Source: Bacillus sp. Marseille-Q1617
GTDB lineage: Bacteria; Bacillota; Bacilli; Bacillales; Bacillaceae_B
Length of the DNA: 64,000 nt
Direction of reading: 5' to 3'
NCBI RefSeq assembly: GCF_903645295.1
Contig: NZ_CAHJXM010000003.1
Coordinates: 682,001-746,000, forward strand
The notes beneath the pieces are model-generated. The model was not told the DNA's origin, searched no databases, and saw nothing but the letters and a program-made list of their open reading frames with translations. Positions 1-64,000 of this stretch are shown here, one piece after another (the stretch's first letter is position 1; each line of letters begins with the position of its first letter). The translations under genes and the position numbers were made by a program.

Positions 1-240
1 CAGGTGATTGGAATTCCGGACGAAACTTTCGGGGAGGAAGTTATGGCCTGGGTCATCCTTAAAGAAGGCCAGAAGGCTTCAGCCGATGAAATCAAGGAAT
101 ACTGCAGAGGGAAAATATCACGGCATAAGATTCCGAGATACATTGAATTCACGGATGCATATCCGATGACAGCTTCAGGTAAAATTCAAAAGTTCAGATT
201 GAAAGAACAAGCCCAAAAAGCGATTGCCCCAAAAGGATAA
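1..240 (+). CDS. Acyl-CoA synthetase (AMP-binding), C-terminal part
   Basis: Partial gene: the frame is open from base 1, so the N-terminus lies outside the window. The 79 visible residues are the C-terminal swivel domain of the ANL adenylating superfamily, which closes over the active site for thioester formation. The family signature VIGIPDETFGEEV is at the start, and PMTASGKIQKFRL near the end carries the catalytic lysine of SGKIQK. Such enzymes activate a fatty or short-chain acid with ATP and join it to CoA. The acyl substrate cannot be judged from this part. A strong terminator follows directly. Confidence 0.9.
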   Translation, partial: QVIGIPDETFGEEVMAWVILKEGQKASADEIKEYCRGKISRHKIPRYIEFTDAYPMTASGKIQKFRLKEQAQKAIAPKG

Positions 241-263
241 AGTAATTTGTAAGCGCATTCTTA

Positions 264-299
264 AAAGCCGATCCGTTTTCATCAGGATCGGCTTTTTTT
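264..299 (+). terminator. Rho-independent terminator after acyl-CoA synthetase
   Basis: GCCGATCC (267-274) pairs with GGATCGGC (285-292) around a 10-nt loop and is followed by a run of seven T. Confidence 0.9.
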
Positions 300-414
300 A
301 TTGCCTTTTATGAAAAATCCTGCTTTTGAACAATCGAAGGCACATATTACTGAAAAATCAAAACGAGTTTGATAAAATAAATCTAATCATCAATATCGCA
401 AGAGGAGAGATAGC

Positions 415-1299
415 GTGAACGTATTTGTTTATGGGACATTAAGAAGACATGAAGTGAATCATTCGCTTCTAAATGAAGCTCAATTGCAGTATGAACAAGC
501 ATGGATAGAAGGGAAGCTTTTTGATACCGATAAAGGTTATCCAGCTCTTAAAGAAGGTGAAGGTACAGTATATGGCGAAGTATATAAAATAAATGATGTC
601 CAGCTTGCCAAACTCGATGAGATTGAGGATTACATCGAAGGCAGGGAAGAAAATCTATATAATCGTCAACTTTGCAAAGTGAGTACGGATCAAGGTCCAA
701 TTGAAGCTTTCGTATACTTTGGGTTAGAGGAAAAAATGTTTCAATCCGAAATATCCTCGGGAGATTGGAAAGTACATCAATTTATTAATAAAAAGCCTCA
801 GCGGATATTATATTTTGCATATGGTTCGTGTATGGACGATGCACGATTCAAATTGGCAAAGGTAGAACATCACTTTCAAAATTGTCTTGGGGCGGGAACG
901 TTGAAGGGATATTCCATGAGGTATTTATTTAAAGTAGATGATGGCGGCCGGGGGGATATCATTGAAGATGGAGGAACAATGGAAGGCGTCGTTTATGATG
1001 TGCCTCAAGAAGCGGTTGAATATCTGTTTACAAGAGAAGGAGTCGCTCCTGGCTGGTACAGGGCAGCTTTTGTAGATGTCACCATTGGCGGGAAACTGTA
1101 TGAGGATGTGCTTACTTTTATTGTTAAGACCAAGTTCGACGAAGTACTTCCTCCGGAACATTATGCACAGGAAATCTTAAGAGGGAGCCTTCCGCATGTC
1201 AGTGCAGCATATCACTCAAAGTTACAGCAGCAGCTTATTGACCTCGGAATGGTTGAAGAGCAAGTGAAAAGTCTGCTAAAAGCGCCAAAGTCCTCATAA
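415..1299 (+). CDS. Gamma-glutamylcyclotransferase-like protein with two GGCT domains
   Basis: 294 residues with two related domains of the AIG2/gamma-glutamylcyclotransferase fold. The first begins at residue 4 with the substrate-loop motif VYGTLR. The second begins near residue 131 with YFAYGSCM, the ChaC/GGCT form of the same loop. Family members cleave gamma-glutamyl amines or peptides to 5-oxoproline, but many bacterial AIG2-like proteins have no known substrate, so activity is inferred. The start is GTG after GAGGAGAG. The gene stands alone between terminated neighbours. Two domains in one chain is a less common layout, known in Bacillus relatives. Confidence 0.8.
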   Translation: MNVFVYGTLRRHEVNHSLLNEAQLQYEQAWIEGKLFDTDKGYPALKEGEGTVYGEVYKINDVQLAKLDEIEDYIEGREENLYNRQLCKVSTDQGPIEAFVYFGLEEKMFQSEISSGDWKVHQFINKKPQRILYFAYGSCMDDARFKLAKVEHHFQNCLGAGTLKGYSMRYLFKVDDGGRGDIIEDGGTMEGVVYDVPQEAVEYLFTREGVAPGWYRAAFVDVTIGGKLYEDVLTFIVKTKFDEVLPPEHYAQEILRGSLPHVSAAYHSKLQQQLIDLGMVEEQVKSLLKAPKSS

Positions 1300-1461
1300 T
1301 ATAAATCACTGCAATTAAAATAAGTTTAACAACCAGAATAGCATCTTGTAAGAACCATCATTTTCTCGAATTGATTGCTTGTTTTCTTCAATCCAGTAAT
1401 GGGTAAAGGAAGCTTGTGGGAACATTTTTACTGAGCCTTTTTTACAGAAAAGGGGTGCTTC

Positions 1462-2088
1462 ATGGAGACCTTACTTGATCTAGTCGACCAATTCGGATAT
1501 ATAGCCATGTTTCTTTTTAGCTGGATCGTTTTTTTGGGCCTGCCTGTCCCTAATGAAATAGCAGCTGCTTTTGCGGGATATATTTCTGAATGGAGGCATT
1601 TCAATCCATACACCTCTTTTCTGTTCATGTACAGCGGATTAATAAGCTATGGTATGTTCGGCTTTCTTATAGGAAAGCGATATGGAACCAGACTGCTGCT
1701 TCGTTTCTTTAAAAGCAGTAAGACACAGGGGCTTATCCTGAAAAGTGAGACATGGATTGATAAATATGGATTATTTGCTATTTCCATCAGTTATTTCATA
1801 CCCGGTATCCGTCTTGTAATGCCTTATATAGCAGGTACTGGTAAGGGCATCACATTATTAAAATTTTTGTTGTATGCCGTACCTTCTGCAGGCATTTGGG
1901 CACTGGTTTATTTTCAGATAGGAAGATACTTTCCTGTGAGTTTTCAATCAATCGTGGAAGAAGTCAGTTTAAAAGCTGGAATGATAGCCGGGGTAATCGT
2001 TTCGGCGGTACTTCTTTATTATTTCTATCTGTTTTTGAAAAAGAGGTATCCTTCACTAACACGAAAAAGGATAAGGTACCGAAAATAA
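1462..2088 (+). CDS. DedA family membrane protein
   Basis: 208-residue polytopic membrane protein of the DedA/VTT family. Several hydrophobic segments are visible, and ISYFIPGIRLVMPYIAG near residues 108-124 matches the family's re-entrant-loop motif with the essential Arg after Pro-Gly. DedA proteins are linked to recycling of undecaprenyl phosphate or phospholipids across the membrane and to membrane homeostasis. The ATG follows AAAGGGGTGC. The last residues are Lys/Arg rich (TRKRIRYRK), as expected for a cytoplasmic tail. The exact lipid substrate cannot be inferred. Confidence 0.88.
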   Translation: METLLDLVDQFGYIAMFLFSWIVFLGLPVPNEIAAAFAGYISEWRHFNPYTSFLFMYSGLISYGMFGFLIGKRYGTRLLLRFFKSSKTQGLILKSETWIDKYGLFAISISYFIPGIRLVMPYIAGTGKGITLLKFLLYAVPSAGIWALVYFQIGRYFPVSFQSIVEEVSLKAGMIAGVIVSAVLLYYFYLFLKKRYPSLTRKRIRYRK

Positions 2089-2090
2089 AT

Positions 2091-2120
2091 AACCGATTTA
2101 ACGGAATCGTTAAATCGGTT
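2091..2120. terminator. Bidirectional hairpin between dedA-like gene and 2120-2458
   Basis: AACCGATTTAACG (2091-2103) pairs perfectly with CGTTAAATCGGTT (2108-2120) around a 4-nt loop. It lies between two convergent genes. The T-tract is weak on both strands, so termination is likely but not certain. Confidence 0.65.
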
Positions 2121-2458
2121 TAACTATGTGGTGAGGATTCATCTTTAATAATCGTGTAAAAATGATCAAATACACCAATTGCTTTGATGGTGGTACGGTC
2201 TCCGTGTTGGTCTTCGTATATTTTTCCCACTGTATTAAATATCAAATATTCACTCTTAATATTGGAGCCTGTCTCGATCAGGGTATATACAGAGTTTTCA
2301 TCTGCTTTTCTTGTGCAGGTTACTTTCTCTTTACAGTCTATCTGGTATTTTTCCTCCAGCCATGTGTAAAATTGCTCTTCTGACGGACGATGAGTGGTCA
2401 TATAATAGCCAAGGAAAAGGATAGAGATAAAGAGAATCTGGAAGATCGCTTTTTTCAT
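2120..2458 (-). CDS. Hypothetical secreted or membrane-anchored protein
   Basis: 112 residues. The N-terminus MKKAIFQILFISILFLGYYM is a signal-anchor helix, followed by about 90 mostly hydrophilic residues with two Cys (in DCKEKVTC) that could form a disulfide outside the cell. I do not recognise a family with certainty. The start is preceded by AAAGGCG about 7 bases upstream. It converges on the dedA-like gene and shares the hairpin at 2091-2120. Confidence 0.6.
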   Translation of the reverse strand: MKKAIFQILFISILFLGYYMTTHRPSEEQFYTWLEEKYQIDCKEKVTCTRKADENSVYTLIETGSNIKSEYLIFNTVGKIYEDQHGDRTTIKAIGVFDHFYTIIKDESSPHS

Positions 2459-2647
2459 TGAATAACGCCTTTCGAGTTATTTTCTCCTATAATATACCAT
2501 ATATTGTGAGAGAATGACAGGTTGGATATGAGAATAGAATAATGATCAACGTTAATGAAATATTCTTTGGACCAGTGAAGTTTGCAGTTGAACAATAGAC
2601 TGGGGAAGAATATACTAAATACATACAATGGTACTAGGAGGATTCAG

Positions 2648-2854
2648 ATGATACATCATACTTGGACAGAAAACAGCGCAGTGAAGCTGGTTAAATGTGT
2701 ACATACCGATGCGAAAAAATACACAGTGGAAAACGTTCTTGAAATCGGGAAAGAATACGAAGTGAAAAATGAATCAGAAGATTATTACTTTGTAATTGAT
2801 GAAAGCGGCAAAATGGGAGGATTCTATAAAGAATACTTCGAGGAAATAAAATAA
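2648..2854 (+). CDS. DUF6501 family small protein
   Basis: 68 residues beginning MIHHTWTENSAVKLVKCV. The frame is open further upstream (from 2582), but the ATG at 2648 has a clean AGGAGG eight bases before it, so I take that as the start. It resembles the small DUF6501 proteins conserved in Bacilli, whose role is unknown. The protein is soluble, with a conserved Cys-Val-His and a C-terminal GGFYKEYFEE segment. A strong terminator follows. Confidence 0.7.
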   Translation: MIHHTWTENSAVKLVKCVHTDAKKYTVENVLEIGKEYEVKNESEDYYFVIDESGKMGGFYKEYFEEIK

Positions 2855-2864
2855 GATTATCATA

Positions 2865-2903
2865 AAGCTGATTTCTCTCTTGAGTTGAAATCAGCTTTTT
2901 TTA
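2865..2903 (+). terminator. Rho-independent terminator
   Basis: AAGCTGATTTC (2865-2875) pairs with GAAATCAGCTT (2887-2897), followed by a T-run. Confidence 0.9.
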
Positions 2904-2926
2904 AATTGTCATAAAGGGGGATATGG

Positions 2927-3844
2927 TTGGTGCGGCATTCATTTACTATAAAAACGGCAATGCTTGAAGATTTGTCTTCCATAACAGGGTTATTTAAGGA
3001 ATACGAAACGAAGGTATATGGAGAAAGTCAAACCAGCGAAATGGAAATTCGCGAAATGTTAACATCGATAGACGAAAAGGACCGTAAAGGATTGTGGGAA
3101 AATGGGGAATTGAAAGGTTTTTCCATTCTGACAGTGAAAGATCACCGCCTGCCTTCTCTTTTATTGACTTCCCCTGATGAAAGTATGAATCTTTATATGA
3201 ATGAATTGCTGGATGAGCTTTGCCAATCGGCTGTTAGAAAAAAGAAAGATTCTAAGGATGAAAAGGTGATTGTTTTATCGGCAAACCTTGAGACCGAAAA
3301 AGAAACCCTTGAAGAATATGGTTTCAAACCTCTACGCCATTGGTTTCAAATGAAATTAGATTTGAATGATTACAAGGAGGGGCAGGGTATTAGTCAGATT
3401 GTGTCGGAGCCAGGAATATCTACCTTCCATTTGAGTGATACAGAGAAACTGCATGCAATATTTGAAGAAGTGTTCTCGGATCACTTTGATTACCACCCAA
3501 CGAGTCTTGAAGAGTTCAAAAAGAGATTCGGGAGGGACTCATTTGATCCCCATCTGTGGTTCTTATTGAAGTATGAAAGTGATGTGATTGGCTTTATACT
3601 TTGCACGGTTAATGATGAAACGAAAATAGGTGAAATCACTCATTTAGGTGTGCAGAAAAAATGGAGAAAAAAAGGGTTTGCCAATGTTTTGCTGCATCAT
3701 GCATTCAGAGCCCTTAAACAAAAAGGAATGACTTCTGCCGCACTCTCTGTGGACAGTGACTCCCTGACCGATGCAACGGTCGTCTATCAAAAGGCAGGTA
3801 TGCATGTCCAAAGAAGCTTCACCCGCTGCGACTTAACCGTATAA
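2927..3844 (+). CDS. GNAT family N-acetyltransferase, two-domain
   Basis: About 305 residues. The C-terminal half has a classic GNAT acetyl-CoA site: ITHLGVQKKWRKKGFANVLL near residues 232-251, matching the R/Q-x-x-G-x-G/A pyrophosphate loop. The N-terminal half looks like a degenerate second GNAT domain without a clear motif A. Both the TTG at 2927 and the GTG at 2930 sit behind AAAGGGGG; spacing slightly favours 2930. The acceptor substrate is unknown. The gene is monocistronic, with no obvious terminator before the repeat region that follows. Confidence 0.8.
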   Translation: MVRHSFTIKTAMLEDLSSITGLFKEYETKVYGESQTSEMEIREMLTSIDEKDRKGLWENGELKGFSILTVKDHRLPSLLLTSPDESMNLYMNELLDELCQSAVRKKKDSKDEKVIVLSANLETEKETLEEYGFKPLRHWFQMKLDLNDYKEGQGISQIVSEPGISTFHLSDTEKLHAIFEEVFSDHFDYHPTSLEEFKKRFGRDSFDPHLWFLLKYESDVIGFILCTVNDETKIGEITHLGVQKKWRKKGFANVLLHHAFRALKQKGMTSAALSVDSDSLTDATVVYQKAGMHVQRSFTRCDLTV

Positions 3845-3980
3845 TATCCTATGGGGGCTGGGATGGAACAAAAGTGCTTTAGCCCCCGTAAAATCCTAAT
3901 TACCGAATTAATTCGCCTTCTAGCTGGCAGTTAGTTTGGTTTTTCAATTTACATGTAGATTTAGGTGTCAGCTCTTTCCA

Positions 3981-4062
3981 GCGGTTGATTGGAGTGCAAA
4001 ACGAAGACTCCTGCGGGAAAGCGAGTTAGGTGAGACCCCGCAGGAGCGAATGCGACGAGGAG
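3981..4062. repeat. Left half of an interrupted Bacillus intergenic repeat
   Basis: Begins with GCGGTTGATT and contains GACTCCTGCGGG...CCCGCAGGAGCG, matching base for base in layout the intact copy at 41387-41517. Similarity stops at GCGACGAGGAG, the point where the inserted DNA starts. The second half resumes at 5887. Confidence 0.8.
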
Positions 4063-4124
4063 CATTCCTGTTATAAAGTAAATTGCGTTAATATCGAAGT
4101 TTTTGCGATGTGCATAAAAAAAGC

Positions 4125-4179
4125 CCCCTTGGTACGATAGAGAGTGTCATGCATGACCTCGAATTAAGTACCGAAGGGA
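4125..4179 (+). promoter_or_regulatory. Hairpin over the transposase ribosome binding site
   Basis: CCCCTTGGTAC (4125-4135) can pair with GTACCGAAGGG (4168-4178), with one mismatch. A nested perfect palindrome GTCATGCATGAC lies at 4146-4157. The right arm contains GAAGGGAG, the ribosome binding site of the gene starting at 4190. In an RNA read through from outside, the site would be masked. This leader is also where an IS110 guide RNA could lie. Confidence 0.55.
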
Positions 4180-4189
4180 GACTTCTATT

Positions 4190-5473
4190 ATGGATTTTAC
4201 ACAAAATGAACGACTTAAGCAAATCAATGAACAGACACTAATTATAGGAATTGATATCGCCAAACATAAGCATGTTGCCAGGGCGATTGATGATCGGGGA
4301 ATCGACTTATCCAAGCGCTTGGTTTTCCCTAACACGTTAGAAGGATTCAAACTATTACTCGAGTGGGCTAAGCAGTTAAGCGCTCAAACATCCCGTCCCA
4401 ACCTGATGATCGGTATGGAGCCCACAGGGCATTATTGGATTAATCTAGCGTATTTCTTGAAATCTCAGAGTGAAAGGCCAGTCGTGGTAAACCCGATGAA
4501 GGTGAAGAAATCAAAAGAACTGGATGATGATTCGCCCACCAAAAATGACACCAAAGATGCGAAAGTCATCGCTCAAGTCATGCGAGCGGGTCGTTATCAT
4601 GAGCCCATCTTACCTGAGGGGTTGTATGCCGAGTTACGTGAAGGAGTCAAACTCTATGACATCATCCAAGAGGATTTGTCATCCATTAAAGCTCAAATTC
4701 ATAATGCGCTGGATCGCTATTTCCCTGAATTCTTAACTGTATTTAAAAAGTGGGATGGGAAAACAGCTTTATATTTATTGAAGTGTGGATATCTTCCAGA
4801 TGATATTCAACAGAAAACAGAAGATGAACTTCTAAAAGAAGTGAAAACTAAAGTAACTAAAAATATTGGGATAGCGCGTATGCGCCATCTGAAAAAGGCA
4901 GCTGCCTCCAGTATTGGACTGACCGTAGGTCTTCGAATGGCTCGTGAAGAACTTCGCTATCTTGTCGATCAGTATGAATTATTAAACGGTCGTCTAGAAG
5001 CCCTTAAGGGAGAACTTGAAGAGCTTGTTCGAATGGTTCCTGGGGCCGATAGTATGATGGCTATAAAAGGCGTCGGGCCTATGACAGTTGTTGGCTTCTT
5101 TGCCGAGATTGGTGACCTTTCAAACTATAGAGATCCACGACAAATTATCAAATTAGCAGGACTCAATCTGATGATAAACCAATCCGGCAAGCATAAAGGG
5201 CAGACGACCATCACCAAACGAGGGCGGCGGAGATTACGTACAATTTTATATCAAGTCGCTCGCCCATTAGCCTTTCATAATAAAGGGTTTAAGGCCCTGC
5301 ACAATTACTACAAACACCGTAGAAACAATCCTCTAAAGGGGAAACAATCTTATGTCGCTTTAGGTCGTAAACTGATTAAAATTCTATTTGTGATGGGGAC
5401 ACGGAAGTGTGCCTTTAGTGAAGAACGCATGCTTCGTGATATCCCGCATATTACTGATGTGCAGGCTGCTTAA
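4190..5473 (+). CDS. IS110 family transposase
   Basis: 427 residues, full length for the family. The N-terminal RuvC-like DEDD domain shows GIDIAKHKH (first Asp, near residue 22), MEPTGHYW (Glu, near 84) and NDTKDAKVIA (last Asp pair, near 120). The C-terminal IS116/IS110/IS902 domain shows the helix-hairpin-helix-like AIKGVGPMTVVGFFAEIGD and the segment following it, with the conserved Ser in INQSGKHKG. Both domains are intact, so the enzyme could be active. The ATG is preceded by GAAGGGAG, which lies in a hairpin. IS110 recombinases insert without target duplication through a guide-RNA-directed mechanism. Confidence 0.95.
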   Translation: MDFTQNERLKQINEQTLIIGIDIAKHKHVARAIDDRGIDLSKRLVFPNTLEGFKLLLEWAKQLSAQTSRPNLMIGMEPTGHYWINLAYFLKSQSERPVVVNPMKVKKSKELDDDSPTKNDTKDAKVIAQVMRAGRYHEPILPEGLYAELREGVKLYDIIQEDLSSIKAQIHNALDRYFPEFLTVFKKWDGKTALYLLKCGYLPDDIQQKTEDELLKEVKTKVTKNIGIARMRHLKKAAASSIGLTVGLRMAREELRYLVDQYELLNGRLEALKGELEELVRMVPGADSMMAIKGVGPMTVVGFFAEIGDLSNYRDPRQIIKLAGLNLMINQSGKHKGQTTITKRGRRRLRTILYQVARPLAFHNKGFKALHNYYKHRRNNPLKGKQSYVALGRKLIKILFVMGTRKCAFSEERMLRDIPHITDVQAA

Positions 5474-5511
5474 TACGTAATAGGTTATAGTTTCACATTA
5501 TACTCTGTTTT

Positions 5512-5712
5512 TTAACGAATTTTTTTGTAAATCAAAAGAAGCACGGATAAGCCGGTCAACATTCCGAGCATTAGGGCATAGACCCACCCGAGGAGCATAT
5601 CCGGCATCCACACATGGTCAGGTCGAACGAAGGAATTTGCGCGCATAGACGCCGAGAGAAATGGGAGGGTCCACCACCATGTCGCTTGTGGAGATCCAAA
5701 GGTGCGATCATA
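5512..5712 (-). pseudogene. C-terminal remnant of a membrane protein gene
   Basis: An open minus-strand frame of 66 residues with no start codon at its upstream end (it begins just after a TAA at 5713-5715). It reads like the end of a polytopic membrane protein: a Trp-rich stretch QATWWWTLPFLSASMRANSF, then MPDMLLGWVYALMLGMLTG and SVLLLIYKKIR with a basic tail. It is GC-richer than its surroundings. I do not recognise the parent family. It lies inside the DNA that interrupts the intergenic repeat, so it probably came in with, or next to, the IS110 element. Confidence 0.45.
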
Positions 5713-5886
5713 TTATTTAGTACCTTTTATTGGAAATAACCCTTTCCAGTCTATTTAAGTGCCAAGTATGTTTCCAGATATATTTAAATCTGGGTGTATC
5801 TGTTTGACCATGTCATGTATCTTCTTTTGAACACTTAAGAAATCCAGAGAAAAACAAAGGTATTTTAAGTAACCTGTCATTATCGT

Positions 5887-5943
5887 GAGGGAGGCTCACC
5901 AACCGCCCGCGGAAAGCGAAGTTTTGTTACGGAAATCATTAGC
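5887..5943. repeat. Right half of the interrupted intergenic repeat
   Basis: GAGGCTCACC...CCCGCGGAAAGCGAAG followed by CGGAAATCATTAGCGG matches the second half of the intact copy at 41387-41517. With 3981-4062 it rebuilds one complete element of about 139 bp. Confidence 0.75.
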
Positions 5944-6039
5944 GGTATTAAGGGACTACTCTGAAGTTGTTGGTACTTTTGTGTTGGTTTTTTAATTTTT
6001 GTCCCCTCCGCTCTTTATTTCAAAGCTCCTTTTTTGCAG

Positions 6040-6055
6040 TGTAAGCGCTCTTACA
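6040..6055. promoter_or_regulatory. 16-bp palindrome upstream of the MoxR/VWA pair
   Basis: TGTAAGCGCTCTTACA is a near-perfect inverted repeat (TGTAAG/CTTACA) 43 bases before the start at 6098. It resembles a CcpA cre box but is two bases longer than the usual 14-bp site. It may be the operator for this operon. The rest of the interval 5944-6097 shows no other clear signal. Confidence 0.45.
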
Positions 6056-6097
6056 TGTATGATGTGTCTAGTAGATGAATTGGAAAGGATGTCATGG

Positions 6098-6979
6098 ATG
6101 AATTACGAAACAGCCCTACCGGAAACGGTAATGGATATAGTTAACCAAAGAAAAGAATTATTTAATAGATCACAATATGGATACCTGATAGGGGAAGGAG
6201 GCTACTCCTCAAGTGATCATAACATCATTGAAGACAGCATCATCTCATTATCAATGGGGAAAAACGTTCTCTTAAAAGGTCCTACAGGTTCAGGTAAAAC
6301 CAAGTTATCAGAAACCTTATCCTCTATATTCACACAGCCGATGCACAGTATAAACTGCTCCGTCGATCTGGATGCGGAAGCCTTACTTGGTTATAAGACA
6401 ATCGCGGATAAAAACGGCAAAAACTCGATTGAATTCATTGAGGGTCCTGTCATCCAGGCAATGAAAAAAGGGCACCTTTTATATATTGATGAAATCAATA
6501 TGGCGAAGCCTGAAACTCTGCCGATCCTAAATGGTGTACTGGATTACCGCCGAAGCATCACGAATCCGTTTACAGGGGAAGTGATCAAAGCTGCACCCAC
6601 ATTTGGAGTGATCGCCGCAATCAATGAAGGCTATGTAGGAACTGTCCCATTGAATGAAGCGCTGAAAAACAGATTCGTTGTTATTGATGTCCCTTATATC
6701 GAAGGTGAAGTATTGACCTCAGTCATTAAAAGCCAAAGCCAGTTAAATGATGAGAAACTGATCGGTAAATTCGTTGATTTGTCCTCCGATTTATTGATTC
6801 AGGTGAAAAACGGTCAGGTTTCAGAGGAAGCGGCATCGATCCGCGCCCTGCTGGATGCTTGTGACCTGGCAGTATTCTTACCGGCTAAACGGGCCATTCA
6901 GCGTGGTATTATCGATAAATTGGAAGATGACCGCGAGAAAGCGGCCATAAAAAATATTGCGGAAACCTTATTTGAATGA
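6098..6979 (+). CDS. MoxR-type AAA+ ATPase (YojN-like)
   Basis: 293 residues from the ATG at 6098, which follows GGAAAGGA at proper spacing; the frame is open to 5999 but that extension lacks a ribosome site. Walker A GPTGSGKT is near residues 61-68, Walker B LLYIDEIN near 127-134 and a sensor-1-like AAINEG near 172. MoxR ATPases act as chaperones that remodel or load metal onto a partner, usually with a VWA-domain protein encoded next door, as here. It matches the B. subtilis yojN/yojO arrangement. The two genes are 10 bases apart and surely co-transcribed. Confidence 0.88.
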
Positions 6980-6989
6980 GGGATCAATA

Positions 6990-8912
6990 ATGGAAAGGTT
7001 TATTCAATTCAACGATGAAAACATTGATTCATTTCTATTTATGGAAATGGCTGATTTAGCAAAGACCCTTTCCCAAAATGGTGATATGGAACTCAAATAT
7101 GGGCCTTTTTCTTATTTAGATTATAAACAGCAGACCGTGTATGTCAGCCATTTTTGGGATCATAGGAATAGAGTCGATGAGGTAAACGGTTTAAAAAGTG
7201 ATATATACCTCAGGACAGTTGGAAACCTAGCGGAAACCGACAATAACGAAGTGGTGAAGTACCTTAAGAAGATTAAGACAACGTCCATCCCGAAGTTTTC
7301 AAAGCAATTATTTGTAATGGGGGAAGACTTGCGGCTGGAAGAGATTTGCAAGGCTAAAAGACCGGGAACCAAACAGGCATTTTCAACAAGAAGAGAGTTA
7401 TATCGTCAGTATTTTAAAGCTCAACTCAAAGTAAACTTAACTAAAAGCGTTTTTACTGATTCCTTATTTAATGCGTTATTTCTTATGTTGAATGCCCAGT
7501 CGCCGCTGGAAGAGCCTCCATCCATTAACGAAGAACTCGACTTGGCCATGCCGTTCCTCCAATCCCAGCTTACCCGCTTCTATGAAACGGATTCAACTGC
7601 CGAGGTTGTAAGGATTTGTTTGGAAATCATTGACGTTGTCAATGAAATCGTAAAGAAAGATATGCTTAATGAATATTTTCATTTACCGGAAGATGCATAT
7701 GAACAAATAGATCTGCCTGCTGAAACCTTTGATGACCTTAAACGGAAGGATCCACTGGCTAATCACGATATCCTGGAGGAAGCAAGCACAGGCGATGAAG
7801 AAGTGATCGATGAAGAATTCCGTACATGGCACAGGGAAACGGAGGATAAAGGTGAATCCTTTTTACAATTCGACTTGGATCAGGGGTCACAATCGGATTT
7901 AATGGGTGAGGGTGTCCGTGAAGGGGATGATGGAGACCAGGCCCTTGCAATGGTTCAGGGATCCGCTCAAGAAACTGACAAAGAACATTATGAGAATGTG
8001 AAATCAGCGGAGAAAGAACATGAAGAACTGAAAGGAGGGGGGGAAAGTAAATACGGAAAAGATAATCGTTATGCAGTTCCATATTTTCTTTCACCTTCGA
8101 TTCCAAGCTTTGAAGAGCAGCAGCTTTATCGCACTTATAAAGCTGAAATCTCTCCTTTCCAGAAAAAACTTCAGAAGATGATTGAAAAAACGCTCGAGCA
8201 TAAAAGGATTCAACCAAGGTCAGACCTGCATTTTGGACGCTTAAACAACAAACTGCTGCGGTTTTTAACCGATGATAATCCAAGACTTTTTTACAAAAAG
8301 CAAAATCCATCGACTGAAATAGATGCTGTCTTTTCTCTCCTGGTTGATTGCTCAGGATCGATGTTTGATAAAATGGATCAAACAAAATTGGGAATCACTT
8401 TATTCCACGAGTCTTTGAAATCCGTACGGGTCCCTCATGAAGTAGTGGGTTTCTGGGAAGATACCAATCAGGCAACCAGGACCAGCCAGCCTAATTATCT
8501 GAAGCCCGTGCTGGATTATTCAGCTTCCCTGAAACCATCCTCCGGAGCGGAGATTTTACAACTGGAACCTGAAGAAGATAACCGCGATGGATTTGCCGTC
8601 AGACTAATGACGGAGAGAATCTTAAGAAGAAATGAAAAACAAAAATTTCTTCTTGTCTTTTCAGACGGTGAACCGGCAGCGATGGATTATGATCAAAATG
8701 GAATCGTCGATACGCATGAAGCTGTACTTGATGCCAGGAAAAGAGGAATCGAAGTCATCAACGTGTTCTTATCAAATGGACCTATTGATGAAGGTCAGCG
8801 AAATACCATCCGAAATATATATGGAAACTACAGTATCTTGGTCTCAGATATAGAAGAGCTTCCTGACGTGTTATTTCCATTGCTCCGTAAGCTCCTTTAT
8901 AAAAGTATATAA
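6990..8912 (+). CDS. VWA domain protein, NorD/CobT-like (YojO-like)
   Basis: 640 residues from the ATG at 6990, behind GAGGGATC; an upstream in-frame ATG at 6957 overlaps the ATPase gene and is less likely. The middle is acidic and low-complexity (roughly residues 250-350). The C-terminal third is a von Willebrand A domain with an intact MIDAS motif DCSGS near residue 452 and FSDGEP near 556. Such proteins bind a divalent metal and work with the MoxR ATPase as a metal-insertion or activation complex. The client is not visible here. A terminator follows. Confidence 0.88.
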   Translation: MERFIQFNDENIDSFLFMEMADLAKTLSQNGDMELKYGPFSYLDYKQQTVYVSHFWDHRNRVDEVNGLKSDIYLRTVGNLAETDNNEVVKYLKKIKTTSIPKFSKQLFVMGEDLRLEEICKAKRPGTKQAFSTRRELYRQYFKAQLKVNLTKSVFTDSLFNALFLMLNAQSPLEEPPSINEELDLAMPFLQSQLTRFYETDSTAEVVRICLEIIDVVNEIVKKDMLNEYFHLPEDAYEQIDLPAETFDDLKRKDPLANHDILEEASTGDEEVIDEEFRTWHRETEDKGESFLQFDLDQGSQSDLMGEGVREGDDGDQALAMVQGSAQETDKEHYENVKSAEKEHEELKGGGESKYGKDNRYAVPYFLSPSIPSFEEQQLYRTYKAEISPFQKKLQKMIEKTLEHKRIQPRSDLHFGRLNNKLLRFLTDDNPRLFYKKQNPSTEIDAVFSLLVDCSGSMFDKMDQTKLGITLFHESLKSVRVPHEVVGFWEDTNQATRTSQPNYLKPVLDYSASLKPSSGAEILQLEPEEDNRDGFAVRLMTERILRRNEKQKFLLVFSDGEPAAMDYDQNGIVDTHEAVLDARKRGIEVINVFLSNGPIDEGQRNTIRNIYGNYSILVSDIEELPDVLFPLLRKLLYKSI

Positions 8913-8927
8913 AATGAATGAATTTCA

Positions 8928-8961
8928 GGCGATTCACCAAAATAGGTGATATCGCCTTTTT
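8928..8961 (+). terminator. Rho-independent terminator
   Basis: GGCGATTCACC (8928-8938) pairs with GGTGATATCGCC (8945-8956, one bulge), followed by T5. Confidence 0.85.
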
Positions 8962-9084
8962 ATGTGATAGGGGTTTATTTTTTTCATAATATTGTAGTAG
9001 ATGGAAAGTTTAAGGTTTAGGTAACAGCGGATGGGTTATTAATGTAATCATAAGCTGAAGATGCTTTTTATTGGAGGTTGTATC

Positions 9085-10659
9085 GTGGAAGAAATAGATT
9101 TGCATCATATCTTTGAACTCGGACTGATATTAGTGATGATCGCTGCGGGGATAACGGCGATTGCTAAGAAATTCAAGCAGCCTTACCCTATTGCACTTGT
9201 CATTGTAGGAGCTTCAATAGGATTATTGAACATCCCTATTTTAGAACCCCTAAAGGAATTCATCACAGAGGGAGAAGTCTTTAATTTTGTCATCATCACA
9301 CTTTTTCTGCCTGCATTGTTAGGGGAGGCAGCGTTAAAACTCCCATTTTCTCAACTAAATTCAAATAAGGAACCGGTTTTGGCGCTTGCTTTCGGAGGAA
9401 CGTTTCTTTCCTTTTTGATCATCGGGTTTTCTGCCTATTATTTCTTTGGTTTTCCGATTCCTGCGGCATTTGTGTTTGGTGCGTTAATGAGTGCGACGGA
9501 TCCTGTGAGTGTGCTGTCCATCTTCAAAAGTGTAGGAGTGAAGAAGAGGCTGGCAGTCGTGATTGAAGGTGAGAGTTTATTTAATGATGGGTTAGCGGTT
9601 GTCTTATTCAATATTTCTGCTTTCTATTTATTATCATACATAGACGCTGGCTGGGCTGGACTCGGCAGCGGGTTGTGGGAATTCATCCGTGTTGTTTCAT
9701 TGGGGGTCATTATTGGAGGGTCCCTGGGATATGCCTTTTCCATCCTTACAAAGTATTTTGATGACTACCCATTAGAAATCATATTTAGTATCATTTTATT
9801 TTATGGTTCCTTCCTCCTCGCTGAAAGTGTCCATGCATCCGGGGTTATCGCGGTGGTGATTGCAGCCCTCATTTTTGGCAATTATGGCGGTAAAATCGGT
9901 ATGAGCCCTACGACTAAGCTGAACATCAACAGCTTTTGGGATGTAGCCGCGTTACTTGCGAATTCACTTGTATTTTTAATGGTCGGTCTTGAAATAACAA
10001 GGATTGATTTGATGGAAAAATGGCCGCTAATATTTGCTGCCATTCCAATCGTGCTGATTGCAAGAAGTATTGCTGTTTACTCCAGTCTTTCCTTGATCAG
10101 TAATTTCCCTAACAAATGGAAACATGTATTGAATTGGGGAGGCTTAAAGGGGTCGCTTTCTGTTGCCCTTGTATTAAGTCTTCCAAGGGATTTTCCGGCC
10201 CGGGAGGATGTATTGATTCTTGGATTCAGCGTTGTACTCTTCAGCTTGGTGGTCCAAGGGTTAACTATTAAACCGTTAATTTCCTTGCTTGGGGTAAAGG
10301 CGAAAGAAGGGGAGCATCAGGAGTTTCAAGAATTGCTGTCCCAAGTCCATCGTTATGAAACGGCCATTTCTGAAATACATCGCGTCAAACAAAAGCTTTA
10401 TATTACCGATACAGTCTCTGAAGAAGTAATGGATATGTATAAGAAACGAATTGATATGATTAAGGCACAGTTAAATAACCTTTATGAAGAACATCCGGAG
10501 TTAAAGGAAAATCAGCTATTAACCTTAAAGAAGCATGCATTATATGCTGAGTACGACGCCATTTTAAAACTTGAAAAAGAAGATATCATTTCAAGTACCC
10601 TTGCTGAAAGGCAGTACGACGCGATTACCGATGCCATCGTAAATAATGAAGAAAAGTAA
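9085..10659 (+). CDS. Na+/H+ antiporter, CPA1 (NhaP-type)
   Basis: 524 residues from the GTG at 9085, seven bases after GGAGG; the longer frame from 9061 would include that ribosome site. About 12-13 membrane helices are visible. The exchanger core shows MSATDPVSVLS near residues 133-143 and EGESLFNDGLAVVLF near 159-173, with the Asn-Asp pair that binds the cation in CPA1 members. The tail of about 125 residues is cytoplasmic, helical and charged. It exports Na+ (or K+) in exchange for protons in salt and pH homeostasis. It converges on telA and shares a terminator. Confidence 0.9.
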   Translation: MEEIDLHHIFELGLILVMIAAGITAIAKKFKQPYPIALVIVGASIGLLNIPILEPLKEFITEGEVFNFVIITLFLPALLGEAALKLPFSQLNSNKEPVLALAFGGTFLSFLIIGFSAYYFFGFPIPAAFVFGALMSATDPVSVLSIFKSVGVKKRLAVVIEGESLFNDGLAVVLFNISAFYLLSYIDAGWAGLGSGLWEFIRVVSLGVIIGGSLGYAFSILTKYFDDYPLEIIFSIILFYGSFLLAESVHASGVIAVVIAALIFGNYGGKIGMSPTTKLNINSFWDVAALLANSLVFLMVGLEITRIDLMEKWPLIFAAIPIVLIARSIAVYSSLSLISNFPNKWKHVLNWGGLKGSLSVALVLSLPRDFPAREDVLILGFSVVLFSLVVQGLTIKPLISLLGVKAKEGEHQEFQELLSQVHRYETAISEIHRVKQKLYITDTVSEEVMDMYKKRIDMIKAQLNNLYEEHPELKENQLLTLKKHALYAEYDAILKLEKEDIISSTLAERQYDAITDAIVNNEEK

Positions 10660-10661
10660 AG

Positions 10662-10694
10662 GAGACGCCTCGAGGGCGTCTCTTATTTTTTTAT
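10662..10694. terminator. Bidirectional terminator between antiporter and telA
   Basis: GAGACGCC (10662-10669) pairs with GGCGTCTC (10675-10682) around a short loop, with T-rich sequence on the plus side and a weaker T-tract on the minus side. Confidence 0.85.
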
Positions 10695-11816
10695 TTCCAT
10701 TAACTTTTGTTTCAATTCCTGTTCCATGACCACCATTTCCTGTTCTGCTTGCTGGCGTTTTTGACGTCCTTCCGCTTGAATGGTCAAGGTTTCCTCAATG
10801 GTTGTTATTAAATTTTCTTGAGTTTTCTTAAGTGTTTCCACATCAATGATTCCTCGTTCATTTTCCCGTGCAGTCTCAATACTGTTTGTTTTCAGCATTT
10901 CTGAGTTTTTTAATAGAAGTTCATTCGTTGTACGCGATACCTGTTTTTGAGCCGTGACCGCTTTCTGTTGATTTAACAGGGTGAGCGCTATCGCAATCTG
11001 GTTTTTCCACAGTGGTATGGCAGTAAGGATGGACGCCTGGATCTTTTCCGCCAGGGCCTGGTTGGTATTCTGAATCAAGCGGATTTGCGGGGCAGACTGA
11101 ATAGTCATTTGTCTGCTTAATTTGAGGTCGTGAATCCGCTTGTCCAGGCGATCAAGAAACTGCATTGTATCATTTACTTCTTGAAAAAGAAGTTCGTCCC
11201 CCGATTCTTCTGCTTTTTTGCGTAAGGCGGGAAGGAGTGTATGCTGGATTTCATCCCTTTTAAGCTCCGCTGCAGCAATATAAATATTCAGAGCCTGAAA
11301 GTAATCCTTATTTTTTTCGTAGAGTGTTTCCAAAAGTCTATTATCATCCAGCAATGTTTTCTGGGAATGTTCCAGCCTTACGGAAATGCGGTCAATCTGC
11401 GAACCTATTTTTTGATATTTGGAAAGAACCTCCTGTAAGGACGAAGAGACTTTTCTGAATAATTTTTTGAAAATCCCTTTTTGCTGCGTATTCAATTCTT
11501 CCGGATTCATCTGTTCCAGTTTTTTCATTAGATCGCTTAATACATCCCCGATAGGTCCGATATCCCTTTTTTGGACATGATCGAGCATCGAATGAGAGAA
11601 GCTTGATAACTGGTTTTGTGCGGCAGTACCGTATTTTAGTATGGCCTCATAATCTTTATAATCGATCTGTTCAGCGAGTTGCTTTGCCTTTTCCTGTTGT
11701 TCTTTTGGAAGTCGGTCCACTAAGGCAGGATTGCTGGGCGTATGGGTGTCCGCTTCATTTGAAAATGGGTTGGAAAGCAGTTGGTCTAATTCATTAAGCT
11801 CCTGACGTTGTTCCAT
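10683..11816 (-). CDS. TelA/YaaN family toxic anion resistance protein
   Basis: 377 residues, soluble and almost entirely alpha-helical with long coiled-coil stretches, as in TelA/KlaA and B. subtilis YaaN. The family was named from plasmid tellurite resistance, but its molecular role is unknown; it is often a stress or envelope-linked protein. The ATG is preceded by GGAGGTTTTATC. It lies 17 bases after the xpaC-like gene in the same direction, the same pair as xpaC-yaaN in B. subtilis, so they form an operon and probably act together. Confidence 0.88.
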
Positions 11817-11833
11817 GATAAAACCTCCATCAT

Positions 11834-12463
11834 CTATTTTAAATCTTTATTATGTGAAAGGTGCTGGTTGGCAAAGTTCAATTCTATCTTCAAATGATCC
11901 ATATCATCAGCCAATACCGCTTCCAAATCCTTTTCCAATGAATCGATTAATTCATCCAAGGTTGAACGGGTCTGCTGAAGCGATAAAAAAGCCTCTTGGC
12001 TTTTGCCTGGCTGGGCTGCCAGGAAGGTATATTTCTCAGTGAGTTCGACAACAGAATCCAGATGGTAGTAGAAGAAAGATTCAGATGAGTAATAACGTTT
12101 GGGTTCTTTATTTACTAACTGAAAGATTCTTCTTGATAACCGGTTTATTTCAAGGATTTGTTTGAATGCACCTAATGAACGGACTTTTAACTGTTGTTTC
12201 TGCAGCCGTTTGATTTTTTCCTTCGCTTCTTTTAAATTCTTGCTGATATACCGATATTCCTTTCTTGTAAGTCCTTTTTTATTCAGCCACAAGCTTTTTT
12301 GAATTCCTTTAATAAGCAGGAAGGTAATTATACCTGTGACAATACTGCATAAAAGAGTCAGGGGAAATCCTATGTCCAAAGTCAGTAAATATACTATGAA
12401 ACTGGCTGAGCCGATTGTAACGGCAAGTATACCTCTTATTATTAAATGTAAAAACGTATTCAT
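11834..12463 (-). CDS. XpaC-like membrane protein
   Basis: 209 residues. Two adjacent hydrophobic helices occupy roughly residues 5-50 ([20 protein letters not shown] and then [16 protein letters not shown]). The rest is a charged helical cytoplasmic domain. Length, topology and position before a telA/yaaN gene match XpaC, annotated as a protein for hydrolysis of 5-bromo-4-chloroindolyl phosphate; the true function is unknown. The ATG follows AAGGGGTAG. It is the first gene of the two-gene operon. Confidence 0.82.
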
Positions 12464-12609
12464 CTTATCTACCCCTTAAAAGAATGCTTTCCTTTAATAC
12501 GTTCGAATGATCGAAAAAGTTTCAATGAAGTTATTCTAATTGTAACAGAATGCAAGGCAAGGTCATACTGGGGCACTAACTAAAAATCGATCTTAATTAC
12601 TGTAAGGAA

Positions 12610-12638
12610 TTGACTACATTCTTTCAATTTAATAACAT
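12610..12638 (+). promoter_or_regulatory. Candidate sigma-A promoter before the hairpin array
   Basis: TTGACT (12610-12615), a 17-bp spacer and TAACAT (12633-12638). If used, its transcript would run through all nine hairpin units before reaching the carboxypeptidase gene at 13834. The remainder of 12464-12690 shows no gene. Confidence 0.35.
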
Positions 12639-12690
12639 TTCCGGAATATATGATTAAAGTTTCAGCTTTTTTGATAAAATGTTTTAGTGA

Positions 12691-13806
12691 AAAGAAAAGC
12701 GGAGGCGGCTCGCTCAGAGGCGACAAGCATAAGACAGGGCAGCCATAAAGGCGCTCTTTGCCTTTCTGGATGGCATGACTTATGTCTCGAGCCTCTAGCC
12801 GCCGGAGCTGGACAAAAGAAAAGCGGAGGCGGCTCGCTCAGAGGCGACAAGCATAAGACAGGGCAGCCATAAAGGCGCTCTTTGCCTTTCTGGATGGCAT
12901 GACTTATGTCTCGAGCCTCTAGCCGCCGGAGCTGGACAAAAGAAAAGCGGAGGCGGCTCGCTCAGAGGCGACAAGCATAAGACAGGGCAGCCATAAAGGC
13001 GCTCTTTGCCTTTCTGGATGGCATGACTTATGTCTCGAGCCTCTAGCCGCCGGAGCTGGACAAAAGAAAAGCGGAGGCGGCTCGCTCAGAGGCGACAAGC
13101 ATAAGACAGGGCAGCCATAAAGGCGCTCTTTGCCTTTCTGGATGGCATGACTTATGTCTCGAGCCTCTAGCCGCCGGAGCTGGACAAAAGAAAAGCGGAG
13201 GCGGCTCGCTCAGAGGCGACAAGCATAAGACAGGGCAGCCATAAAGGCGCTCTTTGCCTTTCTGGATGGCATGACTTATGTCTCGAGCCTCTAGCCGCCG
13301 GAGCTGGACAAAAGAAAAGCGGAGGCGGCTCGCTCAGAGGCGACAAGCATAAGACAGGGCAGCCATAAAGGCGCTCTTTGCCTTTCTGGATGGCATGGCT
13401 TATGTCTCGAGCCTTTAGCCGCCGGAGCTGGACAAAAGAAAAGCGTAGGCGGCTCGCTCAGCCCCGACAAGCATAAGATGAATGGGCCGGGAAGGCGTTC
13501 TCTGCCTTCTTGGACCATTAAGCTTATGACCTCGAGGGGCTAGCCGCCGGAGCTGGACAAAAGAAAAGCGGAGGCGGCTCGCTCAGAGGCGACAAGCATA
13601 AGACAGGGCAGCCATAAAGGCGCTCTTTGCCTTTCTGGATGGCATGACTTATGTCTCGAGCCTCAAGCCGCCGGAGCTGGACAAAAGAAAAGCGTAGGCG
13701 GCTCGCTCAGAGGCGACAAGCATAAGACGGGGCAGCCATAAAGGCGTTCTTTGCCTTTCTGGATGGCATGGCTTATGTCTTGAGCCTCAAGCCGCTGGAG
13801 CTGGAC
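12691..13806 (+). repeat. Array of nine tandem ~124-bp hairpin units
   Basis: Units begin (at GGAGGCGG or GTAGGCGG) at 12701, 12825, 12949, 13073, 13197, 13321, 13445, 13570 and 13694. Spacing is 124 bp, except 125 for the seventh. Each is an extended imperfect inverted repeat with nested arms GGCGGCT/AGCCGCC, AGAGGC/GCCTCT, CATAAG/CTTATG, GCCAT/ATGGC and AAAGGC/GCCTTT. Units 1-5 are essentially identical; 6, 8 and 9 carry a few changes. Unit 7 differs strongly but keeps the pairing, having AGCCCC/GGGGCT, AATGG/CCATT and GAAGGC/GCCTTC instead. The array ends 28 bases before the carboxypeptidase start. No protein is encoded here. Confidence 0.95.
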
Positions 13807-13833
13807 AGATTGACGACACAGGTGGGTGGACAG

Positions 13834-15012
13834 ATGAAAAAAACGATCACGCTGATGATCATCATGCTTTTCTGGGTGTCTTCACCCATGGCATCAGCTC
13901 AGGAAAATAAAGCCAATAAGCCGGATACACTTTTCAGTAAATCGGCTGTCTTAATAGATTCCGGGACAGGAAGTGTCCTTTACTCAAAGAATGCCCATAA
14001 AAAAATGAACCCTGCGAGTATAACTAAGGTCGCAACAGCTATATATGCGCTTGAGCACACCAGCCTGGATGAAACCGTCACAGTCAGTGATCGTGCTTCG
14101 AAAACAGAAGGCTCCACGGTTTATTTGCTAGCCGGTGAAACCATTTCGATGCATCAGTTATTGCAAGGACTAATGGTCAATTCTGGAAATGATGCTGCAG
14201 TAGCCATAGCAGAGCATACAGAAGGATCTGTAGAGGCCTTCATGAAAAAATTGAACGAGTTTTTAAGGGATGAGGTGGGTGTAAAGAATACTCACTTTGA
14301 CAATCCTCATGGGCTTTATGACGAAAACCATTATACGACAGCGTATGATATGGCAGAAATAACAAGCTATGCTTTAAAGAATGATGCTTTTAAACAACTT
14401 TTTGATATTGGTATGATGAATTGGTCTTCTGAGGGATGGAAGACAACCCTTTACAATCATCATAAAATGGTCAAGGGTGAATTACCTTATCCCGAAGTGA
14501 CTGGCGGTAAGAATGGTTTTGTACCTGAAGCTAATCATACGCTTGTTACTTCTGCAGAAAATGCTGGTTTATCGGTTGTTGCAGTGACGATGAATGCACA
14601 AAGTAAGCGGGCCATTTATGCAGACACCAAATCCCTGTTGGATTACGGATTGAAGCAGTTTATGCGTACCTATGTATCCAAGGATAGTGAATTTCAGACA
14701 AGCAGCGAATCGTATCAACTACCATCTGATTTTCATTATACAAAGCACCTTAACGAAACAGTAAATGAGGTGGTCGATCAAGATGGCATCCTCACGATTT
14801 ATAACGGACAAAACGAAAAAATAGCTTCCACGAAGCTTAAAGCTGCTCATATCTCTGCTAAAAAACAGCAAGATGTACTGGCATCGAGCATTCATGGGAT
14901 GAAAAAAAGTGATGTGTCGGATTCGGCCGTATTTTACCCTCTATTTCTTTACTTGATCATCTTGGTAATGGCTGGGATTTCCATGATGAAAAGAAGGGAA
15001 CGCGAGCTTTAG
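13834..15012 (+). CDS. D-alanyl-D-alanine carboxypeptidase (class C low-mass PBP, S11)
   Basis: 392 residues from the ATG at 13834 behind GGTGGGTGGA; the frame is open into the last repeat unit but the signal peptide MKKTITLMIIMLFWVSSPMA sets the start. The serine active site is ASITK (SxxK, near residue 61) and the second motif is SGN near 116. The third motif reads GGKNG where the family normally has KTG, so Asn replaces Thr. A C-terminal membrane helix (FYPLFLYLIILVMAGISMM) is followed by basic residues. It trims the terminal D-Ala of peptidoglycan stem peptides outside the membrane. It resembles DacF, but the genomic context differs from dacF-spoIIA. Confidence 0.88.
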   Translation: MKKTITLMIIMLFWVSSPMASAQENKANKPDTLFSKSAVLIDSGTGSVLYSKNAHKKMNPASITKVATAIYALEHTSLDETVTVSDRASKTEGSTVYLLAGETISMHQLLQGLMVNSGNDAAVAIAEHTEGSVEAFMKKLNEFLRDEVGVKNTHFDNPHGLYDENHYTTAYDMAEITSYALKNDAFKQLFDIGMMNWSSEGWKTTLYNHHKMVKGELPYPEVTGGKNGFVPEANHTLVTSAENAGLSVVAVTMNAQSKRAIYADTKSLLDYGLKQFMRTYVSKDSEFQTSSESYQLPSDFHYTKHLNETVNEVVDQDGILTIYNGQNEKIASTKLKAAHISAKKQQDVLASSIHGMKKSDVSDSAVFYPLFLYLIILVMAGISMMKRREREL

Positions 15013-15036
15013 TTCCGCATATTTTTTAAACGATAT

Positions 15037-15072
15037 AAACAGGCTGTTCCGATGGGGACAGCCTGTTTTATC
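15037..15072. terminator. Bidirectional terminator
   Basis: AAACAGGCTGT (15037-15047) pairs with ACAGCCTGTTT (15058-15068), with T-runs on both strands, between convergent genes. Confidence 0.88.
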
Positions 15073-15073
15073 C

Positions 15074-15526
15074 TTAGTCCACGATTATATATCCGATCAT
15101 AGGTCCGTTATGTTCCATCGTTTTGTGGGTTTTACATATCAACCGATACGTGCCTTCTTTTGTAAACGTAACATTGACAATGGTTTCTTTTCCTTTCTTT
15201 ACAGTTCCCTTGACATTTGTTCCTTCGATGTAAAATGGATGCTCCTGTCCATTCACTCCATGGATTCGGAATTGTACTTGTTTATCCTTTTCCACAACGA
15301 TTGTGCCAGGATCCCAGCGGTATGATTCAATCTCTTCTCCATCAGTGCCTTGTGTTGTGAACTCTCCAGTCACTAATTCAATTGTCTGTACATCCGATGA
15401 ACCCCCTAAAGATACAGTAGGGTACGAATGTTGCGTTTTATAAGCCCAGATGGATCCAATACTAATAATCAAAATGGTAAAAAAGATGGCAATAATGGAT
15501 GATTTTTTCAGTACTAAAAATTTCAA
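15074..15526 (-). CDS. Membrane-anchored cupredoxin-like protein
   Basis: 150 residues. The N-terminus has one membrane helix (IIAIFFTILIISIGSIWAY), then a beta-rich cupredoxin domain. Likely copper ligands are His in EHPFY, then Cys and His in ICKTHK and Met in the GPMIGY loop, the blue-copper C-x-H-x-M spacing being somewhat loose. Its location outside the membrane suggests electron transfer or copper handling. The ATG follows AAGGAGGAGAAG. No cytochrome gene lies nearby, so the partner is unknown. Confidence 0.78.
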   Translation of the reverse strand: MKFLVLKKSSIIAIFFTILIISIGSIWAYKTQHSYPTVSLGGSSDVQTIELVTGEFTTQGTDGEEIESYRWDPGTIVVEKDKQVQFRIHGVNGQEHPFYIEGTNVKGTVKKGKETIVNVTFTKEGTYRLICKTHKTMEHNGPMIGYIIVD

Positions 15527-15689
15527 GACTTCTCCTCCTTATAATTATATCAATTGAAACCTTTAGTTTATTGTTATGCTGGGCAGGGGTCGAACTTGTC
15601 TACTTAATGAGGAGTGTAATGAACATATCAATTTGATTTTGCCTTGTATTTATGTAAAATTTGATGGAGAGAGCAAGGAGGGTGAAGCA

Positions 15690-16049
15690 TTGGAAAACAC
15701 TTGGAAAGTGATCATGACACATAGTGATGCCGAACCGTGGTGGTTTTTTGAAGATTGGAAACGCGATATTGTGAAAGAGTGGGAGTTTGATAATAAAAGC
15801 GAAGCAGTAAGAAAATATCTGGATGAGTGTGTAGCATTAAGCAGGGAATTTCCCAACATGAAGACGAAGAAATACAATTCGATTGCATTCTGGAATGAAA
15901 ACGAAGTAGTGTTTTGTGAGGCTTGCGATGATGATTTGCAAATGTATCATGGTATCATTCTATTCGAGAATGATCATCTTATCGAGAATGTTGATACTCT
16001 TGAAGGGCTGAAGGAAGAAATACAATCTTTAGCAAACGAAAAGTTGTAA
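15690..16049 (+). CDS. DUF1033 family protein
   Basis: 119 residues from the TTG at 15690, seven bases after AAGGAGG; the longer frame from 15576 has no ribosome site and lacks family similarity. It starts with ENTWKVIMTHSDAEPWWFFE, the conserved Trp-rich opening of DUF1033, and has a conserved acidic segment CEACDDDLQ. These are small soluble proteins of Firmicutes with no assigned role. The gene stands alone and ends at a perfect hairpin terminator shared with gerC. Confidence 0.78.
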   Translation: MENTWKVIMTHSDAEPWWFFEDWKRDIVKEWEFDNKSEAVRKYLDECVALSREFPNMKTKKYNSIAFWNENEVVFCEACDDDLQMYHGIILFENDHLIENVDTLEGLKEEIQSLANEKL

Positions 16050-16055
16050 GCATAA

Positions 16056-16089
16056 AAAAAGGAATGTGGCAGCTGCCACATTCTTTTTA
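16056..16089. terminator. Bidirectional terminator, perfect 22-bp palindrome
   Basis: GAATGTGGCAGCTGCCACATTC (16062-16083, one uninterrupted inverted repeat) is flanked by A-runs and T-runs on both sides, between convergent genes. Confidence 0.92.
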
Positions 16090-16104
16090 TTTAGCAGGGA
16101 AGTC

Positions 16105-17259
16105 TTAATCTGTCACTCCGGTTCTAATCAGCTTAAGTTGAACGCTGACATCGAATTCTGCATCTTTATATTTTTCTTCCCACTCCTTATCGGTAAGAGA
16201 TGCATGATTTCTACGTGTTTTATATTCCATACCAAAACCGATGGGGTCAGCATTGACTTCTTGAAGCATCTTGATGTTCTCCTTGATTTTTTTTTCGATG
16301 AATTTACTTGCTTCCGCTTCAACAAGTTTAAGGGTTTTTGGATCAGAAAGCTTTAATTGTTCGGTTATTTCATGAAGACGTGCATCAAGTGTTAATTTAA
16401 CTGTAAATGTTGGTTTATCCTGTTTGCCGGCTTTAATTAGATGGTCGGACTTTATACTGTCAAACACAATATAAATCTTCTCTTCGTCATTCGTTTCCTC
16501 CCCATCCGCATTTCCCATGTCGGAAAGATGTGGTTTAAAAGGTTCCAAAGGCAATCCCACTTCAAAACTGCCGGCAGTATGATAATTTTCAACTAACGCT
16601 CGAAGATAAAACATATCTTCCTTTTTTAATTCCTTAACGAATTTATCCTTGTGAAATATGGCAAATCCGTCAATACCCAATGTACCTTTAGAAGGTGCGA
16701 GAATTGGCAGTATGGGATCTTTGCCTATGCTTCCGTAATCTGTGATGAATTCCTGCAGGGTAGGAGCGATTATGAACTCACTCTCCACATTCTGTTTGAC
16801 AAGATTATATAAATAGGTGCCCTTATTTGAATGTTTTTCAGTCATCTGATATGTGAGTAAATCCTCTGATGTCGTATCAGAAACGGCTAAGTACACCATA
16901 TTGCCTATGGAAGAATCTCTTTCGAGAGTATCAACGAGATGAGAGATGCCTTTACTGGCTAATTCCCTTCCATATATGGCTATCCTTAATTGACCGGAAA
17001 CAAGTTTATGGTCAGTATCAAAGTTTAAGGATATTCGATTGCCTTTTGAAGAATTAGCTTTACTGGTGAGTACTTTTTCCACATCCTGCATGGCAGGGTT
17101 GAATTGATACAGTACAACCGTCGCTTTCAGCTCCTTGTCTTCCGTTTCGTCGTAGCCGACTGCCGTTATCAACCCGAGCTTTTCTAAATATTTATATTCG
17201 ACACAGCCGGTGATTACTGGTGCCAGTAATACCATGAAGAGTAGTATATATCGTTTCAT
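16105..17259 (-). CDS. Ger(x)C family spore germination lipoprotein
   Basis: 384 residues. The start at 17259 follows GGGAGGGAAAGGAAC and overlaps the gerB-like stop by four bases (ATGA), which supports this choice over the longer frame. A lipoprotein signal MKRYILLFMVLLAPVITGC places the modified Cys at residue 19, so the mature protein sits on the outer face of the spore inner membrane. GerC subunits complete the germinant receptor with the A and B subunits. The C-terminal region ends in the beta-strand segment typical of the family. Confidence 0.92.
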   Translation of the reverse strand: MKRYILLFMVLLAPVITGCVEYKYLEKLGLITAVGYDETEDKELKATVVLYQFNPAMQDVEKVLTSKANSSKGNRISLNFDTDHKLVSGQLRIAIYGRELASKGISHLVDTLERDSSIGNMVYLAVSDTTSEDLLTYQMTEKHSNKGTYLYNLVKQNVESEFIIAPTLQEFITDYGSIGKDPILPILAPSKGTLGIDGFAIFHKDKFVKELKKEDMFYLRALVENYHTAGSFEVGLPLEPFKPHLSDMGNADGEETNDEEKIYIVFDSIKSDHLIKAGKQDKPTFTVKLTLDARLHEITEQLKLSDPKTLKLVEAEASKFIEKKIKENIKMLQEVNADPIGFGMEYKTRRNHASLTDKEWEEKYKDAEFDVSVQLKLIRTGVTD

Positions 17260-18371
17260 GTTCCTTTCCCTCCCTTCATTTTGGTGAAGGTCTGTTTGAT
17301 TTTCACCAGCATGAACAAGAAACAAGGGTATATGAAAGATAAAATAAACGCGGCAGCACCAACTTTGTCGGTAACTTTATTCATTGTCAATCGATCATCA
17401 ATCAGCAAACTGCCTGCAACCAGGGCAGCGGCAAAGCAATAAATGGTTTTTTTTTGTGAAACATTGAATACTCGTTTGACCCCCCTCGTGGATGCCCAGA
17501 AAAATATACATATATTAGGAAGGATGACCAGCATCCAAAATGAAACTGCAATAAATTCGAATCTTTCCAGATTGGGTATCCGTACAATTTTAAACATGGA
17601 AAGAACAGGCCAAATCGTTTTCATTAATGATTCATGTGAGAAAAAACCAATGCTTACAGCTGTTACTAGAGTCAAAAGAAGCGTACTGTAACCGGTCCCG
17701 ATCAACGCGAATTTCAACGCGTTCTTCTTTTCTTTTATGTATGGATATATCAATAACAATAATTCAAAACCAATCATTGAAAAGCTGACCTTATATATCG
17801 CCTTCATGTGATCTTTCCACGATGCAACGAAAACAGGTTGAAGGTGGTTGATGTCCAAATGCTTGATTGGTGTATAGATCATGACTATCAGCCATAGGGT
17901 AAGGATTAAACTGATAAAGGTAACCCCCACAACCACTCTAATGCCGCCAAGCACCGCGTAGCTTGCCAAAAAGACTAAAAAAGCAACTAGGAGCCAGGTA
18001 GGCATTTTAGGAAAAATCCATGCCTGTACCATCTCTGTGTAATTCATTATGATTACATACGTAACAACTAAAAAATAGAGGATGTACACAAGATTCAAAA
18101 GTTTACTTATCCACTTTCCAAAAAGATCAAACTGTATGCCATATAGATCAGCGCTGGAATAACATGAGAGTAATTTAGACATGAAGAAAAGAACGATGAA
18201 CACAAGGATTCCCGCCGCAAACGCAGATATCCATGCATCCTGTTTTGATTCCATATAGACGACCCTTGGCACCCCTGCTATCCCTACGCCTATTTGAGCA
18301 GTGTGAAGAATAAAAGCAACCAAGTATGCGTTGAATATCAAATTTTTCTTTGGCTCAAGGTTTACTTTCAT
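17256..18371 (-). CDS. GerB-type germinant receptor permease subunit
   Basis: About 371 residues with ten or so membrane helices, related to APC transporters, the endospore germination permease family. I place the start at the ATG at 18371, eight bases after AAGAAGGG; a GTG nine bases upstream overlaps the ribosome site. The N-terminal region includes GVGIAGVPRVVYMES, where B subunits are thought to bind the germinant. It is translationally coupled to gerC by a four-base overlap. The germinant cannot be predicted from sequence. Confidence 0.92.
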   Translation of the reverse strand: MKVNLEPKKNLIFNAYLVAFILHTAQIGVGIAGVPRVVYMESKQDAWISAFAAGILVFIVLFFMSKLLSCYSSADLYGIQFDLFGKWISKLLNLVYILYFLVVTYVIIMNYTEMVQAWIFPKMPTWLLVAFLVFLASYAVLGGIRVVVGVTFISLILTLWLIVMIYTPIKHLDINHLQPVFVASWKDHMKAIYKVSFSMIGFELLLLIYPYIKEKKNALKFALIGTGYSTLLLTLVTAVSIGFFSHESLMKTIWPVLSMFKIVRIPNLERFEFIAVSFWMLVILPNICIFFWASTRGVKRVFNVSQKKTIYCFAAALVAGSLLIDDRLTMNKVTDKVGAAAFILSFIYPCFLFMLVKIKQTFTKMKGGKGT

Positions 18372-18438
18372 TCTCATCACCCTTCTTAGAGACTACGGAC
18401 ATATCATCATTCTTTTTCATTCACTGGAAATGTGAAAA

Positions 18439-19953
18439 TCATTCGTCCACATCTTTTTTCTGCTTTCTTTTTTTAGCGGGAATTCGATTCGTATCTACTG
18501 GATGATTCGTTATCGGGCGCTGTAATAAAAATTGATAAGGGAGACGGAAAAGACTATACTTCAAGTCTGAAAATCTGAGTGGGTAAACGGGTGACAAATA
18601 TGGCCGTCCCAATGTCGTCACTTTCAATAAGTGAATCAGAATGAAACAAAAACAAAACATGATGCCCCCCCCGCCGTACAAACCCGCCATCAAAATGATA
18701 GGAAAGCGGATCATGCGCACCGCTGTACCAATGGCATAACTCGGTGCGGTAAAGGATCCCAGGGCGCTTATGGCAATGATGATGATCAGGATATTACTGG
18801 TGAATCCTGCGTCTACAGCAGCCTGTCCGATAACAATACCTCCAACGATACCCATCGTCTGACCGACTTTAGTAGGAAGCCTGGCTCCTGCTTCCCTTAA
18901 GAGCTCTATGACAAATTCCAAAAGTAACGCTTCGAATACTGGAGGAAACGGGACATTGGATCGTGATTGGCCTAAAGAAACCAATAGCGCGGAAGGGATG
19001 ACCTCATAATGAAAAGTGAGCACGGCTACGTACGCCGGCGTTAATAAAACTGAAAAGAATATGGCAATGAATCGTATGATCCGGAGGAAAGTCCCCATAT
19101 TCCATCTCATATAGATATCTTCAGTTGATTCAAAGAAATTCATAAAAGTAGATGGACCGATGATCACAGTAGGACTTCTGTCCACGAGCAGACCGATTTT
19201 TCCGTGCAGCAGTGAAATCGTGAGCCGGTCGGGAAGTTCAGTAGTGATGAATTGAGGAAAGACAGTCAGGGAGTTGTCTTCTATCATCTGTGACAGCACC
19301 GTCGAATCAATGATGCTATCCACCTCAAGATCCTTGATCCTTTGTCTGAATGTATTGACGTTTTCCTCATCTGCTATATCTCTTATATAGACCATCTGAA
19401 CTTTCTTTTTGGCACGTGTACCAATCATTAGCGTCTCTACACAAAGCTTGGGATCGTTGATATTTGAGCGTATGAGGTTCAAATTTTTAGAAATCGATTC
19501 CGTAAAAGCTATTTTGGGGCCGAAGACAAGTGATTCAGTTTCAGCCTTTTCTAATCCGCGAGTCGCTTTATCCTGTACATCTGCGATGACCCCATAAGAA
19601 TCGTTTTCTCTGAACATATAAGCTGAACCATTTGCCAACTGTTCAACTACCTCGCTAATTTGATTTGTCCGTGTAATGTTCGCTATATTTATCTTATTTG
19701 CGATTGTTTCAGCGTCCAGTTCATCCTTGTATTCTTCAAGCGGACGTATGATAGACGTGTTTAATGAATTTACATTGACTAAATCTTCAAAATAAACGAG
19801 GATGATTTTCTGCTCATTCGGCTGCAGAATCCTAAAAATCAAATCATCACTGCTGCTCACATACGATTTTATTTCTTGTTTGAATTTTCCTACATCGAAG
19901 CTATGAGCAGCGTTCTTTTCCAGGTTAGCAGCTGCTTTATTGCGTCTGAACAC
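18439..19953 (-). CDS. GerA-type germinant receptor subunit
   Basis: 504 residues from a GTG start behind AGGGTGATGAG. The N-terminal third is soluble and hydrophilic. The middle holds the conserved GERA block (LLVDRSPTVIIGPSTFMNFF followed by EDIYMRWNMGTFLRIIRFIA), and the C-terminal half has five or so membrane helices. The tail is basic (RIPAKKRKQKKDVDE). It is the first gene of the A-B-C operon, which assembles in the inner spore membrane and triggers germination on nutrient binding. Expression in the forespore (sigma-G) is expected from the family, but I could not define the promoter. Confidence 0.93.
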   Translation of the reverse strand: MFRRNKAAANLEKNAAHSFDVGKFKQEIKSYVSSSDDLIFRILQPNEQKIILVYFEDLVNVNSLNTSIIRPLEEYKDELDAETIANKINIANITRTNQISEVVEQLANGSAYMFRENDSYGVIADVQDKATRGLEKAETESLVFGPKIAFTESISKNLNLIRSNINDPKLCVETLMIGTRAKKKVQMVYIRDIADEENVNTFRQRIKDLEVDSIIDSTVLSQMIEDNSLTVFPQFITTELPDRLTISLLHGKIGLLVDRSPTVIIGPSTFMNFFESTEDIYMRWNMGTFLRIIRFIAIFFSVLLTPAYVAVLTFHYEVIPSALLVSLGQSRSNVPFPPVFEALLLEFVIELLREAGARLPTKVGQTMGIVGGIVIGQAAVDAGFTSNILIIIIAISALGSFTAPSYAIGTAVRMIRFPIILMAGLYGGGGIMFCFCFILIHLLKVTTLGRPYLSPVYPLRFSDLKYSLFRLPYQFLLQRPITNHPVDTNRIPAKKRKQKKDVDE

Positions 19954-20094
19954 TTCTCATCACCCTATGCCTGAATTTATTTTTAGATTTCCCACGTTTT
20001 GTTTTATTAATCATTTTCACGAAGGATTAGGAATAGAGAGGGCGTACATAAATCCTGAAGGGGATGGTAACGATAAAAATGGAGGTGATGATAG

Positions 20095-20226
20095 ATGAGT
20101 AGAAAAAAAGAAGATCCATCTAAGGCAATGCTGGGCTCTTCCCAGGTAGAAGGGCAAGGAACGACCAATCAAGAGTTATCCGGAGGGACGAAAGCAGATT
20201 CTTCAAGGTCGAAGAAGAAAAAATAA
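20095..20226 (+). CDS. Small basic hydrophilic protein
   Basis: 43 residues starting at the ATG behind GGAGGTGATGATAG, an excellent ribosome site. The protein (MSRKKEDPSKAMLGSSQVEG..., ending SRSKKKK) has no hydrophobic segment and is rich in Gly, Ser, Lys and Gln. Size and composition recall minor small acid-soluble spore proteins, and it lies divergently next to the ger operon, but I do not recognise a family. The flanking interval 20227-20448 holds only a promoter-like TATAAT at 20302-20307. Confidence 0.65.
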   Translation: MSRKKEDPSKAMLGSSQVEGQGTTNQELSGGTKADSSRSKKKK

Positions 20227-20448
20227 TCGTACGCATTCCATCAGTCTGACGGGTTCTGACTGTCAGGGCGACTGTGTATATAATTATGCGAGCAAGTATG
20301 GTATAATGGTATTAATCGCAGAAAATTTACCTACATTACACCCAGCTTTCATTATATAACCACTTTTAAATTTACTGTGCACTATCACCACAATCAGTTT
20401 TTTCGTGCCTGGCATGGAAATCCTGCTTACCTAAAAGGAGGACATTCA

Positions 20449-20664
20449 ATGGCTTTTGGTCGTCGAAATCAAGTAGAAGAAGAAATTAAAACCGAGGAAA
20501 CAGAAATTTGGGCTTGTTCTTCTGTTGATTGCAAAGGGTGGATGAGGGATAACTTCAAGAGCGAAGAAACTCCTAAATGCCCGCTTTGCAACGCTGACAT
20601 GGAAAAATCAACGAAAGTTCTGCAAGTAGTGGATAATCCCCATCCAACAATGAAATCGTCCTGA
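20449..20664 (+). CDS. ydjO: Cold-inducible protein YdjO-like
   Basis: 71 residues from the ATG at 20449 behind AAAGGAGG; the longer frame from 20377 is not needed. The sequence MAFGRRNQVEEEI...WACSSVDCKGWMRDNF...CPLCNADM has four Cys arranged as a small zinc-ribbon. This is the pattern of B. subtilis YdjO, a cold-induced protein of unknown function. A sigma-A-like -10 box (TATAAT, 20302-20307) would give an untranslated leader of roughly 135 bases, similar to other cold-shock genes. Confidence 0.85.
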   Translation: MAFGRRNQVEEEIKTEETEIWACSSVDCKGWMRDNFKSEETPKCPLCNADMEKSTKVLQVVDNPHPTMKSS

Positions 20665-20671
20665 TCCGTCT

Positions 20672-20705
20672 AAGAATCAATCTCCTGATTGATTCTTTTT
20701 TTTTA
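20672..20705 (+). terminator. Rho-independent terminator
   Basis: AAGAATCAATC (20672-20682) pairs with GATTGATTCTT (20687-20697) around a 4-nt loop, followed by T10. Confidence 0.92.
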
Positions 20706-20773
20706 TTATTTTAAAACGCTTTTTTTGTTCCTGAATAGTATGTAGTGTAACATGCGTAAAAGGAGGGAGCACC

Positions 20774-20935
20774 ATGTCCGGTAAAAACAAAAAGGAAAAA
20801 GAAGTACCGATCATGCCAGAGAAAAATGAAAATTCGATTTGGGACAGCTTTTGGAAGCTTGAAAGGCCAGAAGCTGAAGCTAAACCCCAAGCTGAAGAAC
20901 AGAATACAGAAGAAACCACTTTCAGATGGTTTTGA
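20774..20935 (+). CDS. Small acidic hydrophilic protein
   Basis: 53 residues behind AGGAGGGAGCACC. It starts MSGKNKKEKEVPIMPEKNEN, contains SIWDSFWKLERPE and ends in FRWF. It is soluble with scattered Trp, and I do not recognise a family. It has its own terminator at once downstream, so it is a genuine small gene rather than a chance frame. The reading frame was hidden by a longer antisense frame of no merit. Confidence 0.65.
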   Translation: MSGKNKKEKEVPIMPEKNENSIWDSFWKLERPEAEAKPQAEEQNTEETTFRWF

Positions 20936-20944
20936 TTTTTCAGT

Positions 20945-20979
20945 ACTGCAGAGGAGTTTAGCCCCTCTGCAGTTTTTTA
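20945..20979 (+). terminator. Rho-independent terminator
   Basis: ACTGCAGAGG (20945-20954) pairs with CCTCTGCAGT (20964-20973), followed by T6. Confidence 0.92.
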
Positions 20980-21054
20980 TGGTGCCTGGCTGTTTCTGAT
21001 ATGTTTACCGATACCCCAAAATTGGTAGAAAAAATATATAAGACAAAAGGGGGA

Positions 21055-22668
21055 ATGTTGGAATTGATCATTGATAACGTAAGATTATATGATGGACAGG
21101 ATTTCAAACAAGAAGGCGGGGTCCATCATGTGATCATTGAAGAGGGAAAAATAAGAGAAATCCGCAAAGGGAAAACGGAGGAACACGGCGCACATGTCGT
21201 GGATGGCAAGGAGAGGGTCATGACCCCTGCATTCCATGATTCCCATATGCATTTCCTGCGCTACGGCTTGATGAAAAGGGAATTGGACCTGAGGCATGTA
21301 ACGAGCTGGGAACATATGAAGGAAGAAGTGCGCGTACATTATCCTCAAATGGAAAAGGGTGACTGGGTTGTAGGGAGAGGGCTGGACGACAGTTCATTCA
21401 CTGACCGTGATTCTCTTATCCAGGCAAAGGACCTGGATGAGCTGCACCTTCATACATATATGTTCTTCCTGCATCAGGACGGGCATGAATGTGTTGTTAA
21501 TCATAAAGTGATGGATCTCCTGAAACAGGAAGAAGAATTCTCTGACATCCCGGACGCTTTTAAGGAGACGGATGGTGAAGGAAATTGGACAGGGCGCTTC
21601 AAGGATACGGCTGTTCACTTTATCAAACATCATTTTCGCAGCAGGGACACTGAAGATGCAATAGATGCCCTGAAATACGGCATCCCCCATCTCCTCAAAC
21701 ACGGGATCACCACCATCCACTCTGAGGATTTGAACTTCATCGGATCATTTGACCGCCTATGGAGCGCCTACACTGCATTAGAGAAAGTAGGAAAGCTTCC
21801 GATCAAGGCTTATCTGCATCACTATATCTTCAAAAAGAAACATCTGGAGGACTATCTGCAGTCGCATCCATTCCGTACCGGTGAAGGAACGGAAAAAGTG
21901 AAGGTGGGAGCGGTGAAGGTTTTCCTTGACGGGACTCAAAGGTTACATACTTCTGCGATGAGAATCCCGTATAAAGATAAAAAGGATACGGCAGGAAATC
22001 TTGTCTATTCACAAGAGGAACTGAATGATATTGTAAAGCTTGCCGGCCAGAACAGGATGCAGGTGGCGGTGCACGCCATCGGGGACAGGGCAGTGGAACA
22101 GGCGATAACAGCGTTTGAGCAGCCTGAGGCGAATACAGAAACCCTGCGGCACAGGATCATCCATGCCCAAACTCTGGGACAAGATCTTCTTTACCGATTG
22201 AAGAAGCTTCACGCTGTCATTGAGACCCAGCCATCTTTCCTCCTCAGTGAGTGGGATAAGAAAGAAAAGTGGACAGGAGAGGAGCTGGCACCGTACTGTG
22301 ATGCATTCAAGAGTATGCTCAATCACAATGTTCCGATTACACTCAGTTCTGATTTGCCCATTGGTTCGCTTAATCCTTTTGAAGGGATCTTTGCTGCAGT
22401 GAATCGGACCGACTATAAAGGAAACCCGGGAGGCGGCTGGCAGCCCCAGGAAAAGCTTGCCGTAGATGAAGCTTTTATTGGCTATACCTCGACCCCGACA
22501 CTCATCGAATTGAACGAGGAGCATAATCAAGGCAGGCTGACTATTGGAGAAAGGGCAGATTTCCTGCTCCTCGATCGGCATCCTCTGGAAGTCGCTGAAA
22601 ACCAGCTTCATCATATTCAAGTGGTGGAGACATGGGCTGAAGGTGAAAAAGTTTACAGTAATAAATGA
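21055..22668 (+). CDS. Amidohydrolase, YtcJ-like (amidohydrolase family 3)
   Basis: About 537 residues. A beta-sandwich start (LIIDNVRLYDG) leads to the metal-site HDSHMHFLRYG near residues 60-70, with later His residues in QVAVHAIGDRAVEQ and RHRIIHAQTL and an Asp in TLSSDLPIGSLNP. These are the ligands of the binuclear TIM-barrel amidohydrolases of the YtcJ group. The substrate is unknown; relatives act on cyclic or N-acyl amides. The start is uncertain: AAAAGGGGG ends at 21053, so TTG at 21058 or 21064 may serve better than the ATG at 21055. Confidence 0.85.
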   Translation: MLELIIDNVRLYDGQDFKQEGGVHHVIIEEGKIREIRKGKTEEHGAHVVDGKERVMTPAFHDSHMHFLRYGLMKRELDLRHVTSWEHMKEEVRVHYPQMEKGDWVVGRGLDDSSFTDRDSLIQAKDLDELHLHTYMFFLHQDGHECVVNHKVMDLLKQEEEFSDIPDAFKETDGEGNWTGRFKDTAVHFIKHHFRSRDTEDAIDALKYGIPHLLKHGITTIHSEDLNFIGSFDRLWSAYTALEKVGKLPIKAYLHHYIFKKKHLEDYLQSHPFRTGEGTEKVKVGAVKVFLDGTQRLHTSAMRIPYKDKKDTAGNLVYSQEELNDIVKLAGQNRMQVAVHAIGDRAVEQAITAFEQPEANTETLRHRIIHAQTLGQDLLYRLKKLHAVIETQPSFLLSEWDKKEKWTGEELAPYCDAFKSMLNHNVPITLSSDLPIGSLNPFEGIFAAVNRTDYKGNPGGGWQPQEKLAVDEAFIGYTSTPTLIELNEEHNQGRLTIGERADFLLLDRHPLEVAENQLHHIQVVETWAEGEKVYSNK

Positions 22669-22685
22669 ATATAATGGTTTAGACG

Positions 22686-22730
22686 ACGATCCGGAGAGCC
22701 AATGTTTTCTCTGGATCGTTTTGTTTTTGT
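22686..22730 (+). terminator. Rho-independent terminator
   Basis: ACGATCC...GAGA (from 22686) pairs with TCTC...GGATCGT (to 22719), followed by TTTGTTTTTG. Confidence 0.8.
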
Positions 22731-22800
22731 GTATGAGTTGGCACAAGGAAAAATGTAGATTACAATAAAGAAAGAAAAATGGAAAGGAGGCTGAAAGAGA

Positions 22801-24936
22801 TTGAAAGAAGCTCATGACATACTCAAACAATACTTTGGGTATTCAGAATTCAGAAAAGGACAGGATGAAATCATATCCAACGTCTTATCCGGAAAGAATA
22901 CAGCCGGTATCATGCCAACCGGCGGAGGGAAATCAATTTGTTATCAAGTTCCCGCATTGCTGCTTGAGGGAGTCACCCTTGTCATCTCTCCTTTGATTTC
23001 ATTAATGAAAGATCAGGTTGATTCGCTGACATTCCAAGGCATCCCTGCCACATACATAAACAGCACACTCAGTGCAGCCGAAGTGGAAGAGCGGATGGAA
23101 GAACTTTCTTACGGAGAATATAAACTGCTGTATATAGCACCTGAACGGCTGGAGTCCCCGCAATTCATCCGCTACCTCAATTCATTGGTTATACCGCTGG
23201 TCGCTGTGGATGAAGCTCATTGCTTATCTCAATGGGGACATGATTTCAGGCCGAGCTATATGGGAATCTATGATGCAGTGAATCAACTATCTTCACAACC
23301 TGTCATTCTGGCTTTGACCGCCACGGCAACCCCTCAAGTTCAACGTGATATCCTCAACCATCTTCATATCCCCTCAGAAAACAAAGTATTGACGGGTTTT
23401 CAACGAAACAATCTTTTCTTTAATGTGTTAAAAGGTGAGGACAGGAAGCGCTGGATTGGTCAATATATCGGGAGGAACAGCCAGCAGTCAGGGATCATCT
23501 ATTGCGCAACCCGCAAGGAAGTTGAAAATGTGCATGATCACTTGGTGAAAAAGGGAGTGTCTGCAGGGAAATATCACGGCGGACTGTCCGATTCCCTCAG
23601 GCTCGAACAGCAGGAGTCGTTTTTAAATGACTCCATCATGGTAATGGTGGCCACAAATGCATTCGGGATGGGGATCAACAAATCAAATGTAAGATACGTC
23701 GTTCATTATCAAATCCCGAAAAATATGGAAGCGTACTACCAGGAAGCCGGCCGTGCCGGGAGGGACGGAGTGGAAAGCGAATGCATCCTGCTCTTTTCCC
23801 CGCAGGACATCCAGACCCAGCGGTACATCATCGATCAGAACGTGATGAGTCCGGAACTTCATCATAATGAATTGCAGAAACTGAGGGACATGGTGGATTT
23901 TGTGCATACTGAAACCTGCCTTCAGAATTATATCCTTTCTTATTTCGGGGAAGAGTCTGAGGGTGAATGCGGTCACTGCAGCAACTGTCTTGATGACAGG
24001 GAGTCGGAGGATGTCACGGTCAAAGCCCAGATGGTGCTTTCATGCATGATCCGGATGAACGAACGTTTCGGCACCTCCATGATCAGCGGCGTGCTGACCG
24101 GATCGAAAGGGAAGAAGATTCTCGATTTCAGATTCGATAAGCTGTCGACCTACGGGTTGTTGAAAGGGGAGTCGCAGAAGGAAGTCGGCCTCTTCATCGA
24201 CTACTTGATTTCAGAAGGCATCATCGAAGTAGAGGGGGGAAGCTATCCGGTACTTAAAGTCTCAAGTAAAGGACGGGAAGTCTTAATAGGGGAAAAGCAG
24301 GTTACACGCAAGAAACAGGTCACTCCTGCTCCAGCCTTATCAAATGAAGATGAACTGTTCCAGGTCTTGAGGGATTTGAGGAAGACCATCGCAAAAGAAG
24401 AAGGGGTTCCTCCGTTTGTCATCTTTTCAGACAAAACGCTGCATGATATGTGCCTGAAGCAGCCTTCTGATGAAGCTGAGTTCCTCAATGTCAGCGGAGT
24501 CGGGGAAAGTAAACTCGAACGCTACGGTGAATTATTCATGAAAGAAATCAAATCCTTCTTAAATGACAATCAAGGCTATACCCGTAAGATTGAAGAAGAA
24601 CCGGCTGAATCCCCATCACCAAGGGGGAGGGGACAATCGGACGAGCCATCTCATTTGGTCACGTTCAAAATGTTCAGCGAAAATAAAGATATTAAAGAAA
24701 TTGCTTCAGCTCGGGGAATGAGCACGGCAACGATCGAAAACCATATCATCCGTTCCTACGAAGAAGGCCTTCTGGATGACTGGAGCCGCTTCTTTACCGA
24801 TGAAGAAGAATCACTGATCGAATCAGCAGTCAACAAAACAGGGGAAAAGCCTCTGAAGCCGATAAAAGAGGAACTACCTGAAGAAATATCGTATTTCCAG
24901 ATCAAAGGATATCTGGCTAAAAAGAGAATGCATTAA
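22801..24936 (+). CDS. recQ: ATP-dependent DNA helicase RecQ
   Basis: 711 residues from a TTG start behind GGAGG. The helicase core has Walker A PTGGGKSICY near residues 39-48, the DEAH box VDEAHCLSQWGHDFRP near 136-151 and motif VI in QEAGRAGRDG. A zinc-binding region (C-x...CGHCSNC near residues 371-397) and winged helix follow, then an HRDC domain near 515-590 and a C-terminal helix-turn-helix of the HTH_40 type near 620-700. RecQ unwinds DNA 3' to 5' in recombination and fork repair. The protein is longer than the common 590-residue Bacillus form because of the C-terminal extension. Confidence 0.95.
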   Translation: MKEAHDILKQYFGYSEFRKGQDEIISNVLSGKNTAGIMPTGGGKSICYQVPALLLEGVTLVISPLISLMKDQVDSLTFQGIPATYINSTLSAAEVEERMEELSYGEYKLLYIAPERLESPQFIRYLNSLVIPLVAVDEAHCLSQWGHDFRPSYMGIYDAVNQLSSQPVILALTATATPQVQRDILNHLHIPSENKVLTGFQRNNLFFNVLKGEDRKRWIGQYIGRNSQQSGIIYCATRKEVENVHDHLVKKGVSAGKYHGGLSDSLRLEQQESFLNDSIMVMVATNAFGMGINKSNVRYVVHYQIPKNMEAYYQEAGRAGRDGVESECILLFSPQDIQTQRYIIDQNVMSPELHHNELQKLRDMVDFVHTETCLQNYILSYFGEESEGECGHCSNCLDDRESEDVTVKAQMVLSCMIRMNERFGTSMISGVLTGSKGKKILDFRFDKLSTYGLLKGESQKEVGLFIDYLISEGIIEVEGGSYPVLKVSSKGREVLIGEKQVTRKKQVTPAPALSNEDELFQVLRDLRKTIAKEEGVPPFVIFSDKTLHDMCLKQPSDEAEFLNVSGVGESKLERYGELFMKEIKSFLNDNQGYTRKIEEEPAESPSPRGRGQSDEPSHLVTFKMFSENKDIKEIASARGMSTATIENHIIRSYEEGLLDDWSRFFTDEEESLIESAVNKTGEKPLKPIKEELPEEISYFQIKGYLAKKRMH

Positions 24937-24937
24937 A

Positions 24938-24975
24938 AAAACCAATCAGGGACGCGGTCCCTGATTGGTTTTTTG
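24938..24975. terminator. Bidirectional terminator between recQ and ABC-F gene
   Basis: AACCAATCAGGGAC (24940-24953) pairs perfectly with GTCCCTGATTGGTT (24957-24970), with A- and T-runs on both sides. Confidence 0.95.
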
Positions 24976-25009
24976 CATTCCGGCATAAAATATATGCGGC
25001 AAATGTCAT

Positions 25010-26611
<1,602 letters not shown>

Positions 26612-26709
26612 TCATACTACCTCCCATTACTCAATCTAAAAGATTATAACATGTGAAAGGGGAAAAAAGATAGCGTTTAGGAGAATCCAAGTAGCAATGA
26701 ATTCATTCA

Positions 26710-26757
26710 TCTTGTTATGTTGTTCCACTTTTATACCAGTGAACAACATGAGATGTT
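26710..26757. other. Unexplained hairpin between ABC-F gene and ferritin-like gene
   Basis: GTTGTTCCACT (26719-26729) pairs with AGTGAACAAC (26738-26747), and the outer bases CATCTTGTTAT / ATGAGATG add partial pairing. No T-run follows, so it is not a classic terminator. It lies in the 243-bp divergent interval 26612-26854, which has no gene. Confidence 0.4.
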
Positions 26758-26854
26758 AATCTCTCCATTGTACACCCTCTTGATGTTCACACTTAGTCAC
26801 AATGGATAGGCTCGTGTCATAGTTTGTAATGTGCTGGAAAGAGGAGGAATGAAC

Positions 26855-27299
26855 ATGTATCATCAATACCATCCATATGAAGAGATGAATAAGTTTACGA
26901 GACAAATCGATCAGACATTACGAAGGGATATTCAAAAAGCGATAAATGATGAATTCAAGGCAATATCCTATTATACACAATTGGCTGAAACTGGCCCCTG
27001 ATAATAATGCGCGTCAGGCCATTCTGGGAATAAGGCAGGATGAAATCCGTCACTTTAATGCCTTTTCACAAGTATATCTTGAATTGACTGGCAGATATCC
27101 GCGCATCGACCTGGTCAAACCAAGAGACCTTCCAACGAATTATAGACAGGGCATAAGAGAAAGCATCAAAGATGAATCAGAAACGGTTCCGTTTTATCTT
27201 TCGATTGCAAACCGACTCACTGAGCCTCGTGCAAAAAGAAGATTTACCAGAGCCGCTTATGATGAACAGCGTCATGCCCAGATACTCAGAAATGTATAA
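26855..27299 (+). pseudogene. Ferritin-like domain protein, interrupted by a frameshift
   Basis: Starts at the ATG at 26855 behind AGGAGG and reads MYHQYHPYEEMNKFTRQIDQ... to YYTQLAETGP, then stops at TGA. The other frame continues with APDNNARQAILGIRQDEIRH and ends at 27299. Removing one A from GAAACTG (about 26984-26990) would restore a 147-residue protein reading QLAELAPDNNARQ. The joined product has the ferritin/rubrerythrin pattern of metal ligands (DEF...ISYY, DEIRHF, DEQRHAQ), similar to YhjR of B. subtilis. It could be a true mutation, a sequencing error, or a +1 slip at CCC-TGA. Confidence 0.75.
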
Positions 27300-27303
27300 A
27301 AAG

Positions 27304-27350
27304 AAACCGAAAATCACTTAAAAAATTGGACAGTGATTTTCGGTTTTTTA
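27304..27350 (+). terminator. Rho-independent terminator
   Basis: AAACCGAAAATCACT (27304-27318) pairs with AGTGATTTTCGGTTT (27332-27346), followed by T-rich sequence. Confidence 0.92.
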
Positions 27351-27420
27351 TTTTGATTAGAATCATACATTGGAGTATACTATAATTACATAAATTCCAA
27401 TCAGAAAGGTATGAATTAAT

Positions 27421-27849
27421 GTGAATGCACAAAATTCGATACCGAAACCATTAGTAGACTTAAATCAATGGTTTATTGTAAGCTTTGTCATACTATCCTG
27501 GGTACTGCAGCTTCCATGGCTGTTATGGATTCCATTTTTCGCCGTTCTCTCAGGTGCGCTTTTTAAATTTAACCCTGTCATGAAAATAGGAAGATTGTTC
27601 TTGAAAAATGAGGTTAATTCTTACCGTCCTGAAGATGCAGGACAGCAGAGATTCAATGCAGTTATTGCAGCCGGGTGTCTTGGAACTGCACTGCTCTGCG
27701 AACTGCTTCATTGGAGAATCGGGTTTTATCTGTTCTCCGGGATGGTATTACTAGCCGCCTCAATCGCTCTGGCAGGCTTCTGCATCGGATGTTTCATACG
27801 TTATCAATGGCAGCGGCAGCAATACAAACGGAAGATCATTAAAGAATGA
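27421..27849 (+). CDS. DUF4395 family membrane protein
   Basis: 142 residues from a GTG start. Four membrane helices can be placed near residues 15-50 (a pair) and 78-125 (a pair). The central loop KNEVNSYRPEDAGQQRFN is the conserved signature of DUF4395, and GFCIGCFIRY near the end has two Cys typical of the family. Function is unknown; related genes often sit near thioredoxin or sulfur genes, but not here. It has its own terminator. Confidence 0.82.
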   Translation: MNAQNSIPKPLVDLNQWFIVSFVILSWVLQLPWLLWIPFFAVLSGALFKFNPVMKIGRLFLKNEVNSYRPEDAGQQRFNAVIAAGCLGTALLCELLHWRIGFYLFSGMVLLAASIALAGFCIGCFIRYQWQRQQYKRKIIKE

Positions 27850-27859
27850 TCAAAATGTT

Positions 27860-27900
27860 GGACGCACCTCAACCTATTCGAGGATGCGTCCTTCTTTTCT
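27860..27900. terminator. Terminator between DUF4395 gene and ZIP-like gene
   Basis: GGACGCA (27860-27866) with inner CCTC pairs with GAGG and TGCGTCC, ending near 27891. It is followed by TTCTTTTCTTC on the plus strand. The genes converge. Confidence 0.78.
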
Positions 27901-27903
27901 TCA

Positions 27904-28629
27904 TTATAAATTTGTAAAGATATATGAAAGAATAATCCCTGCTGCAGAAAGGAAGCCTACCAGCGGACCTCCATCTTCAAACGCTTCTGGAAGCATGGTA
28001 GAAGAAACCATCGCTAATAATCCTCCTGCACCAAAGGCTCCGATGATATACTCCGTACTCTCGGGAGCATCTTGTAAAAAGGTGTAACCTAAAAGGGAAC
28101 TTAGGGAAGACACCACTACAACGCTGCCCCAGAGGATCAAAATTTTTTTGGTGCTGTATCGATCAAGCTTTAACCCGATGCTGCTTGATAATGCTTCAGG
28201 AAAATTACTGATGAAAATTGCGGCAATAAATACCCATTGGATGGATTGACTTCCAAGGAAACTCACCCCGATGATAATGGATTCAGGTATGGCATCCATA
28301 AGCGTGCCTATGTAAATGGCTAAACCAGAATGATCATGGGGATTCTTCTTTGAGCGTTTCCGTTGACTTCCCCCTTTTTTTGATATCCATAATTCAAAAG
28401 CTGTAAAAATGGCTGCGCCTAATAAAAACATCGCGGTGATATGAATGATATTAGCGTTGCCCGCGGCTTCGCTAAGTAAATCAAAGGTAGCAGAGCCAAT
28501 GATAAGCCCTGTTCCAAAAGCCATGATAAAGGCAGTGATTCTTTTTGGTATCTTAAAGAAAATGCCGATTAAGGCTCCTAAAAATAACGATAAACTCGCT
28601 GCTCCTCCCCAAAGCGCTGCCTGAAACAT
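27904..28629 (-). CDS. ZIP-like metal transporter family protein
   Basis: 241 residues, eight predicted membrane helices with a cytoplasmic Lys/Arg-rich loop (WISKKGGSQRKRSKKNPHDH) after the third, the ZIP fold layout. The two helices that carry metal ligands in classic ZIPs (HNxPEG) here read MDAIPESIIIG and SNFPEALSSS. Pro-Glu is kept but the first His is Asp, so substrate and direction may differ from zinc import. The ATG follows GGAGGCAGTGAA. No metal regulator is near. Confidence 0.8.
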   Translation of the reverse strand: MFQAALWGGAASLSLFLGALIGIFFKIPKRITAFIMAFGTGLIIGSATFDLLSEAAGNANIIHITAMFLLGAAIFTAFELWISKKGGSQRKRSKKNPHDHSGLAIYIGTLMDAIPESIIIGVSFLGSQSIQWVFIAAIFISNFPEALSSSIGLKLDRYSTKKILILWGSVVVVSSLSSLLGYTFLQDAPESTEYIIGAFGAGGLLAMVSSTMLPEAFEDGGPLVGFLSAAGIILSYIFTNL

Positions 28630-28793
28630 TTCACTGCCTCCTTTATGTTAGTAGTATGGAAATTACTCAACTTTACATACAACGAATAATTCCTCAGATG
28701 ATCTTGTCTTCTTCCTAAGAAATGTATTTTGAATAGTTATCCCCATTATTGGAGATAGTAAAATCGACGATTTAATCAAAAGGAGGAAGCAAC

Positions 28794-29321
28794 ATGAAAA
28801 AATATCTTATCGTTACTTTACTTGGTGTAATGGTATCAGGGGCGGCAGCCGGATGCGGAATGAACAATGATAATATGAATGAGCAAGGCATGAATGATAA
28901 TGATGCCCTTGAAAGAGTGGGATATGACCGGGATCGGACGGGGGATTACATGAACGTAAACGATGCCGGAACACGTGATTCGGTGAGAGAAAATTATTCC
29001 CTATCTAAAGAAGCTGCAAATAATGTGGCAGATTTAAAAGAAGTTAAAAGAGCTTACGTTCTGACTACTGAAAGAAATGCTTATGTTGCAGCAGTATTGG
29101 AAAATGGCGAAAATGGAGTAAGTCAACAACTTGAAGATAAAGTGGCGAAACAGATCAGAAATGTAGATGCAGGTATTGAAAATGTTTACGTTTCCACCAA
29201 CCCTGATTTTTTTGATCGGATTAGAGGGTATGCAGACAGGGCTGAAAACGGCGAACCGATTGAAGGGTTCGGCGAGGAATTAGTGGATGTCCTTCAGCGG
29301 GTATTCCCAGATCGAAACTAA
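28794..29321 (+). CDS. YhcN/YlaJ family sporulation lipoprotein
   Basis: 175 residues. The signal MKKYLIVTLLGVMVSGAAAGC has a lipobox with Cys at residue 21, followed by an Asn/Asp/Met-rich linker. From about residue 75 is the YhcN/YlaJ domain, with DLKEVKRAYVLTTERNAYVA and the repeating amphipathic strand-helix pattern. Such proteins lie in the spore inner membrane and affect germination or outgrowth. The ATG lies behind AAAAGGAGGAAGC. Expression in the forespore is expected from the family, but a promoter was not resolved. Confidence 0.88.
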   Translation: MKKYLIVTLLGVMVSGAAAGCGMNNDNMNEQGMNDNDALERVGYDRDRTGDYMNVNDAGTRDSVRENYSLSKEAANNVADLKEVKRAYVLTTERNAYVAAVLENGENGVSQQLEDKVAKQIRNVDAGIENVYVSTNPDFFDRIRGYADRAENGEPIEGFGEELVDVLQRVFPDRN

Positions 29322-29327
29322 TGAACA

Positions 29328-29370
29328 TGATAAAAAGCCGTCGGGACAATACCCGGCGGCTTTTTATCAT
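29328..29370. terminator. Long hairpin terminator
   Basis: ATGATAAAAAGCCG (from 29327) pairs with CGGCTTTTTATCAT (to 29370), with inner CGGG/CCCG. A strong symmetric stem with T5 in the right arm. Confidence 0.85.
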
Positions 29371-29464
29371 GTTAATTAATGGTTATTATTAGAGAAAGTG
29401 TACAAAACATGAATGAAATTCATTATACTATTTAGCATACCGAAATAAATAAGGGGGAGATCAT

Positions 29465-30691
29465 TTGGCTCAGGCAGCCATGAAACAAGTACATAAACAA
29501 AAAAGTACTACAATTTACGGCATCCTATTTGCCATCAGTTCAGGACATTTTATAAATGACACATTACAGTCAGTGGTTCCTGCCATGTTTCCGATTATCG
29601 AGAGATCTCTCCAATTAAGTTACACACAGATAGGGTGGATTGCGTTTGCTTTGAACATGACGTCATCCTTATTGCAGCCTGTTTTTGGTTATTATGCAGA
29701 CATGAAATCCCGGCCCTACTTACTGCCTTTTGGGATGCTTTCGAGTTTGATTGGCCTCATAGGGTTTGCATTATCGGGGCACTTTTTATGGATCATTCTT
29801 TCTGTGTTATTTATCGGGTTTGGGTCAGCCATTTTTCACCCTGAAGGTTCAAGGGTCGCTTATATGGCAGCAGGACAGAGAAGGGGCCTCGCTCAGTCGA
29901 TCTATCAGGTCGGAGGAAACACAGGACAGTCACTCGCTCCTTTGATTACAGCATTCATCTTCGTTCCATTCGGTCAAAAGGGGGCCCTCTGGTTTACCCT
30001 GGCTGCCATCTTTGGTGTAGTAATATTACTTAGAGTATCCAACTGGTATTCAAGGCAGATTGAATCAAAAGAAGTGAATGATGTCCGGAAAAAAGGAGAT
30101 ATGACGTCATCCCCTATCCATCAAAAGATTAAATGGGCTATGGTTTTAGTTGTTTTTTTGGTATTCGCCCGCTCTTGGTATGGGGCCGGTTTATCGAATT
30201 ATTATCAATTTTATTTAATAGAAGATTACGGGTTATCCATCAAGAAAGCACAGGCGTATATTTTTGCATTCATGTTTGCGGGTGTGCTGGGTACTTTCTT
30301 AGGCGGACCGTTGGCAGACAAATTCGGTAAAAGGAATATCATTTTCTTCTCAATGCTGGGCGCTGCCCCATTGACATTGGCACTTCCGTATTTATCTTTA
30401 TCACTAGTGTTCCCGGTTATTTTCTGCATCGGTTTCATCATTTCATCGAGCTTCAGCGTCATTGTCGTATATGCTCAGGAATTATTGCCTAGAAAGATCG
30501 GCATGGTATCAGGTCTGACCGTAGGGCTTGCATTTGGCATGGGCGCCGTGGGCGCTGTTCTTTTCGGAGGACTGGCAGATCTTTATTCCATTCGATTTGT
30601 CATGATTCTATGCAGTTTCCTTCCATTACTGGGAATGCTCACATTCTTACTTCCGGCTGACGAAGCAGTGAGGAAGTATAATCATTCTTAA
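29465..30691 (+). CDS. MFS transporter, fosmidomycin-resistance (Fsr) family
   Basis: 408 residues, 12 membrane helices. The start is TTG behind AAGGGGGGAGATC. The N-terminal helix contains SSGHFINDTLQSVVPAMFPI, the Fsr family hallmark, and the loop between helices 2 and 3 has the MFS motif (GYYADMKSRP). The middle loop (residues about 200-225) is cytoplasmic and charged. E. coli Fsr exports fosmidomycin; the natural substrate in Bacilli is unknown. It stands alone. A T-poor hairpin follows. Confidence 0.88.
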   Translation: MAQAAMKQVHKQKSTTIYGILFAISSGHFINDTLQSVVPAMFPIIERSLQLSYTQIGWIAFALNMTSSLLQPVFGYYADMKSRPYLLPFGMLSSLIGLIGFALSGHFLWIILSVLFIGFGSAIFHPEGSRVAYMAAGQRRGLAQSIYQVGGNTGQSLAPLITAFIFVPFGQKGALWFTLAAIFGVVILLRVSNWYSRQIESKEVNDVRKKGDMTSSPIHQKIKWAMVLVVFLVFARSWYGAGLSNYYQFYLIEDYGLSIKKAQAYIFAFMFAGVLGTFLGGPLADKFGKRNIIFFSMLGAAPLTLALPYLSLSLVFPVIFCIGFIISSSFSVIVVYAQELLPRKIGMVSGLTVGLAFGMGAVGAVLFGGLADLYSIRFVMILCSFLPLLGMLTFLLPADEAVRKYNHS

Positions 30692-30693
30692 AT

Positions 30694-30737
30694 TCATGCA
30701 GGGAACCCTGGCTTTAATCAGCAGGGCACCTGCATGA
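30694..30737 (+). other. Structured hairpin after the Fsr gene, no T-run
   Basis: TCATGCAGG (30694-30702) pairs with CCTGCATGA (30729-30737), with inner CCCTG/CAGGG. Stable, but followed by TTTACTATGC, so it may protect the 3' end of the mRNA rather than stop transcription. Confidence 0.5.
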
Positions 30738-30869
30738 TTTACTATGCACTGTTATAATAGGTTGAGTAGGGATGTAACCCTTCATTAATTAAGTTCTTTT
30801 ATACTGAGTATGTGAAGGACATAAACGTGAAGATTTTTAATACGTTGTAATCAGTATATTTTGGAACAC

Positions 30870-30914
30870 AAATGTATATTTTCAAAATACATTTACTATT
30901 TTCTGCAGAAAATA
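30870..30914. promoter_or_regulatory. Two AT-rich palindromes upstream of cvfB-like gene
   Basis: AAATGTAT (30870-30877) and ATACATTT (30887-30894) form an inverted repeat, followed three bases later by TATTTTCTGCAGAAAATA (30897-30914), a perfect 18-bp palindrome. They lie about 105-145 bases before the start at 31017 in an otherwise empty 325-bp interval. Likely regulatory, but the factor is unknown. Confidence 0.45.
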
Positions 30915-31016
30915 GGCACTATACATATAGAAGAAAAAAAGATATATTAATTCAATATACATGATGTGTAATGAGCGGATGAGAGCTATTACCATTTCAA
31001 TGGGAGGAATTAGATT

Positions 31017-31877
31017 ATGTCTTCATTGACACCGGGCACGGTAGAAGAATTATATGTCGATCATGAAGTCCCATACGGCTTCTTCTTGACAAATGATTAT
31101 GAGGATCGCGTACTGCTGCATCATTCAGAAATAACAGATGAAATACAAGAGGGGGATACTGTCAAAGTATTTCTTTATCACGATAAGGATGTCAGGCTGA
31201 CGGCGACCATGCGTATTCCGAAGGTGCAAGTAGGGTCTTATGGATGGGCTGAGGTAGTGGATAAACGAGAAGATTTAGGAGTGTTTGTCAATATCGGACT
31301 TCCTAAAGACATTTTGGTCTCTGCAGACGACCTGCCGAAGTTCCTTTCCTTATGGCCGGAACCCGGCGACCAATTGTTCATGTCATTAAATCGGGACAAG
31401 CAGGATCGTCTGTATGGAAAGCTTGCAACGGAAAATATCATCGAGCAAGTGTCTAGAAGAGCATCAAAAGAAATGCTTAATGCAAAGGTCCAAGGCAGGG
31501 TTTACCGTCTATTGAAAGTGGGCACGTTCTTTTTATCCGAACAGGGTTACCGCTGCTTCGTACATGAGAATGAGCGTAAACAAGAACCAAGACTTGGCGA
31601 GCTTGTTGAAGGAAGAGTCATCGATGTAAAGGATGACGGAAATCTTAATGTCTCTTTCCTTCCATTAAAACAAGATAAGATGCATGATGATGCCGATGTG
31701 ATTCTTTCTTACCTGCATCAGCGGAATGGTGCGATCCCGTTCTGGGACAAGAGCCAGCCGGATGAAATTAAGGAACGCTTCAACATGAGCAAGGCTTCCT
31801 TTAAACGCGCAATCGGGAAACTGATGAAAGAAAACAAAGTATACCAGGAAGAGGGCTGGACGTACTTGAAAAAATAA
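31017..31877 (+). CDS. CvfB/YitL-type S1 domain RNA-binding protein
   Basis: 286 residues with three S1-like beta-barrels (about 4-62, 66-135 and 148-215) and a C-terminal winged helix (about 225-286, ending KRAIGKLMKENKVYQEEGW). This is the CvfB architecture; CvfB of S. aureus is an RNA-binding regulator of virulence genes, and B. subtilis YitL is uncharacterised. The motif GSYGWAEVVDKREDLGVFVN is the second S1 domain. The ATG follows GGGAGGAATTAG. It may affect mRNA stability or translation globally. Confidence 0.88.
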   Translation: MSSLTPGTVEELYVDHEVPYGFFLTNDYEDRVLLHHSEITDEIQEGDTVKVFLYHDKDVRLTATMRIPKVQVGSYGWAEVVDKREDLGVFVNIGLPKDILVSADDLPKFLSLWPEPGDQLFMSLNRDKQDRLYGKLATENIIEQVSRRASKEMLNAKVQGRVYRLLKVGTFFLSEQGYRCFVHENERKQEPRLGELVEGRVIDVKDDGNLNVSFLPLKQDKMHDDADVILSYLHQRNGAIPFWDKSQPDEIKERFNMSKASFKRAIGKLMKENKVYQEEGWTYLKK

Positions 31878-31890
31878 TGAGTATGTATTG

Positions 31891-31921
31891 AAGGAGAGCG
31901 GATACCCCGCCTCCTTTTTTT
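31891..31921 (+). terminator. Rho-independent terminator
   Basis: AGGAG with inner GG pairs with CC and CTCCT (31892-31915), followed by T8. Confidence 0.8.
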
Positions 31922-31996
31922 CTGTGTTTTTACTTATAAAGCCTGTCCTCCCTTAAAGGAGATATGTTAAAATGATGGCGAGAAAGGAGGGATATT

Positions 31997-32542
31997 ATGG
32001 AAGCTACGGCTGAGTATACGATAAAGAAAGCTGGAATCGAAGAGCTCGACATCATACTGGATTTATTAAAAGATGCTTCTTTGTGGCTGAAAACGAAAGG
32101 GCTTACACAATGGGATTATTACCTCACAGACATGGATGGAAATCTTGTGGAAATTATTGATTCAATCAGGAGAGGTCATACATATTTACTCTTTTGGAAG
32201 AATGAAGCGGCAGGTTCATTGACACTGGAACCCTCACCGAATGAATGGGATTGTGATATATGGGGGGATGAAGCAAGTGAAGAAAGGTGCTTATATTTGC
32301 ATCGTTTAGTCGTGAAGAGGAAGTGGAAAGGAGAAGGGTTGGGGGCAGAATGTTTAAACTGGGCGGAGTCCTTCTGTCAACAGAATGGTTATGAAAAGCT
32401 AAGATTCGATTGTCTGCATAGCAATGACGGGTTGAATCATTACTATCAGACCAGATATACACTGAGGGAGACCGTCCATGTTCATGGAGTGCACAATAAG
32501 TATGAAAAAATGATAGCAAAACCGAGAAAATCTAGCGATTGA
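31997..32542 (+). CDS. GNAT family N-acetyltransferase
   Basis: 181 residues behind GAAAGGAGGGATATT. The acetyl-CoA loop is LYLHRLVVKRKWKGEGLGAE near residues 99-118, with R/K-x-x-G-x-G. Substrate-side residues include DYYLTDMDGN near 36-45. It resembles small GNAT enzymes of Bacilli with unknown targets. The gene ends with Ser-rich SRNA-like codons and no clear plus-strand terminator before the convergent small frame at 32630. Confidence 0.85.
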   Translation: MEATAEYTIKKAGIEELDIILDLLKDASLWLKTKGLTQWDYYLTDMDGNLVEIIDSIRRGHTYLLFWKNEAAGSLTLEPSPNEWDCDIWGDEASEERCLYLHRLVVKRKWKGEGLGAECLNWAESFCQQNGYEKLRFDCLHSNDGLNHYYQTRYTLRETVHVHGVHNKYEKMIAKPRKSSD

Positions 32543-32629
32543 TGGCTTTTCATGGTGGAGGATTTCCCCGGTTCCTTCTTCTTAACTTATACAAAAGTTA
32601 TCATACTATTCGTCTTGTGTTCGACATCT

Positions 32630-32779
32630 TTATTCTCTTTCTTTTCCATCTTCACCTTGTTCTGCATTTTTGTAATTCACTTTGTCTTCATCAGGATAGG
32701 GGTCGAAAAAATTCACAGCCCTGCCCGGACCCTCGAAACCTTTCACTTGTTCCTTGTCTGGATTTTTTTTATTCATCAT
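32630..32779 (-). CDS. Small hydrophilic protein downstream of msrA
   Basis: 49 residues starting MMNKKNPDKEQVKGFEGPGR and ending NAEQGEDGKERE, very charged, with no membrane segment and no recognised family. The ribosome site AAAGGGGG lies 6 bases upstream, inside the right arm of the msrA terminator hairpin. Open plus-strand frames across the same bases have no ribosome site and odd composition, so I prefer this one. Evidence is only the ribosome site and plausible amino-acid content. Confidence 0.5.
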   Translation of the reverse strand: MMNKKNPDKEQVKGFEGPGRAVNFFDPYPDEDKVNYKNAEQGEDGKERE

Positions 32780-32821
32780 AAAAAACCCCCTTTCTGGCAC
32801 TTAGTTTGTGAGAAAGGGGCG
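32780..32821 (-). terminator. Terminator after msrA, overlapping the next ribosome site
   Basis: On the minus strand CCCCTTTCT pairs with AGAAAGGGG (arms at 32811-32819 and 32787-32795), followed by T6. The right arm also supplies the AAAGGGGG used by the small frame ending at 32630. Confidence 0.75.
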
Positions 32822-32835
32822 GTTGTCATGCACTT

Positions 32836-33366
32836 TTATTGCTCCCAGTGATTGCGGATGAATTCATCCCTGCCGGAAACTTTGCGATCAGCTTTATATT
32901 CATCTGGACTTTTTTTATAAAACTTTTGATGATAATCCTCAGCAGGATAAAAGGCTGCCGCCGGCAGGATCTTTGTAACGATCGGTTTATTGAATCGTCC
33001 ACTTTCTGCAATTCTTTGTTTGGAATCTTCTGCAGCTTTTTTTTGTTTCTCATTGTGATAGAAGATGGCCGTTCGATACTGATCGCCGCGGTCATGGAAT
33101 TGCCCGCCATCATCTGTCGGGTCGATTTGCGGCCAATAAAGGTCCAAGAGGCTTTCATATGGGAAGATGGAAGGGTCAAATGTAATCTGTACCACTTCAT
33201 AATGCCCGCTCTGTCCTTCTTTTACTTCTTTATAAGTAGGATGATCAACGTGTCCTCCTGAATATCCGGAAACGACATCAACGATGCCGGGTAATTCGTC
33301 AAAAGGTTTTACCATGCACCAGAAACATCCTCCGGCAAAGGTAGCGAGTTCAAATTCTTTTTTCAT
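32836..33366 (-). CDS. msrA: Peptide methionine sulfoxide reductase A
   Basis: 176 residues from the ATG at 33366, which follows GCAGGAGG; the frame is open 33 codons further but that part has no similarity. The catalytic motif GGCFWCM is at residues 12-18. Other conserved parts are YSGGHVDHPTYKEV and FHDRGDQYRTAIF. It reduces methionine-S-sulfoxide in proteins during oxidative stress. No msrB is fused or adjacent, which is unlike B. subtilis msrA-msrB. The gene ends at a strong hairpin. Confidence 0.95.
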   Translation of the reverse strand: MKKEFELATFAGGCFWCMVKPFDELPGIVDVVSGYSGGHVDHPTYKEVKEGQSGHYEVVQITFDPSIFPYESLLDLYWPQIDPTDDGGQFHDRGDQYRTAIFYHNEKQKKAAEDSKQRIAESGRFNKPIVTKILPAAAFYPAEDYHQKFYKKSPDEYKADRKVSGRDEFIRNHWEQ

Positions 33367-33554
33367 TTCTATGAAACCTCCTGCAGCTTTTTTGCTGCTG
33401 TAATGTGGTAAAGGTATATCAGAATGAACAAATTTTATCATTTTCATTGACGGTTTGACAATCAAAAAAATGTCTAGATTATATAAAAATGTATTTACCT
33501 GAACGCAGACGCTCCTGTATAATTCATGTGAACGGAAAATTACATAGTTGAATG

Positions 33555-33730
33555 ATCGGGTGAAGCGGAGTATGTTTTCATATTCCTGCGCTTCTTAAAA
33601 GGGAAGTTGGTGCAACTCCAACGCGGTCCCGCCACTGTAAATGGGAGCAAGCTGCAATAAGCCACTGTACATAGGTACGGGAAGGGGCAGCAAGCAATGA
33701 CCATGAGCCAGGAGACCTGCCTGACATCTT
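33555..33730 (+). ncRNA. Cobalamin riboswitch
   Basis: The conserved core is clear: TTAAAAGGGAAGTTGGTGCA, then ACTCCAACGCGGTCCCGCCA with CTGTAA, a GGGAAGGGGCAG stretch, and the closing box AGCCAGGAGACCTGCC at 33706-33721. These are the hallmarks of the B12 element binding adenosyl- or other cobalamins. It lies ahead of the btuF-btuC-btuD operon and a hairpin with T7 (33823-33848), so high B12 should end transcription before the genes. Confidence 0.95.
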
Positions 33731-33762
33731 TGACACTGGTACTACGCGGATGGGAAAGTGTA

Positions 33763-33782
33763 ACATGCATGCATGTTTTTTT
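33763..33782 (+). other. Short palindrome with T-run after the riboswitch
   Basis: ACATGCATGCATGT (33763-33776) is a perfect 14-bp palindrome followed by T7. The stem is only 5 bp when a loop is allowed, so it is a weaker terminator candidate than 33823-33848, and could be part of the switching helix. Confidence 0.4.
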
Positions 33783-33822
33783 ACATGATGGTCCTAAATG
33801 CATATTACACAGCATCGCCTTT

Positions 33823-33848
33823 TCGGGGATGTTTTTTTATTTGTCTCT
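33823..33848 (+). terminator. Riboswitch expression-platform terminator
   Basis: CATCGCC (33823-33829) pairs with GGGGATG (33835-33841) apart from one G-G mismatch, loop TTTTC, followed by T7. It sits between the B12 aptamer and btuF. Confidence 0.7.
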
Positions 33849-33981
33849 TTTTTGCACTTTTTCGAAAGTCAAAAGGGGATTTTGATCGATGCCCGTTCGA
33901 ATCCACTACCTGCCGGATAAGGAAAAGAATGCAGCGATCTTGATAAAAGCGGTTAATATCACGAGGAAAGAAGGAAAAAAA

Positions 33982-34923
33982 ATGAAAAAGATTAGTAGTC
34001 TGATTATTATTTTAATGCTGTCAGTATTATTCACAGCTGCTTGTGGCAATGATTCTGACAACCAAAAGGCCGGGGAAGGTACTGAAGAGAAATCAGTTGA
34101 CCAATCCATTCATGTGAAGGATGCTTTAGGTGATGAAATAACTTTGGAATCAAAGCCCGAACGAATCATTTCGTTAATTCCGAGTAATACGGAAATACTA
34201 TTTGAACTGGGTCTTGGTGGAGAAGTCGTGGGAGTGACAGATTTCGATAACTATCCCGAGGAAGCTGCTGCAAAAGAGAAAATCGGAGGTATGGAATTCA
34301 ATGTCGAGAAAATCATCAGCCTCGATCCAGATCTCGTACTTGCGCATGAGTCGACTGCTGTGAGCGCGAAAGAAGGATTAAATCAATTGCGCGACTCGGG
34401 AATCAGCGTATTCGTCGTTAAGGATACACAGAAAATAGATGAAGTATACACAATCATAGAGAATATTGGAAAGCTTACAGATACGGAAAAGAAAGCGGAA
34501 AAGCTGGTATCTGGCATGAAAAAAGATCTTCAAGAACTTAAATCAAAAGCAGAGGAAGTTGAGCAGAAGAGGAAGGTGTACGTGGAAGTGGCTCCTGCAC
34601 CGGATATTTACTCAACAGGAAACAATACCTTTATCAATGAGATGCTTGAATTGATCAATGCAGAGAATGCGCTGAAAGATCAGGAAGGGTGGATCGCCGT
34701 CAATCAAGAAGAGGTCATCGCAGCGAATCCTGATGTCATTATTACCACGTACGGTGATAACGAACAGATCATGACCCGGGACGGCTGGCAGGATATCAAC
34801 GCAGTCAAAAATGAACACGTTTATGATGTGCACACTGATCTCGTGACCCGTACCGGTCCTAGATTGGTAGAAGGAGTAGAGGAAATTGCCAAGTCTGTTT
34901 ATCCGGAGATATTTACAGAATAG
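33982..34923 (+). CDS. btuF: Cobalamin ABC transporter substrate-binding lipoprotein
   Basis: 313 residues from the ATG at 33982 (AAGAAGGAAAAAA before it). The signal MKKISSLIIILMLSVLFTAAC is a lipoprotein leader with Cys at residue 21. The periplasmic-binding fold of the BtuF/FecB type follows, with KPERIISLIPSNTEILFELG near residue 60. It captures cobalamin or corrinoids at the cell surface. It lies behind the B12 riboswitch and overlaps btuC by 38 bases. Function is inferred from the riboswitch, the family and the CbiZ fusion downstream; siderophore binding is the alternative for this fold. Confidence 0.9.
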   Translation: MKKISSLIIILMLSVLFTAACGNDSDNQKAGEGTEEKSVDQSIHVKDALGDEITLESKPERIISLIPSNTEILFELGLGGEVVGVTDFDNYPEEAAAKEKIGGMEFNVEKIISLDPDLVLAHESTAVSAKEGLNQLRDSGISVFVVKDTQKIDEVYTIIENIGKLTDTEKKAEKLVSGMKKDLQELKSKAEEVEQKRKVYVEVAPAPDIYSTGNNTFINEMLELINAENALKDQEGWIAVNQEEVIAANPDVIITTYGDNEQIMTRDGWQDINAVKNEHVYDVHTDLVTRTGPRLVEGVEEIAKSVYPEIFTE

Positions 34924-35938
34924 AATATGGATCATCTATCTGCTGGCATTAAGTATTCTTATCCTGTCGCTATTGATCGGGATATCGATTGGAACTGTAA
35001 AGGTTCCCATCATTGATATCCTTAAGATCATCAGTGCCGAAATGTTTGGGGACGGCTCAGCGGAGACCGTCGACCCCATGCATTCAAACATTGTATTTTC
35101 CATTCGCTTACCACGAGTTTTATTAGCTTTACTAGTGGGGAGCTCCTTAGCGGTAGCGGGGGCTTCCTTTCAAGGGTTATTAAGAAATCCCCTTGCCGAT
35201 CCATATACCCTGGGAATGTCTTCAGGGGCATCGGTGGGTGCAGTTGTGACTTTATTCTTCAATATCAGCCTGCCGTTTCTGGGGTTGTTCACGCTGCCGG
35301 TCATCAGTATCCTGGGTTCATTGCTGACTGTATTTCTAGTATTGACGTTTGCAAGGAAGGTAGACCGCACGATGAAGGTAGAAACCATCATACTGACAGG
35401 AATTATTTTCAGCTCATTTCTCGGCTCTGTCATTTCCCTTATGATTGCACTTTCCGGAGAGGAGTTGAGGCAGATCATCGGCTGGCTGCTGGGCAGCGTA
35501 TCCATGAGGGGCTGGGATTATATTTTCATTGTCTTTCCTTTCTTTGTTGCCGGGACGCTGCTCCTGATGTTAAATGCCAAGGAATTGAACGGCATGAGCT
35601 TCGGGGAAGAGCAAGCCCGCCATATAGGCATCTCGGTTCAGAAGAGAAAATATATGATTCTGATTGCAGGAAGCACATTGACCGGAGCGGCAGTTGCCGT
35701 TTCCGGTACGATCGGTTTTGTAGGGCTCGTGATCCCTCACTTTATCAGAAGGATGATTGGATATGACCATCAGCATGTGCTCCCGCTCTCGGTCATTTCA
35801 GGCGGCGCGTTCCTGGTCATTGCAGACTTGATATCCCGCACCGTGATCAGTCCGTCTGAGTTACCAATCGGAGTGATCACCGCATTGATCGGTGCGCCGA
35901 TCTTTGCCTATATACTGCTTAAGAAACGAGGGGGATGA
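34886..35938 (+). CDS. btuC: Cobalamin ABC transporter permease
   Basis: 350 residues, FecCD/BtuC family with ten membrane helices. The likely start is the TTG at 34886, nine bases after AGGAG and inside the end of btuF. It gives a positively charged leader (RRYLQNR) before the first helix, and no ATG occurs in frame until well into the protein. Conserved segments are RLPRVLLALLVGSSLAVAGA, NPLADPYTLG and the coupling helix region GLVIPHFIRRMIG. It forms the channel through which corrinoids enter. The gene ends one base before the ATPase start, so all three are translated together. Confidence 0.92.
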   Translation: MPSLFIRRYLQNRIWIIYLLALSILILSLLIGISIGTVKVPIIDILKIISAEMFGDGSAETVDPMHSNIVFSIRLPRVLLALLVGSSLAVAGASFQGLLRNPLADPYTLGMSSGASVGAVVTLFFNISLPFLGLFTLPVISILGSLLTVFLVLTFARKVDRTMKVETIILTGIIFSSFLGSVISLMIALSGEELRQIIGWLLGSVSMRGWDYIFIVFPFFVAGTLLLMLNAKELNGMSFGEEQARHIGISVQKRKYMILIAGSTLTGAAVAVSGTIGFVGLVIPHFIRRMIGYDHQHVLPLSVISGGAFLVIADLISRTVISPSELPIGVITALIGAPIFAYILLKKRGG

Positions 35939-35939
35939 C

Positions 35940-37412
35940 ATGCTGAAAGTCCATCATTTATCTGTTGGCTATGAAGAAAAAGCTATAGTGGAAAATATTG
36001 ATTTTCAAGTTGAGACAGGTGAATTCTTTGGTATATTGGGTCCTAACGGCAGCGGGAAGACTACCCTCTTGAAGGCTCTTTCGGGCGTCCTTCCTCTAAC
36101 GGCCGGAACGATAATGCTGAATGAAAAGACCTTGGGCGAATACTCCTCAAAGGAGTTAGCGAAACTGATAGCCGTGCTGCCGCAAAACTCATCGCATTCC
36201 TTTTCTTACAGTGTGAAAGAAACAGTCATGCTTGGCCGCTATCCTCATCAGAAAGGGATATTTAAAACGATTTCCCCTTATGATAATGAAATCGTTCATG
36301 CAGCCATGGCTCAAACAGGAGTAGAGAGTCTGCATGAACGCAAGCTGGATGAGCTGTCAGGGGGAGAAAAGCAAAGGGTATTCCTTGCCCAGGCTCTTGC
36401 CCAGGAACCGAAGGTCATCCTGCTGGACGAACCGACCAATCACCTGGACCTCTCTTTTCAGAAAAGCTTGCTGGAACTGTTGAAGCAACAAACAAAAGAG
36501 CGTAACTTGACAGTCGTGTCCATCTTTCATGATTTAAATCTTGCCAGCCTCTATTGTGACCGTCTGCTTTTGATGCAGAACGGCCTGGCCAGAGTAGTCG
36601 ATCATCCGGAAGAAGTGTTGAAGGAAACACATATTCAAGAGGTATATGATACTGAAGTACATAAACAAGCCCATCCCGATGTAGCCAAACCGCAAATAGT
36701 TCTGCTCCCTGATGAGAAAGTGGATGATGGAATGGTGGAAGCGTGTGAGGAGTTTCTGACTGTTTCCCCTGAAATGATCACTTATCAGTCCCCCATCCAT
36801 ATGAAATGCATGTCCTCAGGGGTGATCGGTTCAGGGTTTGGCTGGTACAAAAACGTGGTGAACCGATATGTCCCCCCTCATTATGATTGCACCGATTACC
36901 AGGGGGATTTGATGAATTTTCTTGGAGAAAAGGAATTTGATCCCTCTTTCACTGTTGGAATGATGACGGCAGTGAACTTGGAGGATGTGGAATATGGCTT
37001 GTTCACCGTGGATGAGCATTCGATTTTTGTTGTCGTCACAGCAGGTATAGGAAATGCTGTGGATGTGACTGGTACTTACCTGTTTCCTCAGGAGACGAGG
37101 CCTGGCACGATCAATACTTGGGTTTTTGTCAATGGAAAGCTTTCTGATGAAGCTTTCATTGAAGCCCTTGTAACATCCACTGAAGCAAAAGTCAGGGCGA
37201 TGCAGGAACAAGAGGTGTATGATCACAGAACCGGCACCCTCGCTACCGGCACCCCTACTGACAGTATCCTGATCGCTTCGACCCATCAGGGAACGGCTTA
37301 TCCCTTCGCAGGGAGCATCACCCCCCTGGGCAGGCTGATTGGTAAAGGTGTGTATGAAACAACGAAGAAAGCCATTGAATCTTATCGTAAAAGAATGAGT
37401 AGCACATCTTAA
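35940..37412 (+). CDS. Cobalamin ABC ATPase fused to adenosylcobinamide amidohydrolase (BtuD-CbiZ)
   Basis: 490 residues from the ATG at 35940 behind GAGGGGGATGAC. Residues 1-250 are an ABC ATPase: Walker A GPNGSGKTT near 34, signature LSGGEKQR near 140 and Walker [13 protein letters not shown]. Residues from about 265 form a CbiZ domain with TVGMMTAVNLE, VVVTAGIGNAVDVTGTY and TPTDSILIASTHQGTAYPFAG. CbiZ cleaves the aminopropanol side chain of cobinamide-type corrinoids so that they can be rebuilt into cobalamin. The fusion couples import with salvage, a layout known from Bacilli. The last gene of the riboswitch-controlled operon. Confidence 0.92.
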   Translation: MLKVHHLSVGYEEKAIVENIDFQVETGEFFGILGPNGSGKTTLLKALSGVLPLTAGTIMLNEKTLGEYSSKELAKLIAVLPQNSSHSFSYSVKETVMLGRYPHQKGIFKTISPYDNEIVHAAMAQTGVESLHERKLDELSGGEKQRVFLAQALAQEPKVILLDEPTNHLDLSFQKSLLELLKQQTKERNLTVVSIFHDLNLASLYCDRLLLMQNGLARVVDHPEEVLKETHIQEVYDTEVHKQAHPDVAKPQIVLLPDEKVDDGMVEACEEFLTVSPEMITYQSPIHMKCMSSGVIGSGFGWYKNVVNRYVPPHYDCTDYQGDLMNFLGEKEFDPSFTVGMMTAVNLEDVEYGLFTVDEHSIFVVVTAGIGNAVDVTGTYLFPQETRPGTINTWVFVNGKLSDEAFIEALVTSTEAKVRAMQEQEVYDHRTGTLATGTPTDSILIASTHQGTAYPFAGSITPLGRLIGKGVYETTKKAIESYRKRMSSTS

Positions 37413-37432
37413 GAACATTGCAAAGCTATTAA

Positions 37433-37472
37433 AAGCTGAGTCGTTAATCATACAGACTCAGCTTCTTTGTTT
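37433..37472 (+). terminator. Rho-independent terminator after the btu operon
   Basis: AAGCTGAGTC (37433-37442) pairs with GACTCAGCTT (37455-37464), then CTTTGTTTTG. The rest of 37473-37687 shows only promoter-like AT-rich sequence. Confidence 0.8.
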
Positions 37473-37687
37473 TGGAGAGGAATGTTTAATCCCGCGGTAT
37501 ATAGGGGTAATAACTTCAGGTACCTAAAAAATGCTCACGAAGTCGTACTAGTTATGGTACTATAAATTATAACATGCTGGAAATTCATGCATGTCCCTCC
37601 ATAACCTGAGTATTGAGTCAGGAGGAATTGTAGAGTAGAATTTTTCAATAGCTTGCTGCCATTTCATTTTGCAAAGAAGGTGGAAAA

Positions 37688-38641
37688 ATGGATTCAAGAC
37701 TCGATCGCAAGAAACGAAAGAAAAAAAGAGGCAGAAAAATTATCTTAGTGCTATTATTAATCATTTTATCGTTACTAGGCTATTCAGCCTTTCAATTTTA
37801 TAACGGATATCAGATGGCTGATGGCGAACAGAATATGAAAGAATATAAATTCAACGGGGTTAAAGACGAGAACGGGAAGATAAATGTATTATTATTGGGC
37901 GTAGACAGCAGGGGGGAAGAAAAATCCCGGACAGATACCATGATGCTCGCGCAAGTAGACCCAAAGACGAATGAAACTAAGCTGGTTTCTTTTATGCGGG
38001 ACATTTATGTAGAAATCCCTGGATACCAGAATTATAAGTTGAATACCGCTTTTTACTTAGGCGGTCCAGAGTTGTTAAGAAAAACGATCAAACATAACTT
38101 TGATATCGATATTCAATACTATATGATGGTAGATTTTAAAGGATTTGAACAATCCGTTGATATCCTTGCTCCTGAAGGTATAGAGATGGACGTCGAAAAA
38201 GCGATGTCTGAAAATATCGGAGTCTCTCTCCAACCGGGAGTACAGAAATTAAATGGGAAGGAATTATTAGGCTATGCCAGATTCCGTCAAGATGCAGAAG
38301 GTGATTTCGGACGGGTTGAGAGACAGCAAAAAGTCATCACGGCTCTGAAAGGTGAAGTCCTTACCATCGACGGTGTCACCAAGCTGCCTAAACTAGCGGG
38401 TTCCATACAGCCTTATATACAGACGAACATGTCCATGCTTGATCAGATTTCGCTTGTTAAAGATGTTCTCTTAAGTAATAGCGATGAAATTGACAAGCTG
38501 ACAATCCCTGTCGAAGGCTCATACGGATTCGGAAATTATGAGGGAGTCGGTTCCGTCATCGAATTGGACTTTGAAGAAAACATCCAGGCGTTAAAAGATT
38601 TCCTAAACGGAAAAAGCTCGGATGAAGTGACAGAACAATAA
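37688..38641 (+). CDS. LytR-CpsA-Psr (LCP) family cell wall ligase
   Basis: 317 residues. A basic cytoplasmic start (SRLDRKKRKKKRGRK) precedes one membrane helix (residues 16-38), then the extracellular LCP domain: VLLLGVDSRGEEKSRTDTMM near 69-88, SFMRDIYVEIPG near 102-113 and LLGYARFRQDAEGDFGRVER near 197-216, with the Arg and Asp residues that bind the polyprenyl pyrophosphate. LCP enzymes attach wall teichoic acid or other polymers to peptidoglycan (TagT/U/V in B. subtilis). The ATG follows GAAGGTGG. Which paralogue it matches cannot be told. Confidence 0.9.
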   Translation: MDSRLDRKKRKKKRGRKIILVLLLIILSLLGYSAFQFYNGYQMADGEQNMKEYKFNGVKDENGKINVLLLGVDSRGEEKSRTDTMMLAQVDPKTNETKLVSFMRDIYVEIPGYQNYKLNTAFYLGGPELLRKTIKHNFDIDIQYYMMVDFKGFEQSVDILAPEGIEMDVEKAMSENIGVSLQPGVQKLNGKELLGYARFRQDAEGDFGRVERQQKVITALKGEVLTIDGVTKLPKLAGSIQPYIQTNMSMLDQISLVKDVLLSNSDEIDKLTIPVEGSYGFGNYEGVGSVIELDFEENIQALKDFLNGKSSDEVTEQ

Positions 38642-38658
38642 TATAATGGTTTGTGAGT

Positions 38659-38694
38659 GCACATCGGACGTTTTCGTCCGATGTGCATTTTTTT
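38659..38694 (+). terminator. Rho-independent terminator
   Basis: GCACATCGGACG (38659-38670) pairs perfectly with CGTCCGATGTGC (38675-38686) around TTTT, followed by A and T7. Confidence 0.96.
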
Positions 38695-38752
38695 GTGGGA
38701 TTAATTAAAGGTTAGAAATCTCCTTTTTTTACCAAGTGGTGGAATGATCGGC

Positions 38753-38853
38753 GGAAATCGAAAGATTAATGGTCGAAAATGAAAGATTTCTACCCAAATT
38801 CAAAGTTAATCGGCCTAAAATCAAAGTTTATTACTCAAAACTAAAAGATTACT
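38753..38853. repeat. Five degenerate ~21-bp repeats
   Basis: AAAG-containing units resembling NAAATNNAAAGNTTAAT recur with AAAG at 38761, 38782, 38802, 38823 and 38844, so the period is 20-21 bp (two helical turns). The copies are diverged. They lie in the 500-bp gap between the LCP gene and proC, which has no credible gene. Sequence-directed bending is possible. Confidence 0.5.
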
Positions 38854-39195
38854 GCGCCATACGGCGATAATCCTTCCACTCAATGTCTGAAAAGGGCGCC
38901 TATTCTTCAAAAGTAAATCCAATAATTCTGATTATACGGGATTATCAGTGATTTGAAGCTCTCAGAAGGCATTTGAATCACTGAAAAGGGAATGATAACG
39001 CTTCCACTTTCTTTTTCGGCGTATTCCTTACTACTTCCGGATATCGCCTTGATATCATTTACCAGCGTGTTACGATTATAAATGTTGTGAACAAAGCACA
39101 GGACAAAACAAACATTTAAAACTAAACATGACATTAAAAATACAAACAATACTGAAAAACAACCTTATTATATGAATGAAACGGAGTGGATATTT

Positions 39196-40041
39196 TTGTT
39201 GAAAAATAAAACGATCGCTTTTCTTGGTGCAGGTAATATGGCTGAAGCAATGATTTCCGGAACGGTTCAAAGCGGAAAAATCCCAAAGAATCAAATCATT
39301 GTTTCTAATCGAAGTAACAAAGAAAAGCTTCAGGAAATCAATGCAAAATATGGAGTACGCACACTATTAAAAGATGATCTTCCTTTCGAGGAAATCGACA
39401 TACTGATACTTGCAATGAAGCCAAAAGATATTGATAAAGCGTTAGATTCGATTAATCATCTTGTGAAGAGAGATACTGTCATCATGTCAGTACTAGCAGG
39501 AATTACCACTTCGCATATGGAAGAGCAGCTTCCTGGAGGTCAATCAGTCATCCGCGTGATGCCAAATACGTCCAGTATGCTTAAAGAGTCTGCAACAGCA
39601 ATTAGTGCGGGCAGGTTTACATCTGAAGAAGATATGAAGAATGCCAAAGAATTGCTTTCAAGCATCGGTGAAGTATATGTAATCGATGAAAGTGAAATGG
39701 ATATTTTCACTGGGATTGCAGGAAGCGGACCGGCTTACTTCTATTATTTAATGGAACACATCGAAAAGACTGGTGCAGAAGCGGGATTAGATCCGAAGCT
39801 GGCACGCAAGATCGGTGCACAGACAATCTTCGGTGCAGCTAAAATGATGCTCGAACGTGAAGAAACACCAACACAACTAAGAGAAAATGTAACATCCCCT
39901 AATGGCACGACAGCTGCCGGACTTGACGCTTTAGCTGAGTTTGGCGGAGGGAAGGCTATCTCAGAAGCTGTAAAAGGAGCAGAAAAAAGATCCAAAGAAA
40001 TAAGCTCTGAATTACAGTCCCGACAATTAGTAACGAACTAA
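39196..40041 (+). CDS. proC: Pyrroline-5-carboxylate reductase
   Basis: 281 residues from the TTG at 39196, nine bases after GGAG, giving MLKNKTIAFLGAGNMAEAMI; an ATG at 39172 is in frame but less well placed. The Rossmann motif GAGNMAEA is at the start. VIRVMPNTSSMLKESATAIS and the C-terminal GIAGSGPAYFYYLMEHI with SPNGTTAAGLDALAEFGG are family signatures. It makes proline from pyrroline-5-carboxylate with NAD(P)H, the last step of synthesis. It leads a proC-proB-proA cluster. In B. subtilis the paralogues are ProI, ProH and ProG; which one this is cannot be fixed. Confidence 0.93.
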   Translation: MLKNKTIAFLGAGNMAEAMISGTVQSGKIPKNQIIVSNRSNKEKLQEINAKYGVRTLLKDDLPFEEIDILILAMKPKDIDKALDSINHLVKRDTVIMSVLAGITTSHMEEQLPGGQSVIRVMPNTSSMLKESATAISAGRFTSEEDMKNAKELLSSIGEVYVIDESEMDIFTGIAGSGPAYFYYLMEHIEKTGAEAGLDPKLARKIGAQTIFGAAKMMLEREETPTQLRENVTSPNGTTAAGLDALAEFGGGKAISEAVKGAEKRSKEISSELQSRQLVTN

Positions 40042-40105
40042 TGAACCCGAAAAATAAAACCTCTATATAAACAATTACCTTATAAAGAAGAAAGTTAAAC
40101 ACAAG

Positions 40106-40157
40106 AAATACAAGTCCGTCCTTCATCACAAACATGGGACGAGGGACGGACCTTTTT
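40106..40157 (+). terminator. Hairpin between proC and proB
   Basis: GTCCGTCC (40114-40121) pairs with GGACGGAC (40144-40151), partly extended inwards, followed by CTTTTT. It is a terminator or attenuator 16 bases ahead of proB. I see no T-box motif (no GGTACCGCG-like box or stem I). Confidence 0.75.
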
Positions 40158-40172
40158 ACTAGGAGTGATTGG

Positions 40173-41288
40173 ATGTCCCAAGATAATAAGCAGAAACGTA
40201 TAGTAATCAAGATTGGAAGCAGTTCTTTGACGAGCTTGCATGGAGAGATGAGCCGTAGAAAGTTGGAACGTTTAGTGGATGAAGTTGTACGCCTGAAAGA
40301 TGACGGTCATGAAGTATTACTTGTATCTTCAGGAGCTGTCGCTGCAGGGTACCGTAAACTGGGCTGCTTAACACGTCCCAGCTCTCTGCCTGAGAAGCAA
40401 GCCGCAGCTGCAATTGGTCAAGGATTATTAATTGAAGCATACTCTGATCTGTTTATATCACATGGTTACGTCGCTTCCCAAATTCTGATTACTCGTAGTG
40501 ACTTTTCGGATGAAGACCGTTACAACAATGCTCGCAACACGATTAATGTACTGCTTGAACGAGGTATCATCCCGATCGTAAATGAGAACGATACGGTAAC
40601 AGTCGATCGATTGAAATTTGGGGATAACGATACCCTATCAGCCAAAGTAGCGGCTTTAGTGGACGCAGACCAATTGATCATTCTATCAGATATTGATGGG
40701 CTGTATGATTCTGATCCACGTAAGAACCCTGAAGCAGAATTGTTGGATAGCGTTACGGAAATCAATGATGATATTGAAGATATGGCAGGAGAACCGGGCA
40801 GTTCTGTAGGAACCGGCGGCATGCGCTCTAAAATTGATGCATTTAAAATTACGATGGCATCCGGCATTCCTGCATTCCTTGGTAAATCCGGTAACACAAA
40901 TATCATTTATGATGCTGTGCAGCATACGGCGAAAGGGACGTACTTTGAATCAGCAGAAGATGCAGTGAACTTGGATTCCAAGAAACAGTGGATCGCATTC
41001 AACTCCGGACCTGAAGGTGAAATCACCATAGATAAAGAGGCAAAAGAACGTATTCTTGAACAGAAAGAAAGCCTGACGATCAATGATATTTATACTGTAA
41101 AAGGCCGCTTCGACAAAGGTGCTGTCGTTAGAATCCTGGACAGCGGCAATGAAGAAATCGGACTCGGAATGGTCAACTTCCGTTCAGGCCAACTCAAAAA
41201 TCCATCCGAAATCAAAGACGACCAAATCGCAGTAGAAATCGACCACCTCGTCTGCCACATCGAAGTGCCGATACCAGTTGGTGTTTAA
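40173..41288 (+). CDS. proB: Glutamate 5-kinase
   Basis: 371 residues from the ATG at 40173 behind AGGAGTGATTGG; the upstream frame lies in the hairpin. The amino-acid kinase domain (about 1-260) has VIKIGSSSLT at the start and NENDTVTVDRLKFGDNDTLS near residues 134-153. A PUA domain occupies about 280-365. It phosphorylates glutamate to start proline synthesis and is usually inhibited by proline. Together with ProA and the reductase it forms a full pathway from glutamate. Confidence 0.95.
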   Translation: MSQDNKQKRIVIKIGSSSLTSLHGEMSRRKLERLVDEVVRLKDDGHEVLLVSSGAVAAGYRKLGCLTRPSSLPEKQAAAAIGQGLLIEAYSDLFISHGYVASQILITRSDFSDEDRYNNARNTINVLLERGIIPIVNENDTVTVDRLKFGDNDTLSAKVAALVDADQLIILSDIDGLYDSDPRKNPEAELLDSVTEINDDIEDMAGEPGSSVGTGGMRSKIDAFKITMASGIPAFLGKSGNTNIIYDAVQHTAKGTYFESAEDAVNLDSKKQWIAFNSGPEGEITIDKEAKERILEQKESLTINDIYTVKGRFDKGAVVRILDSGNEEIGLGMVNFRSGQLKNPSEIKDDQIAVEIDHLVCHIEVPIPVGV

Positions 41289-41386
41289 GATAGGAATTAT
41301 TGACGAACTTTTTGAATGGTTATTTATGTAAATACAACGTGAAGCTTAAATAGGCTTAATCTAGTTATTTGATTTAGCTAGTTCCA

Positions 41387-41517
41387 GCTGTTGATTGGAG
41401 AGAAAGACGAAGACTCCTGCGGGAATAGTAGCTTATGTGAGACCCCGCAGGAGCGTAGCGACGAGGAGGCTCACGGGCTACCCGCGGAAAGCGAAGTCTT
41501 GCACGGAAATCAACAGC
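41387..41517. repeat. Intact Bacillus-type intergenic repeat between proB and proA
   Basis: 131 bp bounded by GCTGTTGATT (41387-41396) and its complement AATCAACAGC (41508-41517). Inside, CTCCTGCGGG pairs with CCCGCAGGAG, and a second arm runs ...CCCGCGGAAAGCGAAGTC. The same element is split in two at 3981-4062 and 5887-5943. It fills most of the 301-bp gap within the proline operon. Confidence 0.85.
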
Positions 41518-41589
41518 GGTATTTAAAAGTGGCTCACGGATATTAGGACACTAATGAAAATATACCTTATACCAAACAGGAGGCATTTG

Positions 41590-42852
41590 ATGACTTTAAC
41601 AATTGAAAAAACCGATGTAAAAAAACAAGCCATGAAGGCAAAAAAAGCGTCTAAAGCATTAAGCTTATTAACAACTCAACAAAAAAACAAAGCATTGCAT
41701 AAAATTGCTGACCACCTGGACGCAAACTATCAAACCATCTTGGATGAAAACGAAAAAGATCTTCAAAAAGGAAGAGAAAAAGGATTTGAAGAAGCATTCA
41801 TGGATCGTCTCTCACTATCAAAAGAACGTGTGGAAGACTTTGCAAATGGACTGAGACAAGTGGCTGACTTAGAAGATCCAACAGGAAAGATTGTTTCAGA
41901 CTGGACACTGGAAAATAAACTTCAAGTACAAAAAGTGACAGTTCCTCTTGGTGTTATCGGCATGATATATGAGGCGCGTCCAAATGTAACTGTGGATGCT
42001 ACAGGTTTAGCATTAAAATCAGGAAATGCCATTGTTCTAAAAGGCGGTTCTAATGCGATTACTTCAAATAAAGCGATTGTGGATGTCATGCATGACGCTT
42101 TGGAACAGACAGATATTCCAAAAGAAGCGGTTCAATTCATTAATACAACCGATCGTGAAGCTACAAACGAACTGTTTACAATGAAAGAATATATCGATGT
42201 TCTGATACCACGCGGCGGTGGAGCCCTTATTAATGCAGTGGTAAACAATGCAACGGTACCTGTTCTGGAGACAGGCGTAGGTAATTGCCATATCTATATC
42301 GATAAAGATGCGGATGTTGAAAAAGCATTGAATATCCTCATTAATGCCAAAACGGATCGACCTGCTGTATGTAATGCAGCTGAGACTGTCATCATTCATG
42401 AAGACTGGTTTAAGGAGCATAAAGAGGCATTTACATCTAAGTTAGCTCAATCTAATGTTTCGATTCATGGTGATGAAAAAGTGATAGAAGCCATTAAAGA
42501 TGCAAAGCTTGCTGGTGAAGAAGACTGGGCGAATGAATATCTAAGCCTGGATATCGCAGTGAAAGTGGTAGAATCACTTGATGGGGCAGTGGATCATATT
42601 GAACAATATGGTACAAAACATTCAGAAGCGATTGTAACTGAAAATAAAGAAACAGCGAAGAAGTTCATGATGCTGGTCGATGCAGCAGCTCTTTATCATA
42701 ATGCATCAACACGCTTTACTGACGGCGGAGCATTAGGATTCGGCGCTGAAATCGGAATTTCAACTCAGAAATTACATGCAAGAGGCCCAATGGGACTTCC
42801 TGCATTAACGACAGTGAAATACATGATGCATGGTACTGGCCAAATCCGCTAA
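41590..42852 (+). CDS. proA: Gamma-glutamyl phosphate reductase
   Basis: 420 residues from the ATG at 41590 behind AGGAGGCATTTG. Aldehyde-dehydrogenase fold: VIGMIYEARPNVTVDATGLA near residues 118-137, LIPRGGGALINAV and the catalytic Cys in TDRPAVCNAAET near residue 260. It reduces gamma-glutamyl phosphate to glutamate semialdehyde with NADPH. Normally it directly follows proB; here a 131-bp repeat sits between them. A strong terminator follows, ending the cluster. Confidence 0.96.
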   Translation: MTLTIEKTDVKKQAMKAKKASKALSLLTTQQKNKALHKIADHLDANYQTILDENEKDLQKGREKGFEEAFMDRLSLSKERVEDFANGLRQVADLEDPTGKIVSDWTLENKLQVQKVTVPLGVIGMIYEARPNVTVDATGLALKSGNAIVLKGGSNAITSNKAIVDVMHDALEQTDIPKEAVQFINTTDREATNELFTMKEYIDVLIPRGGGALINAVVNNATVPVLETGVGNCHIYIDKDADVEKALNILINAKTDRPAVCNAAETVIIHEDWFKEHKEAFTSKLAQSNVSIHGDEKVIEAIKDAKLAGEEDWANEYLSLDIAVKVVESLDGAVDHIEQYGTKHSEAIVTENKETAKKFMMLVDAAALYHNASTRFTDGGALGFGAEIGISTQKLHARGPMGLPALTTVKYMMHGTGQIR

Positions 42853-42861
42853 GTTGATATG

Positions 42862-42905
42862 AAAAAAGGACTTCCAAGGGCAACAGCCTTTGGAAGTCCT
42901 TTTTG
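42862..42905. terminator. Bidirectional terminator between proA and exonuclease gene
   Basis: AAAAAAGGACTTCCAA (42862-42877) pairs with TTGGAAGTCCTTTTT (42890-42904). The stem is symmetric, so it works for both convergent genes. Confidence 0.93.
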
Positions 42906-42934
42906 TGTTTCAGATAAATGTGATACATCAACCT

Positions 42935-43678
42935 TCACTTATCTTTGATTAATTCATGCAGTGCTCGAATCGTATGGACCTCGTGTTTATAACAAAGCTT
43001 CAGCAGATGTTCGAATATTTCAGCCGTCATGATGGCATCATTCAATGCATGATGCCTTGTTTTCTTATTGATACCGAATTTTTTTACCATTGCATCCAAG
43101 TAACAGTCATCTCGTTCCAATAATGCATTGGCGAGAGCAAAAGAATCGATGTACTCGGGCTGGAACGAGGGAAGCTCCCACTTATGCAATCTCTTCTGAA
43201 GAAAATTGATATCAAAGCTTGCAGGGTGGGCGACTAAAATGGTTCCTTTACTGAATTCAAAAAAATGTTTTAGTCCTACAGGGAGCGTGACCCCATTCTT
43301 AAAATCTTTTCTCTTTAACCCAGTGAATTTTTTTGTCTTTCTTGAGACTGTTTGAAGAGGATCGATGACTTTGTAAAATGTCTCATCTTCCTTCATTTCC
43401 CCTTCAGAAACTTTCACTGCCCCGATTGAAATGATTTCATCACCCACTTCAGGGAAGAAACCTGTGGTCTCCAAATCAAAAATGGTAAACGTACAATTAA
43501 ACAAGTGCTTCTGTTGAAGAGTTGGTTTTTCTGCTTCAAATTCTTTTAATGCAGCGGCTACTTTATAGTAAGATGGCCGTGCCTTTTCAATATTCACCTG
43601 GGCCCTGAAGAAAAACTGCTGCCATAAATAATATTTCAGGATGCGGTATCCTGCATTTATTCCTATGTCATTCATCAA
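42935..43678 (-). CDS. DEDDh 3'-5' exonuclease (DNA polymerase III epsilon-like)
   Basis: 247 residues. A helical N-terminal region of about 65 residues precedes the exonuclease domain: FDLETTGFFPEVGDEIISIG (Asp-Glu pair) near residue 70, the middle Asp in ILVAHPASFDINFLQKRL and the His-Asp pair in RHHALNDAIMTAEIF. All four DEDDh residues are present, so it should be active on single-stranded 3' ends. It overlaps the upstream gene by four bases (43675-43678), so translation is coupled. This pairing with a cNMP/CBS/nucleotidyltransferase protein recurs in many bacteria, but the function is unknown. Confidence 0.87.
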   Translation of the reverse strand: MMNDIGINAGYRILKYYLWQQFFFRAQVNIEKARPSYYKVAAALKEFEAEKPTLQQKHLFNCTFTIFDLETTGFFPEVGDEIISIGAVKVSEGEMKEDETFYKVIDPLQTVSRKTKKFTGLKRKDFKNGVTLPVGLKHFFEFSKGTILVAHPASFDINFLQKRLHKWELPSFQPEYIDSFALANALLERDDCYLDAMVKKFGINKKTRHHALNDAIMTAEIFEHLLKLCYKHEVHTIRALHELIKDK

Positions 43679-45588
43679 ACCACCCGATTTCTGTTAAAGC
43701 TTATTTCCATCACTTGCTGTAATCGGTTTGCGATCTGGATGGCTTCCTTCAATCTTTGTCTTTCTTCTTTTGACAATTCACGGACATCAATGTCATTACT
43801 AAGCAGTTTGCCTTCTTTTAACTCTTTCAGGTTTTGTTTTGTGCGAAGGCTTAAAAGAATGTGCATCGCCATCTTTACATTCTCTGCATCCCTGGGGTGA
43901 AAAGCCTGCATATTCTTCAGTGCATTTACTCTCTTTATGGTATTTACCTCTTTCACACCATATTTGACGCTGTGAATCCTTATCATGTTGACAATTTGCA
44001 GGAGACCCGACTTCTTGATGTTGAATAAGTGATTCTTGGGTTTTAGGTTGACCCTGCCAAGGGGTCCGACAGGGAGCTTGAAGCGTAATGCATCTTTTCT
44101 AAGAAGCTGCTGCATGTTGAGGGAGCGCTTTGATTTTTCAGCCAGATAGTTACGGATTTCCTCAGCAATTGAATAATCACCATAGATCGGCCGGAAATCA
44201 TAAAACATCGTGGTATTCTGGACTTCTTGTGCGTCCATTTCATGCAGCCATTCATCAATCGCTTTTTTCCAGTCAGTGTAGGATCGTTTCCATTTCTGTT
44301 CTTTTGCCATGATTCCGCCTGTACACTCAGGGAACCCGCATGCCGCAAGTTTATGATTTAACTTTTCAGTAAAGGCTTGAAAGTACGTATCCACTCTTTT
44401 CGTATCTGATAGGTGGCTGTAGTCATCCAATATGATTCCATTATCCTGATCCGTATGAAATCCCTGCTCACTCCGTCCCTGGCTTCCCATAACAATGAAG
44501 CAATAGTTGATGGGTGCACGTCCAAATCCTTCTTCCCGCATTTCCTTCTCCGTTAATTGGATGATCTTTCGGTGCAGGCGGTCATTGTAATTGCTGATGA
44601 CTTCACATACATCATATCCCGGGCTGTCCTGAAGGAGAAGGTCTCCGATGAATTGCTGGAAGGTCTCACTTTTGACCGTAGCCAATTGAACCAATTCTTC
44701 CTTACTGACTGCTTTTTGAATCCGGTAGGATAGATCGAGGTAATTTGAATCCTGAATATTCAGGAATGAGCTGCTAGTAAGCACGCCTACTACAGAATCA
44801 TTCCGGATGATAGGCACAAAATCCACTTCCTCGTGTTTAAAATAAGACAAGGCCTCGTATGCGAATGACTCATCTCTGATCCAGAAAGGGTTGCGTTTCA
44901 TCCAATCCTGCACTTTCTCAGATCCAGCCGGCTCAGTAAGATAGGAGAGAATCTCTCTCTGAGTAAGGATTCCTTTCATTTTACCGTTCGTATCGACTGT
45001 AACCAACCCGTATGTATTTCTTTCTTTCATTAACTGTGCAGCTTGCAGAATTGTATCATCTTCACCGATAAAAGTGGGGAAGTCCATCAGGGTATGTACT
45101 TTTGTACGGAAAAGCGAGATATTTTCCTCATCGTTATCTGACGACTTCGATTTGATTTCGTCATATAGAGTTTTCATGCGGTTTCCGATACTTTCAAACA
45201 CAATTTTAGAGAAATCATTATTCTTTGTCATGATATCAAGCAGGCGCTGCTTCTGGATGCGAAACACATTACAATCTTCCATCGCTTGTACCGAAAAAGT
45301 CATTTCCCCGCTTGTCAGCATGATCATAATCCCAATCAGGTCACCCGGGTAATAAAATCTTAAAGAATATTGCTTACCGCTTGTCCGGTGAAGGACATTT
45401 TTAGCCAGGCCAGAAACAAGGAAATATATGTCAAGTTCTTCAAGTGTTTCATCTTCATGGAAAAGGAATTCACCTTTTTTGAATGTAGTATATTTTGAAC
45501 CCGAAATAATATAGCTTAATTGGTCTTCTGTCAGCAAATCAAACGGATACACGTTTTTGATGATCTCTAAAAGTTCATGCTGCTCCAA
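43675..45588 (-). CDS. cNMP-binding/CBS/DUF294 nucleotidyltransferase-like signalling protein
   Basis: 637 residues, four modules: a cyclic-nucleotide-binding-like domain (about 15-135, with SLRFYYPGDLIGIMIMLTSG), a CBS pair (about 165-285, TYGLVTVDTNGKMKGILTQR), a GlnD-like nucleotidyltransferase domain with FIVMGSQGRSEQGFHTDQDN near 365-385, and a helical C-terminal domain. The layout suggests a protein that senses a nucleotide and modifies a partner by nucleotide transfer. No target is known. The motif Gly-Ser...Asp-x-Asp (HTDQDNG) is intact. Translation is coupled to the exonuclease. The ATG follows GGGAGGGAATCG. Confidence 0.87.
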   Translation of the reverse strand: MEQHELLEIIKNVYPFDLLTEDQLSYIISGSKYTTFKKGEFLFHEDETLEELDIYFLVSGLAKNVLHRTSGKQYSLRFYYPGDLIGIMIMLTSGEMTFSVQAMEDCNVFRIQKQRLLDIMTKNNDFSKIVFESIGNRMKTLYDEIKSKSSDNDEENISLFRTKVHTLMDFPTFIGEDDTILQAAQLMKERNTYGLVTVDTNGKMKGILTQREILSYLTEPAGSEKVQDWMKRNPFWIRDESFAYEALSYFKHEEVDFVPIIRNDSVVGVLTSSSFLNIQDSNYLDLSYRIQKAVSKEELVQLATVKSETFQQFIGDLLLQDSPGYDVCEVISNYNDRLHRKIIQLTEKEMREEGFGRAPINYCFIVMGSQGRSEQGFHTDQDNGIILDDYSHLSDTKRVDTYFQAFTEKLNHKLAACGFPECTGGIMAKEQKWKRSYTDWKKAIDEWLHEMDAQEVQNTTMFYDFRPIYGDYSIAEEIRNYLAEKSKRSLNMQQLLRKDALRFKLPVGPLGRVNLKPKNHLFNIKKSGLLQIVNMIRIHSVKYGVKEVNTIKRVNALKNMQAFHPRDAENVKMAMHILLSLRTKQNLKELKEGKLLSNDIDVRELSKEERQRLKEAIQIANRLQQVMEISFNRNRVV

Positions 45589-45679
45589 GACGATTCCCTC
45601 CCTTTCTTACTAGTTCCATAGTACTCTAACATAGATTTCCCTATTTGGAAAAGGATAAAACGGCGGGGATTGGGGAGAA

Positions 45680-45713
45680 AAATAAACCCCTGCCAAATAG
45701 AGAGCAGGGGATA
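45680..45713 (-). terminator. Terminator after HAD phosphatase gene
   Basis: CCCCTGC and GCAGGGG (45704-45710 and 45687-45693 on the plus strand) pair on the minus strand, followed by TTTATTTTT. Confidence 0.85.
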
Positions 45714-45719
45714 GGTGCA

Positions 45720-46256
45720 CTATGAATTTGATAAGTCTGCCACAAATGCAGCTGCATCAGATAAAGACTTAAAGACATAATCAGCATCATAAAGGGGGGA
45801 AGCGGCATCGGAAATTAATATGGTTTTACACCCAGCTTTACGTCCAGCCTCTATATCCGGCTCTCTGTCACCAATCATAAACGAAGATGAAAGATCGAGA
45901 TCGTATTTCTTTGAGAGCTCCACCATCATTCCAGGTTCCGGCTTTCTGCAAGCACAGCCTTCATGAGGTTTGTGGGTGCAGCAGGAAACTTCATGGATTT
46001 TCCCCCCCGCTGTCTCAAGTTCCGCGACCATATAATCATGGATGGATTGTAAATGTTCATGTGATAAGTATCCAAGACCAACTCCGCCTTGGTTGGTAAC
46101 GACAAATAAATGAAAACCTTCATCAGTCAATAATTTGACTGCTTCCTTTACACCTTCTAGGAAATAAAACTGCTCCGGCTTGTTTACAAACTTTACCCGT
46201 TTCGATTTTACTTCATTAATAACCCCGTCACGATCAAGAAATACCGCTTTATTCAA
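45720..46256 (-). CDS. HAD-IIIA phosphatase, GmhB/HisB-N-like
   Basis: 178 residues from the TTG at 46256, eight bases after GAGGGG (a TTG at 46259 and a GTG at 46265 are alternatives). HAD motifs: FLDRDGVIN (nucleophile Asp and acid Asp, near residues 6-14), VVTNQGGVGLG and MIGDREPDIEAGRKAG. A Cys-rich insert CCTHKPHEGCACRKP binds zinc as in D-glycero-D-manno-heptose bisphosphate phosphatases and HisB-N. Firmicutes such as this one make little heptose, so the true substrate may be another sugar or histidinol phosphate. Confidence 0.85.
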   Translation of the reverse strand: MNKAVFLDRDGVINEVKSKRVKFVNKPEQFYFLEGVKEAVKLLTDEGFHLFVVTNQGGVGLGYLSHEHLQSIHDYMVAELETAGGKIHEVSCCTHKPHEGCACRKPEPGMMVELSKKYDLDLSSSFMIGDREPDIEAGRKAGCKTILISDAASPLYDADYVFKSLSDAAAFVADLSNS

Positions 46257-46464
46257 CAATAACACCCCTCATTCGATTAAATTCTACAGTGATAAGTATG
46301 GTTTGTCGTATCTTGCGGTTTCCAAGGAAATAATGACAGAATAGTCTGTCATTATTTCGGGCGACATAGAATGTCCTATACTATCCTGCTTATAACAATA
46401 AGAGACTCTCGATATCAAGTTTACCCAATCTGTCTGAATAATTACATGGAAGAGGGCAGAGGGA

Positions 46465-46499
46465 AATAAAAAAGGAAAGTCTCGAATGAAACTCTCCAG
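46465..46499 (-). terminator. Terminator after the rRNA methyltransferase gene
   Basis: GGAGAGTTTC (plus-strand 46488-46497) pairs with GAGACTTTCC (46474-46483) using two G-U pairs, then T6 on the minus strand. The interval to 46257 holds no gene. Confidence 0.78.
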
Positions 46500-46507
46500 A
46501 AATATAT

Positions 46508-47701
46508 TCAACGTTTTTGAATAAATACGACCTTAAGGTAATCACCTTGTTTGTATTGGTTGATTGTTTTAAAATCTTCAGGAAGTGTAAACTCCTCCAG
46601 CAGCTGATATGTTCCGCTGGTTTCTTTGAAAGCCGTATCTATGAACCCTTTGAATTTCTTCATATTGAAGGTGCTGCAATTTGTCGAAGCCACAATCACT
46701 CCATTCTTTTCTGTGATGGCGATAGCTTCTTTAAGTAAGTCCTTGTAGTCTTTAGAGGCTGAAAAAGTGTGCTTTTTGGAACGCGCAAAACTTGGAGGAT
46801 CAAGGATGACCATATCAAAAGTAAGTTCTTTCTTCACAGCAAATTTAAAGTACTTGAATACATCCTCTACGACAATATTTTGTGCCTCGTAATCAATCCC
46901 GTTGATGCTGAATTGTTCAATCGTTTTACTCAGGCTTCGATTAGCTAAGTCCACACTAGTTGTTTCTGAGGCACCACCAAGGGCAGCGAATACAGAAAAA
47001 GCTCCTGTATAGGAAAAGGTATTTAGAACCTTTTTACCCTCAGCATATTTATCACGGATCAGCTTTCTCACATCCCGCTGATCCAGGAAAACACCGACCA
47101 TTGCACCGTCATTCAGGTAGATGGCAAAGTTGACGCCGTTTTCCTTTACCAGTAAAGGGAAGGAAGGACGTTCGCCATGAACGAAGTCATCTTCATCCAC
47201 ATACTTCCCTTCAACGGAAAATCGCTTCTTCTGATAAAGACCTTTATAATTAGGAAGCTTTTTTATCACGGAGACGATATCTTCTTTAAATGAGTAGGCA
47301 CCCTTACTGTACCATTGGATAAGATAGTATCCTTCAAAGTAATCAACCGTGATTCCTCCAAAACCGTCCCCTTCACTGTTAAACACACGGAACGCTGTTG
47401 TTTGTTCATCATAAAAAAAATGAAGCCGTTGATTGACTGCGTTTTGAAACTTTCGGTTGAAAAATTCCTGATCGATCGGTTCATGTTCTTTCCAGCTTAC
47501 AAGCCAGCCGAGCCCTTTGTTCTGTTTGCCGTAATATCCTCTTGCGATGAAATTTCTACTGGTATCGACAAGGTTAATGATGTCTCCTTCATTGAGGCTG
47601 TCCACTGGTGAACTGACATTCTCCTTGTTTAATAAAGGGAATCCTTTTATAAATTGTTTTATGTATTTAGGGTTAGCTTTCAAGGTGATTTCAGTCGTCA
47701 T
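46508..47701 (-). CDS. Class I SAM-dependent rRNA methyltransferase (RlmI/RlmK-like) with PUA domain
   Basis: 397 residues from the ATG at 47701 after AAGG; three in-frame upstream starts are weaker. An N-terminal PUA-like RNA-binding domain (about 1-75) is followed by a linker and the methyltransferase domain: GKKVLNTFSYTGAFSVFAAL, VTSVDLANRS-like SETTSVDLANRS and MVILDPPSFARSKKH near residues 280-295, with the nucleophilic NCST loop ASTNCSTFNMKKF. It resembles RlmI of E. coli, which makes 5-methylcytosine in 23S rRNA. Target position is inferred from the family only. Confidence 0.9.
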   Translation of the reverse strand: MTTEITLKANPKYIKQFIKGFPLLNKENVSSPVDSLNEGDIINLVDTSRNFIARGYYGKQNKGLGWLVSWKEHEPIDQEFFNRKFQNAVNQRLHFFYDEQTTAFRVFNSEGDGFGGITVDYFEGYYLIQWYSKGAYSFKEDIVSVIKKLPNYKGLYQKKRFSVEGKYVDEDDFVHGERPSFPLLVKENGVNFAIYLNDGAMVGVFLDQRDVRKLIRDKYAEGKKVLNTFSYTGAFSVFAALGGASETTSVDLANRSLSKTIEQFSINGIDYEAQNIVVEDVFKYFKFAVKKELTFDMVILDPPSFARSKKHTFSASKDYKDLLKEAIAITEKNGVIVASTNCSTFNMKKFKGFIDTAFKETSGTYQLLEEFTLPEDFKTINQYKQGDYLKVVFIQKR

Positions 47702-47804
47702 GCCATTCATCCTTACTATCATTATAGTCTTGTGTAGTATAGAACTTCTTAAGAAATAACGCAACCGTCCTATGCAGCCAATCAGCGGGAAGAGGGGAGA
47801 GGTA

Positions 47805-47840
47805 AAAAAACCTTACCCTGGTTTCAAGGGTAAGGTTATA
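47805..47840 (-). terminator. Terminator after DUF915 hydrolase gene
   Basis: AACCTTACCCT (47811-47821) pairs with AGGGTAAGGTT (47829-47839). On the minus strand it is followed by T7. Confidence 0.9.
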
Positions 47841-47848
47841 ACGAGAGA

Positions 47849-48688
47849 TTATTTCCCCCATAAAAAATCACCTGCAAGCCGGTCGACTTTTGTGGTCTCA
47901 TGCAGTCCGCTGTGGGAAATAGAAGGGTCATAAACGATTTTAGACATAAATTCATTTCGATCAAAGATTTTTTCGCTTGCAAGCGCGCTTGGTACATTCA
48001 CTATATCGTCACCAGAACCCGCTATGGATAATACTTTGATTGATGAATCAATTAAATGGCGATTATGATACAGGTGTTCGATTGCTTTAGAATTTGGCTT
48101 TAAGTCAATCACTGCAGCACCGGTGTTGATTTGGTCATATGAATCTTTTGTCACTCCCAGAAAAGGTGTGGCAATGGAAATGAATTTATATGTTTTTGGC
48201 AGAAAGTCTTGACCGTGTGCGTTTTCCAGATACTTGGTTGTGGCCAAGCCGCCCATTGAATGACCGATCATATTGACATTCTCCACATCAAAGCGGTGAT
48301 GCAAAAGTTTCATTGCATTTTCCAGCCATATTGCTTGTTTATCCAATGCTGCCCGATTATCCTCGAACACCACCTGTACGAGAGGCGGCGCAGAAGGATT
48401 TTCAGGAATCGTTCCCTTATAGGATACACTGCCATTCCTGGAAACATAAATTTCTAACGTCTTTTTCCCCCAGCCGTGATGATGCTCGAAGCGGTCAAGC
48501 ATTGTTTTGAACGAATTGTATGTTCCTTTGTATCCGTGTACAAACACGGTCGGATATCGTTCAACCTCTGTTAATGCTTTTTCGCTTGATTGTACATTAG
48601 ATGTCTTGGATAAAACAATTATGATGAAAAGAGAGGCTAATATAAGTCCGCTCCAAAATAATGCAGGTTTATTCGTGAAGTTTGACAA
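47849..48688 (-). CDS. Secreted alpha/beta hydrolase, DUF915 family
   Basis: 279 residues. A signal-anchor helix (PALFWSGLILASLFIIIVLS) is followed by an extracellular alpha/beta hydrolase domain: oxyanion start PTVFVHGYKGTYNSF near residue 48, nucleophile elbow MIGHSMGG near 142, then a late Asp (SGDDIVN) and His (SHSGLHE). All catalytic residues are present. DUF915 enzymes act on esters or envelope lipids; the substrate is unknown. The ATG lies behind AAGGAGCG. The gene is monocistronic. Confidence 0.85.
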   Translation of the reverse strand: MSNFTNKPALFWSGLILASLFIIIVLSKTSNVQSSEKALTEVERYPTVFVHGYKGTYNSFKTMLDRFEHHHGWGKKTLEIYVSRNGSVSYKGTIPENPSAPPLVQVVFEDNRAALDKQAIWLENAMKLLHHRFDVENVNMIGHSMGGLATTKYLENAHGQDFLPKTYKFISIATPFLGVTKDSYDQINTGAAVIDLKPNSKAIEHLYHNRHLIDSSIKVLSIAGSGDDIVNVPSALASEKIFDRNEFMSKIVYDPSISHSGLHETTKVDRLAGDFLWGK

Positions 48689-48812
48689 ATGATATCGCTC
48701 CTTTAAATCCTATATCTTTATTGTAAGCGATTCGAGTGGTATTGAAAATGTTAAAAAAGAAATTTATTTGTCATATTGTATGTAATTTATGGTAATTAAA
48801 TGTTGAATGGAA

Positions 48813-48845
48813 TGAAAAAAGGATCTTTAGAAAAGACCCTTTTTC
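48813..48845 (-). terminator. Terminator after aminopeptidase gene
   Basis: AAAAAGGGTCTTTTCTAAAGATCCTTTTTT on the minus strand: an imperfect stem with one G-T pair, followed by T6. Shown by complementary arms at 48815-48825 and 48831-48843. Confidence 0.75.
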
Positions 48846-48857
48846 TACCGTATGCCA

Positions 48858-50090
48858 TTAAACCCAATCGCCGTTCCGGAAAATTGGCTGTAAAGTACCG
48901 TCTGCTTTTTCTCCATCGATATGTAAATCTCTGGACCCTATCATGAAATCTACGTGTATCATGCTCTCATTAAATCCGATATCATTCAATTCTTCCTGAC
49001 TCATTTCTTTCCCATTTTCCACACAAACGGACAGAGCCCTTCCAAGCGCGATATGACAAGATGCATTCTCATCGAACAGCGTGTTATTAAAAATGATATT
49101 TGTATTAGAGATAGGGGAGTCATGTGGTACAAGGGCAACTTCTCCCAAATAAGAGGCACCTTCATCTGCCGCTAAAAGATTTTTAAGTGTTTCATATCCT
49201 TCCCTTGCAGAAAAGTCCACTACTTTCCCTTCTTTGAAAGTCAACGAGAAGTCTTTAATAAGTGTCCCCCCATAATTGAGTGGTTTTGTTGAGCTCACTA
49301 CGCCGTTTACGCTTGTTTTATCAGGGATAGTAAAGACTTCTTCCGTTGGCAGGTTAGGGACAAATGGAATTCCCTTATCATTTGTAAATTGGGCACTGAT
49401 CCATTTTGTTTTAGGATGGAATCCAATCGTCAAATCTGTTCCTGGTCCCTTATAATGAAGTTTTTTAAACTGTGACTGATTCAGCAGGCTGGCTCTTTCA
49501 TTCAGGTTACTAATGTGCTGCTCCCATCGTTCAACTGTTTGGCCGCGGTCTGTTTTGGTAGTATAAAAAATGTTTTCCCAAAGCTTTTCGACTGCCTCTG
49601 TACGATCGGACTCAGGAAAAACACTCTGCGCCCATTCCTCGGTTGGATAAGCTGCAATCAGCCAGCTTATTTTTCCGCCTCCAATATAAGCTGAGAATTC
49701 CTTGGATGCTTCTGCAGCTACCTTATTCAATAATGCGACTCTGCCGGGATCTGCTTGTTTGAGTAGAGAAGGGTTGGGCGCAATAAGGTTCAATAAGGCA
49801 ACGTTGTTCTCCGCCATCTCAATATATCCTTTTTGTTTCCAATGAGGAAATACCTTTAAACCTTCCTCACTGGATTTCTCCAGCCGTATCTTCTTTAACT
49901 CTTCATCATGGAAATCTGTCATGACATGTAGAGCTCCGGCTTCATATGCTTTTGCTGTAATTTGACGAACGAATTCATAGGCTGCAATAGGAGCGGAAAT
50001 TAATAATTCCTGATCTTTTTGCAGGTTCAGTCCAACCTGTACAATGAGATCGGCATATCTTTCTAAATTCTCTTTGTAATGTGCGTTCAT
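48858..50090 (-). CDS. M29 family aminopeptidase (AmpS-like)
   Basis: 410 residues, the standard length for AmpS/AmpT/PepS thermophilic-type aminopeptidases. Motifs: FTNDKGIPFVPNLPTEEVFT near residues 238-257, a Glu/His cluster GEVALVPHDSPISN, NTLFDENASCHIALG and HVDFMIGS with the C-terminal His-x-Asp that bind the metal ions. It removes N-terminal residues from peptides in the cytoplasm. The ATG follows AGGGGGAATC. The gene stands alone. Confidence 0.93.
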   Translation of the reverse strand: MNAHYKENLERYADLIVQVGLNLQKDQELLISAPIAAYEFVRQITAKAYEAGALHVMTDFHDEELKKIRLEKSSEEGLKVFPHWKQKGYIEMAENNVALLNLIAPNPSLLKQADPGRVALLNKVAAEASKEFSAYIGGGKISWLIAAYPTEEWAQSVFPESDRTEAVEKLWENIFYTTKTDRGQTVERWEQHISNLNERASLLNQSQFKKLHYKGPGTDLTIGFHPKTKWISAQFTNDKGIPFVPNLPTEEVFTIPDKTSVNGVVSSTKPLNYGGTLIKDFSLTFKEGKVVDFSAREGYETLKNLLAADEGASYLGEVALVPHDSPISNTNIIFNNTLFDENASCHIALGRALSVCVENGKEMSQEELNDIGFNESMIHVDFMIGSRDLHIDGEKADGTLQPIFRNGDWV

Positions 50091-50331
50091 TGTTTGATTC
50101 CCCCTTTAAGTATCCTTTCTAACTATATAACTTTATTCTGAAAATTTCCATTTATTTAATGGATATTTTCTGTAAGGCATCAAATGATAATCGAAAGTGG
50201 CTGTAATCTGGGACTATAGTTTTTCTTATCCAGCTGACAGCCGAAAAAGAGTGTGTGATCGTGTTCATTTTGCACTTGGTGCTTGTGTATACAGCAAAGT
50301 TCAGAATGGAGCCTTCAAGATAAAGGGAGTG

Positions 50332-51000
50332 ATGGAAGTGGACTTGGATTTAATATGGAAAGCCATACTTGTGGTGCTTGGAGGAACACTCCTGTTGAGA
50401 ATTGCTGGCAGGAAATCCATTTCTCAAATGTCTCTTGCCCAGGTTGTCATTATGGTGGGAATAGGATCGCTTTTGGTTCAGCCGATTGTGGGAAAAAGCA
50501 TATGGTCTACCCTGATGGTGGGATTGGTATTGGTGCTCTCTCTGGTCGTGGTTGAATATCTGCAAATAAAGGTGGATTGGATAGAAAAGTTCATCACAGG
50601 AAGAGCAAAGATCCTGGTAAAAAATGGAGAGTTACAGACAGATAACCTTAAAAAGCTTCGACTCACTGTCGACCAATTGGAAATGAAATTGAGGCAGAAT
50701 CAAATCCGATCTCTTTCGGATGTTGAGGAAGTCACGTTAGAGCCAAATGGGCAGGTGGGATTTATCCTCAAAGAAAATAATCAGCCTTCGACAAAAAGTG
50801 AAATTCATCTATTGAAACAAGAAATCCATGCATTAAGATTAATGGTTGAAAATGTATCACTGGTGAATACAAGCCGTATTACACCTTCCATAAGCGTGTC
50901 AGAAGCTGTTTCCTCATCAACAATTCATCAAGAAAACGATTTGTTCAGTGAAGTCGAGACGGGGACACATATGATTGAACCCCCTGAAGAATTGAAATAA
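50332..51000 (+). CDS. DUF421 family membrane protein (YetF-like)
   Basis: About 222 residues. The ATG at 50332 is only two bases after AAAGGGAG; the GTG at 50338 has better spacing, and the frame upstream to 50197 has no ribosome site. Three N-terminal helices (about 8-85) precede a cytoplasmic domain: FITGRAKILVKNGELQTDNL and LEMKLRQNQIRSLSDVEEVT are conserved in DUF421. A charged Ser/Thr/Glu-rich tail of about 70 residues follows. In B. subtilis these proteins (YetF, YrbG and relatives) affect germination and membrane function in some species. The role here is unknown. Confidence 0.85.
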   Translation: MEVDLDLIWKAILVVLGGTLLLRIAGRKSISQMSLAQVVIMVGIGSLLVQPIVGKSIWSTLMVGLVLVLSLVVVEYLQIKVDWIEKFITGRAKILVKNGELQTDNLKKLRLTVDQLEMKLRQNQIRSLSDVEEVTLEPNGQVGFILKENNQPSTKSEIHLLKQEIHALRLMVENVSLVNTSRITPSISVSEAVSSSTIHQENDLFSEVETGTHMIEPPEELK

Positions 51001-51032
51001 AAAGACTGGTCATTTAAAAACCAGTCTTTCTG
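51000..51032. terminator. Bidirectional terminator between DUF421 gene and the peptide gene
   Basis: AAAGACTGGT (51001-51010) pairs with ACCAGTCTTT (51020-51029), with A- and T-runs on either side. It ends both the plus-strand DUF421 gene and the minus-strand peptide gene. Confidence 0.9.
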
Positions 51033-51038
51033 AAATGA

Positions 51039-51155
51039 TTATTGTTTCACACTGTATGGCGGGAAATCTTCTTCTGGTGAATTGATTACTACCACTCCAC
51101 CCAGGGCCATAGCGGTTAAGCTTGTTACGATGACGAATTGTTTTATCTTTTTCAT
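51039..51155 (-). CDS. Candidate pro-peptide of an RNPP quorum-sensing pair
   Basis: 38 residues, too short for usual gene callers. It starts 12 bases after the stop of the regulator at 51168, behind GGGAGGTGA that itself lies just after that stop, so it is translationally linked. Structure: basic start MKKIKQF, a hydrophobic stretch VIVTSLTAMALGGVVVI, then a hydrophilic end NSPEEDFPPYSVKQ. This is the layout of Phr, PapR and NprX precursors, which are exported, cut, and taken back up as 5-10 residue signals. The mature signal would come from the tail, perhaps around FPPYSVKQ. No Opp transporter is in the window. A strong terminator follows. Confidence 0.75.
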   Translation of the reverse strand: MKKIKQFVIVTSLTAMALGGVVVINSPEEDFPPYSVKQ

Positions 51156-51167
51156 GATCTCACCTCC

Positions 51168-52424
51168 CTATAAGGACAGCATATCTTCATAAATGGAATT
51201 AGCTTCCTTTAAATGAAAAGCTGCATTTTTATATTTTCTGATTCCCTGGTAATATTGACCAAGGAATTTCGAATACTCGGCATATAAAAGTAGTTCACCA
51301 TTTTCTTTAAAGTAGGGCAATGTATGTTCCTTCATAAAATATTCAAACCCATTTGCGAAATCATTCAAGGCATAATCATAATAGGAAAGTTGATAATATT
51401 TATCAGGAAACACGTCTCTCGAACACAATTCCAAACCCTTTGGGAGCCAATACCGCACCTGGTTGAATTGGTTTAACTTAAAGTACTCCTTTACAAGAGC
51501 TAAAATGGAGTTTAACTTTCCTTCCATATCGGATTCTTTCAGTTCAATGCTTCTTGAATAGTGAAGGATAGCTTCTTCGCTTTTATTCATTACCGATTTT
51601 AAATACCCCAGGTTTTGTTCCACCATAGAGCTGAGACTGTTGTAATTGATTGAACTGCTGATAAAATTTGCCCATTCATAATGTTTGAGTGCTTCTTCAC
51701 TGTACCTGATTCGCCGGTAGCAAATACCAAGCAGCAAGTGAACTTCGGCACACCGCTTTTGGAAGTAAACTCCTTGAAATATGGATAATGATTTTTCACC
51801 ATAGTAAATCGCAAGCCTGTACACATTTAAACGTGTTAACACCAAACTGAATAAATAATAAAGGTCCGCTCTTTCTTCTTCATTCACCACACTGCCTAAA
51901 ACATAATAAGTTTCGGCCTCTTTTAGTTCAGTTCGTGCTTTCTCATATTGTTGAAGCAAGTAATAATAATTGCCTTTGTACTTGTGATAATAAAATCTCA
52001 GTGTATCTGATAATTCTCTATAATGATTATGAATGTGTATGATATGGTTTCTTGCTTGATCGAGCTTGGAGTGAATCAATTCAAAGCGAATGCACAGAAT
52101 TTGATAATAAAGCTGAGGAGTCAAATTATCTGTGTCCTCCAGCTGTGTTTTTATCTGTTCATGGTAGGATTCCGCCTCCTGGAGGTTCTTCCATAATAAT
52201 GAATGATTCCACTTTTCAAGCAGCTGATTCAGTTCCTGTCCGTCGCTTTGCAGTGAGGACACTCCCAAACGTTCACATAATAAACCAATAATGTCATCAG
52301 AAGGGGTGACCTGGTTGTTTTCCAGTTTAGAAAGATAAGAGACGGAAATGATCCCTTTTGATAGTTCCTCCTGGGTTAAATTTCTTTTTTGTCTATGGAA
52401 GCGGATTTTTGAACCGATATTCAT
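51168..52424 (-). CDS. RNPP-type quorum-sensing regulator (HTH + TPR, NprR/PlcR-like)
   Basis: 418 residues. An XRE helix-turn-helix (about 1-60: IGSKIRFHRQKRNLTQEELS, then SYLSKLENNQ) is followed by about nine helical TPR repeats to the C-terminus, including YHKYKGNYYYLLQQYEKARTE and LLLGICYRRIRYSEEALKHY. This size and order match NprR (about 420 residues) more than PlcR (about 285). Such proteins bind a short imported peptide in the TPR groove, which switches DNA binding or phosphatase-binding activity. The peptide gene lies directly downstream. The ATG follows GAGGAG. Target genes are not visible nearby. Confidence 0.88.
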   Translation of the reverse strand: MNIGSKIRFHRQKRNLTQEELSKGIISVSYLSKLENNQVTPSDDIIGLLCERLGVSSLQSDGQELNQLLEKWNHSLLWKNLQEAESYHEQIKTQLEDTDNLTPQLYYQILCIRFELIHSKLDQARNHIIHIHNHYRELSDTLRFYYHKYKGNYYYLLQQYEKARTELKEAETYYVLGSVVNEEERADLYYLFSLVLTRLNVYRLAIYYGEKSLSIFQGVYFQKRCAEVHLLLGICYRRIRYSEEALKHYEWANFISSSINYNSLSSMVEQNLGYLKSVMNKSEEAILHYSRSIELKESDMEGKLNSILALVKEYFKLNQFNQVRYWLPKGLELCSRDVFPDKYYQLSYYDYALNDFANGFEYFMKEHTLPYFKENGELLLYAEYSKFLGQYYQGIRKYKNAAFHLKEANSIYEDMLSL

Positions 52425-52706
52425 GTTCTTACTCCTCTAAACGTTAGTGATGTATGAAGGATGGGGCTGATGTCGCCATTATAATAGAAGAAACATGGTA
52501 CACCCGAAAAACCAAGTGTCTTTACACCATCCATTAAAATAGTAACACAAAAAAGAAGTGAATGTTGCGAATATTCCTATAATTATATTTTTAATGGGTA
52601 TATGGAATTATCTTCAAGTTTTAAAGGGTGAATATTTCATCCTAAAAGAGTTAAAACTTTTTTGTTATAATATGTTCAAAGAATAAAAGACTCAGGAGGG
52701 TTAAGG

Positions 52707-53723
52707 ATGATCGATTTAAGAAGTGATACAGTAACCAAACCAACCATGGAAATGAGGCAGGCTGCATTTGAAGCTGAAGTGGGGGATGATGTATACGGGG
52801 AAGATCCCACAGTAACAAGGTTAGAGCAGGAAGCTGCCCGCATATTGGGAAAAGAAGCGGCACTCTTTGTTACAAGCGGGACACAAGGGAATCAAATAGC
52901 CGTTTTGACACATACCCGTCCTGGGAATGAAATCATACTAGAAGAAAATTCCCATATTTTTTATTATGAATCGGGTGCGGTTGCAGCTTTGGCTGGTGTT
53001 CAGACCAGGACAATACCAGGTCTAAAAGGAGAAATGAATCCTGAAGCAGTGAAAAAAGCGATCAGGGATGAGGATCAACATTTTCCTGAAACGGGCTTGA
53101 TCTGTCTCGAAAATACCCATAATCGTGCAGGAGGAGCAATCATTTCCCCAGAGAACATGGAAGCTATCCATTCAATTGCCAGAAATAATTCTGTTCCCGT
53201 TCACGTAGATGGCGCAAGACTTTTTAATGCTGCAGCCGGGAGTGGAAAGGATGTAAAGGAATTCACCAAACATTGTGATACTGTGCAGGTTTGCTTATCG
53301 AAGGGTTTGGGAGCACCAGTTGGATCCATCATTGCAGGGGATGAAACATTCATTAAGCGGGCAAGAAAGTGGAGGAAGAGACTTGGGGGTGGTTTGAGAC
53401 AAGTGGGAATCATTGCTGCTCCCGGCCTGGTGGCGCTGACAACCATGAGGGAGCGATTGGTGGAAGACCATGAAAAGGCCGCGGTCCTCAAAGATGCTTT
53501 GCAAAGCGTCAAAGGAATCAAGGTGGTGAATGATGTTGACACCAATATAGTAGTTGCAGATATTCAGGACAGTGGACTTTCAACTGAAGGTTTTGTAGAA
53601 CTCCTTAAAGACAAGGGAATAATGATAGGTGGTTTCGGACCGGATACTGTAAGATTTACCACTCATTATGATGTAAGTATGGATGAAGTGGAAAAGGTGG
53701 CAAAGATCCTTAAATCCCTTTAA
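52707..53723 (+). CDS. Low-specificity L-threonine aldolase
   Basis: 338 residues, PLP fold type I. The start IDLRSDTVTKPTMEMRQAAF is the family hallmark, followed by GDDVYGEDPTVTRLE. The PLP lysine lies in VQVCLSKGLGAPVGSIIAGD near residue 200, and HVDGARLFNAA near 170 holds the Asp that pairs with the pyridine nitrogen. It cleaves threonine to glycine and acetaldehyde, or acts on related beta-hydroxy amino acids. The ATG lies behind CAGGAGGGTTAAGG. It diverges from the quorum-sensing regulator gene and could share control, but there is no evidence. Confidence 0.94.
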   Translation: MIDLRSDTVTKPTMEMRQAAFEAEVGDDVYGEDPTVTRLEQEAARILGKEAALFVTSGTQGNQIAVLTHTRPGNEIILEENSHIFYYESGAVAALAGVQTRTIPGLKGEMNPEAVKKAIRDEDQHFPETGLICLENTHNRAGGAIISPENMEAIHSIARNNSVPVHVDGARLFNAAAGSGKDVKEFTKHCDTVQVCLSKGLGAPVGSIIAGDETFIKRARKWRKRLGGGLRQVGIIAAPGLVALTTMRERLVEDHEKAAVLKDALQSVKGIKVVNDVDTNIVVADIQDSGLSTEGFVELLKDKGIMIGGFGPDTVRFTTHYDVSMDEVEKVAKILKSL

Positions 53724-53727
53724 AACA

Positions 53728-53768
53728 AAAAAAGCCGGGAAGAAGACAAGCATCCAACCAGCTTTTTC
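53728..53768. terminator. Terminator between threonine aldolase and DUF2680 gene
   Basis: AAAAAGCCGG (from 53729) pairs with CCAGCTTTTT (to 53767) with a bulge. The genes converge. The interval to 53829 is otherwise empty. Confidence 0.65.
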
Positions 53769-53829
53769 TGAACGATAGTAGTTTTTAATTAAATGGTATG
53801 GTAAGCAAGCCCCGGCAGAAGCTGCTTTC

Positions 53830-54162
53830 TTAATTGTTCTTTTGAGGTTGAGGCATTTTTCCCTGATGATGATGCCATCTCATCATATAACCATTTTCTT
53901 TAAGTTTTTGATAGCGTTCTTCCATTTTCTTAAGCATCATATCGCCTTGTTCTTGGGTGAAAACGCCGTACTCTACATACTTATTGATTAGTTCCTTTTT
54001 TGTAGTGAATAGCTGCTTATGCAATTTGTCCAGTTCTTGTTTCTGAGTGTCCGACAGATTGACTTTCTGAGGAGTGAGCTGTTGACCTTCAGCAGAAGCA
54101 TATCCATGTAAGCTAAAGCTTAGGAGACAGACCGTGACTAGTGTGAAAATAAATTTTTTCAT
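53830..54162 (-). CDS. DUF2680 (YckD-like) secreted small protein
   Basis: 110 residues with a cleavable signal peptide MKKFIFTLVTVCLLSFSLHG (cut after ASA near residue 24). The mature part is helical and charged: SDTQKQELDKLHKQLFTTKK and EYGVFTQEQGDMMLKKMEER, the pattern of DUF2680 proteins such as B. subtilis YckD. The tail MRWHHHQGK is His-rich. The role is unknown. The ATG follows AAGGGATTTG. Confidence 0.82.
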   Translation of the reverse strand: MKKFIFTLVTVCLLSFSLHGYASAEGQQLTPQKVNLSDTQKQELDKLHKQLFTTKKELINKYVEYGVFTQEQGDMMLKKMEERYQKLKENGYMMRWHHHQGKMPQPQKNN

Positions 54163-54295
54163 TCAAATCCCTTCTTTCCTTTAGTTTCTTTGATAGTTTC
54201 AACGAAAATATAGCAATATATGTATAGGTTTTTATAGATTTTGGGTAATGTAAAGTGATGTTCATACAATTTTTGAATCAGAAGGTGGTCATAAT

Positions 54296-54700
54296 ATGCT
54301 AGAAAAATTTTTATCCAGTATCGGGATCGGGCATGTAAAAGTAGATACCGTCGTAGGAAAAGCGTCCATTAAACAAGGCGAAATTATCAAAGGGGACGTC
54401 ATCATAGAAGGGGGAAAGGCTGATCAGCCGATCAATGAAGTTCAATTGCTTCTTCTGCATAAATACGAAGAAGATAAAGAGGACAGTGACTTTCCCTACC
54501 ACGAAAAAGAGCTGAAGACCATCATACTAAATGATATCGGAACGATAAAAGCCGGGGAGAAAAAATCAATCAGCTTTCAATTCCCAACAGAGATCAATCA
54601 TCCTAAAACAACTGAGACTGATCAAACCATCTTAAGGACAACAGTGGATATTCCCCAGGCTGTCGATCCGACAGATGAAGACCGTATCATAGTGAGTTAA
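54296..54700 (+). CDS. Spo0M-like arrestin-fold protein, short form
   Basis: 134 residues behind GAAGGTGGTC. It begins MLEKFLSSIGIGHVKVDTVV and continues with the beta-sandwich of Spo0M (GKASIKQGEIIKGDVIIEGG, LLLLHKYEED). Spo0M of B. subtilis is about 258 residues and influences sporulation and cytoskeletal structure. This protein ends after the first arrestin-like half, so it is a short relative or a truncated form, with its own terminator. No frame continues downstream, so I treat it as a natural short gene. Confidence 0.82.
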   Translation: MLEKFLSSIGIGHVKVDTVVGKASIKQGEIIKGDVIIEGGKADQPINEVQLLLLHKYEEDKEDSDFPYHEKELKTIILNDIGTIKAGEKKSISFQFPTEINHPKTTETDQTILRTTVDIPQAVDPTDEDRIIVS

Positions 54701-54703
54701 TAG

Positions 54704-54738
54704 AAGAGCCGGAATCTAAAGGATTCCGGCTCTTTATT
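54704..54738 (+). terminator. Rho-independent terminator
   Basis: AAGAGCCGGAATC pairs with GATTCCGGCTCTT around TAAA, followed by TATTTTAC. A 12-bp stem. Confidence 0.88.
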
Positions 54739-54932
54739 TTACAGGACCTTTTTCTCAGGCTCATGTAAAGTAAATTCTATCACGTAAAAATCCGTTGAAA
54801 TGAAGGATAAGCCCATGTAAAATGTAGTAAGCGAATACATTCTAAAAATTCTGTATTTTCACGCAGCATGAAAGGCTTCCTGAATGAAAATGAATGATAT
54901 GGCTGTATTTCTTATTATGAAGGAGGAGTATT

Positions 54933-56672
54933 ATGGGAGGAATCTGGCTTGCATTAATAGGGGGGATCGTATTTTTATTTGGGTATAAGTATTACTCAAA
55001 GCTCATTGCGGAAAAAATCTACCGATTAGATCCGAACTACGTCACGCCAGCACATCAATTTAAGGATGGGGTTGACTTTGTTCCGACAAACAAGTTCGTC
55101 CTTTGGGGACATCACTTTACATCTGTCGCTGGAGCTGCACCGATTGTAGGACCTGCCATCGCTGTTTATTGGGGCTGGCTGCCAGCATTTTTATGGGTTA
55201 TTCTTGGAACGGTCTTCGCTGCAGGGGTGCATGATTTCGGTACGCTTGTGCTTTCTGTCAGAAATAAGGGGCAATCCGTTGGTACATTGGCGAGTAAGCT
55301 GATTGGAAAAAGGGCAAAGGTACTCTTTCTATGCATTATCCTTATCCTGGTACTAATGGTCAATGCGGTTTTTGCATGGGTAATCGCGAATCTTTTCATT
55401 ACATTTCCGGCAAGTGTGCTTTCTGTCTTCATCCAGATACCATTGGCGGTATGGATCGGATATAGAGTATATAAACGCAGCGGAAGCATGCTGCTGCCAT
55501 CCATTGTTGCCCTTGCGGTGATGTATGCATCTGCAATCATTGCAAGCAGGGTGGAATTCCTTCAAATCGACCTTGTTAAATATTTCGGCGGTGAAGGCGC
55601 ATCGTCTCTATTTGGTTTAAGTTCCACCAGCATGGCATTTTTTGTCTGGATCGTCATTTTAATGATTTATGTTTATATTGCATCAACCCTTCCTGTATGG
55701 AAGTTATTACAGCCCAGGGATTATATCAATTCACATCAATTAGTGGTCGGGCTTGGCTTGCTTTATTTGGGGTTATTATTTACGAATCCTCAGATCACAG
55801 CGCCTATGACCAATGGTTCGGCTGATGTTTCTTGGTTCCCGTTATTATTCATTACCATTGCCTGCGGAGCAATTTCTGGCTTTCACGGGTTGGTCTCATC
55901 CGGTACGTCATCTAAACAACTGAATAAAGAGACAGATGCCAGGTTTGTAGGGTATTTAGGGGCAGTTGGTGAAGGGGCTTTAGCTCTTATTGCCATCATC
56001 GCCTGCATTACCTTTTTCCCGAATGTGGAAGAATTCAAAGCTACATACAGCGGATTTGCAGCGGCAAGCGGTGCAGGGCTGGGGGTATTCATCCAAGGGG
56101 CAGGACAGCTTGCGACAGGTTTAGGAATCCCGGCAGATATTGCTGCAACAATCGTTTCCGTCATAATCGTCAGCTTTGCTGCAACCACTCTCGATTCTTC
56201 TGTACGGTTAATGAGATATATCATTGCAGAATTGGGCGAAGAGTATAATGTCATGCCGCTTACGAAAACACATGTGGCCACCACGATAGCCGTGGTATCC
56301 AGTGCAGCCCTGACACTTCTGCCGCAAGGACCTAAAGGATTCGGTTCAGGAGGGTATCTGCTTTGGCCGTTATTTGGTACATCGAATCAATTGCTGGCAG
56401 GCATCAGTTTACTGTTGATCACCATTTGGCTCAAGAGACAGGGAAGAAATTATTTTGCCACATTGATCCCAATGCTGTTCCTTATGTTCATGACGCTTTG
56501 GGCAATGATTAATCAGGTACTATTCGAATGGTCCGGGATAGGTGAAACAGAAGGGAACATGCTTTTGTTTATATTTGGAAGCATCATCTTGATATTCACA
56601 CTATGGATTTTAATCACAGCTGCCTCATCCCTCTCTAAAAGAGGAGAGGACCCGACACAGTTCACTGCCTGA
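54933..56672 (+). CDS. cstA: CstA-type peptide/pyruvate transporter (carbon starvation protein A)
   Basis: 579 residues, 16 or so membrane helices. HFTSVAGAAPIVGPAIAVYWGW near residues 60-81, SGFHGLVSSGTSSKQL near 312-327 and FGTSNQLLAG near 480 are family signatures. The length is shorter than E. coli CstA (701). CstA imports peptides or pyruvate during nutrient limitation. The ATG follows GAAGGAGGAG. The small gene that follows lies 75 bases on, beyond a terminator, so it is transcribed on its own. No LytS/LytT-type regulator is nearby. Confidence 0.92.
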   Translation: MGGIWLALIGGIVFLFGYKYYSKLIAEKIYRLDPNYVTPAHQFKDGVDFVPTNKFVLWGHHFTSVAGAAPIVGPAIAVYWGWLPAFLWVILGTVFAAGVHDFGTLVLSVRNKGQSVGTLASKLIGKRAKVLFLCIILILVLMVNAVFAWVIANLFITFPASVLSVFIQIPLAVWIGYRVYKRSGSMLLPSIVALAVMYASAIIASRVEFLQIDLVKYFGGEGASSLFGLSSTSMAFFVWIVILMIYVYIASTLPVWKLLQPRDYINSHQLVVGLGLLYLGLLFTNPQITAPMTNGSADVSWFPLLFITIACGAISGFHGLVSSGTSSKQLNKETDARFVGYLGAVGEGALALIAIIACITFFPNVEEFKATYSGFAAASGAGLGVFIQGAGQLATGLGIPADIAATIVSVIIVSFAATTLDSSVRLMRYIIAELGEEYNVMPLTKTHVATTIAVVSSAALTLLPQGPKGFGSGGYLLWPLFGTSNQLLAGISLLLITIWLKRQGRNYFATLIPMLFLMFMTLWAMINQVLFEWSGIGETEGNMLLFIFGSIILIFTLWILITAASSLSKRGEDPTQFTA

Positions 56673-56686
56673 TCGTATTGAAAGAT

Positions 56687-56730
56687 AGGGAACCCTTTTG
56701 AGCAGAGGCGCAGAAAGGGTTCCCTTTTAT
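56687..56730 (+). terminator. Rho-independent terminator
   Basis: GGGAACCCTTT (56689-56699) pairs with AAAGGGTTCCC (56714-56724), followed by TTTTATT. Confidence 0.92.
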
Positions 56731-56747
56731 TAAGGGGGAGGTAAAGG

Positions 56748-57020
56748 ATGATCCATTCATCCATGATAGAAAAATTTAAACACATCATCAATCTATATGA
56801 TGAGATCATTAAACATCCTCATAAAACTGAAATTGCTAGGGAATTAAGAGATGAGGATGATTTGTTCTTTTTATTACTATATTCGGATATGCTGGGACTC
56901 CCTAATCCGGTCTTTTACTACACATTGGAACTCTACCCGTATATGATAGAGAAGTTTCATGATTGGCATTTACGGATGGGTATGGAGCATTCCCCGCTGG
57001 AAGGAATAAGGTGCTGCTGA
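56748..57020 (+). CDS. Cory-CC-star family small protein
   Basis: 90 residues behind GGGGGAGGTAAAGG, helical and soluble, ending in IRCC: two Cys as the very last residues. It matches the small family named for this double-Cys end ('cory-CC-star'), which is found with ArsA-type ATPases, as here, 25 bases upstream. The C-terminal Cys pair suggests a metal or persulfide relay. Function is unknown. A start at the second Met (MIEKFKHIIN) is possible. Confidence 0.75.
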   Translation: MIHSSMIEKFKHIINLYDEIIKHPHKTEIARELRDEDDLFFLLLYSDMLGLPNPVFYYTLELYPYMIEKFHDWHLRMGMEHSPLEGIRCC

Positions 57021-57045
57021 AGCTAAGGGAAGGTGTGAAAAACGA

Positions 57046-57996
57046 ATGAATGATATGGAAAAGCAATCGATTCTTTTTGTAGGAGGTAAAGGAGGGGTGG
57101 GGAAGTCCACCTCTGCTTCTGCATTAGCTTTGATGTTCGCCAAGTCAGGGAGGAAGACGCTTATCATTTCAACAGATCCAGCTCATAATTTAGGAGATAT
57201 CTTTCATAAAGAGATAGGTGAAGAGATAACACCTTTACTTGAAAACTTATGGGGCCTTGAAATAAATCCTGAGCTGGAAACACAAACGTATATCAAGGGT
57301 GTAAAGAATAATTTAAAAGGCATGGTCAAGTCCTCTATAATTGAGGAGGTTCACCGGCAAATCGATATGGCGGCATCTGCACCGGGTGCTGAAGAAGCAG
57401 CCTTATTTGACAGGATTGTATCGATCATTTTAGAAGAAAAGGATGAGTTTGATAAGATCATCTTTGACACTGCGCCGACCGGTCATACAATCCGCCTGCT
57501 TTCACTTCCTGAGTTGATGGGTGTCTGGATGGACGGCATGCTTGAAAGAAGGAAGAAAACAAATAAAAACTATTCTCAGCTGTTGAATGATGGGGAGCCG
57601 GTGGAGGACCCGATTTTCGAGGTATTACAGAATCGAAGAGATAAATTTGCACAAGTTCGCTCAATCATGTTAGATACAGCCCAGACAGGGTTCATCTTTG
57701 TCTTGATCCCAGAGAGGCTCCCGATTCTGGAAACGGAAAAAGCCATCGAATTAATGGAAAAGCATCATTTGAAAATTCAAGGGTTGATCGTCAATAAAAT
57801 CCTTCCTCCTTCAGCAGACGGGGCATTTCTTCAAAAAAGAAAAGAGCAGGAGAAAAATTACCTGCAGCTGATGAAGAAGAAATTTACCGAACAGAGATTG
57901 TATGAAATTCCTTTATTAGAGGAAGATGTATGTACACTCACACATCTGGAATCATTCGTTCAGCACATACAGCAGGAGGTATATGGAAGGGTATAA
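57046..57996 (+). CDS. ArsA/TRC40 family ATPase
   Basis: 316 residues. The deviant Walker A motif GGKGGVGKST is near residues 14-23, followed by STDPAHNLGD near 43-52, switch-I-like DTAPTGHTIRLLSLPE near 142-157 and a helical insert. It has one ATPase domain, so it resembles TRC40/GET3 (tail-anchored protein targeting) or single-domain ArsA proteins more than the double-domain arsenite pump. The arsenite-binding Cys triad is absent. It is co-transcribed with the CC-ending protein, which may be its partner. The start is the ATG at 57046 or 57055. Confidence 0.85.
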   Translation: MNDMEKQSILFVGGKGGVGKSTSASALALMFAKSGRKTLIISTDPAHNLGDIFHKEIGEEITPLLENLWGLEINPELETQTYIKGVKNNLKGMVKSSIIEEVHRQIDMAASAPGAEEAALFDRIVSIILEEKDEFDKIIFDTAPTGHTIRLLSLPELMGVWMDGMLERRKKTNKNYSQLLNDGEPVEDPIFEVLQNRRDKFAQVRSIMLDTAQTGFIFVLIPERLPILETEKAIELMEKHHLKIQGLIVNKILPPSADGAFLQKRKEQEKNYLQLMKKKFTEQRLYEIPLLEEDVCTLTHLESFVQHIQQEVYGRV

Positions 57997-58031
57997 GGAA
58001 TCGTTCACAATAATATAGAAGAGCAGCGAAT

Positions 58032-58060
58032 GTGATGGTCGAATCAATCGATCATCACGT
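58032..58060 (+). terminator. Hairpin after the ArsA-type gene
   Basis: GTGATGGTCGA (58032-58042) pairs with TCGATCATCAC (58048-58058) with one mismatch. The T-run is poor (GTTTCAATG), so termination strength is uncertain. Confidence 0.55.
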
Positions 58061-58125
58061 TTCAATGTTGAGAAAGAAATCTTATCTGGAAATCAAAGAA
58101 AGATGAAAAAATTTTTAATAACCTG

Positions 58126-58154
58126 TTGACAATATACCTAGTAGGGTATAGTAT
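58126..58154 (+). promoter_or_regulatory. Promoter and operator of the CstR-type repressor gene
   Basis: TTGACA (58126-58131), 17-bp spacer, TAGTAT (58149-58154). Between them lies ATACCTAGTAGGGTAT (58134-58149), an inverted repeat of the ATACC...GGTAT type bound by CstR/CsoR repressors. The repressor should therefore shut off its own promoter until it senses persulfide. Confidence 0.8.
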
Positions 58155-58206
58155 TGTGGATGTAGCAAGAAAAAACACAATAAGCTTGTTTCTGGGAGGT
58201 GTCTAC

Positions 58207-58467
58207 ATGGAATACAATTCTCAAGTTAAAAATCGAATCAAACGTGTTGAAGGGCAGCTCCGGGGAGTCTTGAGGATGATGGAGCAGGGGGAAGATTGCA
58301 AAGATGTGATTTCCCAGCTGTCAGCAGCCAAAACGGCTCTCGATCGTTCAGTCGGCTTGATTGTAAGTTTGAACCTTGTTGAATGTGTGAGAGATTCACA
58401 AGAATCTGGTGAAAATACAGATGAAATTGTAAAAGAAGCAGTAAATTTGTTAGTGAAAAGCAGATAA
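58207..58467 (+). CDS. cstR: CstR-type persulfide-sensing repressor (CsoR/FrmR family)
   Basis: 86 residues from the ATG at 58207 behind GGGAGGTG; the longer frame begins inside the operator. It is an all-helical tetrameric repressor of the DUF156 family: RIKRVEGQLRGVLRMMEQGE near 10-29. The two sensing Cys are at positions 31 (EDC) and 60 (LVEC), exactly those of S. aureus CstR. Residue 56 is Asn where copper-sensing CsoR proteins have His, so a copper role is unlikely. It should release DNA when the Cys pair is bridged by sulfane sulfur, inducing the operon downstream. Confidence 0.92.
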   Translation: MEYNSQVKNRIKRVEGQLRGVLRMMEQGEDCKDVISQLSAAKTALDRSVGLIVSLNLVECVRDSQESGENTDEIVKEAVNLLVKSR

Positions 58468-58476
58468 TTAAAAGTG

Positions 58477-58519
58477 TTGACAACTTTTTTTATATCATTT
58501 AACATACCCTTATAGGTAT
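58477..58519 (+). promoter_or_regulatory. Second CstR-type promoter/operator
   Basis: TTGACA (58477-58482), 17-bp spacer, TAACAT (58500-58505). ATACCCTTATAGGTAT (58504-58519) overlaps the end of the -10 box. It would drive the tusA-dsrE-rhodanese-persulfide dioxygenase-exporter genes under repression. Confidence 0.78.
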
Positions 58520-58563
58520 TTTTAAATTATAAAATATAAACAAACATTTAGGAGGAATTACGA

Positions 58564-58791
58564 ATGAACGCAGATAAAGTACTAGACGCAAAAGGATTAG
58601 CTTGCCCGATGCCAATCGTGAAAACAAGAAAGGCAATTAAAGAAATCGAATCAGGACAGATCCTTGAAGTCCAAACGACTGATAAAGGTGCAAAGAGTGA
58701 TTTGACTGCTTGGGCTAAGTCAGGTGGACATGAACTTGTAGATTCTAAAGAAGAAAATGATGTATTCACATTCTGGATTAAAAAAGGATAA
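58564..58791 (+). CDS. TusA family sulfur carrier
   Basis: 75 residues behind TAGGAGGAATTACG. The family core DAKGLACPMPIVKTRKAIKE has the sulfur-carrying Cys at residue 14. It takes up and passes persulfide sulfur between donors and acceptors in the cytoplasm. It is one of two TusA modules in this operon; the second is fused to a rhodanese at 59372. It has a regulator-controlled promoter. Confidence 0.9.
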   Translation: MNADKVLDAKGLACPMPIVKTRKAIKEIESGQILEVQTTDKGAKSDLTAWAKSGGHELVDSKEENDVFTFWIKKG

Positions 58792-58799
58792 ATTTTTTT

Positions 58800-58825
58800 G
58801 AGGGGAAACATACCCCCTCTTGTAT
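58800..58825 (+). promoter_or_regulatory. Third operator-like site and small hairpin before dsrE-like gene
   Basis: ATACCCCCTCTTGTAT (58810-58825) matches the operator layout except for TG in place of GG. It overlaps a hairpin GAGGGG (58800-58805) / CCCCTC (58814-58819). No promoter boxes are clear here. Confidence 0.5.
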
Positions 58826-58843
58826 TTTAAAGGAGGAAAACAG

Positions 58844-59323
58844 ATGTCAGAGACAAAATCAACTAATATTATTCTCTTCAGTGGAGATTATGATAAAGCG
58901 ATGGCTGCATACATCATCGCAAATGGTGCTGCTGCATACGACCATGAGGTAACGATTTTCCATACTTTCTGGGGCTTGAATGCACTGAGAAAAGAAGAGA
59001 TGGTTCCTGTTAAGAAAAGCTTCATGGAAAAGATGTTCGGTAAAATGATGCCGCGCGGTGCAGATAAATTGGGTTTATCCAATATGAATTTTGCAGGAAT
59101 GGGACCTAAAATGATCAAAGGAGTCATGAAAAAGCATAATGCAATGCCGCTGCCTGACTTGATTGAGATGGCTAAAGAGCAAGATGTAAAGCTTGTTGCT
59201 TGTACCATGACAATGGATTTATTGGGACTTCATAAAGATGAACTTATGGAAGAGATTGAATATGCAGGAGTAGCCGCATATCTAGCGGATGCAGAAAACG
59301 GTAACGTAAACTTATTCATCTAA
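58844..59323 (+). CDS. DsrE/DsrF-like family protein
   Basis: 160 residues from the ATG at 58844 behind AAGGAGGAAAAC; the frame starting at 58820 overlaps the operator-like site. An alpha/beta fold with IILFSGDYDKAMAAYIIANG near residues 8-27 and a Cys in KLVACTMTMDLLG near residue 125. DsrE-like proteins (such as those encoded beside TusA and rhodanese) relay sulfane sulfur. It fits between TusA and the TusA-rhodanese fusion in a sulfur-transfer chain. Confidence 0.88.
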   Translation: MSETKSTNIILFSGDYDKAMAAYIIANGAAAYDHEVTIFHTFWGLNALRKEEMVPVKKSFMEKMFGKMMPRGADKLGLSNMNFAGMGPKMIKGVMKKHNAMPLPDLIEMAKEQDVKLVACTMTMDLLGLHKDELMEEIEYAGVAAYLADAENGNVNLFI

Positions 59324-59341
59324 TTTTTTTTAATAAAAAAT

Positions 59342-59357
59342 ATACCCTATGTGGTAC
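59342..59357 (+). promoter_or_regulatory. Fourth operator-like site
   Basis: ATACCCTATGTGGTAC is the same 16-bp layout with one change at the end (C for T). It lies 15 bases before the TusA-rhodanese start and just ahead of the ribosome site CGGAGG (59359-59364). Confidence 0.5.
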
Positions 59358-59371
59358 TCGGAGGTTTTTGT

Positions 59372-59941
59372 ATGACTATTGAAGCGAATTTTGTATTGGA
59401 TGCAAAAGGTTTAGCATGTCCTATGCCGATCGTAAAAACGAAGAAAGCAATGAAGGACCTTGAAGCCGGACACGTAATTGAAATTCAGGCCACTGATAAA
59501 GGATCAAAAGCCGACCTTCAAGCATGGGCGAAGAGTTCAGGTCATGAATATCTTGGCACGATTGAAGAAGGCGATGTTCTGAAGCACTTCGTTCGTAAAT
59601 CAAGCGGTGAAGATAGTGTGGAGCGTAAGCACGAAACGGTTACCAATAATGAAGAATTGGCAGGTAAGCTCGGCGACGGCAACACGCTCGTAGTGGATGT
59701 ACGTGAAAAGGCAGAATACGCATTCAAACACATTCCAGGAGCGGTTTCCATTCCCCTTGGAGAATTAGAAGCCAAAGCTGATGAGCTTGCTAAAGATAAG
59801 AACATTTATGTGGTGTGCCGCACGGGTAACCGCAGTGATATGGCAGCGCAATTATTAGCAGATAAAGGATTTGAGAATGTCATCAACGTAGTGCCTGGCA
59901 TGAGCGAATGGTCAGGCGACGTAGAGTCTGACGTTGAATAA
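59372..59941 (+). CDS. TusA-rhodanese fusion protein
   Basis: 189 residues from the ATG at 59372 behind CGGAGG. An N-terminal TusA domain (GLACPMPIVKTKKAMKDLEA, Cys near residue 16) is joined by a Ser/Glu-rich linker to a rhodanese domain (about 95-185) with the active-site loop VVCRTGNRSDMA near 151-162. It should move sulfane sulfur from one domain to the other. It resembles CstA of S. aureus, which has TusA and rhodanese modules, but without the third domain. The active-site Cys residues in both domains are intact. Confidence 0.9.
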   Translation: MTIEANFVLDAKGLACPMPIVKTKKAMKDLEAGHVIEIQATDKGSKADLQAWAKSSGHEYLGTIEEGDVLKHFVRKSSGEDSVERKHETVTNNEELAGKLGDGNTLVVDVREKAEYAFKHIPGAVSIPLGELEAKADELAKDKNIYVVCRTGNRSDMAAQLLADKGFENVINVVPGMSEWSGDVESDVE

Positions 59942-59990
59942 TAAATCTTTCGTGAATAACAGATAAAAATAATACTGGGAGGTAGAAACA

Positions 59991-61118
59991 ATGGCAGTAA
60001 AAGCAATGAGTCCAAAAGAAGTAGCAAAAAAAGTGATGAATAAAGAAGATTTGTTTATCTTGGATGTACGTAACACAGATGCGTTTGAAGATTGGAAAAT
60101 TGACGGACATACGTTTGAATATCTGAACATCCCTTACTTCGATCTTTTAGATGGTGTCGAAGAGATAATGGATAAACTTCCAAACGATAAGGATATTCTG
60201 GTTGTCTGTGCGAAAGAAGGTTCTTCTGTAATGGTGGCAGAAATGCTTTCAGAAGAAGGCAAAGATGTGGCTTATCTTGAAGGCGGAATGAAAGCGTGGA
60301 GTGAACATCTTGAACCGGTCAAGGTCGGTGATCTCACTGACGGAGGAGAGCTATATCAATTCGTCCGTTTAGGTAAAGGCTGTCTTTCATACATGGTGGT
60401 TTCGAATGGTGAAGCAGCAGTGGTTGATGCTACACGCATGACTGATATTTTCATCGATTTTGCAAAAGAGAAAAACGCAGAAATCACGAATGTTTTCGAT
60501 ACTCACTTACATGCGGATCATATTTCAGGCGGACGAAAAATCGCTGAAGCGACGAATGCCGCTTACTGGCTGCCTCCGAAAGATGCTGAGGAAGTTACGT
60601 TTGAGTATGCTGCACTCCAGGATGGTAATAAAGTCGTTATCGGTAATTCAACGATCGATATCAATGCTTTATATTCACCTGGACACACAATTGGATCAAC
60701 TTCATTCGTCATTGACGAGAAATATTTACTATCAGGAGACATCCTGTTCATAGACAGCATCGGACGTCCAGACCTTGCTGGAAAAGCTGAAGACTGGGTT
60801 GCAGACTTAAGAGAAAGTCTTTATAAGCGTTATAAAAACTTATCCATGGAGCTGACTGTATTACCTGCTCACTTCATGATCATTGACGAATTAAACGAAG
60901 ACGGAACGGTTGGAGAAAAACTGGGTACTCTATTTGCCAAAAACCACGGTTTGAATATTGAAGATGAAGAAGAGTTCAGAAAATTGGTTTCTGAAAACCT
61001 GCCTCCACAGCCAAATGCTTATCAGGAAATCCGTGAAACAAACATGGGGAAAGTCACTCCTGATGAAGAAAAGCAGCGTGAAATGGAAATCGGACCAAAC
61101 CGCTGTGCCGTTCGATAA
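59991..61118 (+). CDS. Rhodanese-persulfide dioxygenase fusion (CstB-like)
   Basis: 375 residues behind GGGAGGTAG. Residues 1-115 are a rhodanese domain ([20 protein letters not shown], active loop [14 protein letters not shown] with Cys near residue 72). From about 120 is a metallo-beta-lactamase fold with the iron-binding signature [10 protein letters not shown] near 169-178 and further His in [10 protein letters not shown] and LPAHFM, plus Asp in SGDILFID. It oxidises protein- or thiol-bound persulfide with O2 to sulfite or thiosulfate. The order of domains differs from CstB of S. aureus, in which the dioxygenase is N-terminal. The C-terminal tail (about 60 residues) carries a Cys near the end. 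Confidence 0.92.
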
Positions 61119-61199
61119 TCTGAATACTTTTTCAACACGAAAGAAATAAATGGGGACCTTTAAAAGGTTCCCATTTAACAGTAAAGGAGGAACTTTACA

Positions 61200-61976
61200 G
61201 TGGATCTGGCATTTATCATTACAGTCTTTTTAATTGGCTTCATTGGCTCATATATTTCCGGGGTGGTAGGAATCGGAGGGAGTATCATCAAGTACCCGAT
61301 GCTTCTATATATCCCTCCATTACTTGGAGTCGCTTCATTTTCCGCTCATGAAGTATCCGGTATCAGTGCGGTGCAAGTGTTCTTCGCCACACTGGGCGGG
61401 GTATGGGCTTACCGTAAAGGCGGTTACTTGAACAAAACGCTCATCACTTACATGGGTGTGAGCATCCTGATCGGAAGCTTCATCGGGGGCTACGGTTCCA
61501 AGGCCATGAGTGAAGACGGCATCAACCTTGTATACGGAGTACTTGCATTAACGGCAGCAATCATGATGTTCATCCCCAAAAAAGGCATCGATGACATCAA
61601 GTTTGAGGATGTTACATTCAATAAATGGCTTGCAGCCGTATTGTCATTAATCGTCGGGATCGGAGCAGGGATCGTTGGAGCTGCTGGAGCATTTCTATTA
61701 GTTCCAATCATGCTTGTGGTTCTTAAAATCCCTACAAAGATGACGATTGCTTCATCACTTGCCATTACCCTCATTTCTTCTATCGGCTCAACAGTCGGGA
61801 AAATCAGTACTGGTCAAGTAGATTATGTACCGGCATTGATTATGGTGGTTGCAAGCTTAATCGCTTCCCCACTCGGTGCCACGGCAGGTAAGAAAATGAA
61901 CACTAAATTACTGCAGACTATCTTGGCAGTATTGATTTTGGGTACAGCCATCAAGATTTGGCTCGATATACTATAA
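61200..61976 (+). CDS. TauE/SafE family sulfite exporter
   Basis: 258 residues from a GTG behind AAAGGAGGAAC, eight membrane helices. [20 protein letters not shown] near residues 158-177 and the first-half counterpart [20 protein letters not shown] near 19-38 show the internal duplication of the TauE family, with Gly-rich signature in each half. It should export the sulfite made by the persulfide dioxygenase upstream. It lies 81 bases downstream in the same direction and is likely the last gene of the operon. Confidence 0.9.
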
Positions 61977-61987
61977 GAAATCCTAAG

Positions 61988-62037
61988 ACACCTTTCCCAC
62001 ACTGCAATGTATCGCAGGCGGGAATAGGTGTTTTTTA
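61988..62037 (+). terminator. Rho-independent terminator of the sulfur operon
   Basis: ACACCT with TTCCC pairs with GGGAA and AGGTGT (61988-61998 and 62020-62031), followed by T6. Confidence 0.8.
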
Positions 62038-62156
62038 CTAGTTTGAATTATCAGAATTGAGCAAAAACGTTATACAAATGGTTTCATTTTCGGTACAATA
62101 GAGTTGTCTAGGAAATAAAAACCAATTTTAATATGCTGGATGGAGGGAAGAGGACT

Positions 62157-63611
62157 GTGTCTGATGAAGCTCAAATAAAAAGAAGGCTGCTGCATGATCA
62201 TATACAGCAAAAGCTTCTTTCCAATGAAATAACGTTCACGAATCATGCTGACTGTATATTTGTCTTGGATGACCAAGGGCATTTTATGTATCTGAATGAG
62301 CTGGTGAAACCAGAATTGGGATACCCACATTCTGAATTATTACATACCAACTTCCTGCACTATATAGCTCATAAAGACATCGATAATGCAAAATCTGCAC
62401 TTTCCGCAATAAGGAACGGCGGTATCCGTAATGTGGACTTAAGAATCGTTGATTCAAATGATAAGCAAATAGATACGAATATGACCTTTTTAGCAATTGA
62501 ACATAATGGTGAAGTCATCGGGATGTATGGTTTCTTGAAAAATTTGACGGCTGAAAAATTAAATGATAAGAATCTTGAATACAGCGGGGAGCTGTATAGA
62601 AGAATTGTGGAGTTTTCCCCTGACACGGTACTGATCTCCAAAAAGGATATTTGTCAATATATTAATGAAACAGGCGTCAAGCTGTTGAAAGCGGAAAGTA
62701 AGTCGCAGATCATGAATAGAAGCATACTGGAATTTGTACATCATACTGATAGAGAGACGCTGGAAGAAAGACTGACGAAATTAAGCAAAGGAGAAACGGT
62801 CCTGCCAAAATCCTATAAGCTTGTTTGCTTGGATGGATCGTCCATAGAAGTAGAGATAAAAGCCATTCCGACTTATTTTAATCATGAAAAAGCCTTTCAC
62901 ATTATTATACGCGATCTTTCTGAACAAAAATTAACACAAGAACTGATGTTAAAGTCAGAAAAACTATCTGTTGCAGGTCAGCTGGCTGCCGGAATCGCCC
63001 ATGAAATAAGAAATCCAATTACTTCGATTAAAGGCTTCCTCCAATTAATGGAGAGTGATTTACCTCAAAAGAAAGGTTATTTTGAAGTAATTTCATCTGA
63101 AATGACGAGAATCGAATCGATTTTAAATGAGATGCTCGCATTGGCAAAACCTAAGGATGCTGACATGAAAGAAGTTAATTTGATTGACTTGGTCAATCAG
63201 GTAGTTACATTGATTAATGCAGATGCCATCATGAAAAATATTGAAATTTCATATAGGTTCAATAGCCGTCCATGCTCAATAACCTGTGATGAAAATCAGA
63301 TCAAACAAGTATTCATCAATTTTATAAAAAATGCAATTGAAGCTATGTCCTTTGGAGGAAAAGTCACAATCGAAATTGAAAGATGCAGCCAGGACATGGT
63401 GATTCGGTTTATTGATGAAGGAGAAGGAATCCCTGAAGAAATAGCCGGCAGAATCGGCGAACCCTTCTTTACTACCAAAAGTGATGGAACAGGTTTAGGG
63501 ATCATGGTGAGTAAACAAATCATCGAGAATCACTTTGGTAAGATGAACATCAGCAGTGATTCAAACGGAACAAGTGTCGAGGTACTTTTACCTATAGCAG
63601 TACATAGTTAA
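62157..63611 (+). CDS. PAS-domain sensor histidine kinase
   Basis: 484 residues from the GTG at 62157, behind GGAGGGAAGAGG; the ATG at 62133 has no ribosome site. There is no membrane helix, so it is a cytoplasmic kinase like KinA. Two PAS domains lie near 25-135 and 145-260. The HisKA box LAAGIAHEIRNPITSIKGFL has the phospho-accepting His near residue 281, and the HATPase shows NFIKNAIEAM (N box), DEGEGIPEE (G1), FTTKSDGTGLG (G2). No response regulator is adjacent, typical of sporulation phosphorelay kinases, so it may feed Spo0F. The signal is unknown. Confidence 0.9.
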   Translation: MSDEAQIKRRLLHDHIQQKLLSNEITFTNHADCIFVLDDQGHFMYLNELVKPELGYPHSELLHTNFLHYIAHKDIDNAKSALSAIRNGGIRNVDLRIVDSNDKQIDTNMTFLAIEHNGEVIGMYGFLKNLTAEKLNDKNLEYSGELYRRIVEFSPDTVLISKKDICQYINETGVKLLKAESKSQIMNRSILEFVHHTDRETLEERLTKLSKGETVLPKSYKLVCLDGSSIEVEIKAIPTYFNHEKAFHIIIRDLSEQKLTQELMLKSEKLSVAGQLAAGIAHEIRNPITSIKGFLQLMESDLPQKKGYFEVISSEMTRIESILNEMLALAKPKDADMKEVNLIDLVNQVVTLINADAIMKNIEISYRFNSRPCSITCDENQIKQVFINFIKNAIEAMSFGGKVTIEIERCSQDMVIRFIDEGEGIPEEIAGRIGEPFFTTKSDGTGLGIMVSKQIIENHFGKMNISSDSNGTSVEVLLPIAVHS

Positions 63612-63837
63612 CGAAAACGATGAGGCCAAGTCCATCATCGATTTTTATATTGCACGTGTATTGTTGTGGAGTAAATTACCAAGCTTGGTTTGAAACTTAT
63701 TTCATTATTAAACGTCTATTACAATGTAGAAAAATAAGACCAGAGAATGATGCAAAGAAAGAAAGGGACTAGTACAATGTATGAAAGTTTGAAGAACCAC
63801 CAAAAACATTGAATGGAGTAAAAAGGAGAATCCAAAA

Positions 63838-64000
63838 ATGAAAAAATTAATGAGTATTGTACTTCTTATACTATTGGTGATTGGTTTAGGACAGCCCGCA
63901 GCGGCTTCAGATAACAACAATGAAAAAGAAAGTATTAATGAAAAGTTTGGAGTTCCGATTGTGGTATACGGTGAGACACTCACGGAACAGCAAAAAAAGG
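63838..64000 (+). CDS. ypuA: DUF1002 (YpuA-like) secreted protein, N-terminal part
   Basis: The gene runs off the window end; 54 residues are visible. The ATG lies behind AAAAGGAGAATCC. A signal peptide MKKLMSIVLLILLVIGLGQP ends near PAAA, then a mature start EKFGVPIVVYGETLTEQQKK, the hallmark of DUF1002 (YpuA of B. subtilis). The function is unknown. The preceding 226 bases (63612-63837) hold no other clear gene. Confidence 0.85.
   Translation, partial: MKKLMSIVLLILLVIGLGQPAAASDNNNEKESINEKFGVPIVVYGETLTEQQKK

Follow-up and report, generated by a model that had tools for sequence, protein, structure and literature searches.

The nine-unit hairpin array in front of dac in Bacillus sp. Marseille-Q1617 probably arose when a dispersed, non-autonomous hairpin repeat of the REP/BIME/bcr kind, widespread in the order sampled, was amplified locally in tandem. 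The array lies in a window of 64,000 nucleotides, the whole stretch of DNA analysed, to which coordinates refer unless a locus (L) is named. In the favoured explanation some activity would insert units, at the focal site without a target duplication of at least 5 bp, and tandem copies would then come from slippage or unequal exchange. Selection would act on the + strand when it is folded in single-stranded form, either RNA or ssDNA, with the stems staying paired as the sequence drifts, and would bear on lineages still propagating rather than on each resident copy. A type-A unit and a unit of the unit-7 type may have landed near the dac transcription start, with type A expanding recently. We infer mobility and its mechanism, the mechanism of expansion and any effect on dac.

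TRF delimits a tandem repeat at 12690-13807 with a period of 124, 9.0 copies, 93% matches and a score of 1962. The initial annotation described nine head-to-tail units of 124 bp, once 125 bp, with units 1-5 near-identical, and TRF and BLAST agree with this description. Unit 1 (type A, 12690-12813, +) was delimited by both programs. Units 2 (12814-12937), 3 (12938-13061), 4 (13062-13185) and 5 (13186-13309) follow on the same strand and are each 100% identical to unit 1 by BLAST. Also on the + strand, units 6 (13310-13433), 8 (13559-13682) and 9 (13683-13806) are 98.4%, 99.2% and 94.4% identical to unit 1 by BLAST. Unit 7 (13434-13558, +) is the 125-bp unit and belongs to another subfamily; its identity to unit 1 is 78.3% by BLAST and 74.6% by global alignment. 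Because the nine units are near-identical, their number could be an assembler miscount. The array had been called neither CRISPR nor coding, and indeed the units abut without spacers and the ORF list holds no ORF of at least 100 aa inside the array. Extended mechanically to its greatest length, the dac ORF starts at 13768, within unit 9.

Unit 1 folds into one long interrupted hairpin at -53.4 kcal/mol, versus a shuffle mean of -40.9. With RNA parameters the z score of the + strand is -3.1 (2/200 shuffles equally good), and the other strand folds likewise (z -3.8, 0/200). The conserved unit ends are AGAAAAGCG and AGCTGGAC. Comparison of the 5' end, AAAAGAAAAGCGG, with the reverse complement of the 3' end, GTCCAGCTCCGG, revealed no terminal inverted repeats; the inverted arms of the unit are internal. 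No Rfam 15 family matches the array at gathering level. The sole gathering-level match in the whole window is a Cobalamin riboswitch at 33541-33738 (+, 116.6 bits), and matches to HBV_PRE and CRISPR-DR6 in a relaxed search are sub-threshold and were taken as chance.

The gene dac (13834-15012, +) encodes a D-Ala-D-Ala carboxypeptidase (Peptidase_S11, Pfam PF00768, E 1.1e-53). Its RBS-like sequence AGGTGGG (13820-13826, +) reads AGGTGTG in the relatives inspected. The gap between array and gene is short, as annotated, and counts 27 bases before the ATG at 13834 rather than 28. A predicted extended -10, TGATAAAAT, lies at 12672-12680 (+) and is conserved here in 16 relatives inspected, which bears out the annotated promoter-like site at the upstream edge of the array. 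A possible -35, TGATTA (12651-12656, +), stands 18 bp before the -10 and recurs upstream of it in the same 16 relatives. In 13/16 the -10 box reads TG(G/A)TAGAAT, and the relatives' extended -10, TG-N-TAGAAT or TG-N-TAAAAT, is followed by the RBS and the start codon. The promoter scan gave a further promoter-like site, TTGACT-17-TAACAT, at 12610.

The dac protein relatives found, at 19 loci, come from Rossellomorea and close Bacillaceae. In 16 relatives inspected of these 19 the dac promoter region is continuous and the homogeneous array is absent. By blastn against L001, L002 and L007, window positions 12688 and 13807 are contiguous in the empty site, at 5973/5974. Relatives continue straight from the left insertion junction (12688-12690, +) to 13807. 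The insertion starts 8 nt past the conserved -10 box, which the window keeps, and its flanks of 29 and 30 nt share no direct repeat of at least 5 bp, though a shorter duplication may be present. MAFFT global alignment of insertion and empty loci was misleading, and the flanks alone were read from it. Six other gaps were also aligned, and in none was the empty site as clean, since leftover or replaced sequence persisted. The array had also been said to lack a transposase, and this holds among the five neighbouring proteins scanned, which Pfam identifies as Na/H exchanger, TelA, PF10112, Peptidase_S11 and cupredoxin-like.

The unit belongs to a large dispersed family. In 18/19 close genomes BLAST found 28-104 matches to the unit each; the remaining genome had 2. 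A covariance model, R1, built on 53 copies, matches 36/36 genomes of a family sample at E 1e-4, including G025 with a single weak match that is gone at E 1e-5. It also matches 149/199 genomes of an order sample and 40/299 of a class sample, where no more than 18 and 12 candidates per genome, respectively, were scored and copy numbers are lower bounds. Counted over the whole genome, G009 has 106 units in 52 clusters (106/121 matches, 15 weak ones that overlap a better match on the opposite strand being left out) and G020 has 112 units in 66 clusters. Among low-copy genomes, 16/17 searched matched at E 1e-5, and the 13 loci read have single copies at several different places. Two of these places are inside essential operons: between the ATP synthase gamma and beta genes in L254, a position shared by L257 from a second genome, and between gyrB and gyrA in L262. 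Neighbours in these genomes are mostly housekeeping genes (ATP synthase, gyrase, PheT, glutamate synthase), and no common partner gene emerged from 10 proteins scanned across the 13 loci. A blastn search of 72,556 plasmids with the unit matched only one Cytobacillus plasmid and none from the B. cereus group, and phages gave no match. Among the papers listed by literature searches of an open-licence library, none names the family in its title or the opening of its abstract. Among 87 units of G009 no pair from different loci reaches 95% identity, so movement in that genome is not recent.

Several features of individual loci were observed. At L001 7140-7480 and L007 7340-7385, mini-units keep the conserved ends without most of the hairpin middle. 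Several arrays of G003 and G016 end in a cut-off unit that stops after ~40-55 bases and so retains just the 5' hairpin half. The arrays at L211 3952-4122 and L080 9186-9439 start 4 bases past the 3' end of tRNA-Gln on the same strand, an identical place in two species. Another dispersed palindromic repeat occurs at 5890-5952 of the window and downstream of dac at L002 7189-7233 and L007 7260-7320; in L002 and L007 it is trailed within ~45 bases by a unit or remnant.

One possible source of mobility is a host RAYT (Y1 HUH) transposase that would move the unit as ssDNA in the manner of a REP/REPIN-like element. The hairpin form, the insertion without a target duplication of at least 5 bp, the selection on a single (+) strand and the replication-strand bias of arrays all fit such a mobiliser, and Y1_Tnp is present in 19/19 close genomes. 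In the order sample 128 genomes have both repeat and Y1_Tnp, 21 the repeat only, 31 Y1_Tnp only and 19 neither, a positive association at P=8e-4 when kinship is ignored. Against it, the repeat was within 1.5 kb of none of the 30 Y1 loci examined of 50 matches (searched with the unit at E 0.01 and with end patterns), and no high-copy repeat was found in the flanks of these 30 loci compared with four 400-kb pieces and the window. Moreover, 21/149 repeat-bearing genomes have no Y1_Tnp match, ten of them with at least 18 repeats, and in the favoured orientation the poorer-folding strand serves as lagging-strand template. Some REPs, of the CGTC type, are also reported in PMC3733652 without a flanked transposase, which counts in favour of a RAYT-driven element. 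We consider such an element unlikely, and the Y1 transposase was rejected as mobiliser on its lack of linkage in the loci examined and its absence from the 21 genomes. A phage-type integrase (PF00589, E 1.7e-34) at L258 2227-3120 (+), ~600 bp from a unit and past tRNA-SeC, was likewise set aside as a partner and read as a separate element. L244, from another genome, has the same SelB-like neighbour, tRNA-SeC and unit, with no integrase seen among its ORF starts.

Covariation across the family was examined with a consensus fold of 29 pairs on 134/140 unique copies, from which copies of an outlier subfamily were left out. Its cells comprise 3389 Watson-Crick, 286 G.T, 34 A.C and 177 other or gapped combinations. 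Covariance analysis of the kind proposed in the initial annotation was run against a phylogeny-aware null, in which Fitch substitutions were re-placed on a FastTree tree (20 nulls, our own R-scape-like script). Covariation exceeds this null: at E <=0.05 there are 6 column pairs and 6/6 are pairs of the fold, the other 23 fold pairs lying above that value. Compensatory changes occur at 22/33 pairs. In an order-wide alignment of 48 rows (47 distinct), which was fitted to the model and leans towards it, 92.7% of cells are paired, two-sided change occurs at 31/33 pairs, and the covariation score is 0.697 versus 0.079-0.150 for slid registers. Selection on structure across the repeat family is supported by these sequence comparisons.

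The two strands differ in the mismatches they would tolerate. Among 166 unique units there are 363 G.T and 39 A.C cells, or 154 and 38 without the two pairs whose consensus is G.T; these cells come from related copies and are not independent events. The G.T:A.C ratio is 272:34 in copies opposed to the replication fork (101:33 without those two pairs) and 91:5 in copies aligned with it (53:5). Since the direction is the same in both, the G.T excess is not a replication mutation bias. The order-wide ratio is 103:16, or 60:16 without the G.T-consensus pairs. With G.T far above A.C, the + strand is the folded, selected strand. DNA parameters also fold the + strand better in 162/166 units. These results suggest that the + strand is kept foldable as a single strand, with which RNA and ssDNA are alike compatible.

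The inference of selected structure had originally been drawn from unit 7, where three arms were said to have changed with pairing kept. It stands for the family as a whole and fails as local compensation in unit 7. Two of the arm changes are in the sequence, AGAGGC/GCCTCT to AGCCCC/GGGGCT and AAAGGC/GCCTTT to GAAGGC/GCCTTC. Whether the third, GCCAT/ATGGC to AATGG/CCATT, is seen depends on how the arms are registered; in place of GCCAT/ATGGC as one arm, the predicted fold of unit 1 uses an interrupted CA.CCA/UGG.UG. Rather than a locally compensated mutant, unit 7 is a member of a separately dispersed subfamily, matched at 91% identity by a unit at L298, at 90% by one at L300 and at 89% by one at L294, all of them other loci in other species. 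Because close copies of unit 7 exist at other loci, the three-arm 'compensation' reflects two dispersed subfamilies. The differences of unit 7 most likely arrived ready-made. Four loci, three in G007 and one in G002, have units 95-96% identical to unit 1; the G002 locus is the ortholog of one of those in G007, and flanks like those of the window occur at none of the four.

At L286, L288, L289, L296, L297, L298 and L301, unit-1-like and unit-7-like units occupy the same position inside copies of another palindromic repeat, whose homology extends for ~40-90 bp to either side of the unit. Either repeated insertion at one site or a swap of the inner module could place two subfamilies at one position.

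Changes within resident copies were counted in 10 hand-chosen ortholog pairs, a small and partly nested sample from which 4/14 had been left out for a different unit or a re-used partner. There was 1 compensated change, with 14 one-sided changes that keep the pair, 25 that break or make a pair and 3 unpaired in both. When a degenerate copy and a divergent one are set aside, the same classes count 1, 11, 11 and 1. Single resident copies, to judge from these pairs, do not look structurally constrained in place. With almost no compensation in situ, the covariation is no proof of a leader function at dac.

Such a function would make the array a dac 5' leader in which nine mRNA hairpins modulate carboxypeptidase expression through stability, termination or translation. 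Its placement speaks for it: the array sits in sense orientation between the conserved extended -10 and the dac RBS, 8 nt past the -10, and a transcript would have the sequence of the folded strand. Given the usual spacing from -10 to start, a transcript from the dac promoter would start a few bases from the left edge of the array, and the dac leader, if transcribed, would contain nine hairpins. A side effect of the array on dac is likely; an evolved role in dac mRNA is not demonstrated by the covariation. It is quite unlikely, since the array is absent at dac in the 16 relatives inspected of 19, whole-genome counts put the same repeat at 52 places in G009 and 66 in G020, the 10 ortholog pairs have no excess of compensated changes, and a scan of 12465-13840 found no terminator-like site.

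Templated palindrome correction by hairpin template switching, in place of selection on structure, is a highly improbable source of the stem changes: stems do change as whole blocks between lineages, and just 3% of unit pairs drawn from different arrays of one genome agree over a five-column stretch of the upper stem, but such correction would perfect G.T wobbles, yet these are kept in 101/134 and 85/134 copies at two positions, and would convert unpaired internal loops, yet the loops are conserved, and G.T lies strongly above A.C.

Unit order was compared over 70 non-redundant arrays elsewhere, with the window left out and 6/77 dropped as duplicates. Adjacent units have a median identity of 80% (n=128), with 10% of pairs at >=97%, versus 90% (n=58) and 29% for units two apart; units of different arrays in one genome are 78% identical (n=1830). 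When unit order was shuffled in the 31 arrays of at least 3 units, adjacent identity was below expectation (0.812 vs 0.841, 0/1000) and identity two apart was above it (0.883 vs 0.844, P 0.004). The stems of several long arrays, not all, follow ABAB or ABCAB patterns. Exceptions are one homogeneous array of six in G001 and like neighbours in G016, L176 and L188. The window array is atypical in that it is non-alternating, lies in a divergent gap and is fork-aligned by skew. Its near-homogeneity is as expected from a recent burst.

Arrays also have a preferred orientation. In 101 clusters with gene context, arrays of at least 2 units are opposed to the fork 47:10 and singles 24:20; for the 400-kb pieces and for the window, GC skew indicated which way the fork runs. 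In the whole genomes, with dnaA mapped, the opposed:aligned ratio is 40:12 in G009 (arrays 20:5, singles 20:7) and 40:26 in G020 (P 0.11; arrays 18:7, singles 22:19), where the terminus was set at half the genome length. Singles of G009 share the orientation bias, which thus extends beyond arrays. Gene direction correlates with fork direction, and the two separate only weakly, at convergent gaps (arrays 15:3, singles 4:5). Some loci are orthologous across the species used, so that the counts are partly non-independent. With genes from a simple longest-ORF caller and without expected shares of gap types, clusters run antisense to both neighbours in 46 cases and sense to both in 23, and 27 are convergent and 5 divergent. 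In 13/18 convergent-gap arrays, some of which are orthologous pairs, the unit has its 5' end between -2 and +6 nt relative to the sense gene's stop codon, which the first bases of the unit can complete. A nested/non-nested split by a crude motif rule gives 34/88 nested. A simple reading of the bias is that units would be lost faster when the better-folding strand is the lagging-strand template. Insertion bias and gene orientation are alternatives, and the singles of G009 speak for one of these.

A bolder proposal, which we consider rather unlikely, is that the family represents a new mobile class that travels as one folded strand, without terminal repeats, a long target duplication or a Y1 gene of its own, and with heterogeneous arrays whose survival depends on orientation. 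If so, unlike neighbours that do not pair would persist and identical neighbours would be purged. Arrays would survive mainly in the orientation that makes the poorer-folding strand the lagging-strand template, and the nine-fold array of the window would be a fresh, unstable expansion before diversifying. The fold is present in 149/199 genomes of the order sample, or roughly three quarters, in up to ~110 copies, yet Rfam 15 has no match to it in the window. Alternating arrays, a strand-specific fold and an orientation bias make the family a tractable system for the expansion and survival of hairpin repeats at the replication fork, and the focal copy offers a clean with/without comparison at one promoter.

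Comparison with known systems places the family among short dispersed repeats. As a single-strand structured element it has covariation beyond phylogeny and strand-specific tolerance of G.U. MITEs are short, non-autonomous, high-copy elements with terminal inverted repeats and a target site duplication. The present family resembles them in being short, non-autonomous and high in copy number, but it has no terminal inverted repeat at its very ends. The one clean site, the focal one, has no target duplication of at least 5 bp and may have a shorter one. Like the REP, BIME and REPIN sequences described in PMC3733652 and PMC6006769, the units are extragenic palindromes in high copy and often grouped. 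Most REP families are reported there to prefer heterodimers over homodimers, which resembles the alternation in the present arrays. The present unit is a single hairpin of ~122 bp, whereas REPs are described as palindromes of 20-40 bp; its arrays run head-to-tail, whereas REPs often form an inverted doublet; and the described REP end tag, GTAG or CGTC, is not matched by its conserved ends. The REP/REPIN transposase gene is described as flanked by the repeat, unlike the Y1 genes examined here, although CGTC-type REPs are an exception (PMC3733652). The bcr1-bcr18 repeats of the B. cereus group are described in PMC6542083 as interspersed repeats of 100-400 bp with mobile features, bcr1 having 11-130 copies per genome; the first BCR element is given there as restricted to the group, with mobility tied to a TTTAT motif. 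The present family is likewise an interspersed repeat in Bacillus relatives and, judged by description, would be set apart from bcr by its presence in 149/199 genomes of the order, unlike the group-restricted BCR. Bhal-1 and Bhal-2 of B. halodurans, compared by description (PMC2267715), are also stem-loop repeats in a Bacillaceae genome and differ in their length of 74-76 bp. Lacking defining features of REPs and the terminal repeats of MITEs, the present family nevertheless works like REP/BIME or bcr-type repeats.
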